From the IMG/VR virus record IMGVR_UViG_3300000553_000046, positions 1 through 57,326 of that record: a DNA stretch of 57,326 nucleotides; one strand, written 5' to 3'. This document shows, one piece after another, positions 1-57,326 of the stretch. This stretch comes from a virus. Both the position numbers and the translations under genes were made by a program. Every line of letters starts with the position of its first letter. The first letter of the stretch is position 1. A model generated the notes under the pieces. It ran no database searches. It was not told the origin of the DNA and saw nothing but the letters and a program-made list of their open reading frames with translations.

Positions 1-336
1 ACTACTACCAGATGTACCATTCGAACCGTTAACTGTAACTCCACTTGATCCTGATGTACCTCCTGTAGAAGACGTACCACTTGATCCAGTTATAGTTATT
101 CCACTACTACCAGAAGTACCTCCTGTTGATGAGGTTCCATTACTACCATTACTTCCTGATGTGCCGTTAGAGCCAATGCCAGAAGTACCGCTAGTTCCAT
201 TTACTGTAAGACCACTACTACCAGATGTACCATTCGAACCGTTAACTGTAACTCCACTTGATCCTGATGTACCTCCTGTAGAAGACGTACCACTTGATCC
301 AGTTATAGTTATTCCACTACTACCAGAAGTACCTCC
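1..336. repeat. Two identical 123-bp copies in the fibre gene, 213 bp apart
   Basis: Bases 1-123 recur without a mismatch at 214-336. The spacing of 213 bp equals 71 codons, so the repeat keeps the reading frame and encodes a repeated block of the Gly-Thr-Ser shaft. Further copies may lie left of the window. Confidence 0.85.
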
Positions 337-834
337 CGTTGAGGATGTACCGCTTGTACCATTGGTACTTATTCCTGATGTACCACTAGATCCTGATATT
401 GTAATACCAGAACTACCAGAACTGCCTGAAGAATTAGCAATAGTTATTCCTGAACTGCCCGATGTACCATTTGATCCACTAGTACCGTTAATTGTTACTC
501 CTGATGTTCCACTGGTTCCATTAGTACTAGACAGTCCTGATGTACCAGATGTTCCATCAGTTCCATCTTGAGATATACCACTACTACCACTAGTACCATT
601 AGTACTTATACCACTAGTTCCACTTGTACCATCTGTACCATTAATAGTTATTCCACTAGTACCACTGGAACCAGCAAATCCTCCAGATCCAAGAACATTA
701 TCTATATGCTCAATTACTACTTCTACTGGAGTATTTGTATTTACTCCTAGATATAATAATTGAGGTCCTTCATATATTACACATTTTGAGTTTAATATAA
801 TAGGACAACCTGAGGGAGCACAATGTGTAGTCAT
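1..834 (-). CDS. Collagen-like tail fibre protein, N-terminal part (runs off the window)
   Basis: This reading frame opens with ATG at 834, 5 bases after the stop of the 1616-aa gene, and stays open to base 1, so at least 278 residues are present and the C-terminus is missing. Residues 1-48 form a short head with Cys5, Cys10, Cys18 and the pattern C-V-I-Y-x-G ... Y-L-G-V at 18-31, a module also seen in two other proteins of this window. From about residue 49 the chain is almost entirely Gly-Thr-Ser and Gly-Ser-Ser triplets broken by short hydrophobic inserts such as GITI, GVTV and GLTV. This is the composition of a collagen-like or triple-stranded fibre shaft. I infer a virion receptor-binding or tail fibre whose tip lies outside the window. 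The Gly/Ser/Thr-rich DNA gives long open frames on the opposite strand, which are shadows. Confidence 0.8.
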   Translation of the reverse strand, partial: MTTHCAPSGCPIILNSKCVIYEGPQLLYLGVNTNTPVEVVIEHIDNVLGSGGFAGSSGTSGITINGTDGTSGTSGISTNGTSGSSGISQDGTDGTSGTSGLSSTNGTSGTSGVTINGTSGSNGTSGSSGITIANSSGSSGSSGITISGSSGTSGISTNGTSGTSSTGGTSGSSGITITGSSGTSSTGGTSGSSGVTVNGSNGTSGSSGLTVNGTSGTSGIGSNGTSGSNGSNGTSSTGGTSGSSGITITGSSGTSSTGGTSGSSGVTVNGSNGTSGSS

Positions 835-839
835 TCTGT

Positions 840-3800
840 TTATTTTATATTTTGACTAGATACTGTTACATTAAAATCTTTAGCAAACTCACTATCTATC
901 ATAGACATATAAGTAATGAATTGTTTTGATATTGGAAATATTTCTAATCCATATTTAAGAGGTTGAGCTTTTCTCAACACTTTATCTTTGTCTGTAAAAG
1001 GATGAGCTATATCTGTACCTGTCATAGTCAATATAGAATTCTGCATGAATTTACCAATATCTCCAAATATACCTAATGCTGGAAAAATACCACCACTCAA
1101 TACCTTACTCCATTCTCTAGGATCATAAAACATACCTAATTGATCATGAAACTTATTTAAAGTTTTATGGAAGAATGCCATTGAGTTTTTTCCTGCCTTA
1201 TCTTTTGGATCTCCAGGAGCAATAAATCCCATTGAAAATACTGCACCAGTTAAAAGAAGAAGGGCTCCTAGTTCTCGTACCTCATTGTGAAGATTATTCT
1301 TGATCATCTCAAAAAAATCATTTCTTGACATATTAAAATTTTGTCCTGTTCTATTTTCATAGTCTTTGGCATATTCTTCAAACATCTCATCAAGAGCTTT
1401 TATACCAGTTTCATTCATAGATATAATATTATGAATTCGCATAGCTCCTTTAAAGATATTAAACCCCATAGTATGCATAAATAATCGAATCCTTCCTATA
1501 TCATATCTTTCACCTATAGTATGGCCTTCATCATCAACTATTGTAGAGAATTCATCATTAACTCTCTCCATCGAATCAAATCTTGTCTTAATGAGTTTTG
1601 GCATCCAAGTTTTAAATACCATCATAGAATTTAACCAAATGTTCATTGCTGATTGGTTAGCGTCTGAAGCTGTTCTTCCGTGAGTAGAAGTTTCTGATAT
1701 TCTTCTTGTAAGCTTGGTAAGTCTATCAGCTTCGGTAGTGTTAGACATATCTAGTCCAGGAATTACAAGTTTACCATTCTCTATTTTCTTTATAGCATCT
1801 ATAGATCTTGTTTTTTGTAGTTCTTTTATTTCATCTTCTATTTTATTTTTAGAATCTCTATAGTTTTGTGAAGAATTAAATCTATCTCCATGTTTTGATT
1901 TTACATATTCTCTGATATTAACAATCTTACCGTTCTCAATCATTGAATTCTGAAGAAGAGATAAGAATATACTTTGCTCAACATGTTCGGAGGGAAATGA
2001 CATAACCATCATTAATTTATGTTTTATATCAAGATTAGTCATTGCACTCATTCCTGCTGTACGAAGTTTATCATCTATAATATTTTCTCGTAATGGCATG
2101 AAGTGTTCAATAAGTTGACTCCACATTTCTCTTTCTGGTCCAATAAATTTATTACGAAATACTGTAGCATTATTTTTTCTAAATTCTCCTGCTGTAAAAT
2201 ATCTTCCTGCCTGAGACATAACTTGCATAGATGATCCAAAATATACAGCAGCTCCTGATACAATATTACCTCCCAAGGTTTTTACTCTAAAGAATTGATT
2301 TAAAGCATCGATGGTTTTTGTAAGAGAGATAGGATTAGGATTTTCATCTACTTTATATACCTCATGTCCAGCTACAAAATTTATAACCTTTTTCATAGCC
2401 TCCTGAGGATGAATATCGATTGCTAAATCTGTATCTGAGTCTACATATTTTTCTCCATATAACATTGTTCTTACAAACTTATCAAGCACTTTGGAATTAT
2501 ACTCATTTCCTTTAGAAACAAGAGCTCTTCCTTGTGCATCTTTCTTAGGAGTACCAAAAGCATTTACTTCAATGTGATCTTTTAGTTCTTCAACATCCTG
2601 AAGAATTTTAATTTGATTTTCCAGATTAGTAAGTTCTCTATATTTTTCTACATGAGAGAAATATAAAATAAGATTCTTAAACATATCTTCGCTTGCCTCT
2701 TCTCCAGATCTTGTAAAGTCATATGTAAAATATTTAGGAATACTATGTTCATATCTACCATTCAATTCATTAATCTTACCAAATCCTGTATCATTAGGGT
2801 TTACTCTAAGACTATTCTCCCAATTCATCATCTCTAAAGGATTTTCTCGCCATGCAATTTTCTCAGCAAAACCTTTCCTTAAGAATGGAAGAAATGTATT
2901 CATGAGTTTATTTTCAATATAGCCTATAGATGCAGCTTCGTGATTAACCTCATAAATGAGATTATATAATTCTGCTAAAGATTTGTTACTCTGAATATCT
3001 TTATACTCTTTAGATAACCATTTATCTAATGGATTTCTTTTAATCAAATAGTTATTCCATCCATTAAAATCTGGTCTTTCAATATCCCATTTCTGATTAA
3101 GTTCAGTAATTAAAGCAGTCCCTGTTTTAGTATCGTGTTCATAATCATTTTTATATTTAAGAGTACCTTTATCAATTATTTTCTGAGCTGCTTCTTTATA
3201 TGTAGATAAATCAATATTATCTTTTATCCATTGTTTATCTGGAATTTCTCGTTTAGCATTCTCATCAACTGCATCATAGAATTTTCTATCATACTTATAG
3301 AACAGTTTATTCATATTATTTCCTTTATCATCCTTCTGATAAAGTTTTGATACTTGATCTCTAAGATTACCTAATGTAGAAAGTTCTTTTTTAATAGTTA
3401 ATAGAGAATTAACTCTTCCTAAAGCATTTCTATTAGCAACAATACTTGCATCAGTTATAAGTTTATTCAATAGTTGTAGAGATGCGTTTGGAAGCATTGA
3501 TATATTATAGAATGTTGCTTTAAGTCCTTTCATTATTTTCTCAGAAGTAAGCATGTTGGGAATATTATTTGCCCATCCCATAAACTTATTAACAAATTCT
3601 TTAGAGATACTATCTATTTCCTTTCTTGAATCTGCTATTGTTTCTACTTCTGAACGTAAATCTTCTGCAATTTTCTTTCTATTTTCCCAATCTGCTTTTT
3701 GTTCTGGCGTATTAGCCTTCTCTACTTCATTCTTATTATAAATTATCTTCCTTAGAAGAGATTCTACTTCTTCGAAAGCTAATGCTACATCTCTATAATC

Positions 3801-5690
3801 ATGTAACTGTCCTGCAAATTCGGATTTTTCAGAATTATCGATTCCTCGCATATCTCTATCTTTCCATACAGTTTTCCAAATATTAAGAAGATCATCTCCT
3901 TCTCTTCTAATTGTAGAAATTACATCAATTAAAGGAGCTAAGTTTTGTTGAGTCTGAGCATATCTAAGAGCCTCTGTAAGTTTATTTATTCTCTCATTCT
4001 TAAACTGTCTACTATCCTCATCTGTAACCTTTTGTGATTTAATAGTAGAAAGCATACCTTGTAATATACTAATTGCCTTATCAAGTTTCTCAATATTAGT
4101 AGTCTCGCTTTTTTCAGATACAGGAAGAAGTCTTAAATCTTCTATTTTATTTACATCTGCAGAGCCTACACTAATTCCAGTAACTGCATACTTTTTTGTT
4201 TTATCATTCTGTTTCATTTGCATAATTACAGGAATTGCTCTAATCATACCTATGTTCTGAATTCCATAAAAATCCTTAAGAATGTTCTTATATCTTCCTA
4301 ATTGAATATCATAAGCGTTTTTTTTATACCACGGAACATCTTTAGCATCATGCTTGACAGTCATAAATTTCCAATCAAGAATATGAGCTTTACCACTACC
4401 ATCTATTGCAAGAAAGTCAATAGTACCAGCTTCTTTTGCTTTTGGATCATATACTTTTATCTCAGAGAAGATTAGTGGAATATTATCATTTTCATCTTTT
4501 AGTACATTAATAAGATCAGAGAAATAGTTCTCTAATCTGTTATAAATCTCATCATGTTCTTTAGGAATATCTGGTCTATCTCCAATCACATCTCTTTTTG
4601 TACCATCTTGATTAAATATTCTTCCATGAATTTCTTCCATATAAGAATGGAATAACACACCAGCACTTCTTCGTGCTTCATTGTATATTTTTTCTGCTTC
4701 TGTAAAATTTTTATCTTTAAAGAATTGAGAATAGGCATTCTTTACTCTATCTGTTACTCTGTGTTTTACTCTTTCCCATCCTTCAGGGGTAAGAATTTCA
4801 TACCAGTTATTAGATTCATCATCTAAAAGTTGATCATCAGTTTTATTGGAGGATATCTTTCTCAATTTTGATTGAGTATCCATCAGTGCTTCTGAAGAGA
4901 ACTTTTGTTTATCAGTAATCTGTTGATGATATATTTCATCAGATTTAATATTATTAATATTTCCTTCTACTTTTCCTTCAGATATTAACTTAGAGACTTG
5001 TTGAAATATATCGATATTGGCTTTCTTATACATTCCTCTAATGGTATCCATTATCTTATCCCACCAAACTCTGATAATACTTCTATTAGCTTCTTCTCTT
5101 AATTCGGGAAACTCTGTATCACCTTCGTTATTATTAACTATAAGTTCTGTAATAAGTTTGTCAACCGCTTCTTTCTTTATCTTTCTAATATTAGGTTTAC
5201 CATTATCTAATTGATAGGCTTTATTATTCTTATAAGCTTTTAGTGTACGAGCATATATACCAAATCTATCAATCTTAGCAATCATCTCTGTAATAAGAGT
5301 GGGATTAGTTTGCTCCAGGATAGCTGTAGCAACGTGAACTATTTCTTCTGTAAGAGCAACGTTCTCTTTACCTTCTACAATAGCCACTATTCCTTTGATA
5401 AGGTCAGCAAGACCATTAATTCCTTTAGCATCAACATTAGGATTACCTTTAAGATAGTCTGATAAAGCTTGAATCTTTATTCCCATCTTTTCAGCAACAT
5501 TCTTAATCTTACTGACTGTCTCAAAAGAAGATTTAGAACTAACTATATCTTTAGATTGAACTAATTCAGACTTTGGAACTTCTCCTTCATATTTATCCCA
5601 TAGATAATATGCTATATTTTCACCTCTAAGATCTACTAGATCTTGCCATTCTTTTAAACTTTTATTAGGACAAGTTGCCATAATTAACAA
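840..5690 (-). CDS. Giant internal virion protein with PD-(D/E)XK nuclease domain (1616 aa)
   Basis: A 1616-aa protein downstream of the giant polymerase gene, which it overlaps by 7 bp. Around residues 350-470 it carries the motifs of a RecB/Cas4-type PD-(D/E)XK nuclease: a His-containing helix (GVLFHSYMEE), Glu410 (SEIKVYD), Asp425 (GTIDFL), Asp439-Trp-Lys441 (ILDWKF), then Gln463-xxx-Tyr467 (QLGRYKNIL). All metal-binding positions look intact. The rest is mostly charged helical sequence that I do not recognise; a hydrophobic stretch (LLLLTGAVFSMGFI) lies near the C-terminus. Position among the giant genes suggests packaging in the capsid and ejection with the DNA. The nuclease could act on host or competing DNA or on phage DNA processing; the sequence does not decide. 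A TEEIVH motif near residue 115 recalls metallopeptidase sites but is not enough for an assignment. Confidence 0.75.
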   Translation of the reverse strand: MLIMATCPNKSLKEWQDLVDLRGENIAYYLWDKYEGEVPKSELVQSKDIVSSKSSFETVSKIKNVAEKMGIKIQALSDYLKGNPNVDAKGINGLADLIKGIVAIVEGKENVALTEEIVHVATAILEQTNPTLITEMIAKIDRFGIYARTLKAYKNNKAYQLDNGKPNIRKIKKEAVDKLITELIVNNNEGDTEFPELREEANRSIIRVWWDKIMDTIRGMYKKANIDIFQQVSKLISEGKVEGNINNIKSDEIYHQQITDKQKFSSEALMDTQSKLRKISSNKTDDQLLDDESNNWYEILTPEGWERVKHRVTDRVKNAYSQFFKDKNFTEAEKIYNEARRSAGVLFHSYMEEIHGRIFNQDGTKRDVIGDRPDIPKEHDEIYNRLENYFSDLINVLKDENDNIPLIFSEIKVYDPKAKEAGTIDFLAIDGSGKAHILDWKFMTVKHDAKDVPWYKKNAYDIQLGRYKNILKDFYGIQNIGMIRAIPVIMQMKQNDKTKKYAVTGISVGSADVNKIEDLRLLPVSEKSETTNIEKLDKAISILQGMLSTIKSQKVTDEDSRQFKNERINKLTEALRYAQTQQNLAPLIDVISTIRREGDDLLNIWKTVWKDRDMRGIDNSEKSEFAGQLHDYRDVALAFEEVESLLRKIIYNKNEVEKANTPEQKADWENRKKIAEDLRSEVETIADSRKEIDSISKEFVNKFMGWANNIPNMLTSEKIMKGLKATFYNISMLPNASLQLLNKLITDASIVANRNALGRVNSLLTIKKELSTLGNLRDQVSKLYQKDDKGNNMNKLFYKYDRKFYDAVDENAKREIPDKQWIKDNIDLSTYKEAAQKIIDKGTLKYKNDYEHDTKTGTALITELNQKWDIERPDFNGWNNYLIKRNPLDKWLSKEYKDIQSNKSLAELYNLIYEVNHEAASIGYIENKLMNTFLPFLRKGFAEKIAWRENPLEMMNWENSLRVNPNDTGFGKINELNGRYEHSIPKYFTYDFTRSGEEASEDMFKNLILYFSHVEKYRELTNLENQIKILQDVEELKDHIEVNAFGTPKKDAQGRALVSKGNEYNSKVLDKFVRTMLYGEKYVDSDTDLAIDIHPQEAMKKVINFVAGHEVYKVDENPNPISLTKTIDALNQFFRVKTLGGNIVSGAAVYFGSSMQVMSQAGRYFTAGEFRKNNATVFRNKFIGPEREMWSQLIEHFMPLRENIIDDKLRTAGMSAMTNLDIKHKLMMVMSFPSEHVEQSIFLSLLQNSMIENGKIVNIREYVKSKHGDRFNSSQNYRDSKNKIEDEIKELQKTRSIDAIKKIENGKLVIPGLDMSNTTEADRLTKLTRRISETSTHGRTASDANQSAMNIWLNSMMVFKTWMPKLIKTRFDSMERVNDEFSTIVDDEGHTIGERYDIGRIRLFMHTMGFNIFKGAMRIHNIISMNETGIKALDEMFEEYAKDYENRTGQNFNMSRNDFFEMIKNNLHNEVRELGALLLLTGAVFSMGFIAPGDPKDKAGKNSMAFFHKTLNKFHDQLGMFYDPREWSKVLSGGIFPALGIFGDIGKFMQNSILTMTGTDIAHPFTDKDKVLRKAQPLKYGLEIFPISKQFITYMSMIDSEFAKDFNVTVSSQNIK

Positions 5691-8600
5691 ATTAATTTTA
5701 GAATTCTTCCTATTTCATCAGGACTAAATCCAAGAGTTGTTAGTTTGTTTGAATCAGTCATTTCATCTCTTATCTTCATTAATGCTTTAGGAAAATTAGA
5801 TTCCCAGAAAGAATCATTTCCTCCAATATGAGTCAATTTAGACTTACCTGTATTTAATAGTTCTTTAAGAGCTTCATTATTTTGTTCAAAAGAAGTTCTT
5901 AATAAATTCTCCATTAATGAAAGACTAATGTTTCTATTTACATTTTTTGGAGGATTTATCCTCTTACCAACAAAATCACCAGGACGTTTGAATGTAGCTT
6001 CATCAAACTTACCACTCTTTAATGTCTGATATGCATGTTCTACAGATGCATATTTTCTTCCTTCAAACGTAAATGGTCGTTTAGCAAAATTACTTAAATT
6101 AATATTATCTCCTTTACCATGGTAGATATTGATTGGTTGTAACTCTTCTATAGTATTTTCTGTTCTTTGAGAATAATCTTCTAATAACTCACCTGGTTTT
6201 AGTATGTCATACATTGGAGCATTAGTTGAAATTTCTTTATCAGAAAGAACATCTTTTTCTTTTTTGATGTCATTAATCATGTCAAGAATTACTTGATCTT
6301 CTACTTCAGCTGTAATAATCTGACCATTGACTATCTTCTGTACTTTATCAATACCGTTGTCAAGAGCAGAAGGTCTTCCAATAGTTGATTCTTCATCTTC
6401 AGGAATCAGTTTATCATAGGACTCATTGGCATGTGTACCATCTCCCCAAGTATTTATTGCTTTGTACAATTGTTTTTCATATTCTCTACCTTTACTATCT
6501 GTAGTGGTGTAAATATAAGGAATTCTATTACCATTCTCATCTTCAGTATATACTCTTTTCATTAAAACTTTATGAGCATAAGAATAATCTCCTGCCTTTC
6601 TTCTTTTAGCAAGTTCTTTGGAACCTAAACTTTGCTGATAAGAATAAAGAATAAAATCAGAATCTCCATATTGTGATTGAGTGTTTCTTTCAATCAGTTT
6701 AGGAAGTTTTCCTGATTTGATTGCATTTTTTATTTTCTTATCTAAGAAATCCTCATCAAGTTTTAAAATCTTTTTACCACCATAGAGATAATCATCAATC
6801 AGTTTTGTACTAGCTTTTACTACTGGAACTATCTTATTATCATTATAATTAATTCTTTGAAAAGCATTGACTGCATTAAAGTTTGACAAGTCTCTATCAT
6901 CTAGTGTAGATATAGCTTCATTGTACATTAGTTTAAAATCTTCATAAGGAAGTAAAGAAGTAAATGATATAGGAGAGACTGTAAGTCCAGATTGTGCTAC
7001 AGCAACATGTAATAACTTTCTATATAGTTTCTGTTCCTCAGGAGTACCATCTATTAATTCATTCTTCAACTCTTCGAATCCATGAATAATTAAATTTTGA
7101 TTATAAGACTTACCATCTCTTCCTTGAATATAAAGATTATTTACAGCTCCCTTTCTTGTTCCAGATTGTAGTTTAATTGAGTTGATTATAGTATTTTTAT
7201 ATAAAGGATGCTCTGGATGTTCTAGCACATAATCTCTATAAGCTATTACATCATCCACTGCACTTTTTACATCGTCTTTTCCTACAAGAAACTGATAAAT
7301 GGATGTGTTGAATTTTGGACTTCCAGCATTCTGCATAACCCAATCAATCAGACCATTTACAGCTTTATGAGAAATTCTTAGGAAAGTCTTACTATCTAAA
7401 TGAAAATAAGGATATAGAATTTCATATATTGTATTTCTGGAATTCATCTTATCTGTTGTCAACACTTCTGCAAAAGCATCACGTATATCATTGAGATGAT
7501 TTTTAACATCACCAGAGAAAGAGTCTTTTAATAAATCTTCCACTGAAGATATTATTGTATTCTTTGCTCTTGTATACTGCCATTGTTTCTGATCTATTAA
7601 CATAGGATCGTTGAATCTGGCTGTATCATAATTACTTCCTTGAGTTACATAAAAAGAATGTTCAGCTATCTTAGCATATTTCAGAAATTCATCTAACATA
7701 AATTGTTGTTGAGCTCTCTGAGTATTATTCATCGTAGATGATTTCTCTCCAATTTTATTATGTTCTAACATGGTAAATAGATCTGTCTCCGATGGAATCT
7801 CTGTAATAACTCCTTTATATTCACTAGTAGGTGAGTATATATCCTTAATATCAGAATATAATCTTTTATCAAACAACCATTTCTTTCCTTTAGCTTCTAA
7901 ATTACGTAAGAAGTCATTGATTATAGGTTGATTCATAAAGTAAGCTACATTCTCAATTGGCACTCCAAGATCGATTAAAAGAAGCCAGGTACTTAATGTA
8001 TTAGGTCTGATACCCAATCCAGTTATCCAGTTATCAGCTGTAACGTCTACAGAACCATCAATAATCTGAGAGTTAATATCTGATATATAATGTTCTTCTT
8101 TAGCATCTTTTAATAATGAGAATACAGCTCTCATTTTTCCATCAATCTCAGTCTTATTGTAGTCCTTAAATCTAATTTGTCCATCTCCAATCCAATCTCT
8201 ATCTTTCTTACTAATTTCTCTATCTGGATCTATGTATGTAAGTACACGTTGTCTTTGAGCATGACCTTTTTGATTTACAGCAGCAATTGCGATAAGTTGT
8301 CTACCTACAACAAAAGCATGTCTTAACTTATTCATAAAAGATCTCTTGAGCATATTTCCTAAAGATGAATAATCAGTTTTTATCTGACCTGTCTTAGTGA
8401 CAATATCTTCACTAATCTTCTTTAAAAGTGCTGCTGAGTTAGGAGAAATCATTCGATCAAAATTTAAAGAGTGTGATACAAGTTTCTGAAGAGAATCAAT
8501 ATATTCATTCTCTAAAGATTCTTTATACATCTTATCCAAAAACTCTTCTCTTGCTATATCTTGTAGATCTTTATCTGTTAATTTGTCTAATTTTTTATTA

Positions 8601-11600
8601 TACTTTTCGATCCTTTCTATGAAGATTTGCTCAATATCTCTTACTGATAGTTTTCCATCGATTTGTTCGTCTTCAAACCAACTTTTAAATATAGGTGTCA
8701 TTCTCTTAGCAAGTTTGTCACTTGTAAGTCCTAAGGCAATATCAGAAAATAATGAAGATAATTCAGATTGTGTTATAATTTTATTATTAAGAAGTTGTTC
8801 TTTCTCAGAAAGTTGTTCATTGAATAGATCAATAAACTTTAATCTTGCTTCTGGTTCTGTTCCAAAGAATGGTACAATATGAACACCAGTACTATTAGTG
8901 AATACATTCTTTAGATAGACAGAAAGTTTATCAATATCAAAGTCAGATCCTACTTTCTTAACAATAGCTGAAGGAACAATTACTTGATCTTTCATTTCCT
9001 TTGGAAGAAAGAAACCTATCTCAAAAGCATCAATTGAGTTCTTATTCTGTGTAGGTATGCGAAATGCTACACCATTTAAGATTTTCTTTCCTTCATCTGT
9101 GTTATTCAAATATTTTAGAAGTTCTTCATCAGATAAATCACTATCAAACCATTTAGGAATTGCAATTTGACATACTCTTTCTCCATTAGCATTCTTGTAG
9201 AACTTAAGAACATCTGATGTATATACATCTTTACCATTCACTTTCTTAATAGATATTCTTTTAGATTCGAGAAGAGTAGACGGTGCTTGTACGACCTGTT
9301 TACCTGATATTTTAGTACGAACTACCTGTTTATCAGCTATTGAATATATAATACTTCTCAATTGACTATATAAAGGAGTAGCTTCAAGAAGTGTAGTTCC
9401 ATTCTTAAAATCATTAAAACTCTTAATGATGTTATCATTAATATTATATTTAAACACCTCAGTTTTAAGTGTGTTTAATAGTTTATTAATATCATCGATT
9501 ACATATCCATATGCTACTTTAACTATACCAAGTTTTTTAAATAAAGTCTGAACTCCATGTTCTTGTTTAGCTTTAAGAATAGTTCTATTGCGTTCCATTT
9601 CCTGGAATAACTTAGATACTGTTAATTTCTCATCATAAGATAAATTTTTCCATTCATTGAATTTTGTTCTTTCATCAGTAGGAATAAAATCTAACGGAGC
9701 ACCTCCTTGAATAAGATCCATCATTACAATAGCCCTCATTTGAGAACCTTCTGTAGTACTGGCTTTATCTTTAGAAGGAACATCCATAGATACACCAAAT
9801 ATTGAAAATGGAACTTTAATAATACCTTGTGGACTATCAGGATCTAATCTCTCAGTTTCAGTATCATAAGGAGTCTGATTTAATTTTTCACCATCGTATA
9901 ATTTATGTACGATTTCAGCTCCTTCTTTTCTTCCTGTTAAGAATATAGCATAGTCTATGTTCTCTCTTTCCATCTTATTATACAGTTCAATAGCGTTTGA
10001 ACTAGCATTCATTTGATGTAGTAGTCTAAACGAATGTACGAACTGAGCAGTCTTGTCTACTACTATACTGTTATAAGATCTATTAGAATCTTTATTTCCT
10101 GAAGCACTTGGTTTTCTTGGTGTATATGTTGAAGCAACATCAGGATTAGACTTTTCAAGTTCAGTAGTAGCTTCCTTAATTTCTTCATCACTCTTGCCAT
10201 TCTTCATCATAGACTGTACTAATTTCTGATATGCTATATCATGTCGATACTGTTTCTCATTATCGTCAGTCCAGTTATTAGTTCTTATTCCGAATATCTT
10301 ATTGGCTTTTAACGTGGTAATAGTAGCTCCATCAGTCTCTTTCCAGGATCTATCATATTTAGGAAGATCATTCTCACTAAGTACATCTTCATATATAACT
10401 GTATTAAAGAATTCTTTATCCATATCAATCCATCCAATATCTCCCTTCTCAAATCCTTCATTATAAATCTTATCTAAGACTTTATTAATCTTATCTGAGT
10501 TATAGAGAAGTTCTTGTTTTGGAGAACCAAACAGTTTAGTTCTTTTTAACTCCATTTGATATTGATAGGGATCTCCATATATAAGTTTGTGAAGTTCAAT
10601 ATTAGCAATGGCAAAATTTAATGACATTCTATATATTTCATCTTCAATATCTTCTAATGTTTTACCCTCAATTGGAACATTTTCCAGAGAATATCTTCCT
10701 TCGATATCATGCTTTAAAATATCATACTGACGTAATATTTCCATCATATTGTCTCTCTCTTGTTTAAAGAAAGACTCTAAAGAAGAGTTGATAGCCTCAA
10801 CATGATCATCATAGATTTCTTCAGGAGAACGTTCATCTCCCATAACTTTATCGTATGTATCTTTATCCAGGATATCTTTAAAGAATCTTAGACTGTTATT
10901 ATCTCTTCCTTCTGCGACAATTCGTTCAGTCTCTCTACTCATATTCACTTCAGCTAGAAAGTATAGTTTAAAGATATCAAACTGTTGATTTAAGTTGATA
11001 TTATCAGCTGTGACAAAAGGATTATCTTTATCATGTAGTTGCATTGCTGCTTCTAATGCTGCATCTCCTGGTACAAGATTAGAATATATACCATTTAGAT
11101 TTAGATTTAGTTCTTGAATAAATCTTTGTTTAGAAGAAACTTTTGATACTGGTGTATCCTTTCCTGAAAGTCTGTTAGATATACCATTGACAATAACAGG
11201 ATGCATTACATTATCTGTTCCAGAGTTTTTATCATTTGTTCTAAGATTAAACATTCTTCTTAATACTTCACTACTTCCTTTTACAAAAGAGTCTGTTAGA
11301 AGATATCTGAAGTTTCTAAATTTTGTATTGGTTAATTCATTCAAACTTTTAATGTTAGAAAGCACGTTATACAATCTACTGAATACATTAGGATTCATAT
11401 AACTCTGAACTTTATCTCCAGAGAGATTGTAATAGGTACTCTCCAACTCTGGATGATCAAATATAGCCTGAATATCAGCTAATTCTTTAAGCCTACCATC
11501 CATGTCTCCTAAAGTCTTAGCACTAAGTACTTTTATATTATCAACATTTTTAAAACTATCTCTTATACCAGTTACTATAGTTTTAAAACTATCGAGTAAC

Positions 11601-14600
11601 TCTCCTTTGAGTTGTGGTTCATATTTTTTAAAATCAATACCTATATTCTTTAAAAAGTTAATATAACTATCAACGTTATTAGAGAATTGATGTTCAAATA
11701 TTTTATCAGAAGATTTATAAGTTCCATCTTTACTATTATAAGTAAAATAGTCAAGTCCTTTTTTAATCTTATCTACAATATTATTAAACATTTCTCGTTT
11801 AATAACTTCACTTACTCCCTTTATCATTGTATTGCTTACAATAGATTCTCCCGTAGGAAGTATAAATACTGTAACAGCATAAGGACTCTGTTTTTTATAA
11901 GATTTCCAAAACTCAGAAATAATCTGAAGTTTAGCTTTATCAACATTAGAAAAATCTACAGATCCTTCCTGATAAGACATTCCCATAATACGACTATATA
12001 ACGTCTTATAATTAATATCTTTATTTAATCCGTACTCTCCTAGTTTTATAAACATATCATCGGGATCTGTGGCATCAGATAATGTATTTAATAGTTGAAT
12101 GTTTACCTGATCTGCTGGTAAACAAATAACACCACCTACAGTAGATCTGACAGTCTTTCCAGTACTAGGATTAAGTATAGGGATTGTACCTAACATTAAT
12201 TTGACTGAAGAGTTCATATTTTTGAATGAATCAATCTTGTTTGATTCCAGATAATCTGTTTTCTCCACATTGTCTTCATCCTCATTCAGCACCGCAATTT
12301 CATTCTCATCGAATGATATGTTTTTTTCTTTTAGATATTCAATATGAGTCTGTACAATATTTCTCCAATCATTAACAACATTGTGATATAGATCAACCAT
12401 ATCATTGATTTTTCTATCTCCCTCTTCTTTTGTAATCTTTCCTTCTTCTTTATTTACTTCATGTAAGTGTCTCATCCACTGAACTCTTTTCAAGAGATCG
12501 TCTTTCAACATATTATAAAGATCATTCTTAGAAATATTATCAATATTAAATATAGATTCACCATTTCTTATAAGACTAGTAATAGTCATATAGTTCAGAT
12601 GTTGAATAATATCGTTCATCTGATTTCCAGGAATTTCATTTTTGTCTCTGAATTCAGAATCATTATATGGATCTGTATGATCTATATCTATAATGCCAAC
12701 ATTTGCATAGGATAGATTAGTTTCATAAGGAATATACTCTTTGTAATATCCATTACCAATCTTATCAAACAGCTTCTGTGTATTATTTATAGCATCTTTT
12801 CCTATAAAAAACGTCTTAATAAAATTGACAAGATCATGAAACATCTGTCCTATCCTAGATCTCTTAATATTTCTTTCAGGAGTTTTTCCATCCAACATAT
12901 AATCAACAAACTCTTCAGCTATTTCTTCTTTAATCTGTTGATCTGTAGCTGTCTTAGGATCTATCTGTTCTCCTGTAAATCTATCTGTATATTTAGGATG
13001 ACTATTTCTAAACTCATTAAGGATTGCCACTTTTTCCTCAGGAGTAGCAAACATCTTCCAGACTCCTTCGAATACCTCATGATAACCTGTTCCTATTCCA
13101 GCATTCTCATAAATATATATAGCTCCTCTCTGAAGCATTCCCCATGCTTGTTTACCATTAGTACGCTGAATGATATTCTTTAAACGATATGTAGGAAGAT
13201 TTGGAAAATTAGTTTTTAGGAAGTTCTCAAAATCAGTCCAGTTCTCAGGAGAGAATCTTCTGGCTGACTTTGCTAATGTTTCTCTGAATGCATCATCCTC
13301 TGGAGCAAAGTCTGGAATCTTGAGAGCAGGATCTGATGAATCGTATGTTTTTTCTTCTGTAGGTATAGTTATTGCTGGAGATTCAACTGTTGATTCCTGT
13401 TGGATATTAGGAATGAATTTACTAAGAATAGATTTAAACAATATATCCTGAACATCATTAATATCTATATGCTTATCCTTACTAAAAGCATCCGCAACAT
13501 CTATTGGTATAATAGGATTATATACTTTATCTTTAATTAAATTATCTAACAAAGTTTTAAACTGCACTGGATCTTTTAAATTTAATCCTTTAGCTAATTC
13601 TCTAGCTTTATCTAAATTTAACGAAAAAAAGGCATCACCGTATGTAGAGATGGGAAGTGTCTCAGTTGTACCATCTAGTTTAAATTTAGAAGAAGGAGTT
13701 TCAGCATCAACCTTCTTATCAAAAGCAAGAGGTTTATTATCATTCTTAAGTGGAGTAACTATTTTCTTTAGAGTAATCTCATCTGGTTTTATAGTGGCAT
13801 GAATAGCACTATCTGCATCATCTGATACAGAGATATAAAAATCTTTCCTATTAATATCTCCCTCGTCTCTTATTGCTTTAAAAGGAGTAGTTAAAGGAAT
13901 ATCTCCTCTGGAAGCTCCATCTTCTTTATCTGTTTGATTACTGGAAACAAATTTATTAGATAGAAGATACGTTTGATAGTTTTGCCAGGTTCTTACTTGA
14001 AGTTTTCCATCTACATCAACTTTCACTATCTCATTATATTGAGTACGAGAAGTAGAGTTTGTTAACTTAGCATCAATATTGTGATATATATTTTGTAGAG
14101 CCTTAATAATAGCGTTCTTACTATCAACTAATCCATCAGGAGTAAATAAATAACTTTCCTTACCTATAAATAGTGTAGGAATAAGTTCATCTTTATCGTT
14201 CTGTATATTTTTAAAATATACATTAGATTTATTAAACTTTTGATTTCTAGAATCATCTTTAATAATCCCCCAATATACAATAGATTTTAACCAGTTAAAT
14301 TTTGTTTTTAACACTGAATCTTTTGCATCACTCTCAAGATCTTTTGTCAATTGATGCAATACATCAAATATTGTATTAGCTTCTTTACTGTTAAGTAATC
14401 TACTAAAGACTTTAACAATACCTAATCCAGGAATTCTTAATAATGTAAAACCTTTAGGAACTTTCATAGATACAGTGCCCTCGTGTTTATCTTCACTAAG
14501 AGTAACTACTTCTAATAAGTTATCACTTATTAATTGTTCAGATGTAATAAGTTGTGCATCTTCTACTGAGGTACGTGTATTATAGTTAATTATAGGTTTA

Positions 14601-17600
14601 CTATTATTATCTTTTTTAATTTCTTCATTTTCATCAATTTCATATTCATATATAGGGCTTCCAAAAGACATATAGAAATTCTTTGGACTTTGAAGAGTAT
14701 TACTGGCTAATACTTCATCTCTTTGTTTAATATATTGTGTCTCAAGATTTTTAATTATAGCAGGATCAGTAGTTTCTCTAAACATTGTATCTAGCTTGCC
14801 ATTATAGTTAGCTGTTAAATGACCATCTTTATCAGGTTGAGGCATTGCCTGACATAATACATTATTCAAAGGATCTGAGGTTATTTCTTTTCCTTTCTGA
14901 TCAACTAATTTACCATCAGAGTTTACAATTACTCTGATTACCATACGATCCCATTTATAATGATCAGTTTCTGTTTTTAGAAGATGTTTCATTAATCCTT
15001 TAAGACCAAGTTGTTCTTCTGTATTCAGAGTGATATCGATTGTCTTAAAGTTTTTTCTTTCTTCAGGACTCATCTTACCCCACTTAATACCAAAGTTATC
15101 TGTTCTTATCTGATGTGGAGGTCTATCAGGATTAGGCTTAGTACCATTAACGACATTAAAATCATCCTTCTTATTTGGAGATTCGTAAGGAGGTCTATCG
15201 TGATCAGGAACTTCTTGATCACTATATGATTCATTAATCTTTCTAGCTTGACTTGCTACTTTCTTTTCCTGAATTTTTTGTTGTTTATACTTCTCAGCTA
15301 ATGTTTTAAATCTATCTAATATCTTGTTTTGAGCAACAAGATGTGCAGATTCCTCATCATACCATTCCTGTAATTTACTAATTCTATCTTTAACATCTGC
15401 TAAATCAGAGTCACTAATACTGGTATACTTTTCCTTACCTTCTAGACTCTCAATGAATGAATTGTCTATAATAAAATCCTTAGCTTCCTGAAAATGTGTA
15501 AAGTCTTGATTTGCAATTTCATTAAACCATTCTTTAACAGCATCTGTATATCCAAATGTATCATCTGGTAAGGTTTTCTGTAATACAGAGACCAACTTAG
15601 TTATCAGACCTTGTATTCCTTTAGATATGTTATTAAGTTCATCAATACTCTTTTGGATCTGTATCTGTAGTTCAGTTGTCAGGTTTATTTCATTTTCAAT
15701 TTCTTTCATGAACTCGTTACCATCCTCAGAATAACTATCGATATTATCCTTCATCTCCTGGATGTAAGCTAGTTCCGTATCTAGTGTATCTGATTGAGTT
15801 GTTAGAGTTTTGATTTCGTTTTCAATAGTAGTTTTAAGAGTATTTAGTTTTTTAATACTGGTAACTCCTAAAGCAGTTAATTGTTGCTTGCTAATTTTAC
15901 TACTAACTAATGTAGTAGCTATATTATTTAAAGTCTGTTTATGACTATCAATTGTTTTCTTAATCTCTGTTTGATGAGATGCAACTTCATTATAGAGGTC
16001 GTTAATAATTTTCAATCGATTAACTCGTCTACTTGCCTGATCCAGTTTAGTTTTACCAGATGTATTTCTTTTAGCAATATCCTCAACATCTTCTTTACTC
16101 TGAGTACGATTTAATGAAAATACTCCTTCTTTAAATTTAGAAGAATTGAAATGAAACTGATCAAGACCAATCTCTTTACTTACTGATTTACCGTTCCTAT
16201 CAGAATAGACAAAAGTTAATTTATCTGTTCTATAATCATATTGTATTTTCCCAGGAATCTTATTGTCTTCATAGAAGTTATCTTTATTATTTTTCTTTCC
16301 AATATTCCAATAGACAACTGTATCAGGATGTTGTACAATATTCCTAAAATAGAATCTAGAGTTCTCACTTTTATTGATATCAGAAACCTTTCCCAGTTTG
16401 TATTTCTCTAATTCATCTTCCTTTATATCTCTAATAGAGTCATTGGAATCTTTGATTTTAACAGTGCCTTCTGTATCACCTTTGCCTAATATTGTTAATT
16501 TAGGAAATCCTAATGAGCCATCTTCCTGTTCAATATGACCTAAATAATATTCTTCACCAACCTCTATATCTCTTGGACCATTAAGTGTATTTACTTTAAT
16601 AATTTCTTTCTTAGGAGGATTTTCTCTTAGTTCTTTTTCGAGAGCATTGTTTTTAATAGTCTCTACAAGTTTATCCTTTACTTCATTCCAGGTATCTTGT
16701 ACAGCATCTTTATTTGTATGAAGAAGATATGCAGTGGCACTCTTCTCAATATCATCTTTGAGAAGTTTATTTTGACTTTCTATTTTTGTAGCTTTCTCTG
16801 CAGATGCAGGATCGGTTCCAAGAGTAGTTAATTCCATCTGATTTCTTTCTAGTGCTGTCTTTGCCCAGACAGTCTTAGCAGCATCATTATAGGATTGAAC
16901 TTTCAAATCTTCCTTAAACTGATTATAAACTTGTGATTCAGTTTTGTTCTTAAGATCAACATTGTCAAGATTTAAAAATGTTCCATAACGTTGATCTACT
17001 GTATTATACACTTTATGTAAAGCATCGACCATAGAAAGAGATCTTCCTAATATTGCATCTGGAGTTTGTTCAATACCATTGAGAGTATCATTTTCTCTGT
17101 TTACTTCCTTCTTTGCTTTCTCAGATTCAAATTTTAGTAGTTTTTGAAAAGTTTCTTTACCTTGAGCATCCTGAAAGAATGTGTATGCTAAATTTTGAAA
17201 TGACTCATTTTTAATATCTTCAATTACCTTATTAGCAGCATTAACTTTATCAATATCATCTGTACTATTAATAACTCCATATGCATCCAATATCTTTGCA
17301 TGATTGATTAGTGTACCAGCAAACGCAGAACCAAGTTGAGCTAACTTATTTTGATCGAATGTAGCTTTTCCATCTGCAATAACTACTTTTCCTTTTCCAT
17401 CTTTTTGAAGCATATCACCCATGCTATAGTAGAACTTTCTATTTGCTATAGTCTGATTCAAATCTTTTAAAAAAGATTTATTTGCTTTATCCTGATTAGA
17501 AACTTCTTGCTTTATTATACTTTTTCCTACACCAAATAAGGAAGTGATAATGCCTTGAATAGTTCCCAGAGCTAAGTTATTCTGACCATTAGGATCAGAA

Positions 17601-19063
17601 TAGTTTTTAATAAATTCTTTCCAAAGATTAGCACCACTAAGATCTCCATATTCAACATGTTTATTTCCCTGATCATCTTCCACAATCTTTCCAGATTTAG
17701 CTTCTTCAACCATTCTACCAATAGCTACCTGAAGACTTTCAGAATGACCATGTTCAAACCCTGTACCTACTACCTTTGCAGTGTTATATAGAAAACCTTT
17801 TCCTGTAGTATTTGCAGTTGTAAGAGCTCCTTCTGATAGTTTAGCAATTCCTTCTTCCCCTATTTCTTCTGTGAGAATTTTGCTAAGAGCTTTATTTACA
17901 GCTTTTGTAGAAGCATATATTTGTGGAACCTCAATTAGTGATGTAATTAATGCAAATGGAGAATTTAGAATAAATGCATCCTTACCTCCTTCTACAGCTT
18001 TGTCATTTATTTCATCATCAGAAAGAGTATTTAATCCATCTGCTCGTTGTTCTATTAATGCTTTTTTAATAGCTACTTGAGACTCTCTCGCATTTAATGC
18101 GTTTTGAGCAGTAGCATTGATTGTTGTAAGTTCACCAAATTGAGTCATGTGTACAATACTCTTAAACTTATCAGCATTTGTTCCAAGACTACCCACAGCA
18201 TATTTAACTCCTGTACCAGACATTTCTGCAGCAACGGTTCCTTCTTCAATAACTTTTTCAGTTAATATCTTACCTAATTTAGAATAATCATTTCCACTAT
18301 TGGCAATAGATTGAATAAGTTTAGAACCTATGCCTGTAGCTTCCACACTACCTCCTTTCATCATTGTACCAAATAAACCTAATCCTTTAGCTTCCAGAAA
18401 ACCAGGAGCAATTGTGGCTACCGTAAGAGCAAGACGATCTATCGCATCATCTAACCACCAATCAGTAGTTCCTAACTTATCCCAAATATTTCCCTTAGTA
18501 TATTTATCTGATTTATATATAGGAGAACGTTCTTGAACATTTTCTTTCCATACATCAGCTAACTGATCCACAAAATTATCTGTCATTAATGAGAAAGCAT
18601 GACCATCATTAATAACTTTACCATCTCCTCCAACTGCTTCATTCGCTATATTAATTGCACCTCCACCCAATGCCGCAACAGCTCCACCAAGAAATCCAGC
18701 AGTTTGTAATGTATAACTTAATGTTTTTTCTACAAGATTATCTGTAGCATTCTTAGTTCTCTCCCAACCAGTCTGTCCCCATCTGGCAGCATCTTCCATA
18801 TTTATACCAGGAACATAACTCTTATATCTTTTGTTTGCATCTAGTTCTTCTCCTGAAATAACATCTGCATGATTTTCCCACGTAGAGTCAGCACTTGCTT
18901 GACTAAATATATTTAAATCAGAATCCTTATCAGTATTAGTAGGAGTATATGGAGTAGGAGCTTTAATATTACTACTCTGTGTATTCTCTGTCAATGCTGG
19001 ATCTACTGGTGATAAGTTTGTATTACTTATCATGGGAACATTAAGTCCATTAAAATCTGGCAT
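5684..19063 (-). CDS. Giant virion polyprotein: zincin-like site, virion RNA polymerase, C-terminal NADAR domain (4459 aa)
   Basis: One uninterrupted frame of 4459 codons. Residues 1-700 contain hydrophobic, Gly/Ala-rich segments (AGFLGGAVAALGG near 120) that could contact a membrane. Residues about 1000-1270 are predicted coiled coil. At 1995-1999 is a zincin-like site, YHEVFEGVW (HExxE rather than HExxH), followed near 2045 by an EEIAEEFVDYM helix that could supply a further ligand. Residues roughly 2400-3900 correspond to the crAss-phage single-chain RNA polymerase: the catalytic metal motif is Asp3374-Phe-Asp3376-Ile-Asp3378 (GSDFDIDKLS), with an upstream KISGKQVVQ segment suggesting the other double-psi barrel. 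Residues about 4310-4459 form a NADAR/YbiA-like domain: LSNF at 4323-4326, VEHAYQ with Glu4342, and a final W-x-x-N-x-x-K-A-L-M-x-I-R. The known phi14:2 polymerase is about half this length. Likely role: ejected with the DNA to transcribe early genes. The NADAR fusion suggests reversal of ADP-ribosylation. Confidence 0.85.
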   Translation of the reverse strand: MPDFNGLNVPMISNTNLSPVDPALTENTQSSNIKAPTPYTPTNTDKDSDLNIFSQASADSTWENHADVISGEELDANKRYKSYVPGINMEDAARWGQTGWERTKNATDNLVEKTLSYTLQTAGFLGGAVAALGGGAINIANEAVGGDGKVINDGHAFSLMTDNFVDQLADVWKENVQERSPIYKSDKYTKGNIWDKLGTTDWWLDDAIDRLALTVATIAPGFLEAKGLGLFGTMMKGGSVEATGIGSKLIQSIANSGNDYSKLGKILTEKVIEEGTVAAEMSGTGVKYAVGSLGTNADKFKSIVHMTQFGELTTINATAQNALNARESQVAIKKALIEQRADGLNTLSDDEINDKAVEGGKDAFILNSPFALITSLIEVPQIYASTKAVNKALSKILTEEIGEEGIAKLSEGALTTANTTGKGFLYNTAKVVGTGFEHGHSESLQVAIGRMVEEAKSGKIVEDDQGNKHVEYGDLSGANLWKEFIKNYSDPNGQNNLALGTIQGIITSLFGVGKSIIKQEVSNQDKANKSFLKDLNQTIANRKFYYSMGDMLQKDGKGKVVIADGKATFDQNKLAQLGSAFAGTLINHAKILDAYGVINSTDDIDKVNAANKVIEDIKNESFQNLAYTFFQDAQGKETFQKLLKFESEKAKKEVNRENDTLNGIEQTPDAILGRSLSMVDALHKVYNTVDQRYGTFLNLDNVDLKNKTESQVYNQFKEDLKVQSYNDAAKTVWAKTALERNQMELTTLGTDPASAEKATKIESQNKLLKDDIEKSATAYLLHTNKDAVQDTWNEVKDKLVETIKNNALEKELRENPPKKEIIKVNTLNGPRDIEVGEEYYLGHIEQEDGSLGFPKLTILGKGDTEGTVKIKDSNDSIRDIKEDELEKYKLGKVSDINKSENSRFYFRNIVQHPDTVVYWNIGKKNNKDNFYEDNKIPGKIQYDYRTDKLTFVYSDRNGKSVSKEIGLDQFHFNSSKFKEGVFSLNRTQSKEDVEDIAKRNTSGKTKLDQASRRVNRLKIINDLYNEVASHQTEIKKTIDSHKQTLNNIATTLVSSKISKQQLTALGVTSIKKLNTLKTTIENEIKTLTTQSDTLDTELAYIQEMKDNIDSYSEDGNEFMKEIENEINLTTELQIQIQKSIDELNNISKGIQGLITKLVSVLQKTLPDDTFGYTDAVKEWFNEIANQDFTHFQEAKDFIIDNSFIESLEGKEKYTSISDSDLADVKDRISKLQEWYDEESAHLVAQNKILDRFKTLAEKYKQQKIQEKKVASQARKINESYSDQEVPDHDRPPYESPNKKDDFNVVNGTKPNPDRPPHQIRTDNFGIKWGKMSPEERKNFKTIDITLNTEEQLGLKGLMKHLLKTETDHYKWDRMVIRVIVNSDGKLVDQKGKEITSDPLNNVLCQAMPQPDKDGHLTANYNGKLDTMFRETTDPAIIKNLETQYIKQRDEVLASNTLQSPKNFYMSFGSPIYEYEIDENEEIKKDNNSKPIINYNTRTSVEDAQLITSEQLISDNLLEVVTLSEDKHEGTVSMKVPKGFTLLRIPGLGIVKVFSRLLNSKEANTIFDVLHQLTKDLESDAKDSVLKTKFNWLKSIVYWGIIKDDSRNQKFNKSNVYFKNIQNDKDELIPTLFIGKESYLFTPDGLVDSKNAIIKALQNIYHNIDAKLTNSTSRTQYNEIVKVDVDGKLQVRTWQNYQTYLLSNKFVSSNQTDKEDGASRGDIPLTTPFKAIRDEGDINRKDFYISVSDDADSAIHATIKPDEITLKKIVTPLKNDNKPLAFDKKVDAETPSSKFKLDGTTETLPISTYGDAFFSLNLDKARELAKGLNLKDPVQFKTLLDNLIKDKVYNPIIPIDVADAFSKDKHIDINDVQDILFKSILSKFIPNIQQESTVESPAITIPTEEKTYDSSDPALKIPDFAPEDDAFRETLAKSARRFSPENWTDFENFLKTNFPNLPTYRLKNIIQRTNGKQAWGMLQRGAIYIYENAGIGTGYHEVFEGVWKMFATPEEKVAILNEFRNSHPKYTDRFTGEQIDPKTATDQQIKEEIAEEFVDYMLDGKTPERNIKRSRIGQMFHDLVNFIKTFFIGKDAINNTQKLFDKIGNGYYKEYIPYETNLSYANVGIIDIDHTDPYNDSEFRDKNEIPGNQMNDIIQHLNYMTITSLIRNGESIFNIDNISKNDLYNMLKDDLLKRVQWMRHLHEVNKEEGKITKEEGDRKINDMVDLYHNVVNDWRNIVQTHIEYLKEKNISFDENEIAVLNEDEDNVEKTDYLESNKIDSFKNMNSSVKLMLGTIPILNPSTGKTVRSTVGGVICLPADQVNIQLLNTLSDATDPDDMFIKLGEYGLNKDINYKTLYSRIMGMSYQEGSVDFSNVDKAKLQIISEFWKSYKKQSPYAVTVFILPTGESIVSNTMIKGVSEVIKREMFNNIVDKIKKGLDYFTYNSKDGTYKSSDKIFEHQFSNNVDSYINFLKNIGIDFKKYEPQLKGELLDSFKTIVTGIRDSFKNVDNIKVLSAKTLGDMDGRLKELADIQAIFDHPELESTYYNLSGDKVQSYMNPNVFSRLYNVLSNIKSLNELTNTKFRNFRYLLTDSFVKGSSEVLRRMFNLRTNDKNSGTDNVMHPVIVNGISNRLSGKDTPVSKVSSKQRFIQELNLNLNGIYSNLVPGDAALEAAMQLHDKDNPFVTADNINLNQQFDIFKLYFLAEVNMSRETERIVAEGRDNNSLRFFKDILDKDTYDKVMGDERSPEEIYDDHVEAINSSLESFFKQERDNMMEILRQYDILKHDIEGRYSLENVPIEGKTLEDIEDEIYRMSLNFAIANIELHKLIYGDPYQYQMELKRTKLFGSPKQELLYNSDKINKVLDKIYNEGFEKGDIGWIDMDKEFFNTVIYEDVLSENDLPKYDRSWKETDGATITTLKANKIFGIRTNNWTDDNEKQYRHDIAYQKLVQSMMKNGKSDEEIKEATTELEKSNPDVASTYTPRKPSASGNKDSNRSYNSIVVDKTAQFVHSFRLLHQMNASSNAIELYNKMERENIDYAIFLTGRKEGAEIVHKLYDGEKLNQTPYDTETERLDPDSPQGIIKVPFSIFGVSMDVPSKDKASTTEGSQMRAIVMMDLIQGGAPLDFIPTDERTKFNEWKNLSYDEKLTVSKLFQEMERNRTILKAKQEHGVQTLFKKLGIVKVAYGYVIDDINKLLNTLKTEVFKYNINDNIIKSFNDFKNGTTLLEATPLYSQLRSIIYSIADKQVVRTKISGKQVVQAPSTLLESKRISIKKVNGKDVYTSDVLKFYKNANGERVCQIAIPKWFDSDLSDEELLKYLNNTDEGKKILNGVAFRIPTQNKNSIDAFEIGFFLPKEMKDQVIVPSAIVKKVGSDFDIDKLSVYLKNVFTNSTGVHIVPFFGTEPEARLKFIDLFNEQLSEKEQLLNNKIITQSELSSLFSDIALGLTSDKLAKRMTPIFKSWFEDEQIDGKLSVRDIEQIFIERIEKYNKKLDKLTDKDLQDIAREEFLDKMYKESLENEYIDSLQKLVSHSLNFDRMISPNSAALLKKISEDIVTKTGQIKTDYSSLGNMLKRSFMNKLRHAFVVGRQLIAIAAVNQKGHAQRQRVLTYIDPDREISKKDRDWIGDGQIRFKDYNKTEIDGKMRAVFSLLKDAKEEHYISDINSQIIDGSVDVTADNWITGLGIRPNTLSTWLLLIDLGVPIENVAYFMNQPIINDFLRNLEAKGKKWLFDKRLYSDIKDIYSPTSEYKGVITEIPSETDLFTMLEHNKIGEKSSTMNNTQRAQQQFMLDEFLKYAKIAEHSFYVTQGSNYDTARFNDPMLIDQKQWQYTRAKNTIISSVEDLLKDSFSGDVKNHLNDIRDAFAEVLTTDKMNSRNTIYEILYPYFHLDSKTFLRISHKAVNGLIDWVMQNAGSPKFNTSIYQFLVGKDDVKSAVDDVIAYRDYVLEHPEHPLYKNTIINSIKLQSGTRKGAVNNLYIQGRDGKSYNQNLIIHGFEELKNELIDGTPEEQKLYRKLLHVAVAQSGLTVSPISFTSLLPYEDFKLMYNEAISTLDDRDLSNFNAVNAFQRINYNDNKIVPVVKASTKLIDDYLYGGKKILKLDEDFLDKKIKNAIKSGKLPKLIERNTQSQYGDSDFILYSYQQSLGSKELAKRRKAGDYSYAHKVLMKRVYTEDENGNRIPYIYTTTDSKGREYEKQLYKAINTWGDGTHANESYDKLIPEDEESTIGRPSALDNGIDKVQKIVNGQIITAEVEDQVILDMINDIKKEKDVLSDKEISTNAPMYDILKPGELLEDYSQRTENTIEELQPINIYHGKGDNINLSNFAKRPFTFEGRKYASVEHAYQTLKSGKFDEATFKRPGDFVGKRINPPKNVNRNISLSLMENLLRTSFEQNNEALKELLNTGKSKLTHIGGNDSFWESNFPKALMKIRDEMTDSNKLTTLGFSPDEIGRILKLIC

Positions 19064-19067
19064 ACTG

Positions 19068-21653
19068 TTAAAATTTTATATTATTATCTTTTAATATCTT
19101 TTCAATAGCTTCATTAGAATAGGTTTTATTAGCGGAAAGTCTTGCTTGTGCTAAGTCCATTGGATCATCAAGCTCATATGTATTCCATCCATGAGAATTC
19201 ATTTTTCTAAAGAGTGGATATACTTTATTATTGTTTATTATAGAGGGTTTATAATCAATTGCTATTCTATATTTATCTGTAGCGTGTTGAATATAAGCTC
19301 CATCAGGAGTTCCTCCTTTAGTGTTTGTAGTTCCTCTATTTTTTATCATTCTGCCTAGAAATTTATCATCAGCATTTGAAGGCATTCCATAACTTCGTGC
19401 AAGTTCCTCACTTATAGGAATCATTTGAGTTGATCCTGAATCTCCCGATTTAGATACTACCAAATAAGTCTCATCATTACTTCTGGCAACTTTAAAATTT
19501 AAATCATTAGTCTTATTGGCTAATAATTTATCTATAGTACTACGATCATAATATGGAGAGCCTGTGTGTGTTTCTACATTAGCAGCTATCAAGTTTGCTG
19601 CTGTAGTTTTTAATACTTCTTTATCAAACTGTTTATTATCTATCTCTTTCCATTTAGGAACATATTCAGGATATAATTTTGATAATACTTTGTTTCTTGC
19701 ATCTATAAAATCTTTATGAATAGTTAAATGATCATTTAGTCCTGGATAAGAATTATGATTTATTGGTCCTAGGTTATTTATTGTATTCTTGTTCATTTCA
19801 TTATACAACTGTAGTTCTATAGGAGATAAATGTTCTTTTGCATAATTATAGTAACTATCTATAGTCTTTTTATCAGTAGTAGATTTAGTAATACCTAAAA
19901 GACTTGACATGAGATCTACAGTACTAATCTGAGGAGCTTCTGCCAGTTTACTTATTATATTACTTATCGCTGATTGAGTATCTTGAGGAGATAACATTTT
20001 TTTTGTTCCATCTGGCATCTCTATCTGAATAGGAGATAGTCCTGCTACCTTTGCCTGTAATGCTTGATCATTATTAACTTCATCTTCAGCAGCTATAATT
20101 GCATTTTTATTACTGTCTAAATTATTTGAAATCTCTTTTCGTTGTTCTATTAAATCGTTAAGTGATGGTGGAAAAGTTGTTGCATATTTAGGATCTGGAC
20201 TATCTTTAAGTTTAATAAGTGCTGAAATTTTATCACTTGTAAGACTTTCTTTATATGCTTGTACATCTTTATCAGTTACCCCAGGTCGTTGTTTATATGT
20301 ACTAACCATTCCATCTCGTAACTTATTATCAGCATCATTCAATTGCATTTGATTGTGAGCTACTTCAGTTTTTACATTTTCATAATAGTCTATATCTCTG
20401 GGAGCAAGTCCTCCTAATACAATAGGATTAGCATTTTGATGTTCTAACTCATATTTTAATTTCTCAAATGCAAATTTTTCTTTTCCTTGTGCAATGTTTG
20501 CCCAATCAACTGCCATTTGATCATTATGAAAAATGTTACGCTGTGTATAGTCTAATCCCCATTCCTTTACTTTTTCATAAGGAGTTTCAAGAAATTTAAT
20601 AGTCTGAGTTTCATTTGCATATCCATCAGCAAATGCTGCAATAGTTTTATCTTTATATAATTGTGATTTTACTGCTTCAGGATTTACATCGATTGAATGA
20701 TATGCTTGATTTAATTGTTGTTCATAATATCCTCCAGGAGCTATTTCATCATTTAATTCTTTGAGTGTTTTTGTTAATTCTGCAGTGGCTGTCGGATTAC
20801 CACTTTGCACTACTGACATTTCCTGTAAGTTAGCTATTCGTTTTTTTACATCAGCGATACGTTGGGTATATGTACTTAAGGTTTCTAATTTTAAGGCATC
20901 ATTAGATATTCCTCTATATGCATATCTACCAGAGATGTCTAACTGTTTTAGATCATTCTGATCGAGAGTCGCTCTGATAACATTTGCAATTTTAGATGAA
21001 GAATTACCTTTCAGAATAGTTTCTACCATCACAGGACTAAATACTTTATTACCATTAGCATCTGTAATATAATTTCCTTTTCCATCTTTTTGAAAAGGAT
21101 CTTCTATGTCCGAACCTTGTTCCTTTAATTTACTATAGGCTTCCTGCATCTTTTTGTTTACGTCTACATATTGATTATATCCTCCAGAAAAAGTTGCTCC
21201 TGGAGTTTTATCATTCATGTATCCATTTATTTGATTACTAAGATCCCATTCATTCTCTGGAGATCCTTTTCCAGATTGTTTTGCTGATTCCTTTTCTCCT
21301 ATTGCAGTTCTTATCTTTTGAGTAGACATTACAGCATTCTGAATATTAGGATCTTTAGCAATAGAAGCTGCCATTCCTGCAGTTGAAGTAGCTAACTGAT
21401 TATTTGAAAAGTCAGCAGCAGCAACAGACTTAAGTTGTGTACCTAGATTATTAAGTTTCGATTGTAGATAAGTTTTATCTATATCTCGCATAACATCAAG
21501 TCCTGCAACATTATCGATCTGACCTTGAATCTTTTGAATTCCTTGATCATATTGTTGTTGCTTTTCCATACCTACTTTGACCATTGAATCAATGGGCAAT
21601 TGTTCTACATAGGGATTGAATTGTGGAGGGCGTGTATCAGTATATGATGCCAT
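19068..21653 (-). CDS. Internal virion (cargo-type) protein, 861 aa
   Basis: It lies 4 bp upstream of the giant polymerase gene and has the look of a crAss-phage capsid cargo protein. The N-terminus is polar and Pro-rich (MASYTDTRPPQFNPYVEQLP), followed by a Gln-rich helical region around residues 30-130 and long stretches of charged helices. There is no signal peptide and no convincing membrane segment. I recognise no enzyme motif. The neighbourhood (polymerase on one side, another internal protein on the other) suggests it is packaged in the head or tail lumen and ejected. The call is from position and composition; the virion location is inferred. Confidence 0.6.
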   Translation of the reverse strand: MASYTDTRPPQFNPYVEQLPIDSMVKVGMEKQQQYDQGIQKIQGQIDNVAGLDVMRDIDKTYLQSKLNNLGTQLKSVAAADFSNNQLATSTAGMAASIAKDPNIQNAVMSTQKIRTAIGEKESAKQSGKGSPENEWDLSNQINGYMNDKTPGATFSGGYNQYVDVNKKMQEAYSKLKEQGSDIEDPFQKDGKGNYITDANGNKVFSPVMVETILKGNSSSKIANVIRATLDQNDLKQLDISGRYAYRGISNDALKLETLSTYTQRIADVKKRIANLQEMSVVQSGNPTATAELTKTLKELNDEIAPGGYYEQQLNQAYHSIDVNPEAVKSQLYKDKTIAAFADGYANETQTIKFLETPYEKVKEWGLDYTQRNIFHNDQMAVDWANIAQGKEKFAFEKLKYELEHQNANPIVLGGLAPRDIDYYENVKTEVAHNQMQLNDADNKLRDGMVSTYKQRPGVTDKDVQAYKESLTSDKISALIKLKDSPDPKYATTFPPSLNDLIEQRKEISNNLDSNKNAIIAAEDEVNNDQALQAKVAGLSPIQIEMPDGTKKMLSPQDTQSAISNIISKLAEAPQISTVDLMSSLLGITKSTTDKKTIDSYYNYAKEHLSPIELQLYNEMNKNTINNLGPINHNSYPGLNDHLTIHKDFIDARNKVLSKLYPEYVPKWKEIDNKQFDKEVLKTTAANLIAANVETHTGSPYYDRSTIDKLLANKTNDLNFKVARSNDETYLVVSKSGDSGSTQMIPISEELARSYGMPSNADDKFLGRMIKNRGTTNTKGGTPDGAYIQHATDKYRIAIDYKPSIINNNKVYPLFRKMNSHGWNTYELDDPMDLAQARLSANKTYSNEAIEKILKDNNIKF

Positions 21654-21715
21654 AGTATTTTAAATTTCAAATATAATAGAAATTATTAGATATTTCTGTA
21701 TACTAATTAAAGTAA

Positions 21716-24355
21716 TTAGATATTTTTATAGGCACTTACAATAGATCCGTTTCTACCTGATTTCTTAACTTTTTTATCAGTAGTTATTGGAATAGGTTCA
21801 TCGAAGGTGGCTTGATCCTCTGGAACATAAGTTAATACACCTTTTTTATATTGAGGATATAGAGGTTTTCCATTTGCTCCCATTATTGATCCAGGAACAG
21901 TACCTATTCCTTGTTGAGATCCCACTGTAGGAATATTAAATTCATGAGCTCCATTCCAGTTTTCAGTTCTCATGTTGGGACTATATCTATAATTGTACAT
22001 ATTCTCATATGTCTGAAGAGTTCTATTAGAAAGTTTATTCTTTAAGAATTTATCAGATATAGAATTCAAAGCTGCCTGAGCAACTTCTTTTGTATTACTC
22101 TTAGCTTGAGACTGTCTTGTAGCCTGTTGATCATATGCCTGAAGATTGTGTTCTTGTGCCTGGTTTAATAATTGTCTATTCTGAGCATAAGTTTGATTCT
22201 TCATTCCCTGATTCTCTCTGAACTGTTCACCAAGAACACGTTCATTTGCCTGATATTGTTGAGCAGCAAGATTAGCTTGACCAGCTGGATTATATCCTAT
22301 CATCCTTTGAGCTCCTCTAAATGTAGCCTGATTCTCATTTAAAGTATCTTGTTGTGATATATCATAAGGAGTAGATAACTCAGGTTTATATGTTTGAAGA
22401 GAAACAGGTTCCTGTTGATTCTGTGAAAGAGCAAACATTTCTCCTGATATTTGTCTTGGATCAAGTTGTTCAGCATTAGTTGGTCTCAGATAAGGTATCA
22501 TTGAATTTATAGCACCCATCCAAGTAGGTTTCTTAATCTGTGGATTCTCATCTATATCTGAAAAAGATTGATTTGTATTTGGTATATCTGTATAATCTTT
22601 CAAAGAATATGTATTATCTACAGGAGTATTTATAGGATTGCCTTGTAGATCATACATAGTATCATCATTAGTTCCATGTTTATATGTAAGACGTTGTGGC
22701 ATTTCTGAATATCTATTGATATCAGTATTAACTTTAATACCTTCCTTAGCTTTTTTGATATTTCCTTTAGCAAGATCATCAGCCACAAGTCCATGTTCTT
22801 CTGCAGTATCATTGACGGCTTGCTGAAGAGCTGCTGCATTTTCTTTCTTTTCAGCAATATTAGCCAAAGTCATGTTTGCACCTTGCATGTTAGCTACATG
22901 CGATGTAAATGTCAATCTTTCAAAAGGTGTTCTTGGATTAAGTCCATTTATGACATTTGTAGAATTATCTATAGTATTTGTTTGAGTTACTTCCTTTTTA
23001 GATAAATCAGCAATATAATTCTTATATTTCTTTCCTGACGCTGAGGGATCACCTAATAAATTTGCATGTTGTTTTGTAATAGGAAGATTTCCAAATACTA
23101 CTAAATTCTTACCGTCTCCATCATTAAATTCTTGTGCTGGTTCTTTCCCTTCAACTTCTATAGGATTATTTCCATACGTCATGCCAATTCCTGAATTACC
23201 TTTACTATCTGTATCATCGTGAGATTGACCTTTAAACATAACTGTAGGACTATCAGAATATGGATTTGTAGAAATAGGTTCTGCATATCCTCCCCAATGA
23301 GTTTGAAGTCCATCTAGTCCCGTATCTAAAGATCTCTCAGAAGGATTAATATAGTCACGAAGATTTCCTCCAGCTCTAAGTGTATTCATAGTCTCATCTG
23401 ATTCTAATAAAGATTTTAGTTTATAATCTCCAAAAGAATTTAATATCTGAGGATTCCAATTAGATTTTCCTCCATCTTCCATATAGGAATTACTATGTGA
23501 TATATTATTAAAAGCCATCATATTACTATTTCGCATAGTGCTATCATTAGCTTTTTTTATCTGTGAAGGATTTCTATCAAGTACAAATCCAGCAAGTTGA
23601 CCGAGTTGTTTTCCAATAAGACCTCCTACAGGTCCACCTATAAGATCACCAGTTGTCTTACCCAATGTACCTCCTAAGTCACTACCCCCATTATCTCCAT
23701 ATATAGTAGGAGTAATTTTATCAAATCCTTGACTAAGCATATTAGCAGTTGCTCCTGTCATAGCCTTTTTTCCTTTTACTTTCTTACCATCTTTTGCTAA
23801 AGGATTTGTTCCTACTCCATATATAGGAAAGAACTCTTCACCTGTATTAACAGGCATCATCATCTGTCTTTTCTTTGTCATATTATCTGCCAGTTGTTGA
23901 TTAGCATCAATATCTTTAGTTGCAGATGCCTGAAGTTGTAAACTACTTACTTGATTCCATTGTTGAGCAGCATCTTTAGCTTTCTTCTCTGCTATTATCT
24001 TTTCAATACCTCCTGCTATTTTTCCAGCTACATCATTGGAAGTAATATTATCTAGAAAGTCAGAACTTTTATTAGAAGTGATAGGAGCTAGTTTAGCATT
24101 CTTTAAAGCTGGTACTTCTAATGGTCCAGCTCCTCGCACTGGCATAGGTTTAATAGGAGTATATTCTCTTGGAGGCAATGCTTCTGGATCTTGATAATCA
24201 CTATTAAATCCATAAGGAGGATCTTGAGAACCATTTAATGCTTTCTTTATCTGTTTACCATACTTAGCCATGAACGATTCATGAGTTGGATATTTAGTAT
24301 ATAACTCTTTAGGAGTTTTAACACCAGCCATTTTTAAAATATCTTGTTGTGTCAT
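21716..24355 (-). CDS. Internal virion protein with glycine-zipper segment, 879 aa
   Basis: An 879-aa protein of low hydrophobicity except for residues about 223-258, which are built from small-residue repeats (GGTLGKTTGDLIGG, then PVGGLIGKQLGQLAG). Glycine zippers of this sort pack as membrane helices in pore-forming and ejection proteins. The region around residues 160-200 is Lys-rich, and residues 690-800 are Gln/Asn/Ala-rich and likely helical. Short Gly-Gly motifs of the type x-x-G-G-K/N recur, similar to those in the next gene. A 62-bp AT-rich gap separates it from the 861-aa gene. I infer an ejected protein that may help form the channel through the inner membrane, but no family is recognised with certainty. 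Confidence 0.55.
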   Translation of the reverse strand: MTQQDILKMAGVKTPKELYTKYPTHESFMAKYGKQIKKALNGSQDPPYGFNSDYQDPEALPPREYTPIKPMPVRGAGPLEVPALKNAKLAPITSNKSSDFLDNITSNDVAGKIAGGIEKIIAEKKAKDAAQQWNQVSSLQLQASATKDIDANQQLADNMTKKRQMMMPVNTGEEFFPIYGVGTNPLAKDGKKVKGKKAMTGATANMLSQGFDKITPTIYGDNGGSDLGGTLGKTTGDLIGGPVGGLIGKQLGQLAGFVLDRNPSQIKKANDSTMRNSNMMAFNNISHSNSYMEDGGKSNWNPQILNSFGDYKLKSLLESDETMNTLRAGGNLRDYINPSERSLDTGLDGLQTHWGGYAEPISTNPYSDSPTVMFKGQSHDDTDSKGNSGIGMTYGNNPIEVEGKEPAQEFNDGDGKNLVVFGNLPITKQHANLLGDPSASGKKYKNYIADLSKKEVTQTNTIDNSTNVINGLNPRTPFERLTFTSHVANMQGANMTLANIAEKKENAAALQQAVNDTAEEHGLVADDLAKGNIKKAKEGIKVNTDINRYSEMPQRLTYKHGTNDDTMYDLQGNPINTPVDNTYSLKDYTDIPNTNQSFSDIDENPQIKKPTWMGAINSMIPYLRPTNAEQLDPRQISGEMFALSQNQQEPVSLQTYKPELSTPYDISQQDTLNENQATFRGAQRMIGYNPAGQANLAAQQYQANERVLGEQFRENQGMKNQTYAQNRQLLNQAQEHNLQAYDQQATRQSQAKSNTKEVAQAALNSISDKFLKNKLSNRTLQTYENMYNYRYSPNMRTENWNGAHEFNIPTVGSQQGIGTVPGSIMGANGKPLYPQYKKGVLTYVPEDQATFDEPIPITTDKKVKKSGRNGSIVSAYKNI

Positions 24356-24363
24356 GATATAAG

Positions 24364-25305
24364 TTATTTAGAATATTGATTAAGCCATCCTCCAGGAGTT
24401 GGTTTGTTATAATTTGTAAAGTTAGTTAATTGATCTAATTTAGTAAGTTGTCCACCATCTTTAAATTGTCCTCCCCATGAAGGAGAATATCGTCTAGGAG
24501 TATTATTATATCCTTCTCCTACAAATTTCTTAGGAATAGATATAGAGGATTCATTGAAGTTGGGTTGATACTCTTGTAATGATCCTCCGTTTTTAAATTC
24601 TTGAGAAGTTCTAAACTTTTCAAAATCTTGGAGAATTTGAGGTTGCTGATCTTTGTATTTATCTAACCATTGATCAGTTTCTTCTTTTTTTTTATCATCT
24701 TGTTGCGATGCAATAATATCAGCGGTTGCTATTGCTCTTGGTAAAGATGATGTTATTATTTGTGGAATATTAGACAAATCTTTTCCTACTCTCACAGCTT
24801 GCTTTATTCCTTTCTCAGTAAGTTGAGCATCGTCACTTCTAAAATTACCACTTGCATTATCTGTTGTCTCACCATGTCTAACAATATGAATAGGACCATT
24901 TACTCCTTGTATAGTAAAAGAATCACCTGTCTTATGATTTCCATCCTGTTTGGTATATGCTTCCCTTTGTTCTTTAGAAAATTCATTAAGTCGTCCTGAT
25001 TTATTCCAAAGATTCATAAGTCCAAATACAGAATTATGAGTTATAACAGTAGTATTTGCTGGAGCAGTATTGATAATATTTTGTAATGTAGGTAAGACTC
25101 TATTAGTAGCATCATTCCAACTTTCTCCTTGACCAGCCATAGGTTGGTCAGGAGAGTTAACAATATTACTATGAATATATTTATTCCTATCTTTAGTCTG
25201 TTTCTGTCCTGCAAGATTTCCAAAGTCAAATGTCTTAAATGCATCTGTAGGAACTATTATAGGAGTGTTTCCATCATTATTATATTTTTCAAGCCAGTCT
25301 TTCAT
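24364..25305 (-). CDS. Circularly permuted histidine phosphatase-like protein, 313 aa
   Basis: The protein contains every landmark of histidine phosphatase branch 1 but in rotated order. First come the elements that normally form the C-terminal half: FDFGNLAGQ (26-34), QGES (59-62) and VITHNS (87-92, His90). After a connector (101-137, ending TGDSFTI) come the elements that normally start the domain: IVRHGETTD (141-149, Arg143 and nucleophile His144), LTEKG (162-166) and SSLPRAIATADI (186-197, Arg190). The catalytic quartet Arg143/His144/Arg190/His90 is thus present. The usual acidic residue of the L-x-E-x-x-x-G motif appears to be Thr25. A tail (201-313) has two F-K-[ND]-G-G-x-L motifs and the W-L-x-[KQ]-Y motif that also opens the protein. 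It sits among cargo genes and overlaps its upstream neighbour by 4 bp, so it is probably a virion protein. The substrate is unknown. Confidence 0.75.
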   Translation of the reverse strand: MKDWLEKYNNDGNTPIIVPTDAFKTFDFGNLAGQKQTKDRNKYIHSNIVNSPDQPMAGQGESWNDATNRVLPTLQNIINTAPANTTVITHNSVFGLMNLWNKSGRLNEFSKEQREAYTKQDGNHKTGDSFTIQGVNGPIHIVRHGETTDNASGNFRSDDAQLTEKGIKQAVRVGKDLSNIPQIITSSLPRAIATADIIASQQDDKKKEETDQWLDKYKDQQPQILQDFEKFRTSQEFKNGGSLQEYQPNFNESSISIPKKFVGEGYNNTPRRYSPSWGGQFKDGGQLTKLDQLTNFTNYNKPTPGGWLNQYSK

Positions 25306-26165
25306 TTATAAGAGATTTGAGAGGGAGTTATAATAAATTGACTTACAACATGGATATCAGATCGATTATCAAGAATATGTCTAATCTTTAATTCCTTCGC
25401 TCTCATAGGAGCTTTCTTAAAGGATCTGGAAGAATAATCCATATTATCTTGATTAATAATTCCATCTATAGATAAATTATCACAACTAGTAGTAGCAATG
25501 GGAATAGCTTTATTTTTCAACACATCCCAAAATGTATTATATTGATAAAAACTATCACTCTTTGTATAGGTAATAGTTTTACTATCAGTCTTATAAATTG
25601 GATATGTATTATAGGTTTGTAAGTTATTTTTTGGTTTTGGAACTAATTCTAATACTCCAGTACATTGTTGACCATTATATAGAATAGCTTTATTGAACCA
25701 AATATTGTCTACCATAACTTTATTAGTATAACTATATACCCCTGTACTATCAGGCATATAAATATATACTTTACTATAGTCTTTTACACTCTGTAAAATT
25801 TCATCTTGATATTGATATGCAAAAGGATATTCAATAATATAAGGAACAACTTGACCATAAAAATTATTATTAAGAGTAACATTTGTCATATGTCTCCATA
25901 GACAGGCAGTATTAATTTCTGTAAATACTTGACTACTTAATTGAGTTGGAGTTATAGTACTAACTTCCATAGATATAGACTGTTTACATATTCCTGTCGA
26001 AGTCAATATTACTACAGAAACAGAATCATCTACATCATATACAACCCCAGATATCAGACTATATATAGATACATTAGTAGCAATAGAATTGTTATATTGA
26101 TCCGTTATATCAAACGGTCCAACTCTTAAACTTGCTTTTATTAATTTTAAAATTATAGTCTTCAT
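25302..26165 (-). CDS. Tail-associated protein with fibre-anchor-like N-terminal domain, 287 aa
   Basis: The first 75 residues are predicted beta-rich and end in ILTSTGICKQSISMEV, closely matching VTSTGVCNNEIIIPI near residue 70 of the 505-aa fibre protein at 35015-36532. I take this as a shared anchor domain. The remainder is Tyr- and Asn-rich, beta-like and unassigned, with no membrane segment. It is the first gene after the tail stabilisation protein (9-bp gap) and overlaps the permuted phosphatase gene by 4 bp. A minor tail or tail-hub protein is likely; no enzyme motif is visible. Confidence 0.5.
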   Translation of the reverse strand: MKTIILKLIKASLRVGPFDITDQYNNSIATNVSIYSLISGVVYDVDDSVSVVILTSTGICKQSISMEVSTITPTQLSSQVFTEINTACLWRHMTNVTLNNNFYGQVVPYIIEYPFAYQYQDEILQSVKDYSKVYIYMPDSTGVYSYTNKVMVDNIWFNKAILYNGQQCTGVLELVPKPKNNLQTYNTYPIYKTDSKTITYTKSDSFYQYNTFWDVLKNKAIPIATTSCDNLSIDGIINQDNMDYSSRSFKKAPMRAKELKIRHILDNRSDIHVVSQFIITPSQISYK

Positions 26166-26174
26166 AATAAATTA

Positions 26175-29100
26175 CTAACATTTTCTAAAATCTGTTATAT
26201 ATCCATCTACTGTAAAAAACTGTAAAGCATATTTACTACTACCTCTCCATAGAAGTAGTTGTGAACTTCCTACCGCATGTGGAAAAGGATTACTTAATAC
26301 ACTTCCTACTTTAGTTGTATATATCATCATTCCAATAACAGGAGTTGCTCCATCGCTCGAATATGTATAAATAGTAGCTCCTGGTGATGGATTATATATG
26401 CACGCAAGTGATAAATCAGTTACACCTATAGATCCTCCAAGTGGAGTATGTTCTAATATATAGGGTAGTAATGTAGTTGTTGTAGATGTAGTAGTACTTG
26501 TACTAGATGTTGTTGTACTTGTACTACTGGTTGATGTACTAGTAGTTGATGTAGAAGTACTACTAGTTGTTGATGTAGAAGTACTACTAGTTGTTGATGT
26601 AGAAGTCGATGTACTTGTACTTGTACTTGTAGAAGTTGATGTTGTAGTAGAAGTTGATGTTGTAGAAGTACTAGTAGAACTATGAGTAGTAGTAGTTGTA
26701 GTGGTAGATGTATGATCGTACATTACTTGATCTGAAAATCCACTTATGTTACAATCTGGAAGTATTGTAGTAGTAGTTGTAGTTGTAGTTGTTCCATATA
26801 TAACTTGTATAGCAATTCCATCTAATATACAATTTGGAATAGTGGTAGTAGTCGATGTAGTAGTAGTAGTAGATGTAGTAGACGTAGTAGTAGTTTCTAC
26901 TATTGGAATTGCTACTACAAATTCAAATTCTAAATCACTACAACAAGAGTTAAGACCAGAATAAAAGAAATTATTCTCAGCAATATAATAGTTTGGAATA
27001 TAACTATGAAAAGATATCCAACTCTTGGTATTCATATTATATGAAAGAGTCCAACTCTTATTACAGAAATAATTTGGATCTGATAAACTTATGGGTGTTT
27101 TTATAATAGTATTATCAAACTCTTCATTATTATAAAATGTAAATGTAGACGGGTCATATGTTATGATTAAATCTGGATGAGGGATATAATCAAGTTTAGT
27201 AATAATAATTCTGTCATATTTGCTATCATAGACCCCGTGTAGCCCTAATCCTTTAAAGTGATTATCTACATCCAACTCTGGAAAATATCTCAGAATTTCG
27301 AAGGCTAGGTGGTCAGTAAAGAATCTATTCATACCTGTTCCAAACCCTGCAAGATCTATTGCTTGTTGTCCTGATAATAAAAAGATTTGTCCTCTCTTAG
27401 CATCCATCGTAATCTGACCTTGAGGAATCTTTAATAGAAATTTATGTTGACATCCAACATAACCAAGATCTGTTTCTGCAAAATCAATAGGAGGATTTTC
27501 AAATAGTCTCGGATTGCCTACAAAAGCAGCCTGTGGATTACTAGTATCCATTGTTAATAAATTATTATATAACAATGTCTTATTTTCAAATCTCGCTAAT
27601 ACGGCTTTGTTTTGAATCCCATCTATAGCAGTTAGTGGCCCAAAATTCTGTGGGAAATCATAGTATGAATTACTACGATATATTAACCAAGGATTAGTAG
27701 TAATATCAGCATTTATTGTTTGAGGATCAGAATATATAGTTCTGAAAGGATAATGACTATGACATGCTTGATTCCAATCAAAAGGAATATGAGTAAATAA
27801 ATTCTCAGTATTCTGTTTTGAAAATGTAACATTGTACGTATAGGTATTATCCTGAACAATCGATACTAATTTTTCCTGTAACCAATCATCAGGAATATCT
27901 GTACTTACATGAGGAAAGAAATCTCCTTCTTTGTTGTTGAATGCTTGACGTAAATCTAAATTATATGAACTCTCACAATAAAAACTAGGAATACCATATG
28001 CAAATAAATAGAAATATCCATCATAATACATTAGGGTATTGCTTTCAGTAAGTGTACCTGGAGATATAGTTGTAGAAGTACTAGTAGTACTAGTGGTGGT
28101 AGTAGTATCTATTACACTTGTATTTGTTGGTTCAGCTATAATCGTATTATTAGGGCAATCAAAATTATGTGCTTTATAGGAAACAATATTAGACAATAAT
28201 CCTCCATTAGACATATAATCTTTTTGTATAGATCTCGATGAATGCCAATATTTTGGATAGGCAACATTTCCAATCTCATCATAAAATATATCACTATCAT
28301 CAGGAGCATTAACTCTATTATCAATAAAGAAAGGTAATTTACTTTTAAATGTAAATCGTCCTATAAATGTATCTCCTCCAAATATTGTTTCTGAGAATTG
28401 TAAATTAATATTTCTTTGAAATCCAGTATCTATAGTTTTATAGGAATATATTTGTCCCCATTGATTTGTGATGTTGTTCTTAAGTGATGCGTAGTATGAT
28501 ACAACACTTAAATCATAATCTTTTGTAGGAGTTGCACAATAATTCATCCCAGAAATAGTATATCTGGATTTATCTATAAGTTTAGGAACTCCTGCAACAA
28601 GCATATTAGGACTATCGCTCGGAAAAGGAATATCGATATCTGTTTTTAAATATATAGAACTTTCACGATTGAAATTATTGACAGTATAAGTATCACCAAC
28701 GCTCTGTACACCAGGAATAAGATATCTGGATAAGACTATATCTCGTTGCTTTATTCCAACATTATTAGGAATAGCTTCAGAATAATTATAATCAGCTATA
28801 GAATTATAAGAATATGCAAAGTTACGTCTGGTAAGACCATTAAGATATATTTGAAGATATGCCTGATATGAAGCAAACATAGCTGCTCCATCAAAAGGAC
28901 TAGTTTTATTTCCTATTGCATTGGCACTATCTAACGCTTTTCTTTGAGCTTCTTCTGTAATAAATCGATATCTAGCATTGTCTTTTACTTGAGTAAAATG
29001 ACCTTTTCCAGCTCCATATATTACACTCTCTAATTTTAAAACATTACCTAAGAAAGGTTGTCCAAAAGAAGTTTCTGGAGAATTAAATATTTGTCTATAT

Positions 29101-31415
29101 TTATCTGTAACAGAAGACTGTTGATCTGTAACTCCACAAGATATTAAGTTGGACTTAATAATATTAATTAATGTTTTTCTAAAGTTTCCATGACCACCTA
29201 CCATTTGTGGTCCACCTGTATTAGGAACAACATTAACATATGCTGTAGAACTACATGCATCATCTAATCCACACAATTCTGTTTCACTGTATCCATTTGC
29301 AGGATCTTCCCATCCAACTCTTACACCATTAAACTCTGATGTATTCTTAACAAACCATATTTCATAATTAGCTAATTCAACTACTCCTGAAGAAGGTTGA
29401 ACGATAACTGGTTTAGTTAAAGAGCATATTTCCTGAACTCCAATGTTGAATATTGGATTAGTATTTTTTTGAGTATTAGTATTACAATCTGTATATTGTA
29501 TAATTGCTTGATTAGATCCACCACTAGGATTTACTCCTAATGTATTAATTGTTACCTTATATATCTTACAACTTTCAATATAAGCATTGTTGCTTTTTGT
29601 TAAAAAAGGATCTTCTCTAAGATCGTTATATGGATAGTTAGGATAAAAATACTGTTGATCGTCTCGTGTATAAGTATTAACATTTCTAAGAATTCCTTTA
29701 GCAACGATTGATTGATTAGTACTTCTATCACCACGTACAATTTTAAAACCTACAATTGCAGATTTTTGTTCACTAGTTAACTCTGATGCAGAAATTATTG
29801 AGAATACTTTTGTAGGATCAATCTTTACTCCTATAGGAAAAATAGCATCATTACCCATATCTACATGTGTAGGAGTAACTGTAAATATTCTACTCTCCAT
29901 AATAGGAGATACAAGAACATCTGGAAATTTATGATGTCTGATTTTCTGGCCAGCAAGATCTCCCCATAATTCTGAATTACAAGGATATAGTTCTTCTGAT
30001 TCCCAATATGCAAATTCACCATATTGATAAGGCCCTTTATAATTAGGATCAGTACTATATCCATCGGATGTACCTATTATAGAGGCAGTGTTATAAATTT
30101 TCCAATAAGGAAGAGATGTTATAGATTTATCACCTATAAAGTCAGAAGAAGTATTTGGAACATCGGGTGCATTTTCATTATTCCCTAATACTCTTCCAGG
30201 AATATGAAATGCGTCTGTTTCTTTTCCATTAATGAGTTGAAACACAATTTCAAAAGGATATACTTCATCACGAAGATATCCTCTAAGATTTGAAGAATTT
30301 ATTTCATTTGCATAACTTTCTGTAGCTGGGATTCTCCAAGTTTCCCATTGAAGAGTGATAGCGTTTGCAATCTTTTGATAATTGATTCTATCTGTAGTCG
30401 TTAATCCTTTCCAAATAAGAATATCCTGAGCCGTAGTAATATCATCTGCAGTTTCATAATAAGGAAACTTTTCAAAAATATCATTAATAGATAATCTAAT
30501 ATTACTTACATTTTGACCACTGTAAGTAATTGTTTTTAAAACTTTATCAATAAAATATGTTCCTACTAATTCAACAGAAGCAATATCATTAATAGTCTTA
30601 ATGACTGCTAGATTGAAATATTGAAATTGTCCAGTATTATCAAGATTTGCAACATCTATTACTATAGACTTGTTAACAGGATAATTAAAATTAACTGATG
30701 TAATTGCTGAATCTGCTATCGGAGTGGGATTAGTAATAGAATAATATGATGTATAAGGATTACCTAATGCATCAGCATATTGAATAGCAAATTGATACGT
30801 ACCTGCAATTACGTTTCCACTAGAGATAATATTATTTATATTTAATGTTGGAATTGAAAAATTAGGTTCAAGTTTTAATTTATTACAATCGATAGTATCT
30901 AAATAAACGGGAGTACAAAAAGAACTTCCATATCGTAGAGTCTTAGGTAAATTATCAATATCTAAATATCTTCGAGGATTGAATCCATCTGTCCAATATA
31001 TTTCAGTAGTACAGTTAGTTATTCTATGAACAACCTTATGAATAGGATAATTAATATTAAAATTTAAACATGAACCACTGACCAAAGTATGATATATACA
31101 ATCGTTGTGTTCCATATAACCAATTTGACAATCTTTGGTAGAAGAATTGACTAAGAAAAATATATGTTTATCTTTTTCTTGAATTACATGTTCTCCAATA
31201 AGTACAAATCCTGTTGGAAAACTTAGACAAAACTCATTACCCTCCTCATTCTGATAGTTAACAGCATTAGCATCATAATTTTCAACAGCAGCATTTAATG
31301 CATAGGTTAGTCCCCCTTTCTTAATTTGATTGGGTGTCTGATCCATATTAAGACCAGCAGTAGCATTATTATACTCATGTCTTAAATTACCTTGTTCTTG
31401 TTCCTGATCTGCCAT
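26175..31415 (-). CDS. Tail stabilisation (muzzle-type) protein with Thr/Ser-rich linkers, 1746 aa
   Basis: The N-terminus (residues 1-170, with KKGGLTYALNAAVEN and EIYWTDGFNPRRYLDI) has the character of the tail stabilisation protein conserved in Crassvirales and compared with P22 gp10, a beta-propeller-like protein that closes the tail nozzle. Residues 1-1500 are mostly beta-rich. A first Thr/Ser run interrupts the protein near residue 1105. Residues about 1507-1650 are blocks of nearly pure Thr and Ser separated by short repeats of the type IPNCILDG and LPDCNISG. A compact domain of about 90 residues (1655-1746) ends the chain. The fusion of a nozzle protein with a mucin-like C-terminal extension is unusual and could display a host-binding domain. 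The tail role is from family resemblance and context; the extension's role is inferred. Confidence 0.75.
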   Translation of the reverse strand: MADQEQEQGNLRHEYNNATAGLNMDQTPNQIKKGGLTYALNAAVENYDANAVNYQNEEGNEFCLSFPTGFVLIGEHVIQEKDKHIFFLVNSSTKDCQIGYMEHNDCIYHTLVSGSCLNFNINYPIHKVVHRITNCTTEIYWTDGFNPRRYLDIDNLPKTLRYGSSFCTPVYLDTIDCNKLKLEPNFSIPTLNINNIISSGNVIAGTYQFAIQYADALGNPYTSYYSITNPTPIADSAITSVNFNYPVNKSIVIDVANLDNTGQFQYFNLAVIKTINDIASVELVGTYFIDKVLKTITYSGQNVSNIRLSINDIFEKFPYYETADDITTAQDILIWKGLTTTDRINYQKIANAITLQWETWRIPATESYANEINSSNLRGYLRDEVYPFEIVFQLINGKETDAFHIPGRVLGNNENAPDVPNTSSDFIGDKSITSLPYWKIYNTASIIGTSDGYSTDPNYKGPYQYGEFAYWESEELYPCNSELWGDLAGQKIRHHKFPDVLVSPIMESRIFTVTPTHVDMGNDAIFPIGVKIDPTKVFSIISASELTSEQKSAIVGFKIVRGDRSTNQSIVAKGILRNVNTYTRDDQQYFYPNYPYNDLREDPFLTKSNNAYIESCKIYKVTINTLGVNPSGGSNQAIIQYTDCNTNTQKNTNPIFNIGVQEICSLTKPVIVQPSSGVVELANYEIWFVKNTSEFNGVRVGWEDPANGYSETELCGLDDACSSTAYVNVVPNTGGPQMVGGHGNFRKTLINIIKSNLISCGVTDQQSSVTDKYRQIFNSPETSFGQPFLGNVLKLESVIYGAGKGHFTQVKDNARYRFITEEAQRKALDSANAIGNKTSPFDGAAMFASYQAYLQIYLNGLTRRNFAYSYNSIADYNYSEAIPNNVGIKQRDIVLSRYLIPGVQSVGDTYTVNNFNRESSIYLKTDIDIPFPSDSPNMLVAGVPKLIDKSRYTISGMNYCATPTKDYDLSVVSYYASLKNNITNQWGQIYSYKTIDTGFQRNINLQFSETIFGGDTFIGRFTFKSKLPFFIDNRVNAPDDSDIFYDEIGNVAYPKYWHSSRSIQKDYMSNGGLLSNIVSYKAHNFDCPNNTIIAEPTNTSVIDTTTTTSTTSTSTTISPGTLTESNTLMYYDGYFYLFAYGIPSFYCESSYNLDLRQAFNNKEGDFFPHVSTDIPDDWLQEKLVSIVQDNTYTYNVTFSKQNTENLFTHIPFDWNQACHSHYPFRTIYSDPQTINADITTNPWLIYRSNSYYDFPQNFGPLTAIDGIQNKAVLARFENKTLLYNNLLTMDTSNPQAAFVGNPRLFENPPIDFAETDLGYVGCQHKFLLKIPQGQITMDAKRGQIFLLSGQQAIDLAGFGTGMNRFFTDHLAFEILRYFPELDVDNHFKGLGLHGVYDSKYDRIIITKLDYIPHPDLIITYDPSTFTFYNNEEFDNTIIKTPISLSDPNYFCNKSWTLSYNMNTKSWISFHSYIPNYYIAENNFFYSGLNSCCSDLEFEFVVAIPIVETTTTSTTSTTTTTSTTTTIPNCILDGIAIQVIYGTTTTTTTTTILPDCNISGFSDQVMYDHTSTTTTTTTHSSTSTSTTSTSTTTSTSTSTSTSTSTSTSTTSSTSTSTTSSTSTSTTSTSTSSTSTTTSSTSTTTSTTTTLLPYILEHTPLGGSIGVTDLSLACIYNPSPGATIYTYSSDGATPVIGMMIYTTKVGSVLSNPFPHAVGSSQLLLWRGSSKYALQFFTVDGYITDFRKC

Positions 31416-31420
31416 AATAG

Positions 31421-32392
31421 TTAATTATTTCGTTTCCAACCATATCTTTGTATACGATTGGGCAGTTCATACATTTTAAATCTATTCAGATCTTGTGCTA
31501 CTCGTCTTTGCTTCTCATAAACTGTTTGTTTCTTAATCTCGATGTCTGCCATGATAAAAGCTTCATCAGACAGTTGTTTATAATAAACAAGTTTTTGTTG
31601 CAATTGTTGAAATGTTTCATCATTTGTTTGATTAACAAGTGTTTCAACCATCTTATATTTAATGAACGATTCTACATATTCTTTGATACGATAATTATCA
31701 GGAATCATCTGATTACCTATATTATCATATTCAGTTGCATAGAATATAAGATGAACAATTCCATGTCTGAAATTTGTAACAAATTTATTATCTCTAATAT
31801 CAAATGAGTCTATACTAGATGATCCTGGAGTAAAATCATTTCCTAGATTAAAATCATTAACTGACGAGTATAAAGATCCATAACTTACATCGCAATGTTT
31901 TTTTACTGATATATTTCCAGGTTTTAACAAATGATCCTTTCGATAGAATCTAGGGATTTCAGTATTAGTTTTATATACAGCTTGTAATATCTCTGGAAGA
32001 CACTCACCATTACATGATTCCTTATGACATTCTGGATTACTGCATTGTACATTTCCACTTACTGTAAGAGGAGCTACTTGAATGATATTTGCCGTTTGTG
32101 AATAAAAAGAACTTGGTTCATGATAAGATGTAAGTTGACGTTCTGTACAAGCCCAAGCTTCTCTAGCTGCATAAAAATTATCAGGAAGTCTTGCTTGAAA
32201 GTCTTCAATATATAAAGCTTCTTCAGAGATTACATAAGAAGATCTACCGAGTTTATTTAAACACTTATTAAGATAAGTAGGAAACATGAGATCATCTATT
32301 GCTCCAGTATCAAAGTAACTTTTAAATTCTTCTTTTACTGTAGCATATATAATCTCTGGGGTTGTAAAATTATATCTGTAGTAGTAACTCAT
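31421..32392 (-). CDS. Probable head-tail connector (tail tubular) protein, 323 aa
   Basis: A 323-aa protein directly upstream of the tail stabilisation gene (5-bp gap), the place where crAss-like phages carry the tail tubular protein compared with P22 gp4. The N-terminus (TTPEIIYATVKEEFKSYFDTG, shortened here) and the C-terminal helix (residues about 240-300, YRIKEYVESFIKYKM) are consistent with a ring-forming adaptor. Residues 135-155 hold a Cys/His cluster (CSNPECHKESCNGEC) that could bind a metal. The assignment rests mainly on gene order. Confidence 0.6.
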   Translation of the reverse strand: MSYYYRYNFTTPEIIYATVKEEFKSYFDTGAIDDLMFPTYLNKCLNKLGRSSYVISEEALYIEDFQARLPDNFYAAREAWACTERQLTSYHEPSSFYSQTANIIQVAPLTVSGNVQCSNPECHKESCNGECLPEILQAVYKTNTEIPRFYRKDHLLKPGNISVKKHCDVSYGSLYSSVNDFNLGNDFTPGSSSIDSFDIRDNKFVTNFRHGIVHLIFYATEYDNIGNQMIPDNYRIKEYVESFIKYKMVETLVNQTNDETFQQLQQKLVYYKQLSDEAFIMADIEIKKQTVYEKQRRVAQDLNRFKMYELPNRIQRYGWKRNN

Positions 32393-32398
32393 AGTTTA

Positions 32399-32875
32399 TC
32401 AATTTTTCCATTGTCTATATAAATGTTGATATTGATCATTTGTTGTTATATAATGTGCTAGCAATCTGGAAGTAGTTCTTGATGGTTTAAAATACCATAA
32501 ATCAAATAATTTGAATCGTGCAGATAGTCGAAACCAAATCCAACCAAAAGAATAACCTTCTGTATGATAATTAAAATTATAAACTCGTTTACCTTTCTCC
32601 TTTGATTTTTTCCAATCTACAGGAAGATTTATTATTTGTTCTCCCTTGATGGTTTTATATAACTTTCGTTTCTTTTTAAAAATTGAAAACTCTCCAAGTC
32701 CTGCTGGCAGTTTAGTCTTTTCTCCTGTCTCTAGAATATATTCTCTAAAAGATTCATTAAATGTATATATTAGAATTCTCCACTCATCATATGTGAGTTT
32801 TACTGTAATATTCTTTTTACAAAAATCTTTATAGTTACTCTTACTAGAAGATCGCCAATCTACTGCTACACGCAT
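32399..32875 (-). CDS. Small conserved structural-module protein, 158 aa
   Basis: A basic 158-aa protein rich in Lys, Tyr and Trp, with patterns such as FKKKRKLYKTIKGE and FGWIWFRLSARFKLF. It is packed 6 bp from the connector gene and immediately after the 242-aa gene, so it belongs to the connector and tail operon. Crassvirales genomes carry a conserved small gene of this kind at this place. The basic, aromatic composition could suit contact with DNA or a neighbouring ring, but I cannot name the function. Confidence 0.5.
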   Translation of the reverse strand: MRVAVDWRSSSKSNYKDFCKKNITVKLTYDEWRILIYTFNESFREYILETGEKTKLPAGLGEFSIFKKKRKLYKTIKGEQIINLPVDWKKSKEKGKRVYNFNYHTEGYSFGWIWFRLSARFKLFDLWYFKPSRTTSRLLAHYITTNDQYQHLYRQWKN

Positions 32876-33604
32876 TTATTTTAAATTAGGTGCATTTGGA
32901 GCCTGACCATCAACATTATCTTGAGTAAGATCAGACTTAATTCTGAAATAAGTTTCAAGTAGAGTTTGAGATGTAAGTTTCAATGTTTGTTTTTCAAGAT
33001 AACCTGGTAGAGCAAATTCCTTATCTAATGGATTCTTACACCAATCATCATTACTTACTGTAGTGGCTGCACAACCACAATCTGAATATAATATTTTATT
33101 AGGAATATCTTCTTCAAAAAATGCTACAAGTCTTACAGCTTTAAGTGATGGATTACTTATATATAGATATCCATCTGATATCCAAAAATATAATTGTTTT
33201 TTTATGATTGGAAGTTTGAGAAGATTGAGATATCTATTTACAGATATTTCTTTAATTTTACTTCCATTTCCACCTAGAGCATTAATAGAATAAACTCCTT
33301 GTATAACATATTGATAGTTTCCTTCAGATATACGTGGAAGTTTATATATAGTTCTAGCTACAGTGCATTCATCAACATATTCACAACATTCTGAAATAGG
33401 AACTTCTTTTAATTCTAAACAAGGGATTGTAGTAAATAGTGTGTCAGTTGCCCACAATTTTCTAAGATTTGTTTCTCTCTTTATTAGAAGTAATGAATTA
33501 TTTCTAATCTCAGAAGCAATTACTCTATCTGTAATTAGATTATCTGTAGAGAGAAGTTTATGTATACTCCTTACATCACTTACTAATTTTCTTAGAGTTG
33601 TCAT
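32876..33604 (-). CDS. Conserved connector/tail module protein, 242 aa
   Basis: A 242-aa protein with a helical N-terminus (residues 1-50) and a beta-rich, Cys-containing middle (CCEYVDEC at about 73-80, DCGCAAT at about 175). It starts at the stop of the metallophosphoesterase gene (1-bp overlap) and ends next to the 158-aa gene, so the three are likely translated together. Its position between the phosphoesterase and connector genes suggests a ring or tail-adaptor protein. No motif fixes the role. Confidence 0.5.
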   Translation of the reverse strand: MTTLRKLVSDVRSIHKLLSTDNLITDRVIASEIRNNSLLLIKRETNLRKLWATDTLFTTIPCLELKEVPISECCEYVDECTVARTIYKLPRISEGNYQYVIQGVYSINALGGNGSKIKEISVNRYLNLLKLPIIKKQLYFWISDGYLYISNPSLKAVRLVAFFEEDIPNKILYSDCGCAATTVSNDDWCKNPLDKEFALPGYLEKQTLKLTSQTLLETYFRIKSDLTQDNVDGQAPNAPNLK

Positions 33605-34851
33605 TATAAATACTGTTTAAATATATTTGTTATTCCATAACTTCGATCTATGAGAAATGCTGTTACTCCTGGTTTTCTTCCAATATAACCATTCTTATCT
33701 TCCCACTGACTAGATACAGTAGTAAATGCTGATATTCTATAGAACTCTATTCCATTAAAATCATGACTCATTTCTGTATGTTTGTCTCCTGTAAAGATAT
33801 AAAAATTTTTATGGGAACTCCAATCTTTTCTAAACTCTATAGGGAAGATGGTTACCAAACGTTCTGGTTTAATTTTATCTCCATGATTAAACATCATCGC
33901 AGATACTCCATAACTAACATATTTTCTATATGAAGGAGCTATATCAAACTTAATTCTATGAGTAGTTCTATAATAAACTTTTAACCAATTTAGTAAATGC
34001 CAACTTGCAAAAGCATCATGGTTTCCTGGCATAAATACTAATTCAATAAATTGACTATTATCAAGCATTGTATTAATTATTTCTATCTCATGATTACAAA
34101 CCTTTTCAAAAGAATCATAGAAAGATAAAATATTTTCTTGAGGAGTTCCTCCAGTCGTCATTCCTGTAGATTCACTATTAAAAGTATCTGATCCAAGAAT
34201 ATATAAAATAGTCTCTAGATTATTAGATAACTTAGCTTGATCAATTATTGTTTTTATTTTATTAGAAACTTTTGTAAATCTTTGTATAATATCATTGTCT
34301 TGATTAACTCCATCTAATCTATTATAATGAGCATCTTGTTTATTAATCAGCAAACATCCCATAGGCTTGCGCTGATTTATTTCTGGGGAATTAATTATAG
34401 GTGCTGTAGGAACATATGCTTTCAAGAACTCGATAAAATTATCTTGAAACGTCTTTTCTTCTTTCTTTAATCCTAGCCAAGCTTTTACTTGCCAATGTGG
34501 AGTAGTACTATTTCCCCAATAATTCTGAATATATTTAATTATTTCCCACTTACTAATATCGATATTGCACTTATTAATTAATTCATCCAGTGTTTTTATT
34601 TCTGTATCAGAATTAACTATAATCTCACCAACTCCTTTGTCAAGATCTTCGAAATACTTTACTATACCTTGTTCTGATTCTTGTACTAATGCTGTTATAT
34701 CTTTTTTGATTTTATTATTAGTTTGTAGTAGTTTAGTTAATTTACATACATCCTTTAATGTAATTTCTAATCTATTAGCGTAATACTGATTACTTCTTTT
34801 TAATTTTCGTAGTACTACTAGTTTGTCCAATAACTCTTGTTGATTAATCAT
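33604..34851 (-). CDS. Calcineurin-like metallophosphoesterase, 415 aa
   Basis: The five metal-binding blocks of the calcineurin-like fold are in order: Asp173-x-His175 (KQDAHYNR), Asp222 (LGSDTF), GNHD at 276-279, NHGDK with His323, and GDKH at 355-358 where the family usually has GHxH. The first His of the last block is thus Asp, while His358 is kept. Residues 1-160 form a helical region with a possible DNA-binding segment (residues about 86-128, rich in Trp and Lys). This gene heads the connector/tail operon behind its own promoter and a terminator. Members of the fold cleave phosphodiesters or phosphomonoesters, and several are DNA nucleases of the SbcD/Mre11 type. Whether this one is in the virion or a cytoplasmic enzyme cannot be told. 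Confidence 0.75.
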   Translation of the reverse strand: MINQQELLDKLVVLRKLKRSNQYYANRLEITLKDVCKLTKLLQTNNKIKKDITALVQESEQGIVKYFEDLDKGVGEIIVNSDTEIKTLDELINKCNIDISKWEIIKYIQNYWGNSTTPHWQVKAWLGLKKEEKTFQDNFIEFLKAYVPTAPIINSPEINQRKPMGCLLINKQDAHYNRLDGVNQDNDIIQRFTKVSNKIKTIIDQAKLSNNLETILYILGSDTFNSESTGMTTGGTPQENILSFYDSFEKVCNHEIEIINTMLDNSQFIELVFMPGNHDAFASWHLLNWLKVYYRTTHRIKFDIAPSYRKYVSYGVSAMMFNHGDKIKPERLVTIFPIEFRKDWSSHKNFYIFTGDKHTEMSHDFNGIEFYRISAFTTVSSQWEDKNGYIGRKPGVTAFLIDRSYGITNIFKQYL

Positions 34852-34879
34852 AATAATAAGATGTTAGTTAAAACTTCAG

Positions 34880-34910
34880 TAAAGATATATTTTTATAATC
34901 ACTTTAACAA
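34880..34910 (-). promoter_or_regulatory. Bacteroidetes-type promoter before the metallophosphoesterase gene
   Basis: On the minus strand ATTG (TTG at 34910-34908) is followed after 20 bases by TATCTTTA (34887-34880), close to the Bacteroidetes consensus TTTG-N19~21-TAnnTTTG. It lies about 30 bases before the ATG at 34851 and just behind the terminator hairpin, so it marks the start of a new transcription unit. Confidence 0.55.
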
Positions 34911-34922
34911 TAGTAGGTTATC

Positions 34923-34986
34923 AAAATAAAACTCCCCCGAGCTTTCACCCAGGGGAGACATCCTGGGAAACCAACAAACCAAGATG
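34923..34986 (-). terminator. Tandem hairpins with T-tract after the 505-aa fibre gene
   Basis: Read on the minus strand, a first hairpin pairs CATCTTGG with CCAGGATG (34986-34979 with 34966-34959; one G-U pair that exists only in minus-strand RNA). A second pairs CTCCCC with GGGGAG (34957-34952 with 34937-34932) and is followed by TTTTATTTT. The second has the form of an intrinsic terminator for the fibre gene ending at 35015. Confidence 0.75.
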
Positions 34987-35014
34987 TTTTTATATTTAAC
35001 TAGAGTTTACTTTA

Positions 35015-36532
35015 TTAGAAAGGAACTATATTCACATATAGATAGGAATTGAAACTAATTCCTGTATATGTGTAATGTCCAGCAGATGCGTGTAATGTTG
35101 TAAGTCTTGTATCAGAGTCTGCTTGGATAACAAGAGATTGAAGATCTGGTGTTCCTGAGAAGGTTACAACTAACGTATTTCCTGTAACAGGAACATGTGT
35201 ACCTGTTTGAAGAACACCCGATACAACATCTCCAACGTTAAGATTTACACCATTTAAGGTTACACTAGTCATTTTTAAATCAGGTAGAGCCGAATTAACT
35301 CCTAATCCAAATACTGGTAAACGAGTGGTTGTTGTAGAAGTTGTAGATGTACTAGTAGTAGAAGATGGATCGTAACTACCACAAGCTATTCCTGCATCTA
35401 TATATCCATCTCCATCAGTAATTGTTGCAGATCCCATTCTTGCACATGCTACAAGTGTACCTGGATAAGTAATCCACTGGGTTACATCATTACCAGTTAC
35501 ACAATCAGTATATTCACAATTACATGTAAATGTTGGATCTGTAGCGTGGAATGTATACTCAATACATACTCCCGGAAGAGCAGTTGTACTTGTTGTAGTT
35601 GTGGTACTTGTTGTAGTTGGAGGAAGCGAACAAATAGTTCTATCATATACATTTCCAGATGAATCTATTGATCCATGCCATTCGGCAAATGTAAGAGGAG
35701 TTCTACTCCAACCAATTGTTGTATCAACTCCTATTGTAAATATAGTAGTTAATCCTGGATCAACATAAAATGCCAGAACATCTCCAGGAAGAGGTTGCGC
35801 TGCATATAGAATAGTATCTGATACTAATTCACAAGTTAAACCAAATCCATTCAGATAATATATGTAACTTGTAGGAATAGGAGTAGTAGAGGTTGATGTT
35901 GTTGTACTAGTACTAGAAGTACTGGTGCTGGTAGTTGTTGTAGTAGACGTTGAAGTAGTCGATGTACTGGTAGTCGATGTACTAGTTGTTGTAGTAGTAC
36001 TTGTGGTTGTTGGAGGAGATACTGCACATCCTCCATGAAGATTTGCATAAGTTTGACCATTAGCTGCTATATCTGCAGTTGCTAAAGAGTTTGCTGCAAC
36101 TTGAGAAATGGTAGAAGAATAAGTATGAGCCACCACAGTATATAATACCCAATCTCCATAAGTTGGACCATCTATACAATCATTCTTTTGAAACCATGCA
36201 GATTCTTCAACATTCCAATATATAGTTGTGGTAGTTGTACTAGTAGTACTACTTGTACTTGTACTACTGGTTGTAGTAGAAGTTGATGAAGTAGTTGTAG
36301 TGGTTGTACTAGTTAATGTTATTGGAATTATAATCTCATTATTACATACACCCGTTGATGTAACTTTAATATATATAGCTCCATCAGGAACAATATAGAT
36401 ATCTCCAGCTAACAATATTGCTTTTGATATCCCAGTAGCAAACTGAGTATAAGGACCTGGATATTTAAAATATGATAATGATACATTATCTATATCAGAA
36501 CCTGCACTAGTTAATTGAATAAGAATGTTCAT
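35015..36532 (-). CDS. Tail fibre/adhesin protein with four Thr/Ser-rich linkers, 505 aa
   Basis: The protein is a chain of small beta-rich domains joined by Thr/Ser runs at about residues 69-104, 172-217, 302-316 and 388-401. The N-terminal domain (1-72) ends VTSTGVCNNEIIIPI and matches the N-terminus of the 287-aa tail protein, so it probably docks to the same tail site. Middle domains resemble one another, with paired Cys residues and Trp/Tyr-rich strands. The last about 100 residues form another beta domain (LPVFGLGVNSALPDLKM start). The layout is that of a modular adhesin. It is followed by a strong terminator and is the last gene of its unit. The Thr/Ser runs may be glycosylated by the host; that is inference. 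Confidence 0.6.
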   Translation of the reverse strand: MNILIQLTSAGSDIDNVSLSYFKYPGPYTQFATGISKAILLAGDIYIVPDGAIYIKVTSTGVCNNEIIIPITLTSTTTTTTSSTSTTTSSTSTSSTTSTTTTTIYWNVEESAWFQKNDCIDGPTYGDWVLYTVVAHTYSSTISQVAANSLATADIAANGQTYANLHGGCAVSPPTTTSTTTTTSTSTTSTSTTSTSTTTTTSTSTSSTSTTTSTSTTPIPTSYIYYLNGFGLTCELVSDTILYAAQPLPGDVLAFYVDPGLTTIFTIGVDTTIGWSRTPLTFAEWHGSIDSSGNVYDRTICSLPPTTTSTTTTTSTTALPGVCIEYTFHATDPTFTCNCEYTDCVTGNDVTQWITYPGTLVACARMGSATITDGDGYIDAGIACGSYDPSSTTSTSTTSTTTTRLPVFGLGVNSALPDLKMTSVTLNGVNLNVGDVVSGVLQTGTHVPVTGNTLVVTFSGTPDLQSLVIQADSDTRLTTLHASAGHYTYTGISFNSYLYVNIVPF

Positions 36533-36550
36533 ACTATAAAAGTAATTATA

Positions 36551-36802
36551 TTATAATAACGATGTCAATGCAACAACTCTTTCTTTGAGTAATAATATTT
36601 GTTGGTCAATCCTTTGTAATGCTAAAGTTAGACTATCGTTTGTATTTATTCCTGTACCAGATAGATTTGGTCCACTATAACACATCTCATCAGAAGGTGT
36701 GAAACAAGTAATACTCTCATCAGAATTACATTCATCGCATTGACATGCTTCTTTAGGAATCATATAAGGACCGTCCAGTTTATATTTCTTATTATGAGTC
36801 AT
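36551..36802 (-). CDS. Small Cys-rich protein with fibre-anchor module, 83 aa
   Basis: The chosen ATG at 36802 lies just behind the stop of the 385-aa gene (36813); an earlier ATG at 36844 would overlap that gene and is less likely. The N-terminal half is Cys-rich (ACQCDEC at 19-25). Residues 41-71 read CYSGPNLSGTGINTNDSL followed by a helix (LALQRIDQQIL), the same module as at the start of the collagen-like fibre and the 385-aa protein. A C-terminal helix closes it. It could be a small trimeric adaptor, or a stand-alone anchor left after loss of a fibre shaft. Confidence 0.55.
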   Translation of the reverse strand: MTHNKKYKLDGPYMIPKEACQCDECNSDESITCFTPSDEMCYSGPNLSGTGINTNDSLTLALQRIDQQILLLKERVVALTSLL

Positions 36803-36812
36803 AAGATTATAC

Positions 36813-37970
36813 TTAAGGTATATACATAATATAATATGCAGCAATGCCAGGTTGAGTATTTGGATGCCCTCCTCCTCCTCCTGCAGTTGATGCTATGGTA
36901 ACATTAGTACTTATTGCAGGAGTAATCGAATTCGTTTTTCCTATAGAAGGAACTGTATTAGATCCTTTAATATTATATTGATAACTTGTCCCATCATTGT
37001 TTGCAACTTGTGGATAAGTAACGTTTGTAATTACAGGATTCCCTGAAGTATCAGTATTATATGTGTAATGAGAATGTTCAGACTGAGTGGAAGTTGCTGA
37101 TGCTGAGTGTGTATGATTTGGTATTTGAGATGGAATTAAAACAATATTATTACTTCCAAACATTGTCCATCCTCCTAAAGTAGCAGCTGACCATGTGGGA
37201 TTACCTGAAATAGCAGGATTAATAATAGGATCACTAATTGCAGGACCAGGACTATCTGTAGCTCCTACTGCAACTCGTCCACGTTTATCAGGAGTACCAT
37301 TCTGACCATTGCAGATGTAAATTTTTTCCCAATCTGAATTAGATAGACCTACTCCTGTAGAATCAAATTTACCTGTTAAAGATCCATAAAATTCATAAGC
37401 TACATAAGGAATCATTTTAGTACTCTGTTTTGTACTAACTGTATTATGAGTATTTAAATAGTTTGATATATAATTATCTAATTGCGTTCCATTCTTTGAA
37501 TAGAATTTATTAAGTAGATTTGATAGTGCGTTCTGTCCTGATACAACAGAACATAATTGACTTATTGTAGCTTGAAGAATATCATGAGTTTTAGATGAAG
37601 CTGTAACTCCAGTGAGACATCCAATGACATAATTTGCATTTAGTATAACTAATTCATTAGTATTATTAGAGATCTGTGTCTGTAAATCACAAATTGACTG
37701 AATAAACGCATTAATAAAATTATTCAGTGTAAAAGTTCCACATCCTGGCAGATGTTTAGTTATTGTCTCGCAAATACTATTTATATCTATATCAGGAGTT
37801 ACTCCATCGCCTAAAATTATATTTACTATATTCTCTGTTAGAACTTGATTAATATCTAATAAAGAATCACCATTTGTTATTCCTAAAGAAGGAATATCTA
37901 TTCCTGTATATCGTATACACTTATCTGATATAATTTCAGAACAGTTATTAAAACAATTAGTACATGCCAT
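36813..37970 (-). CDS. Tail fibre protein with collar-type C-terminal domain, 385 aa
   Basis: Residues 1-50 are Cys-rich and carry the anchor module CIRYTGIDIPSLGITNGDSL (18-37). Residues about 60-180 are helical. From about 190 the sequence is a phage tail-collar or short-tail-fibre tip: a WEKIYICNGQNGTPDKRGRV segment, His pairs typical of metal-holding tips (NHTH, EHSHY), a Gly stretch before HPNTQPG, and the closing AAYYIMYIP. Such tips trimerise around metal ions and bind surface receptors. It is probably a host-recognition fibre; the neighbours on both sides are also fibre-like. Confidence 0.75.
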   Translation of the reverse strand: MACTNCFNNCSEIISDKCIRYTGIDIPSLGITNGDSLLDINQVLTENIVNIILGDGVTPDIDINSICETITKHLPGCGTFTLNNFINAFIQSICDLQTQISNNTNELVILNANYVIGCLTGVTASSKTHDILQATISQLCSVVSGQNALSNLLNKFYSKNGTQLDNYISNYLNTHNTVSTKQSTKMIPYVAYEFYGSLTGKFDSTGVGLSNSDWEKIYICNGQNGTPDKRGRVAVGATDSPGPAISDPIINPAISGNPTWSAATLGGWTMFGSNNIVLIPSQIPNHTHSASATSTQSEHSHYTYNTDTSGNPVITNVTYPQVANNDGTSYQYNIKGSNTVPSIGKTNSITPAISTNVTIASTAGGGGGHPNTQPGIAAYYIMYIP

Positions 37971-38000
37971 GATGTTATATTTTAAACATTTATAAGTTTA

Positions 38001-38903
38001 TTATGATATGCAAGTTTCACCTCCATCAAATATAATTTTTACATTATCCAGCACTGGATTTGTATTATCAATATAGAAGTTAGTAAAAGTATAGAAACTA
38101 TTTCCACCTATAAAAGGTTGACTCTGAATTGATCCAAGACTATCGATTACAGTAATAGTTGGTGATCCTAAACCAATATCTCCATTTAAATTCACCACTA
38201 ATGTTCCCAATGTATATAGATCTGTAGATAAAATATTTATACTAGATACTCCACAATTCAGTAGAGGTATAGCATTTCCTGTTACAGATCTACTATTAAA
38301 AGTTGCTCCAAGTATTTGTTTAAGTACTGCATTTTGTAATGAAAAATATCCTATAGGAATGGGTAGTATGGTAGTAGTAGATGTTGTACTGCTACTAGTA
38401 GATGTTGTATGAGTAGTAGATGTCGTTGATGTAGTAGATGTTGTTGATGTAGTACTACTGGTAGTGGACGTACTTATTCCTGTAGTTGTGCTACTGGTTG
38501 TTGAACTTGTTGATGTTGTTGTACTTGTACTCGTACTTGTTGAGGTATGGGTAGTTGTAGTTGTTGTAGTAGGAATACAAGTAGTTGTAGTTGTTGTTAT
38601 TCTTAGTATTGTTGTTATCGTGTAGCAAGGTTTAATACAACCTACAGTAAGTAATTTAACTTTACTAGCGATTATATCCACACTATACTTTTTAGTATAA
38701 TCTGGATTACAATATTTATATAGCAGTATTCTTTTATATGTAAGAAGATCGAACATATTATTTGGATCTACATATAAATTTAAAGAAAAGATCATATCAT
38801 TATATAATCTCTTAGCAAACTTTGTTAACTGACATTCTATATCTTCTAATAATGAAGATATACTTACACACGTAGGATAGTTTGTAAGTCTAGGAGTTAA
38901 CAT
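38001..38903 (-). CDS. Fibre-like protein with Thr/Ser-rich central linker, 300 aa
   Basis: A helical N-terminus (residues 1-90, with Cys12 and Cys24) is joined by a Thr/Ser run at about 95-180 to a beta-rich C-terminal domain (181-300). It starts 3 bases after the small Cys-rich gene, in the same operon. The construction, anchor then mucin-like spacer then beta domain, repeats that of the 505-aa and 1746-aa proteins, so a minor fibre or head-decoration role is likely. No family is recognised. Confidence 0.5.
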   Translation of the reverse strand: MLTPRLTNYPTCVSISSLLEDIECQLTKFAKRLYNDMIFSLNLYVDPNNMFDLLTYKRILLYKYCNPDYTKKYSVDIIASKVKLLTVGCIKPCYTITTILRITTTTTTCIPTTTTTTTHTSTSTSTSTTTSTSSTTSSTTTGISTSTTSSTTSTTSTTSTTSTTHTTSTSSSTTSTTTILPIPIGYFSLQNAVLKQILGATFNSRSVTGNAIPLLNCGVSSINILSTDLYTLGTLVVNLNGDIGLGSPTITVIDSLGSIQSQPFIGGNSFYTFTNFYIDNTNPVLDNVKIIFDGGETCIS

Positions 38904-38906
38904 GTT

Positions 38907-39008
38907 TTATTTATTAGTTGTTACAGAAGCTGCGCAAGTAGCGCACATCCCATTAATAAGCTGACATCCACAACCAACAGAAGTTCCACATTTTGAACAA
39001 GTTGCCAT
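38907..39008 (-). CDS. Very small Cys-rich (zinc-ribbon-like) protein, 33 aa
   Basis: An ATG at 39008 opens 33 codons ending in TAA at 38909-38907. The product begins MATCSKCGTSVGCGC and continues with a second MCATC cluster, giving four pairs of metal-type cysteines (C4/C7, C13/C15, C22/C25). It is tightly packed: 10 bases after the 184-aa gene and 3 bases before the 300-aa gene. The spacing and Cys pattern argue for a true gene. A zinc- or disulphide-stabilised mini-protein of the virion or of fibre assembly is possible. Confidence 0.65.
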   Translation of the reverse strand: MATCSKCGTSVGCGCQLINGMCATCAASVTTNK

Positions 39009-39018
39009 AGTTAATTAT

Positions 39019-39573
39019 TTAATAATTATTACCTGTACATCCACAGTTAGTATTAGTAAAATGATCTAACATTTTATTTGCTTGACTATAAAGTTTCTGG
39101 GACTCAATCACTGCACAACTGTTAGCAGCTGCAACAGATCCCTGTATAAAGAAATAAATAGAGGTAAGATCTAATTTTGATTGTGTTTTGATTGCCATAT
39201 CACACTCCATCATTTCTAACTTCATAAAAGCATTATCGAATTTCTCTTGAATCTGATCAACTCTCATGATAGATTTCTCTACATAGTTCTCATATGCAGG
39301 AGCAATCGAATATCTTAAAGTATATACTCCATCAGGAAGAGGAAGTATAGGATCTCCACTTTTAGATAATCCTAGAATTATTGAATTAAGTATATTCGTA
39401 TCTAGAGGTATAAATGGAATTCCCGACACCTTTCCAAATCCAGGAAAAGTAACATCTAGTGAAGGAGCACTAACTGATGGAGGATCTGTAGTATATGTAG
39501 AAATATCTAATACACCAAGAGTCTTAGTATTATACGTAGGAACTACTAGAATATCTAAATTTAGAGTTGACAT
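39019..39573 (-). CDS. Structural-module protein of unknown role, 184 aa
   Basis: Residues 1-95 are Pro- and beta-rich (PGFGKVSGIPFIPL; LPLPDGVYTLRYSI), and residues 96-170 form long helices with several Met and Cys. The C-terminus NTNCGCTGN is Cys-rich. It is the first gene after the strong terminator at 39606-39647 and is followed by the 33-aa Cys-rich gene. Its place between head and fibre genes suggests an adaptor that holds a fibre. No motif identifies it. Confidence 0.5.
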   Translation of the reverse strand: MSTLNLDILVVPTYNTKTLGVLDISTYTTDPPSVSAPSLDVTFPGFGKVSGIPFIPLDTNILNSIILGLSKSGDPILPLPDGVYTLRYSIAPAYENYVEKSIMRVDQIQEKFDNAFMKLEMMECDMAIKTQSKLDLTSIYFFIQGSVAAANSCAVIESQKLYSQANKMLDHFTNTNCGCTGNNY

Positions 39574-39605
39574 AACTATATTATTAATTTTGCAATAAAG
39601 TTAGT

Positions 39606-39647
39606 AAAATAAAGGGAGAAGAGATAAACTCTCTCTCCCTTTATTTT
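39606..39647 (-). terminator. Strong terminator hairpin after the 396-aa structural gene
   Basis: Arms 39606-39619 and 39634-39647 are perfect complements (14 bp, AAAATAAAGGGAGA with TCTCCCTTTATTTT). The stem carries A/T ends on both sides, so it could stop transcription in either direction. It separates the 396-aa gene from the fibre genes. Confidence 0.85.
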
Positions 39648-39665
39648 ATAAAACTATTTCAACCC

Positions 39666-40856
39666 TTACGGAATCAATGTAGTAGTAGTACTGGTTGTTG
39701 AAGTACTGGTTGTACTGGTGGTACTAGTTGTAGTAAGACAAGCATTGTCGTCAGCAACAGTTCCCAAGGCAGCATTTAGAATTGCTTCCAAAGCTGTAGC
39801 ATAAGCTCCACCTGTAACAGCAGCAATAATTACTGTACTATCCTGAATAACTGAAGAATCTGCCCAAGTTTCAGAAGACTTATCAGAGTCCTTAAATTTA
39901 ATATAGTACGTAGTATAGTTTGTTCCATCAGATACATAACTTTCAAAGTTACCATTGTATCCTGCAATCCTATATAGATGTTTTAAATAGCCAGCCTGAT
40001 AACTGTGAAAATTCTTTTCAAGTTGAGCAATTTCAGCAGATGTACCACTTGTATAAGATGCACGTTGAGTAATTGTAGGAGTAGCTACAACGTTACAGGA
40101 GTCACTAACAATGAAGTCTGCAGTAGTAGCTGGACCGCTGTATACAAAAGTCCTAAAAATCATTCTATCATATTCGAACGGGAATGCAGCGACATCACAT
40201 GCTTGTGCATATTTTGTCAGAGGCTTAGCAGCAATACGAAGAATTGTTCCACCTACATTACTAAATGTAAAGAACGTATTTAAATTAATGTTATCAGGAT
40301 TTGTACCAGTAGTGTTTCCACCATTAAAATCAGGAGCTACCTGAGTTAACTTACTAATAAACTGATCAATTAATGCACTGACATTAGCCGTAGTACAAGG
40401 ATCAGCACCACATGCACAACAAGGAACTTGTACAGTTACAGAACGTGTAAATCCATTGTAGTATAGGGTATCCAGATAACTTGAATGAGCTCGCAATGTG
40501 AGTGTAACTACATCTCCACAACTTGCAGTAAAACCTGATACATCAGTTACCTGAGTTACAGGAGTTGCACATCCTGATACTTTATACCATTCAGTTACGT
40601 TAGTCCCACATCCAGCTCCAGAAGGACAACCTTTAATCTTATCGGATCTTTTACTTCCTTGAAGATAAGTGTTTGAACGACCTTGAGCAACGTAGAAATA
40701 AGGAGCAGCCGCAATGTTTCCAGAATTGGCTACAGTGTAGTCATTCAAAAAAACACCAACGTTACCAGCAGCCAAATCTTGTGTAGAACCAGAGCTAGGG
40801 ATTGTTGTCTGCCCTACTGGAACTACAAACAGAGTAGTCTTTGAAAAATCAGCCAT
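39666..40856 (-). CDS. Virion structural protein with Thr/Ser-rich C-terminal tail, 396 aa
   Basis: A beta-rich protein with better-defined codon use than its neighbours and many Cys residues (CPSGAGCG at about 76, CCACGADPC near 150). It ends in a run of Thr/Ser from residue 374 to the end (STTSTTTTLIP), the same type of sequence that acts as linker in the fibre proteins. It has a strong terminator directly behind it, consistent with high expression. Head decoration (auxiliary) protein or an abundant tail protein would fit its place after the capsid genes. Confidence 0.5.
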   Translation of the reverse strand: MADFSKTTLFVVPVGQTTIPSSGSTQDLAAGNVGVFLNDYTVANSGNIAAAPYFYVAQGRSNTYLQGSKRSDKIKGCPSGAGCGTNVTEWYKVSGCATPVTQVTDVSGFTASCGDVVTLTLRAHSSYLDTLYYNGFTRSVTVQVPCCACGADPCTTANVSALIDQFISKLTQVAPDFNGGNTTGTNPDNINLNTFFTFSNVGGTILRIAAKPLTKYAQACDVAAFPFEYDRMIFRTFVYSGPATTADFIVSDSCNVVATPTITQRASYTSGTSAEIAQLEKNFHSYQAGYLKHLYRIAGYNGNFESYVSDGTNYTTYYIKFKDSDKSSETWADSSVIQDSTVIIAAVTGGAYATALEAILNAALGTVADDNACLTTTSTTSTTSTSTTSTTTTLIP

Positions 40857-40893
40857 TTTGCTTAATTTTAAAAGTGAGTATTAAAAAAGAAAA

Positions 40894-41625
40894 TTATTCA
40901 TTTGTTTGAATTCTAAATTGAGCACTTTGTACAGCAGAAGCATTTTCAGTATACATTGCTAAATTTTGAACTGTTAGATCTAGAAGTTCATCCTCTAAAT
41001 AAGATTTAAGTTCACAATCTTGATTTCTTGATTCATTACCATCAAATTTAATATATCCTTCTTTATCGATATATTGTGGATATCTTATATATGATAGATA
41101 TAAACATACTGGTGTAAATGTACCATCTGTAAATATCGAAATCTCATCAGAGGAAATAAAATTAAAAGTCTCCTGATATTCAAAAGAAGGTTTATAATGA
41201 TCGTTGTTCAGGATAAATTGGATATCACCATGAGCTGCTAAATCTCTATTAATCCAAATCTTATGATTTTTGCATCTTCCTTTGTCAGCCAGTATATAAC
41301 TATCTACATAGAACATATAGGCTGGTGAGATCTTATCAATATTTGTTGTCCACTTATTTAGATCTTTGTTTGTTAATGTTAATTCTAACGGATGGTCTTC
41401 ATATAGTTCAACTAGTCGTTCCAGATCTTCATAACGTTTCTTAAATGTATCCATTCCTAATCCAGAAGGAGTTGACATCCCATCCATTTTTTGCTTGATG
41501 AGTTTGATCTGAGCTTCATTTAAAGCTAAGATCTTATCCTCAAGCTGAATCTGTTGATGATCATTAGTAGATAGCTTATTAAGCTTCTGATCTATTTTGT
41601 ATAATAAACTATCTACTGCTATCAT
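40894..41625 (-). CDS. Head-module protein, 243 aa
   Basis: The first 75 residues are coiled-coil-like (MIAVDSLLYKIDQKLNKL onward), then a mixed region with aromatic strands. It overlaps the 322-aa gene by 4 bp (ATGA). The place between the capsid gene and the decoration-like gene suggests a head-completion or connector protein. No specific motif was seen. Confidence 0.5.
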   Translation of the reverse strand: MIAVDSLLYKIDQKLNKLSTNDHQQIQLEDKILALNEAQIKLIKQKMDGMSTPSGLGMDTFKKRYEDLERLVELYEDHPLELTLTNKDLNKWTTNIDKISPAYMFYVDSYILADKGRCKNHKIWINRDLAAHGDIQFILNNDHYKPSFEYQETFNFISSDEISIFTDGTFTPVCLYLSYIRYPQYIDKEGYIKFDGNESRNQDCELKSYLEDELLDLTVQNLAMYTENASAVQSAQFRIQTNE

Positions 41626-42590
41626 GCTGCTGCTATTTTTTTAGTCTTTAACTTACTTTCTAACATTAGTAATTCTTCTTGATGATCATCATCTATTAAG
41701 AACTTAACAAGATCATCCTCATCTTTTGCAATTTCTAATTCACCTTCATAAATCTTACCATTAGGTTTACTTCTATAAATAGAATGTGAAATTGCTTGTT
41801 TTACTAAATCTTTTATATGGAGAAGATTATCCTTCATATCAGCAAATCGATTGAACATCTCTACTGTGGACATTCCTGCATATTTACCAGATTTGAATTC
41901 TGTTTCTTTGAGAACGTTGTCAACAAGATTATATACTAATTCTTCTTTCGAATCCTCTGTAACTGGCAGTCCAAGTAATCTTGCTACTTTACGTTTCCTT
42001 TCAGGAGACATTGCATCAAATTTACTAATAGCTTTATTAATAATTTGTTTCTTTTTATACATCACTGCATTTTCAATATCATCGTCTGCCACATAGTACT
42101 GTGTATCTGCAGGATATTCTCCTCGCTCCCAAGCTTGATAACTAAATGCAATCGTAGGATGAACTCTCAACCAAGCAAACGATAATTCTTGAAATGGAAT
42201 ATCAAGATCAAAAAGATTATCTCCATCTACCAGTTTAACAGGTTGTACATGTAATTGATCACTAGCAGACGTTGATAGTCCATAGTTCCAAAAAGGTGCA
42301 CGAGGCCCAAGATCAATATCTCCAAGTTCAGATTCAAGTTTAGCTTTAAGATTCGTTACACGTGCAATTTCTAATTCTCGTTCTAGAGGATCTGCTAATC
42401 GTTGAATGTAAGTAGCCTTTGGATCTAATCCTGTTCTATATTTTCCATCCAATTCTTTATAAGGATATTTGAAAACACCTGTTCCAGGAATTCTTGTATA
42501 TCCATGTTGTGCAAGTCCACCTTGCATAGTTTGTAACTGAGAGTTATTAAAGTCTCTCTTGATCACTGAGATCTTGCCTATCTTTCCCAT
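41622..42590 (-). CDS. Conserved head-module protein next to the capsid gene, 322 aa
   Basis: The N-terminus is basic (MGKIGKISVIKRDFNNSQ), the middle contains PRAPFWNYGLSTSASDQLHV and FAWLRVHPTIAFSYQAWE, and the C-terminus (200-322) is charged and helical. A protein of this type follows the capsid gene in related phages, so a minor head or portal-associated protein is likely. It starts 149 bases after the capsid gene, behind two hairpins, and overlaps the 243-aa gene by 4 bp. Confidence 0.5.
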   Translation of the reverse strand: MGKIGKISVIKRDFNNSQLQTMQGGLAQHGYTRIPGTGVFKYPYKELDGKYRTGLDPKATYIQRLADPLERELEIARVTNLKAKLESELGDIDLGPRAPFWNYGLSTSASDQLHVQPVKLVDGDNLFDLDIPFQELSFAWLRVHPTIAFSYQAWERGEYPADTQYYVADDDIENAVMYKKKQIINKAISKFDAMSPERKRKVARLLGLPVTEDSKEELVYNLVDNVLKETEFKSGKYAGMSTVEMFNRFADMKDNLLHIKDLVKQAISHSIYRSKPNGKIYEGELEIAKDEDDLVKFLIDDDHQEELLMLESKLKTKKIAAA

Positions 42591-42650
42591 AATATGTAGT
42601 TGTATTTATATTGGTTTACTTAGAAGAATGTGAGAATCGAATCTCTAAGC

Positions 42651-42719
42651 AGAGATATATTATATATCTCTCTTCATTCTTTTCTTTTGAAGCTCCCCTG
42701 AAATATCCAGAGGAGCTTC
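42651..42719 (-). terminator. Two hairpins between capsid gene and next head gene
   Basis: On the minus strand GAAGCTCC (42719-42712) pairs with GGAGCTTC (42696-42689), extended inward by CTG/CAG. Then a near-perfect palindrome of 10-bp arms AGAGATATAT lies at 42651-42671. No strong T-tract follows the first hairpin, so partial termination or mRNA 3'-end protection is as likely as full termination. Confidence 0.5.
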
Positions 42720-42739
42720 TTAAGAAAAAGGAGAGTATG

Positions 42740-44293
42740 TTAAAACTGTGGAATCTCTTCAATCAAAACTGTACGAGATAAGTCTTCGATGAATACATCA
42801 CACCTATCTTTCATCCAAAGTTCATAACCAGGAAACTTATTAGCTGAACTCATACCCTGAGACTTAGCAAAGCCTAAGTGGTGACGAGTACCATCGATAT
42901 AACCCCAAGTCATTGATGGAGCACCTTGCAAACGTACTTCACGAATGTTATTAACCATTGATCCGTCACTCATAGGTGATACATCAAATACCATAAACAC
43001 AGGAGTACTTTTCTTATTCTGGCCAAAGTCCAGATTTGTCTGAGGAAGATCAAGTTCCTTTAGATGGATTAATTCAACACGACCAGTTTCACGAGTAACC
43101 ATAGCATCGAATGCAAAGTTATAAGTGATGTGTTGTCCTTCTCCCTGCATGAAACGATTTCCAGAATCTGCCATAAAGGTAAGACCACTGTTCATAGCAT
43201 CATTCTTCAAAGCCTGTTGAAATACATCAAATCCTGATTCATTGGTATACATTTTGACTCTACGATCTTTAACGTCAACACGTCTATAGAAGAGATCACC
43301 AAATACTGAACGAATCAAATTAGCAGAGAATTCACCTCTATTATACTGAACCAAATTACCATTGAAACGCATACGATGATATACACCAGCAGATGTACGT
43401 TTCACTTCTTGTTTAGAACCACCAGTTTTTACTGTTCCAGGACGACCCCAAATCATTTTCTTAACCTTCAGCTCCAACATGGATTTACGCATCCAGAATT
43501 CAATGAATGGTTCCCATTTAACATCATTACGAGTAAGAGGAAGTTGATTCCTACGTTGAGGAGCATATACAAGAATATCAAGAGCCTTGCCACTAGCATC
43601 TTTCATCATTCTATCATCAGCCCATTCAGTGATCTTATGTTCATAACCATAACCAGATCCTAAACTTTCAAACATTGTAATCTCTTCACCCAATCGAGGA
43701 AGACCTCCCAAGTTAGTATCAAATTCACCAATTGCCATGTCGACAAGTTCTAACTCAAGACCCACTTGCAAGAAGGTGCGAGATACAAAGTCTACAAGAG
43801 GATTATCAGATACAAGTGTCCAAGTATAAAGATATCCAGCATTCCACGGAACTGGATCTTTGATACAATACCAACGAGGACCATACTGACGAGATCCTAC
43901 AGATACAATCATGTTCTGAGAAAACTCATTCGTATCCAAAACTGTTTGAAATTCCTGACCATCAATCCCAGGTTTCTGCAACGATAGTGTTGAAGAAGGA
44001 ATGTCAATGATCTTAGGAAATTTGTAAGGGACAGAGATCTTCCACTTCCATGCATCGCTATTATTGTCGATGTAGTAGGGAGTAGATTTGTTGATCATGT
44101 CCAGGAAGTCATTGCTATACAGAGAACTCTGAGTATAGATAGAGATAATCTTCTTATCATAATCAGCGGGCTCGGTACTGTGAAAAGATTCCAAGTGATT
44201 GGAATCGGTAAGTTTACCAACGGCTCGTTTGTCCATTGAGGCAGTACGAGCATACGTAAATCCAGTTACTCCTGGGATTGTTTGAATTGCCAT
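42740..44293 (-). CDS. Major capsid protein (HK97-fold type), 517 aa
   Basis: A 517-aa protein with higher GC and more C-ending codons than most of the window, as expected for the most abundant virion protein. It follows terminase, portal and the scaffold-like gene, the standard place of the capsid gene. Its length matches crAss-phage capsid proteins (about 490-520 aa). Segments such as MKDASGKALDILVYAPQRRN and FEPFIEFWMRKSMLELKVKK (shortened in meaning to the 195-265 region) are compatible with an HK97-type P-domain and spine helix, though I cannot prove the fold by eye. A hairpin follows the gene. Confidence 0.85.
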   Translation of the reverse strand: MAIQTIPGVTGFTYARTASMDKRAVGKLTDSNHLESFHSTEPADYDKKIISIYTQSSLYSNDFLDMINKSTPYYIDNNSDAWKWKISVPYKFPKIIDIPSSTLSLQKPGIDGQEFQTVLDTNEFSQNMIVSVGSRQYGPRWYCIKDPVPWNAGYLYTWTLVSDNPLVDFVSRTFLQVGLELELVDMAIGEFDTNLGGLPRLGEEITMFESLGSGYGYEHKITEWADDRMMKDASGKALDILVYAPQRRNQLPLTRNDVKWEPFIEFWMRKSMLELKVKKMIWGRPGTVKTGGSKQEVKRTSAGVYHRMRFNGNLVQYNRGEFSANLIRSVFGDLFYRRVDVKDRRVKMYTNESGFDVFQQALKNDAMNSGLTFMADSGNRFMQGEGQHITYNFAFDAMVTRETGRVELIHLKELDLPQTNLDFGQNKKSTPVFMVFDVSPMSDGSMVNNIREVRLQGAPSMTWGYIDGTRHHLGFAKSQGMSSANKFPGYELWMKDRCDVFIEDLSRTVLIEEIPQF

Positions 44294-44316
44294 TTTGCTA
44301 TTCGTTTAATTGTTAA

Positions 44317-45528
44317 TTATGTGAACCACTTTGTTTGTCCTGTGTTAATAGAAGTTGTATCTCTCGATACCTGTCTTGCAGTGTTTGCAAACAACTCTTC
44401 AGACTTCTTTGTGACTCCTGATCGTTGTATGGTTGCGAGAGTAGGATCTTTTTCAAGGATCTTCAATATCAATGCAAGCTTTACTTTCATTGAGTGGTTC
44501 TCAGGTTTCTTTAATTCTAAGATCGTCTTATCAAACTCTGTTAGAGTTTCGCCAGTACGAGTCGTATACTTATCAACCAGGAGGAAGTCATGTAGTTCGT
44601 TTGCCAGTTTTGGATTTAATGGTATTCCATCAAATTCTTTAGCTTTTATCTTTTCCTGAAGAACAGTTTCAACATTTTGTATAAACTGGTTCTTCATTGC
44701 ATTTTTAGTTTGTAGTTCTAATTCTGCTTTCTGTTCTAGTTGTTGAAGTTTTACTGCTTCTTTCTTTACTAGAACTTTATGATGCTTTGTAGCTACAGTT
44801 TCAAGATCTCCATAGTTTTTAATTCTCTCAATCTCTGTTGCAATGTCTTCAGCATCATAACCTTGATCTATAAGTGCTTGTCTAACAACTGTTTCTTGAT
44901 TTAATTCATTTGATAGATCCAGTTCAGCAAAACTTACAATCTTATTATATGCACCAAAATATTCTTTAGGATCAACTCCCTTAACATATATGGCTTGGAA
45001 TGCATTTACATAATCCTGTCCAAACTGTGATAGAAATTCATCTATCATTTTATTTGCTCCCTTTTTTTTCTCTTCATTAAATTTTTCAAGAAACTGTTCA
45101 GGAGTTTTAATCTCAACTTCTTCTTCGCCTTCTTCTTTTGTAAAGACCTCTAACTTATATAGATCTTTCGCAAGAGTACTAAAAGGAGATCCAAGATTCT
45201 CATCAGATTCATCATTATGATTAGAAGTATCTGGTTCGATGTTTGGATCATCACTTTGTTCCATAAAACTTGAAACAATGTTCTGTGCACTATCTTCAAC
45301 TATCTCTGTTTCGAGAGATATGGGTTTTGTTGAAGATGTTTTCGGTTTTGCTGGAGTTGGAGGAGGAGAAGGAGATACAACCTCTTTTACAATTTCTTTA
45401 AGCTCATCTGGATTTGCTGTTGATGTTTCTTCACCAAACAATCCACTGAGAATCTCTTGATTACCAGCTCCCTCTATAGTATCTTCAATACTAAACCCCT
45501 GTCCAAAAGGATTATCTAAATCTGCCAT
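44317..45528 (-). CDS. Probable scaffold-like head assembly protein, 403 aa
   Basis: A very acidic 403-aa protein: residues 1-120 are disordered and rich in Glu, Ser and Pro (a PSPPPTPAKPK segment near 54-63), and residues 120-380 are long Glu/Lys/Gln-rich helices with a coiled-coil pattern around 255-300. It sits between portal and capsid genes, the place of the scaffold in tailed phages. The composition and place together make a scaffold or assembly chaperone the best guess. A 130-bp AT-rich gap without clear promoter lies upstream. Confidence 0.6.
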   Translation of the reverse strand: MADLDNPFGQGFSIEDTIEGAGNQEILSGLFGEETSTANPDELKEIVKEVVSPSPPPTPAKPKTSSTKPISLETEIVEDSAQNIVSSFMEQSDDPNIEPDTSNHNDESDENLGSPFSTLAKDLYKLEVFTKEEGEEEVEIKTPEQFLEKFNEEKKKGANKMIDEFLSQFGQDYVNAFQAIYVKGVDPKEYFGAYNKIVSFAELDLSNELNQETVVRQALIDQGYDAEDIATEIERIKNYGDLETVATKHHKVLVKKEAVKLQQLEQKAELELQTKNAMKNQFIQNVETVLQEKIKAKEFDGIPLNPKLANELHDFLLVDKYTTRTGETLTEFDKTILELKKPENHSMKVKLALILKILEKDPTLATIQRSGVTKKSEELFANTARQVSRDTTSINTGQTKWFT

Positions 45529-45658
45529 ATGTAGTTATATTTCGGTTTCTTTGAGTAAAATTAAACCATTTTAATTAGATATTTGATAAATTAGATATAC
45601 AACAATCAACTTTTTTACATAATATAGCATTAATTGTATTGTGTTATAATTTATTTAG

Positions 45659-48235
45659 TTATTTTTTTCGTGATCTGCCTTTGGCGTTCTCTCTTGCAAT
45701 CTGAAGATCATTAGTCATGTTCTCTCTTGCCACCTGAATTTTTTCTCTTTCTACTTCTAACTTTTTCATTGTTTCACTGTTCTTAGTAGCAATCTCTGCT
45801 AGTTTTAATTGGTATTCTCTAGCAGACTTACTTTGTTCATGTTGGAACATTGAGACCTCAAGAACATCTGGAACATTGTCTTTATTGTTATCTGGTAGAA
45901 CAGCCTTTGATTCAGCAGTAATAGTAGCAATTTCTTTTTTATTAATTCTATCAAGATCTCTCTGATAGTTTTCATTAGCCATATCTTGATCGTGCTGCTG
46001 TTGATCTTGCTGTAATTGAGCTTCAGCAATGTTTTGTTTTTGTTCAAGTTCCATTTGTTTCTGTTGCTGAGTTTGAAGCTGAAGAGCATCATTCTTGTCT
46101 TTTTGCTCTTTGAAGACTTTCTGCATTTCTCTAATACTTTTAGTTGTATAGAGTTCAGCTACTTCATATAGACTACCACCGTTCTGCATAAATGGTTGGG
46201 CAAGTTGTCTCAATTCATTAAATGTTTGTGTATCCTCAGGACGATTTGTTGGAAAGACTTTAAGATCTCTAAATCTAAGATCGCTTCCATTAACTTTAAT
46301 GAATGCATTTTCTCCTTCGGATGTAACATAGGATAGGGTGCTTTCTGGTTTTGAACTTTGAATATATAGACTAGCATCGATTATAGCTTGATACACTTGA
46401 AGAAGAACATATTCATGTCCTACAAATAAAGGTTCAGTTTGTGAATAACTTTGTTGAATAGCTGTATTAGTTCCAGTGGCTGTTTCACTAGCACTAATAG
46501 ATCCAAGTCGTTGTTTAGATAGACCAACTAGTTCCCAACACTCATTCTTGAGTTGTTGTGCTAATGTATAACGTGCTTGAATTTCTTGTGTCCTTGTTAA
46601 ATCGAGAGCTGTAAATTGATTAAAACTTGATGGAGCTTTTAAGTTTTCAGGACTATCATCTACGAAGACTACACCTCGTTTGCGAGCTTCCATTTCCCAT
46701 TGATCCAAAGCATCGCCAGCATCTCCATCCTTAGGAATAGGAATATGTCTCAATGACATAAGTTGAACTTTTCCTATCTCTTTCTCCAGAAGTTGATATA
46801 ATTGATTCATGCAAACATTGTATAATACCTGAAAAGGTTTCATCATGTCTACAAGACTCCTTGCTTCTGTGTTCTTAATTTCATGAATAGCACCAATAAT
46901 TGGACAATATGGAAGAAGATTAAAAGATTTTTGGTGATAGATATCTGGACCAATCTTAATTCCTTGATACCATTGATTAATCCATCCCCATTCTAAAGAA
47001 GTTTGTGTAGGAATAATACCAGGTTTATAATGTTCATCTACAAGTAATGTTTGTTCATTTCCCATAGGATCGATGAATTGAACTTTTCCAATCTTCTTTT
47101 TACTAATCCAATAAGCTCTTACTACAACATATTTATATCCAAATGAAGAAACGTTTGATGTGAGTCCTAAGAAATCTTTTAGTCCGTCGTTATTTTCTTT
47201 CATCTCACTCTCAATCATCATCCTGGTTTGAAGAACAAGTGGATCAAAGGTATCATACTGTACAGACTCAATACCGTCTGCTGCATTAGGATTACCTAGA
47301 TTAGATTCACGTACATTAATTAATCCATAATCCTGAAGAGAGGAACGCAAGTGATCAATTTCTTCTTTTGTTAAATCAGGAACACTTTCGATGATTTCTG
47401 AAATTTCCATAACTTGTACAGTACCAGCAGCATATGCGCCTTGAGCTCTCCCTGTCACATCAGAAATATATTTTCTATCTGGAGTAGATAGATACCAAGT
47501 ATTTTTAGGATTGGATACTTCAATATTATATCCCACTTTAGAATTATCCTCATATATGTGAAAGTATTCTCTATCTGAAATTGTAAGATCTCTAAAAGAA
47601 TCCTCACTCTTTTCCTTCATATTGAAATCAGCCTTTGCGCAAGTAAGTTGATGATTACACCATTTTTCAGCAATCGATGTATAAGAATCTATTTGATCTT
47701 TAACTTCATCCATTGTCATCTTTTGTACCTGATCATCACTTAACTGTTGTCCCTGCATTGCTGCTTTTTCCATGATGAGTTCTTTAGCTTGCTGCATCAC
47801 ATAGGCATTCAGTAAGTCAGTTTTAAATTGTAACTCTTCTGATTGAGAGTCTTCATCGAAAGCTTTTACACGTATGCTATCAGGTCTTTTAGTTACTTCC
47901 CCTACTAGTTCATTTATGGGGGTACTCATTATAGAATAGTGTTTTACATATGAAGGAAGATCTAAATCTGCCTCTAACATTTCTGTAAAACTCTTAACAT
48001 CAGGTTCTTGATAAAAATCTTCCATTCGAAGAATGCCTTTCATCAAGTCATAATTTTTAACAAAGCTTTCCCGATTCTTTACATATTCAGCATAAGCTTT
48101 ATTAGCAAAGTAATCCATATTATTCTTAATCCAGCTTTCATCTTCTTTTTCTTTTTCAGTTTTAAACTGATCGGGAAAGATATTCAGATATGCATATCTT
48201 ATTGTAGCATCTTTAGTATATCTAATAATTGCCAT
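45659..48235 (-). CDS. Portal protein, 858 aa
   Basis: The 858-aa protein overlaps the terminase stop by one base (TAATG), as in many packaging operons. The N-terminal region has a helical start (residues 15-70) and the core (250-640) includes the segments expected of a portal ring, such as YCPIIGAIHEIKNTEARSLV and QLLEKEIGKVQLMSLRHIP. A long C-terminal region (about 700-858) is Gln/Glu/Lys-rich coiled coil (QQQKQMELEQKQNIAEAQ) ending in Arg/Lys. It forms the dodecameric DNA channel at one vertex and docks terminase. The extended C-terminal coil could form a barrel into the capsid. Confidence 0.85.
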   Translation of the reverse strand: MAIIRYTKDATIRYAYLNIFPDQFKTEKEKEDESWIKNNMDYFANKAYAEYVKNRESFVKNYDLMKGILRMEDFYQEPDVKSFTEMLEADLDLPSYVKHYSIMSTPINELVGEVTKRPDSIRVKAFDEDSQSEELQFKTDLLNAYVMQQAKELIMEKAAMQGQQLSDDQVQKMTMDEVKDQIDSYTSIAEKWCNHQLTCAKADFNMKEKSEDSFRDLTISDREYFHIYEDNSKVGYNIEVSNPKNTWYLSTPDRKYISDVTGRAQGAYAAGTVQVMEISEIIESVPDLTKEEIDHLRSSLQDYGLINVRESNLGNPNAADGIESVQYDTFDPLVLQTRMMIESEMKENNDGLKDFLGLTSNVSSFGYKYVVVRAYWISKKKIGKVQFIDPMGNEQTLLVDEHYKPGIIPTQTSLEWGWINQWYQGIKIGPDIYHQKSFNLLPYCPIIGAIHEIKNTEARSLVDMMKPFQVLYNVCMNQLYQLLEKEIGKVQLMSLRHIPIPKDGDAGDALDQWEMEARKRGVVFVDDSPENLKAPSSFNQFTALDLTRTQEIQARYTLAQQLKNECWELVGLSKQRLGSISASETATGTNTAIQQSYSQTEPLFVGHEYVLLQVYQAIIDASLYIQSSKPESTLSYVTSEGENAFIKVNGSDLRFRDLKVFPTNRPEDTQTFNELRQLAQPFMQNGGSLYEVAELYTTKSIREMQKVFKEQKDKNDALQLQTQQQKQMELEQKQNIAEAQLQQDQQQHDQDMANENYQRDLDRINKKEIATITAESKAVLPDNNKDNVPDVLEVSMFQHEQSKSAREYQLKLAEIATKNSETMKKLEVEREKIQVARENMTNDLQIARENAKGRSRKK

Positions 48236-50259
48236 TATGAAAATAGTTTATGTGTTTTACCTGGAAACATTCCTCTAGATTGTGCAAACAAAGTTGGTTT
48301 ATGTTTACCTTTATATAGTGCAGAAACTCTTACATCATCTTCTTTTCCAACTCTTCCCATGATTGGGTCCATTCTCATTGCTTGAGCTATTGCAAGTTCA
48401 GCTGCAATAATTCTATCAAAGTTACCTTGATCATTATATTGTATAGTCTCTTCAAGTAACAGAGGATCTAATATTTTAGTAACTCCTGTTAACTCTCTTA
48501 ACACTATTCCATCTTTATCTTTTTCAGTATATATAACTTCTTCCATATACTTCTTATAACAGTTGTGAAGATAATCAATAATCTTTTGTGCACTACGATG
48601 AACTCCGTATTCTCTTTTTACTGTAGTGTTTGGTACAATCTCAAGCAACCATTGAGGTTGTTTCTCCAGATAATGAGCATCTCCTTTTGCCTTCATGTAC
48701 TCAATAAATGATATATCATCATTCTCACAAAGAGTGCGAGCATTGTAATATTTAATTAATAGTCTTGCCTGTTCTTCCCAAGTATCTTTCTTTGCAGGAC
48801 GAGCACAATAACTTGCCACAAACATATCCTGATACTTCTCTCCAGCAATATCATGCATTCTTTTATATATGTACACAGATCCTAAGGATTCACTATATGC
48901 ACTCTGTCCTTGTCTGTATGGGTCAACTCCTGCCACATATAATCCATATGGAGGATTTGCTACAGGAAATTCATATATAACAACAGGAGCATCTTTCATA
49001 TCTGAGTTCTTCAGAGGAAAATTACTTATAGGGAGTTTATCTGTAAACTCGTGAGTAACTTTCTCGCCGTCATGATATAATACAACAGGAATTCCTGTTC
49101 TCTCCTGCATTAGTAATCTTGTTTTCTGACGTTTGGCTGCTTCAATATCAAAGATATTTGTATCCTCATTTAAAAATATATCATCTACTTCATGTGGATA
49201 ATACATCTTCTCCTTTAGATATGGAAGACGGTCACTTGCCTTACTTAGTTTAATTAGATTAGTAGTAAGAATCTTTTCTGCTTTTTCCTCATTACTAACT
49301 AACATTGGTATTTTATAAAGAGGACTCTTTAGTGATAAGTCTAAATAAGCTCCAAGAGTTGATTCCTCTTTAGCTTCCATTCTAAACTTATTACTTAGAA
49401 ATAGTCCATGAATTCTACTTGGCTCTTTCTCATTCTTATATGTAAGAAAATTGAAACTATCAACATCAAACATTAGTGCCTTTGCATCCATGAATCTTTT
49501 CATATCTCCACCAGTTCCTGTTAGAATTGGAGAACATCCCCAACCATAAGGTGTAGTAAATCCAGGAATAGCAGCTTGTAATCCTCTTAAGAATGATCCT
49601 TTACCAATCTCATCAATAATCAGTTTTCTGGGTTTTGTACCAGCAATGGCTTCTTCATTATTTCCCTCGTCTAAGTTACGAATTAATATTTGAGAAAATG
49701 GTATTCTTTCTCCTGCTTTTGTTTTAACTCCTAGAGTAACTTGTTTTTTCCAATCATCCTCAACTCTTTGCCATCTCCAGGCTTCTGGTACAAAGTTTAA
49801 TCCTTTATCAAGTTTATCTGTAACAAGCTTTATATCAGGAGCATTCAATCCTGCAATAACATTTTGAGAGTTCTCATCAAACGTTGCTCCCCATCCTATA
49901 TATGAAGCTTCCAAAACAGACTTAGCAAAACGTCTGATACCAAGTATTACTAATCCTCTTTGCTCGACATGAGCTCTTTCAATTTCATTGGTTACAATCC
50001 ATTCATTATCTCTTAAGAAAGGGTTAGCATATCTTTGAGAAACTCTTCCTCTTTCATCAACATAATCTACTTCTGTATGCCATATATTTAAATGCCAATA
50101 TAGAAACGGATTAATAAATGTACCATTCATCATACATCCATGCAGACATATGTCTTTGTGAAATGCAAAGAACTGTTTGTACTCAACTGACTGTTTATCA
50201 GGGAGTCTTTTTTGATTGATAAACCAATCCTTAAAGTCAATTGAGACAATCTTATTCAT
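48235..50259 (-). CDS. terL: Terminase large subunit, 674 aa
   Basis: An ATPase/nuclease packaging motor. Residues 107-114 (GIRRFAKS) form a variant Walker A, and residues 213-217 (LIIDE) the Walker B with catalytic Glu. Around residue 440, LYVAGVDPYRQGQS supplies the first Asp of the RNase H-like nuclease, followed by CENDDISF and, near residue 625, FDRIIAAELAIAQA with further acidic residues. Length and motif order match large terminases of Crassvirales. It overlaps the preceding small gene by 4 bp (ATGA) and the portal gene by 1 bp, a translationally coupled packaging cluster. Confidence 0.93.
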   Translation of the reverse strand: MNKIVSIDFKDWFINQKRLPDKQSVEYKQFFAFHKDICLHGCMMNGTFINPFLYWHLNIWHTEVDYVDERGRVSQRYANPFLRDNEWIVTNEIERAHVEQRGLVILGIRRFAKSVLEASYIGWGATFDENSQNVIAGLNAPDIKLVTDKLDKGLNFVPEAWRWQRVEDDWKKQVTLGVKTKAGERIPFSQILIRNLDEGNNEEAIAGTKPRKLIIDEIGKGSFLRGLQAAIPGFTTPYGWGCSPILTGTGGDMKRFMDAKALMFDVDSFNFLTYKNEKEPSRIHGLFLSNKFRMEAKEESTLGAYLDLSLKSPLYKIPMLVSNEEKAEKILTTNLIKLSKASDRLPYLKEKMYYPHEVDDIFLNEDTNIFDIEAAKRQKTRLLMQERTGIPVVLYHDGEKVTHEFTDKLPISNFPLKNSDMKDAPVVIYEFPVANPPYGLYVAGVDPYRQGQSAYSESLGSVYIYKRMHDIAGEKYQDMFVASYCARPAKKDTWEEQARLLIKYYNARTLCENDDISFIEYMKAKGDAHYLEKQPQWLLEIVPNTTVKREYGVHRSAQKIIDYLHNCYKKYMEEVIYTEKDKDGIVLRELTGVTKILDPLLLEETIQYNDQGNFDRIIAAELAIAQAMRMDPIMGRVGKEDDVRVSALYKGKHKPTLFAQSRGMFPGKTHKLFS

Positions 50260-50585
50260 TTTCTACTCTTAAGGAAATCTTCTGCTTGAGTACTGATTTC
50301 TGCATTACCTCTTGTAGCAATCTTAGCCTCTTCCTTTTCACGAAGATTATTTACTACCTCAAGAAGGGATAGATAGTTCTTCATAGTATCTTGTATGAAC
50401 TTTCCTTGTGACTCTATAGAGGCAATCACCATAGGAATCATTCCTCCTTTGGCTGTAGGTTTCCACTCTATTCGATCCTTCAGAAGATGTAAAGGATTAG
50501 CATCGACATATGCTTTCCAGCTAACTAACTGTTCTTCGGCCCAGTCTAGTTCTGTATTTATATAGTTACTTTTCTTTACTGCCAT
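50256..50585 (-). CDS. Small protein directly before terL, 109 aa
   Basis: A 109-aa helical protein (DWAEEQLVSWKAYVDANP near the start; helical C-terminus EKEEAKIATRGNAEIS) that overlaps terL by 4 bp. The place directly before the large terminase is where small terminase subunits are usually found, and the size would suit one. There is no clear DNA-binding motif, so this stays a guess. Confidence 0.55.
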   Translation of the reverse strand: MAVKKSNYINTELDWAEEQLVSWKAYVDANPLHLLKDRIEWKPTAKGGMIPMVIASIESQGKFIQDTMKNYLSLLEVVNNLREKEEAKIATRGNAEISTQAEDFLKSRK

Positions 50586-50587
50586 AA

Positions 50588-50773
50588 TTATATTCTTAGT
50601 CCTGAACTCTTAGCTGTTAATTGTTGTATAGCAGGGATAATAACTTTTGTAAGAATATTATCAATCTGTATATTAGCCTTATCTTTCAACCCTTCCGTAA
50701 TTCCCTCAGTAGCAGCAAGAGCTGCAAGTTCTCTAATGATAGCAAAGCCATCCTGTGTATCTGTATTTGTCAT
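50588..50773 (-). CDS. Small packaging-operon protein, 61 aa
   Basis: A 61-aa, Ala-rich helical protein with no recognised motif. It overlaps its upstream neighbour by 4 bp and lies 2 bp before the 109-aa gene, so it is part of the packaging operon. The tight spacing is the main support for it being real. Confidence 0.5.
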   Translation of the reverse strand: MTNTDTQDGFAIIRELAALAATEGITEGLKDKANIQIDNILTKVIIPAIQQLTAKSSGLRI

Positions 50774-50979
50774 AATCCTATTGTTTGGTTTATATCTATA
50801 TTATTATCATTATTACCAATATCAATATACTCTTCACGAACAAGTATACCAAGAGTATCTTGATTATCTTCTCCTTGTTTTAATACAATATCAACAAATT
50901 CAATTCCTGACTCCTGAATCTGAATTAACAATTCAATTAATGGTTCTATTGGAACTTTATTTATCTGAACTTGTTTCAT
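50770..50979 (-). CDS. Small acidic protein, 69 aa
   Basis: A 69-aa acidic protein (QINKVPIEPLIELLIQIQES, then EEYIDIGNNDNN). It overlaps the zinc-protein gene by 23 bp and the 61-aa gene by 4 bp. No known domain. Coupled translation within the operon is likely. Confidence 0.5.
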   Translation of the reverse strand: MKQVQINKVPIEPLIELLIQIQESGIEFVDIVLKQGEDNQDTLGILVREEYIDIGNNDNNIDINQTIGL

Positions 50980-51286
50980 GTTCTTGTTTCCAATCTCTTG
51001 TTTTTAAAAATATCTCTTCATCATCTGTTAAAACTGCTGTCCACATTGGTGTAGGAAGAGGACACTCGCAAGACAGACATGATACCTTTGCAGAAATTGT
51101 ACACCCACACTCTGTACAATGCTTATCGGGTCTTAAGGAATCACCCACATTATCTGAATGATACCCACACTTTTCACATATAGCTGTTCTTTCAGCAGCT
51201 AGTGCTTTTATTTGTTCCTTCATCTCTGCTGGAGGAATTATGAGATTCCTCCAACCTTCCCATACTTGTGCAAAATTGATTTTCAT
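50957..51286 (-). CDS. Zinc-ribbon protein, 109 aa
   Basis: After a helical N-terminus (VWEGWRNLIIPPAEMKEQIK) come three Cys clusters: C37-x-x-C40, C57-x-x-C60-G-C62, and C70-x-x-C73-x-C75 followed by PLPTPMW. This matches the small zinc-binding protein found near the packaging genes of many Bacteroidales phages. The conserved N-terminal helix supports the start at 51286 even though this makes a 95-bp out-of-frame overlap with the IHF-like gene. Role unknown; nucleic-acid or protein contact through zinc is likely. Confidence 0.7.
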   Translation of the reverse strand: MKINFAQVWEGWRNLIIPPAEMKEQIKALAAERTAICEKCGYHSDNVGDSLRPDKHCTECGCTISAKVSCLSCECPLPTPMWTAVLTDDEEIFLKTRDWKQEHETSSDK

Positions 51287-51581
51287 ATGATTGTAATTTT
51301 TGGTTTAATGCTCTCATGCTTATCTCAATTTGAGATATCCTAATCTCTGCTCTCTTTCTTACACGTTCCTCTATACATGTATCTAATGTTATCATCAGCT
51401 GTTCTTTTTCTCTGATATATTTCAGCATCATATTCACTCCCTTTTTCTTGTTGAATACAAATTTACCAAATCCAGAAATTTCAAGACTATTACATGTGGA
51501 CATGTTTTCAACAAGAGAATTAAACTGATGATCAACTACAGAGGTTATTACCTTTTCAGAAATATTAGTTGCTGTAGACAT
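51192..51581 (-). CDS. IHF/HU-like DNA-binding protein, 129 aa
   Basis: Residues 1-55 read as an HU/IHF fold: helices with SEKVITSVVDHQFNSLVENM, then the beta-turn signature LEISGFGKFVFNKKKG. The C-terminal half is a Lys/Arg/Glu-rich helix without the usual second DNA-binding arm. The ATG at 51581 sits 4 bases after the stop of the upstream gene and is preferred over two upstream starts (51656, 51617) that would overlap it. Crassvirales carry IHF-like proteins near the packaging genes. It probably bends DNA during packaging or regulation. Confidence 0.75.
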   Translation of the reverse strand: MSTATNISEKVITSVVDHQFNSLVENMSTCNSLEISGFGKFVFNKKKGVNMMLKYIREKEQLMITLDTCIEERVRKRAEIRISQIEISMRALNQKLQSYENQFCTSMGRLEESHNSSSRDEGTNKSTSC

Positions 51582-51585
51582 CTTT

Positions 51586-51954
51586 CTAATCAGGAAGTTT
51601 TTTACTGACAGGCTCATTGGCTTGTCTGTGTATAAGAGAGATTTCCAATTTAACATCCTTATTAAAATTTAGTTGAATGATGGGATTAACTACCACCTTG
51701 TTATTTATCCTTGTAAAGATATATATCTTCTTTAGTTTAGAAATCATATTATTGATTGTAGCAGGAGTAGTTTTATATATATCACAAAACTCTTTCTTAC
51801 TCTCGTTAATAGATCCCCTCACAGCCGTAAAGGCAATCAAAGAAATCTCTCTGTCCGTAAGTCTAAGATTATTCACTGCAGACAGAACAGAATAATACAT
51901 CTCAGCAACACTCAGATCATTCGTCAAAATTCTTTTTAGTTTTTGAATTACCAT
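51586..51954 (-). CDS. Helix-turn-helix protein at the head of the late operon, 122 aa
   Basis: Residues 29-80 form a winged helix-turn-helix: LRLTDREISLIAFTAVRG followed by CDIYKTTPATINNMISKLKK as recognition part. A TTG at 51978 would add 8 residues, but it lies inside the predicted promoter -7 element, so the ATG at 51954 is chosen. As the first gene of the long minus-strand module it could act as a late-gene regulator or in DNA packaging recognition. Confidence 0.7.
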   Translation of the reverse strand: MVIQKLKRILTNDLSVAEMYYSVLSAVNNLRLTDREISLIAFTAVRGSINESKKEFCDIYKTTPATINNMISKLKKIYIFTRINNKVVVNPIIQLNFNKDVKLEISLIHRQANEPVSKKLPD

Positions 51955-51975
51955 ATCGCACGTTGTTGGTTGGTA

Positions 51976-52010
51976 CAAATATACTAATTAAAATAATTAG
52001 AAACTACAAA
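51976..52010 (-). promoter_or_regulatory. Leftward promoter for the packaging/structural operon
   Basis: On the minus strand TATATTTG (51983-51976) matches the Bacteroidetes -7 element TAnnTTTG exactly. A TTTG lies 23 bases upstream (52010-52007), slightly farther than the usual 19-21. Transcription would start some 15 bases before the ATG at 51954. Confidence 0.6.
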
Positions 52011-52076
52011 AAATAATTTTTTAGGTTAGAGAAAAATTTTCAAAATTATGAAATCGTTTATATACACCCCCCAGAT

Positions 52077-52126
52077 GACTACTACCAATTAGCAACCCCA
52101 CCTATGGTTTGGTGGTTGGGGTAGTC
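52077..52126 (+). promoter_or_regulatory. GC-rich hairpin in the divergent intergenic region
   Basis: GACTAC (52077-52082) pairs with GTAGTC (52121-52126), continued after a small internal loop by CCAA/TTGG and inside by CCACC/GGTGG around the loop TATGGTTT. It is the most GC-rich spot of an AT-rich gap of about 216 bp (51955-52170) and sits in the leader of the plus-strand gene. It may be a 5'-UTR control element or a terminator-like element; the trailing CCTTTTATTATT allows either. Confidence 0.5.
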
Positions 52127-52170
52127 CCGCACCTTTTATTATTAAATCATTCATTTTTAAATTACTTATC

Positions 52171-52512
52171 ATGGAATTAAAAGGTAGAGAAGTACTGAAG
52201 GTACAAGCATTGGCAGGAGAGTTCGATTACTCAGCAACGTCAGCATTAGTGGGAAAGAAATACAGAAGGTTTGCCAATGGCGGTAAGGTGTTCGTTGCCA
52301 ACGTGGAAGATCCATTTTGCAGAGCATTTGATGACGGCAACATCTACAGCGTTGATCTTGATGTCAATGAAGAAGGTCAGTTGAGCCTGATTGGGCACAC
52401 TACCATTCAGCAGGAGTTGAACATGGCCAAGACTGAAGTGATTCTGAAAGCTTTCACAGTTGAGAACTACATCAGCAAAGCCGTCAATTTCGAAGAGTTG
52501 GTAGCATTGTAA
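52171..52512 (+). CDS. Unknown protein with GC-richer codon use, 113 aa
   Basis: A 113-aa protein of mixed alpha/beta character starting MELKGREVLKVQALAGEF. No domain recognised. Its codons are clearly more GC-ending (AAC, GCC, GTC, GGC) than the rest of the plus-strand genes, which suggests high expression or recent transfer. It is the first rightward gene after the divergent region, has a hairpin in its leader and a clean terminator behind it, so it is a single-gene unit. It may be an abundant early protein. Confidence 0.7.
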   Translation: MELKGREVLKVQALAGEFDYSATSALVGKKYRRFANGGKVFVANVEDPFCRAFDDGNIYSVDLDVNEEGQLSLIGHTTIQQELNMAKTEVILKAFTVENYISKAVNFEELVAL

Positions 52513-52513
52513 T

Positions 52514-52535
52514 AAAGGGGGAGAAATCCCCTTTT
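52514..52535 (+). terminator. Intrinsic terminator after the 113-aa gene
   Basis: AAAGGGG (52514-52520) pairs with CCCCTTT (52528-52534) around a 7-base loop and runs into TTTTATATATT, directly after the TAA of the gene. It could work in both directions. Confidence 0.8.
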
Positions 52536-53079
52536 ATATATTGGGTGGGTTATTGACACAATAACAATTGGGTGGGTATATAAATCACTCCAATATACAT
52601 CAACTAATGGTTTATTAACATGTACATTTTTATTACCCCCGTAAAAAATTTGTATTACATGATAAAAGTCATGTTTCAATGTTAATATTCCATTAGTTTG
52701 TTCCTTCTTATATGTGATAGAATGCCTTTTCATATGGTATTTGAGTATGTAAATTAATGGTAGAGTACTACACTTTGCCCAGTAATAGCACTATTGACAT
52801 TGTGTCATTTCATTTGTCAACTATATTGATAGCATTATACTATGTATTTATGAAGCATATTAACATTCACTTACCTAATAGTAATACAATAAGTATTCAT
52901 TATAGAGCTGGTCACTTGATTGGAATATATTAATGCTTAAACGTTCTGTTGATACATCTTGTAATTTACCATTATGAAGGAGCTGTTATGGCTCCTTTCT
53001 GTATATGGACTATTGTTCATACTGACGATCGATAATTGAGTCGTGAAACAGAAACATTTCAAACATAGGAGGATTAGTT
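52536..53079 (+). other. 544 bp without a convincing gene; hairpin and a weak 58-codon frame
   Basis: The stretch starts with two copies of TTGGGTGGGT (52541-52550 and 52569-52578). A 58-codon frame runs from ATG 52757 to TAA 52933 and reads MVEYYTLPSNSTIDIVSFHL at its start; it is hydrophobic in the middle, lacks a clear ribosome binding site, and I count it only as possible. A hairpin AAGGAGC/GCTCCTT (52977-52983 with 52991-52997) follows and looks like a terminator. A minus-strand frame here crosses the terminator at 52514-52535 and is not credited. Confidence 0.4.
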
Positions 53080-53220
53080 ATGGAAACAGTATTGTATGCT
53101 AATGGTCGTATGGGTAAGATCCCATTTGTTTCAGAGCCTGAAGTGAGAGAAGATGGTTTTTATACTACTATTGATAATACTACATTTAAGTATATTCATG
53201 GTATGTGGATGCAGCAATAA
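53080..53220 (+). CDS. Small protein of 46 aa with strong ribosome binding site
   Basis: ATG at 53080 follows AGGAGG (53067-53072 region) at proper spacing, an unusually strong Shine-Dalgarno for this genome. The product begins METVLYANGRMGKIPFVSEP and ends MWMQQ. The stop is followed at once by a terminator, so it is a compact single-gene unit. Mixed beta-like sequence, no motif; a small early host-interaction protein is possible. Confidence 0.6.
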   Translation: METVLYANGRMGKIPFVSEPEVREDGFYTTIDNTTFKYIHGMWMQQ

Positions 53221-53224
53221 GAAT

Positions 53225-53255
53225 AGAGGGAACAATTAGTTCTCTCTTTTATTTT
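53225..53255 (+). terminator. Intrinsic terminator after the 46-aa gene
   Basis: AGAGGGAAC (53225-53233) pairs with GTTCTCTCT (53239-53247; one G-U pair) around AATTA and runs into TTTTATTTT. Confidence 0.85.
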
Positions 53256-53529
53256 AATGCATCATTTGTCTTTCCTAAGAAGACACAATTGTAATGGTAG
53301 AGGGTAGATAACCAAGGCTTGTCCAAGTTATTGATGACACATTACAATTGAATGCAGAAGGAAATATAAGAGCTAGTGACATCATTACCTATGAAATAGA
53401 GGAGTTAATGCCATACTGTTGTGTCATTGATGTTGATAATATAGTAATAAGGCTAAGTTGGAAACAACAAACGAGTTAGATGATGTTACAGCTCTTTCTT
53501 TATTTGAAACCCAATAAACAAATTTATAT
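53256..53529 (+). other. 274-bp gap with 11-bp inverted repeat and an interrupted frame
   Basis: CAATTGTAATG at 53286-53296 is the exact reverse complement of CATTACAATTG at 53340-53350. Beginning inside the first arm, ATGGTAGAGGGTAGATAA gives only five codons, but the same frame continues open beyond that stop for about 60 codons (to TAG at about 53478) with protein-like composition (EGNIRASDIITYEIEEL). It may be a small gene broken by a stop, or a chance frame over a structured element. Confidence 0.35.
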
Positions 53530-53763
53530 ATGACAGAAGCAGTGTTATTGCCTGTTGAACTTAAGAAGAGTTACAACAGTCATAAAGAGTGTGTTGATGA
53601 TTTGAAATTCCAAGGATGTAAAGATCTTGGTTGGCTTAATGGTGGAATAACTGTTCCTAAAGATTTCAAGGGACGGTATGTGTATTCTACTCGTAGAGGT
53701 ACTGGTGAAGTATGTTGCGATCTAATCAGGCGAGAGTTTTACTCTGTTGATATGGGAGATTGA
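53530..53763 (+). CDS. Unknown small protein, 77 aa
   Basis: A 77-aa protein with three pairs of charged/aromatic segments (LKFQGCKDLGWLNGG; GRYVYSTRRGTGEVCCDLIR). No domain recognised. A terminator hairpin lies 13 bases behind the stop, so it forms a separate unit together with whatever promoter precedes it. Confidence 0.55.
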   Translation: MTEAVLLPVELKKSYNSHKECVDDLKFQGCKDLGWLNGGITVPKDFKGRYVYSTRRGTGEVCCDLIRREFYSVDMGD

Positions 53764-53776
53764 TATTATTAATAAC

Positions 53777-53812
53777 AGCAATTAGTGCTAGCAATAGCAT
53801 TAGTTGCTTTTA
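53777..53812 (+). terminator. Intrinsic terminator after the 77-aa gene
   Basis: AGCAATTAGTGC (53777-53788) pairs with GCATTAGTTGCT (53797-53808) with two G-U pairs and runs into TTTTAT. The stem is 12 bp with an 8-base loop. Confidence 0.8.
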
Positions 53813-53845
53813 TACATCATAAATAAACCCTAAAAACAAATTATT

Positions 53846-54418
53846 ATGTGTTTAGACAATGTTGGAGAAAGATTAGTAGCAACCGAAGACATCAAATGCT
53901 ACAAGTTATTAAATTGCATAAAAGTACCTACTGAGTTTGCGCTAACCTGTCATGGAAAAAAGGCCAAAGCAATCGTTCATGATATGGAGTTTGATGTTAT
54001 AATCTCAATTTGTAATGGCAATATGTATCTCTGTAGCGACAACAGATCACTGGATGGAAGAGAATGTCCAGAAAAGTTTGGCAAAACCTATTCGTGGATT
54101 GTAGATCCTAGCACAACTTCTGTTATTTGCAAGAGGAAGGAGTTGATATGTGATGGGTACAAAACGCCTTACCAGAATGCTATTGTAAGAATTGGTGAAA
54201 CCTATATATCAGAACTCAGATGTGAATATCTTGAGGCTGCATGTTACATTGTCAGAGAAGGACTCCATTCATACGCTAACAGATCTTCTTATATACATCA
54301 TCGTGACGTAGAGGTCGAATGTATCATCCCTAAAGGTGCTTCTTATTATGTAGGAACATTTCGTAGTGATGTTAGTTATGCTTCTGATAAATTGGTTTAT
54401 AGTTCTGTAATTCTTTAA
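53846..54418 (+). CDS. Paralogue A of a tandem pair, 190 aa
   Basis: The protein shares with the next one the opening M-C-L-x-N-x-G, then T-x-D-[IL]-x-C-Y-K near 14-20, the block N-N/D-R-x-L-[DN]-G-R-x-C-P-x-K-F-G-x-x-Y-S-W-I-V at about 65-90, K-T-P-Y-Q at 107-111, and a C-terminal C-x-I-P-K-G-A-x-Y-Y. I estimate over 40% identity. Proteins with the IPKGxxYY ending occur widely in gut Bacteroidales phages and prophages; their function is unknown to me. Several conserved Cys residues could bind metal. No signal peptide. Confidence 0.7.
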   Translation: MCLDNVGERLVATEDIKCYKLLNCIKVPTEFALTCHGKKAKAIVHDMEFDVIISICNGNMYLCSDNRSLDGRECPEKFGKTYSWIVDPSTTSVICKRKELICDGYKTPYQNAIVRIGETYISELRCEYLEAACYIVREGLHSYANRSSYIHHRDVEVECIIPKGASYYVGTFRSDVSYASDKLVYSSVIL

Positions 54419-54428
54419 ATTATATGTT

Positions 54429-54995
54429 ATGTGTTTAAGTAATACAGGAAGAAAATTAACAGCTACTAAAGATTTAGTATGCTATAAGCGATTGGTAGAT
54501 ACGATTATTCTGAAAGAAGGATTTGAACAATATCATGGTAAAGAGGCGACAGCTATAGTTGGTGGGGAACAACTGCAGATTGTAATCTCTATTCATGATG
54601 GAAGATTATATCTCTGTTCTAATAACAGATGTCTTAATGGAAGATGTTGTCCAAATAAATTTGGATTAAGATATTCCTGGATAGTTAATGAGAAAGTAAA
54701 ATCCATTAAATGTGATGGAGAAGAGCTAATTGCAATGTTAGCATTTAAAACTCCATATCAGGATGCTGTAGTTAAAATCGGACAGACTTATAAATCAGAC
54801 CTTAGAAAAGATGAGGATGATAAAGTAAGTATAGGTATTCATTCATTTCTCAATTTAGAAGATGCTAAATGCGATGGATCAGGGACATTTGTAGAATGTT
54901 GTATACCTAAAGGTGCTAGGTATTACAAAGGAGTTTATGCAAATGCAAAAAACTACGCATCTGATACATTAATCTATGTAAAAATTATAGAATAA
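54429..54995 (+). CDS. Paralogue B of the tandem pair, 188 aa
   Basis: It starts 10 bases after paralogue A and shares its whole domain plan (MCLSNTGRKLTATKDLVCYK; LNGRCCPNKFGLRYSWIV; KTPYQDAVVKIGQTY; ECCIPKGARYYKG). Base composition is more AT-rich than in copy A, suggesting the duplication is old or that one copy came from another phage. Both copies keep the conserved residues, so both probably work. It is likely co-transcribed with copy A and the 153-aa gene. Confidence 0.7.
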   Translation: MCLSNTGRKLTATKDLVCYKRLVDTIILKEGFEQYHGKEATAIVGGEQLQIVISIHDGRLYLCSNNRCLNGRCCPNKFGLRYSWIVNEKVKSIKCDGEELIAMLAFKTPYQDAVVKIGQTYKSDLRKDEDDKVSIGIHSFLNLEDAKCDGSGTFVECCIPKGARYYKGVYANAKNYASDTLIYVKIIE

Positions 54996-55010
54996 TATAT
55001 ATTTAAAATC

Positions 55011-55472
55011 ATGAAAAAGACAATTGAATTAACATTAGAGCAAGCAAGAGACTTGTATGGAAAATCCAAAGAAATAGATCAACTCCTACTTGCTAATTTT
55101 ACATTAGAAGAGCTGATGAAGGAAGATTGGGAGAACATTACTACATACGATGACGTACGGTGTAGATCAATCGTTTCTCATCCAATGTCAGACCTTGATA
55201 CACCCGATGTTATCTCATACAAAAAAATGTGTTCAGTGATTAAAGCTCTTAATCCACAAGGATGGAAAGCGAAATTCGATGGGAAACAGAGAAATTGGTG
55301 CCTCTATTGGTCGGTTCGTTCAGACAGTTCTGGTTTTTCGATCTGGCGCACGGATCTCCACTACGGGGCTACGGCCATCGGTTCCCGCCTTTGGTTTGCA
55401 AGTAAAGAAAGAGCACAGCATTTTATGAAATACTTTACAGAAATTGCAAGGCCATTTTATGAGATACGGTAA
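55011..55472 (+). CDS. Unknown protein with a GC-rich C-terminal segment, 153 aa
   Basis: A 153-aa protein: helical N-terminus (LTLEQARDLYGKSKEIDQLL) and a C-terminal domain with NWCLYWSVRSDSSGFSIW, GSRLWFASKERAQHFMKYF. The DNA between about 55300 and 55395 is far richer in GC than the bases on either side (codons such as CGC, GCC, ATC), though the frame is intact. This could be a segment acquired by recombination. I know similar C-termini from Bacteroides phages and mobile elements but no function. Confidence 0.65.
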   Translation: MKKTIELTLEQARDLYGKSKEIDQLLLANFTLEELMKEDWENITTYDDVRCRSIVSHPMSDLDTPDVISYKKMCSVIKALNPQGWKAKFDGKQRNWCLYWSVRSDSSGFSIWRTDLHYGATAIGSRLWFASKERAQHFMKYFTEIARPFYEIR

Positions 55473-55480
55473 TTTTAAAA

Positions 55481-55518
55481 ATTAAACCATTCGCTTAGGT
55501 CCTAATGAATGGTTTAAT
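55481..55518 (+). terminator. Perfect 12-bp hairpin between two small genes
   Basis: ATTAAACCATTC (55481-55492) pairs without mismatch with GAATGGTTTAAT (55507-55518); the 14-base loop contains the palindrome AGGTCCT. No T-tract follows (CAAAATAAAAAG), so it may be a processing or regulatory hairpin rather than a terminator. Confidence 0.6.
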
Positions 55519-55535
55519 CAAAATAAAAAGAAATC

Positions 55536-55796
55536 ATGAGATACAAATCAAAACGTGATCAATTAAACGAGAAACTTACTGAAGCCTCGAATGCTAAATC
55601 TCATGCGAAAGCTCAATACGAAAAAGCAAAGAAAAGACGAGATCGAAAAGAAAATTGGGGATTCTTCGCAGTCTCTCTATGGACTGTAGAATTGTGGTTG
55701 CTTTCATATGAAGCTAAAGTTGCTAAAGAAATCTATGACGCTATATGCAACTACGAAGATATGCTCTTTGAAGAGAAAAATAAATTAAACGATTAG
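55536..55796 (+). CDS. Small coiled-coil protein with one possible membrane segment, 86 aa
   Basis: Residues 1-38 are a Lys/Ala/Glu-rich helix (KLTEASNAKSHAKAQYEKAK), residues about 41-58 are aromatic and hydrophobic (WGFFAVSLWTVELWLLS) and residues 59-86 again a charged helix. The arrangement could be a membrane-inserted hairpin or an amphipathic packing helix. The next gene also has a membrane helix and is 40 bp downstream; the pair might act together at the host membrane. Confidence 0.55.
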   Translation: MRYKSKRDQLNEKLTEASNAKSHAKAQYEKAKKRRDRKENWGFFAVSLWTVELWLLSYEAKVAKEIYDAICNYEDMLFEEKNKLND

Positions 55797-55836
55797 CATT
55801 GTGAACAGATAGTTCTAACTTTTAAAAGTCTAAATT

Positions 55837-56118
55837 ATGTGGCATATTATTTTACCAATATTAATTATTGCACTACTCTTTGGAGCAGTATTCTGGCTTT
55901 TCAAAAGTATAAGAAAGACATCTCTTTTACTTTGGAATGACATTAAAATACTTGAAAAAAGAGTAGATGCTGCAGAAACTCTAGAAGAAGTGCAATCTGC
56001 TTGGGCTGATGTACAAACCATAAGAAAAAGATCAGCAGGCGAACCTCAACATATAAATGTTATGGTTATGATCGGCATACTTCAAACAAAATACAAGTAT
56101 TTAAAACAAACAGGCTAA
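55837..56118 (+). CDS. Small membrane protein with N-terminal anchor, 93 aa
   Basis: Residues 3-23 (HIILPILIIALLFGAVFWLF) form a clear membrane helix, followed by a basic stretch and a charged helix up to about 70. The layout suggests an inner-membrane protein with a cytoplasmic helical domain. Its stop lies inside a 14-bp sequence that is repeated 739 bp further right, on the other side of the HNH gene. Confidence 0.6.
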   Translation: MWHIILPILIIALLFGAVFWLFKSIRKTSLLLWNDIKILEKRVDAAETLEEVQSAWADVQTIRKRSAGEPQHINVMVMIGILQTKYKYLKQTG

Positions 56119-56281
56119 ACATTGATCCTGATGTGAATTACCCATGCAAAATACTTATCGTGTACACGAAGAAGATACAAGTAATTCACATAAAGATGAT
56201 AATCCTGAATTGACAGGATGTTGTAAGCCCCCAATCAAATGGGCGATAGCTAAACAGTAAAATGGCAACGGAGTAATCCTA
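56119..56281 (+). other. 163-bp noncoding segment with several stems
   Basis: Perfect pairings in order: TGTGAATTAC (56132-56141) with GTAATTCACA (56181-56190), enclosing the palindrome CGTGTACACG; ATCCTG (56202-56207) with CAGGAT (56214-56219); GCCC (56227-56230) with GGGC (56241-56244). It ends at the stop of the convergent HNH gene. It may be a structured RNA or intron-like remnant; I found no complete group I core. Confidence 0.45.
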
Positions 56282-56782
56282 TCATCTTTCAATGTTTAAT
56301 TTTTCATGTAACTCTCTATGACAGTTAGAGCATAAGAGAACACATTTATCAAGTTCTTTGATGTATTTATCTGAAAATACTCTTTTATAATTGTTCCAGT
56401 CAGAATCTTTTGTAGCTGGGTCAATGTGATGGAATTCTAATGCGGCCAATGATTTATCATATCCACAATTTGAGCAACATCCTCCTTTGTAATCAACTGC
56501 CTTTTGTTTAGCAATTCTTTGTCTATTTTTGCCAGATATTTTAATACAAGCTTTACAAAAAGAGCTAGATTTAGTAGAAGTATAAAATTCAGGTAAAGGC
56601 TTTGAGATTTTACAACTTGGACAAGTTTTTTGATTAATTAATTTATCAAAGCTTCTTTGTGTTTGTAGATTATACTTTTTTAACCAATACCTAACATTAG
56701 GTTGAGTTGTTTTTAGTATTTCTGCAATTTTCCAAGTACTATGACCTATAGAAATTAGGTCAATAAGATTTTGTTTTTCCAT
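56282..56782 (-). CDS. HNH homing-type endonuclease with helix-turn-helix, 166 aa
   Basis: The N-terminus has a helix-turn-helix (HSTWKIAEILKTTQPNVRYW), then a first Cys pair (CPSCK) with CKAC, then the HNH core: CSNCGYDKSLAALEFHHIDP and CVLLCSNCHRELHE. The His-His and two CxxC pairs are all present, so it should fold and bind zinc and metal. The ATG at 56782 is preferred; an upstream TTG at 56803 falls within the -7 promoter element. It points against the surrounding plus-strand genes. Such free-standing HNH genes spread by cutting DNA of phages that lack them. Confidence 0.85.
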   Translation of the reverse strand: MEKQNLIDLISIGHSTWKIAEILKTTQPNVRYWLKKYNLQTQRSFDKLINQKTCPSCKISKPLPEFYTSTKSSSFCKACIKISGKNRQRIAKQKAVDYKGGCCSNCGYDKSLAALEFHHIDPATKDSDWNNYKRVFSDKYIKELDKCVLLCSNCHRELHEKLNIER

Positions 56783-56800
56783 AATATAAAGTTTAATATG

Positions 56801-56832
56801 CAAATATACTCAAAAAGTACGTCAAAAACAAA
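56801..56832 (-). promoter_or_regulatory. Consensus Bacteroidetes promoter for the HNH gene
   Basis: On the minus strand TTTG (56832-56829), 20 bases, then TATATTTG (56808-56801): a full match to TTTG-N19~21-TAnnTTTG. The start of transcription falls about a dozen bases before the ATG at 56782. Confidence 0.75.
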
Positions 56833-56865
56833 TACTAAATGAGAAACAGTGGGCTAAACATTGAT

Positions 56866-57245
56866 ACCACTTAAATCACTGATATTCATAGAGATATGAA
56901 ACGTGTTGTTCCCTTGAGAAAGGAATAGATGAAATGTTATGCTGATTGAGTTAAGAATTGGCAATGAGTGTGATTCTAATAGGTGAATATGGTTTGAGTC
57001 CATAAGCTTAGGAGGCATAATAACATTTTTGAACCCACAACACGAATGAGTTCTCAGCAAGATGATTATGGTTGAAGCTTAGATGAAACAGGATAAAGCT
57101 AAGGGTTTGGCTCTGTAGAATTTCTAAGAAACCCCGAAAGACCCACAGTAATCATTGTGACCCTACTCTTATTGGATGAAATGCAACATCGTATTTTTTA
57201 ATGGATGATCTGATAAGATAAGAGGGTGCTAAGAAAAGAGAATTA
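56866..57245 (+). other. 380-bp noncoding leader with stacked stems before the tRNA
   Basis: No convincing gene. Paired elements cluster at 57075-57225: CTTAG (57078-57082) with CTAAG (57099-57103), GGGTTT (57103-57108) with AAACCC (57129-57134), CACA (57144-57147) with TGTG (57156-57159), and CTCTTAT (57166-57172) with ATAAGAG (57218-57224). AAGCTTAG occurs twice (57004-57011, 57075-57082). A TATGG-loop-CCATA arm near 56984-57003 looks like a tRNA T-arm, but no matching acceptor was found. A noncoding RNA or long tRNA leader is possible. Confidence 0.45.
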
Positions 57246-57319
57246 GGGCCTATAGCTCAATTGGTTAGAGCAGCAGACTCATAATCTGAAGGTTGGGGGA
57301 TCATAACCCTCTAGGCCCA
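57246..57319 (+). tRNA. tRNA with CAT anticodon (Met, possibly Ile2)
   Basis: Acceptor arms GGGCCTA (57246-57252) and TAGGCCC (57312-57318) pair fully, followed by discriminator A. The D-arm reads TAGCTCAATTGGTTAGAGCA, the anticodon loop is CTCATAA (anticodon CAT), and the T-arm is near GGGGG-ATCATAA-CCCTC. G1-C72 pairing excludes a typical initiator. Elongator Met is most likely; lysidine-modified Ile2 cannot be ruled out. Confidence 0.92.
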
Positions 57320-57326
57320 CAAACCC

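Follow-up and report, generated by a model that had tools for sequence, protein, structure and literature searches.

A predicted NADAR domain on the virion-type RNA polymerase of a crassvirus and its recurrence in related viral genomes

The giant open reading frame and its genome

The whole stretch of DNA analysed here, referred to as the window, is an IMG/VR virus record of 57,326 bases. PHROG matches to the large terminase, the portal and the major head protein were found on its minus strand, where all features described below also lie. The presence of terminase, portal and major capsid protein genes together with the gene order identifies the window as a crassvirus genome (order Crassvirales). 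Deposited matches of the terminase come mostly from crassviruses, the nearest (40%) being that of Leptolyngbya phage Lbo-JY46 (PP438436.1). This phage was recorded on a cyanobacterium, and its cargo proteins possess the same terminal cysteines as those of the window.

The genome contains a giant ORF (5684..19063) of 4459 aa with no internal stop, composed of a part similar to gp67 of phage phi14:2, a crassvirus RNA polymerase similar to gp66, a NADAR domain and a tail ending in cysteine. Residues 88-663 (17075..18802) match phi14:2 gp67 (BLAST E 6.6e-12). Residues 3014-3386 are similar to the phi14:2 RNA polymerase gp66 (BLAST E 7.5e-11) and residues 3230-3733 to phi-crAss001 gp50 (BLAST E 7e-12); the polymerase core thus defined by BLAST extends over residues about 3014-3733 (7865..10024), and the end of the homology is not sharp. 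It carries the metal-binding motif DFDID at residues 3374-3378 (8930..8944), which is shared with phi14:2 gp66 and crAss001 gp50. Based on the matches to gp67, gp66 and gp50 and on the DFDID motif, the ORF is a gp67-gp66 fusion followed by the NADAR domain. The earlier note on this DNA had proposed a NADAR domain at the C-terminus of a virion RNA polymerase, and this arrangement is borne out by the polymerase homology and the SDFDIDK motif in the same frame.

The window shares position, order, catalytic motif and sequence with the known polymerase cargo of crassviruses (gp67-gp66-gp65 in phi14:2; gp47, gp50 and gp49 in phi-crAss001). It differs from this cargo in having the gp67 and gp66 parts in one ORF and in the additional NADAR domain, for which a query gave no match in phi14:2 or phi-crAss001. 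The next cargo ORF (840..5681) encodes 1613 aa and was assigned by synteny and by its N-terminus MATC, which holds its only cysteine. It occupies the position of phi14:2 gp65 and crAss001 gp49, and its sequence match is a short one to gp80 of cr130_1. A zincin-like motif HEVFE (residues 1995-1999, 13067..13081; HEVFEG 1995-2000), detected as a pattern match, sits between the gp67-like and polymerase parts and could denote a putative protease that cuts the polyprotein.

The NADAR domain and its active site

Sequence searches and a predicted structure both assign residues about 4305-4438 (5750..6151) of the giant ORF to the NADAR family. The landmarks lie where the earlier note had placed them, with LSNF at 4323-4326, VEHAYQ containing Glu4342 at 4341-4346, and KALMKIR at 4426-4432. 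Of the checks which that note proposed, the structure prediction recovered the NADAR fold, and the profile search gave a match below the threshold set by Pfam. Pfam NADAR (PF08719) matched the 338-aa C-terminus with E 5.3e-7 and 30.5 bits, below the curated cut-off of 35.1; the fused relative L029 scores 52 bits against the same profile. PHROG 1017 was matched with E 9.5e-12 and E. coli YbiA (2b3w), in a sequence search of the PDB, with E 3.1e-7, and a weak match to PF08010, the gp30.3 family, was also obtained. The AlphaFold2 model, built from 39 sequences, has a mean pLDDT of 84.9. Its three best Foldseek matches are three solved NADARs (2b3w, E 2.5e-6; 8bau, 1.4e-3; 8bat, 0.12), with the next match at E 4.4, and the TM-score to 2b3w is 0.58-0.60.

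Loss of the catalytic glutamate in alignment, which would have spoken against the assignment, was not seen. Glu4342 (6038..6040) and Lys4349 (6017..6019) are invariant in all 41 fused and all 17 stand-alone NADARs compared. They are seven residues apart, as are E43 and K50 in the ADP-ribose-bound structure of the Phytophthora nicotianae NADAR and E88 and K95 in the E. coli C7 enzyme, where K95 contacts a phosphate and is essential (PMC11543638). Thr4411, His4412 and Arg4432 are likewise invariant among the 41 fused domains, although their identity to the window domain is only about 25-46%. Trp4420 (5804..5806), equivalent to the ADP-ribose contact W133, is tryptophan in 34 of the 41. Another tryptophan of the ADP-ribose site, present in 33 of the 41, is replaced by Val4375 in the window, and this loss casts some doubt on the activity of the window domain.

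The catalytic position of the last strand, His4412 (5828..5830), is histidine in 41/41 fused NADARs and glutamate in 15/17 stand-alone phage NADARs of our survey. Histidine occupies it in phage gp30.3 NADARs, glutamate in YbiA and aspartate in the DarT1-linked proteins (PMC11125620), so that the window domain differs from the latter two. The domain resembles the YbiA/NADAR superfamily (PF08719, formerly DUF1768; 2b3w, 8bau) in fold and in its Glu and Lys residues, and departs from it through the fusion to a giant virion polymerase and the loss of one ADP-ribose-site tryptophan. T4 gp30.3 (PF08010) is also phage-borne with a last-strand histidine, whereas it is a stand-alone protein of 152 aa and so divergent that its placement in a tree is unsafe.

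Recurrence of the fusion and the site it occupies

No close relatives were found by a single-sequence IMG/VR scan with the last 1005 aa of the ORF. A profile-led scan returned 55 loci, and a second scan added more. A NADAR domain and a crassvirus polymerase occur in one ORF at 32 further viral loci, which hold 28 distinct NADARs. An assembly chimera is ruled out by the presence of the same fusion in many independent contigs. One of the 32 loci is cr130_1, whose gp79 in GenBank (5801 aa, with TAG translated as a sense codon) is laid out like the window ORF; cr126_1 and cr131_1 come in addition to the 32. The domain mostly follows the polymerase; it precedes it in L028, L031, L044, L047 and cr126_1, whose gp3, labelled 'DUF1768 domain-containing protein' in GenBank, carries it at the N-terminus of the polymerase. 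All these sites are at or near the joints between cargo modules. In cr131_1 the domain is found on the second half of a polymerase split by an insertion. The polymerase ORF breaks inside the catalytic SDFD motif in both cr131_1 (L014:20317-21112) and L044 (14600-14700), and no Rfam match to a known group I intron reached the gathering threshold at the cr131_1 insertion. After both breaks come endonuclease-like ORFs (MKTKFNKES...) that closely resemble each other, as though one and the same intron occupied this active-site position in the two phages.

In the phylogenetic tree, the window NADAR groups with those of L016-L021 (96/91); two of these, L018 and L019, are fused to a crassvirus polymerase. 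L017 (5415-10211) comes from another kind of phage, whose 1599-aa protein is a match to the N4-type virion RNA polymerase family (PHROG 2206, E 4e-11) and has as its C-terminal part a NADAR of the same subclade as that of the window. By our own reading of the motifs, this protein displays motif-like stretches of a single-subunit polymerase; if the reading holds, two virion polymerases that are unrelated to each other would each have become fused to NADAR. L032 has a polymerase core with 62% identity to that of the window but a NADAR from the other group of the tree, which suggests that the domain has been exchanged. As to a bacterial donor, a genome scan gave only eight weak matches, and in one, from a Bacteroidales contig, TGA interrupts the NADAR frame.

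We further compared the near relatives of the window polymerase, namely the best 80 of at least 541 confirmed, of which 75 have a complete 3' end. Homology to the window ends near residue 4240-4300 in nearly all of them and is followed by a short tail or an insert. Only 2 of the 75 complete relatives among these best 80 possess NADAR. Others have DUF7831 (L111 and L137, E 5e-38), a 2OG-Fe(II) oxygenase (L165, E 3e-14) or a SLOG domain of the cpYpsA type (L154, E 6e-9) in the same place, and NADAR thus behaves as an exchangeable accessory. The window ORF ends in LTTLGFSPDEIGRILKLIC (5687..5749), with Cys4459 as the last residue. This tail is of the type MLxxxGYxPEEIGxILKxIC, which a strict pattern detects in 26/75 relatives, with or without an inserted effector domain.

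Combinations of domains also occur. An SF1 helicase follows NADAR in L018, L019 and L029, the first two of which also have an AlkB-like oxygenase. SLOG (cpYpsA) or DUF7831 adjoins NADAR in cr130_1, L021, L048 and L188. DUF7831 was observed next to NADAR or in the polymerase slot in L111, L137, L021, L066, L185, L188, L189, cr130_1 and cr131_1. Its model is confident (pLDDT 92.7) and has its best TM-scores to viral macrodomains (0.48-0.52), yet none is significant by E-value, and an assignment as a macrodomain was not retained. The slot of L100 (12836-13606) gave a weak ART-PolyVal match (Pfam E 0.02), possibly an ADP-ribose writer in place of the eraser; no further relatives of this domain were found, and the assignment was likewise set aside.

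Cysteine makes up 0.05% of the residues in the polymerase proteins, yet one lies within the last six residues in 75/75. In 73/73 ORFs that follow the polymerase ORF, a cysteine is found within the first eight residues. The window conforms, a cysteine at position 4459 of the giant ORF facing one at position 4 of the following ORF (facing ends, 5670-5690). In phi14:2, the single cysteine of gp67 is its final residue, the two of gp66 (2180 residues) are at 3 and 2179, and the single one of gp65 is at 3. The facing-end cysteines were examined in the window, L093-L172, L011, L015 and L012. The simplest reading would be a chain of cargo proteins linked end to end by disulfides; a structural atlas mentions disulfides solely for other virion proteins. 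Since NADAR in the window is succeeded by a tail ending in cysteine, just like the polymerase in relatives without NADAR, the domain lies within the cargo chain.

We tentatively propose, with somewhat less than even confidence, that crassvirus virion polymerases have a dedicated slot at the joints of cargo modules, either immediately ahead of the tail that ends in Cys or between the gp67-like part and the polymerase, where NADAR, DUF7831, AlkB-like, SLOG, helicase and ART-like domains replace one another. The cargo would be tied end to end via the terminal cysteines, and effector and polymerase would be threaded into the host as one, before the DNA enters. Such a slot would allow further counter-defence domains to be listed by position alone.

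Probable delivery into the host and candidate roles

Crassviruses are the dominant members of the human gut virome, and their ways of dealing with host defences are poorly known. If an ADP-ribose eraser and other effectors ride on an early-ejected polymerase, counter-defence would begin before any phage gene is read, and the recurrence of the fusion makes this idea directly testable. In phi-crAss001, mass spectrometry detected gp47, gp49 and gp50 in virions, which these proteins are proposed to leave in a partly unfolded state (PMC10172136). For phi14:2, MS/MS underlies the annotation of gp65, gp66 and gp67 as virion proteins. From these homologues we infer that the protein of the window is packaged and ejected as well, with NADAR probably delivered along with the polymerase. 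As the relatives pack this RNA polymerase protein in the virion, the NADAR enzyme probably reaches the host interior before the phage DNA does.

The earlier note held that a virion-delivered counter-defence of this kind was not described, which goes too far: Iyer, Burroughs and Aravind (2022, PMC9503650) had already proposed virion-packaged phage NADARs deployed early, and predicted packaging particularly in myoviruses. In the same paper, phage NADARs are called typically stand-alone, and neither crassviruses nor virion RNA polymerases are mentioned. The giant ORF resembles the polyvalent proteins (Iyer 2017, PMC5512222) and the ADP-ribose enzymes predicted to be packaged in virions (Iyer et al. 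2022) in combining several domains, here a polymerase and a NADAR, on one polypeptide that would be injected. The 2017 paper does not name NADAR. In the literature searched, mostly that outside subscription journals and limited to the articles themselves, nothing relevant was found on NADAR or DUF1768 together with crassviruses. The recurrent fusion of NADAR to a virion RNA polymerase appears to be new to that literature.

The explanation we favour, and hold to be more likely than not as a whole, is that the domain represents a pre-loaded NADAR-family ADP-ribosyl hydrolase of the N-glycosidase type, which rides on the crassvirus virion polymerase as an accessory module of the cargo, probably for counter-defence. 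The capsid would hold the polyprotein, which would pass down the tail in a partly unfolded state, ahead of the DNA or along with it, and NADAR would refold in the host. There it would strip ADP-ribose from guanine in nucleic acid, or cleave a small ADP-ribose derivative, made in either case by a host defence enzyme, and removal would precede any phage gene expression. Catalytic activity, substrate and role are predictions, a counter-defence role being probable. The expected chemistry is the removal of ADP-ribose through its N-glycosidic bond, and the evidence fits either substrate. In favour of this explanation, a phage NADAR of the gp30.3 type acts on guanine-ADPr in vitro (PMC11125620); against it, the likely host class yielded no host system that ADP-ribosylates guanine.

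That the substrate is a small diffusible ADP-ribose derivative, such as a cyclic ADP-ribose variant produced by NAD-consuming immunity (e.g. Thoeris), and not nucleic acid, is a real possibility, clearly below even. The same was argued for phage NADAR, Macro and SLOG domains (PMC9503650), and it is consistent with the SLOG or DUF7831 neighbours of NADAR in the four viruses named above and with the macrodomain-like top scores of DUF7831, insignificant as these are by E-value. However, every NADAR tested in PMC11125620 hydrolyses guanine-ADPr, and the AlkB-like oxygenase and SF1 helicase that follow NADAR in two relatives point to nucleic acid.

These same two domains, sharing the slot in some relatives, would also suit a polymerase-coupled repair function. 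Here NADAR, physically joined to the RNA polymerase, would clean the phage's own template or transcripts in early transcription, removing ADP-ribosylated bases, NAD-derived RNA ends or marks left by a phage ART, with no tie to host defence. The weak ART-like domain in one slot (E 0.02) would fit as well. However, only 2 of 75 close polymerase relatives have NADAR, which argues that transcription does not need it, and we consider this function rather unlikely.

The earlier note had pointed to the toxin of DarTG1 as the target, an idea that the data do not bear out. DarT1-linked NADARs do remove ADP-ribose from guanine (PMC11543638), and the domain of the window belongs to the same superfamily as the antitoxin DarG1, with the same expected chemistry. 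DarTG blocks phages, and delivery before replication would be timely for clearing guanine in phage DNA. However, the window domain is of the His type and not the Asp type of DarT1-linked NADARs, and the annotated neighbours in the window are virion and cargo genes with no DarT partner. A gp30.3-type phage NADAR failed to rescue cells from DarT1, though active in vitro (PMC11125620). Bacteroidota are the known hosts of crassviruses. Among 295 Bacteroidia genomes, 21 possess DarT and 22 NADAR, and NADAR is absent from all 20 DarT genomes that were checked, so that DarT1-NADAR pairs look rare in likely hosts; this is an argument at the level of the class. A specific action against DarTG1 is therefore decidedly improbable.

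Least probable of all is a catalytically dead remnant that binds ADP-ribose or nucleic acid: the lost tryptophan and the Pfam score below the cut-off would agree with it, whereas the window keeps Glu4342, Lys4349, His4412, Trp4420 and Arg4432, all of them constant or almost constant across 41 divergent relatives.
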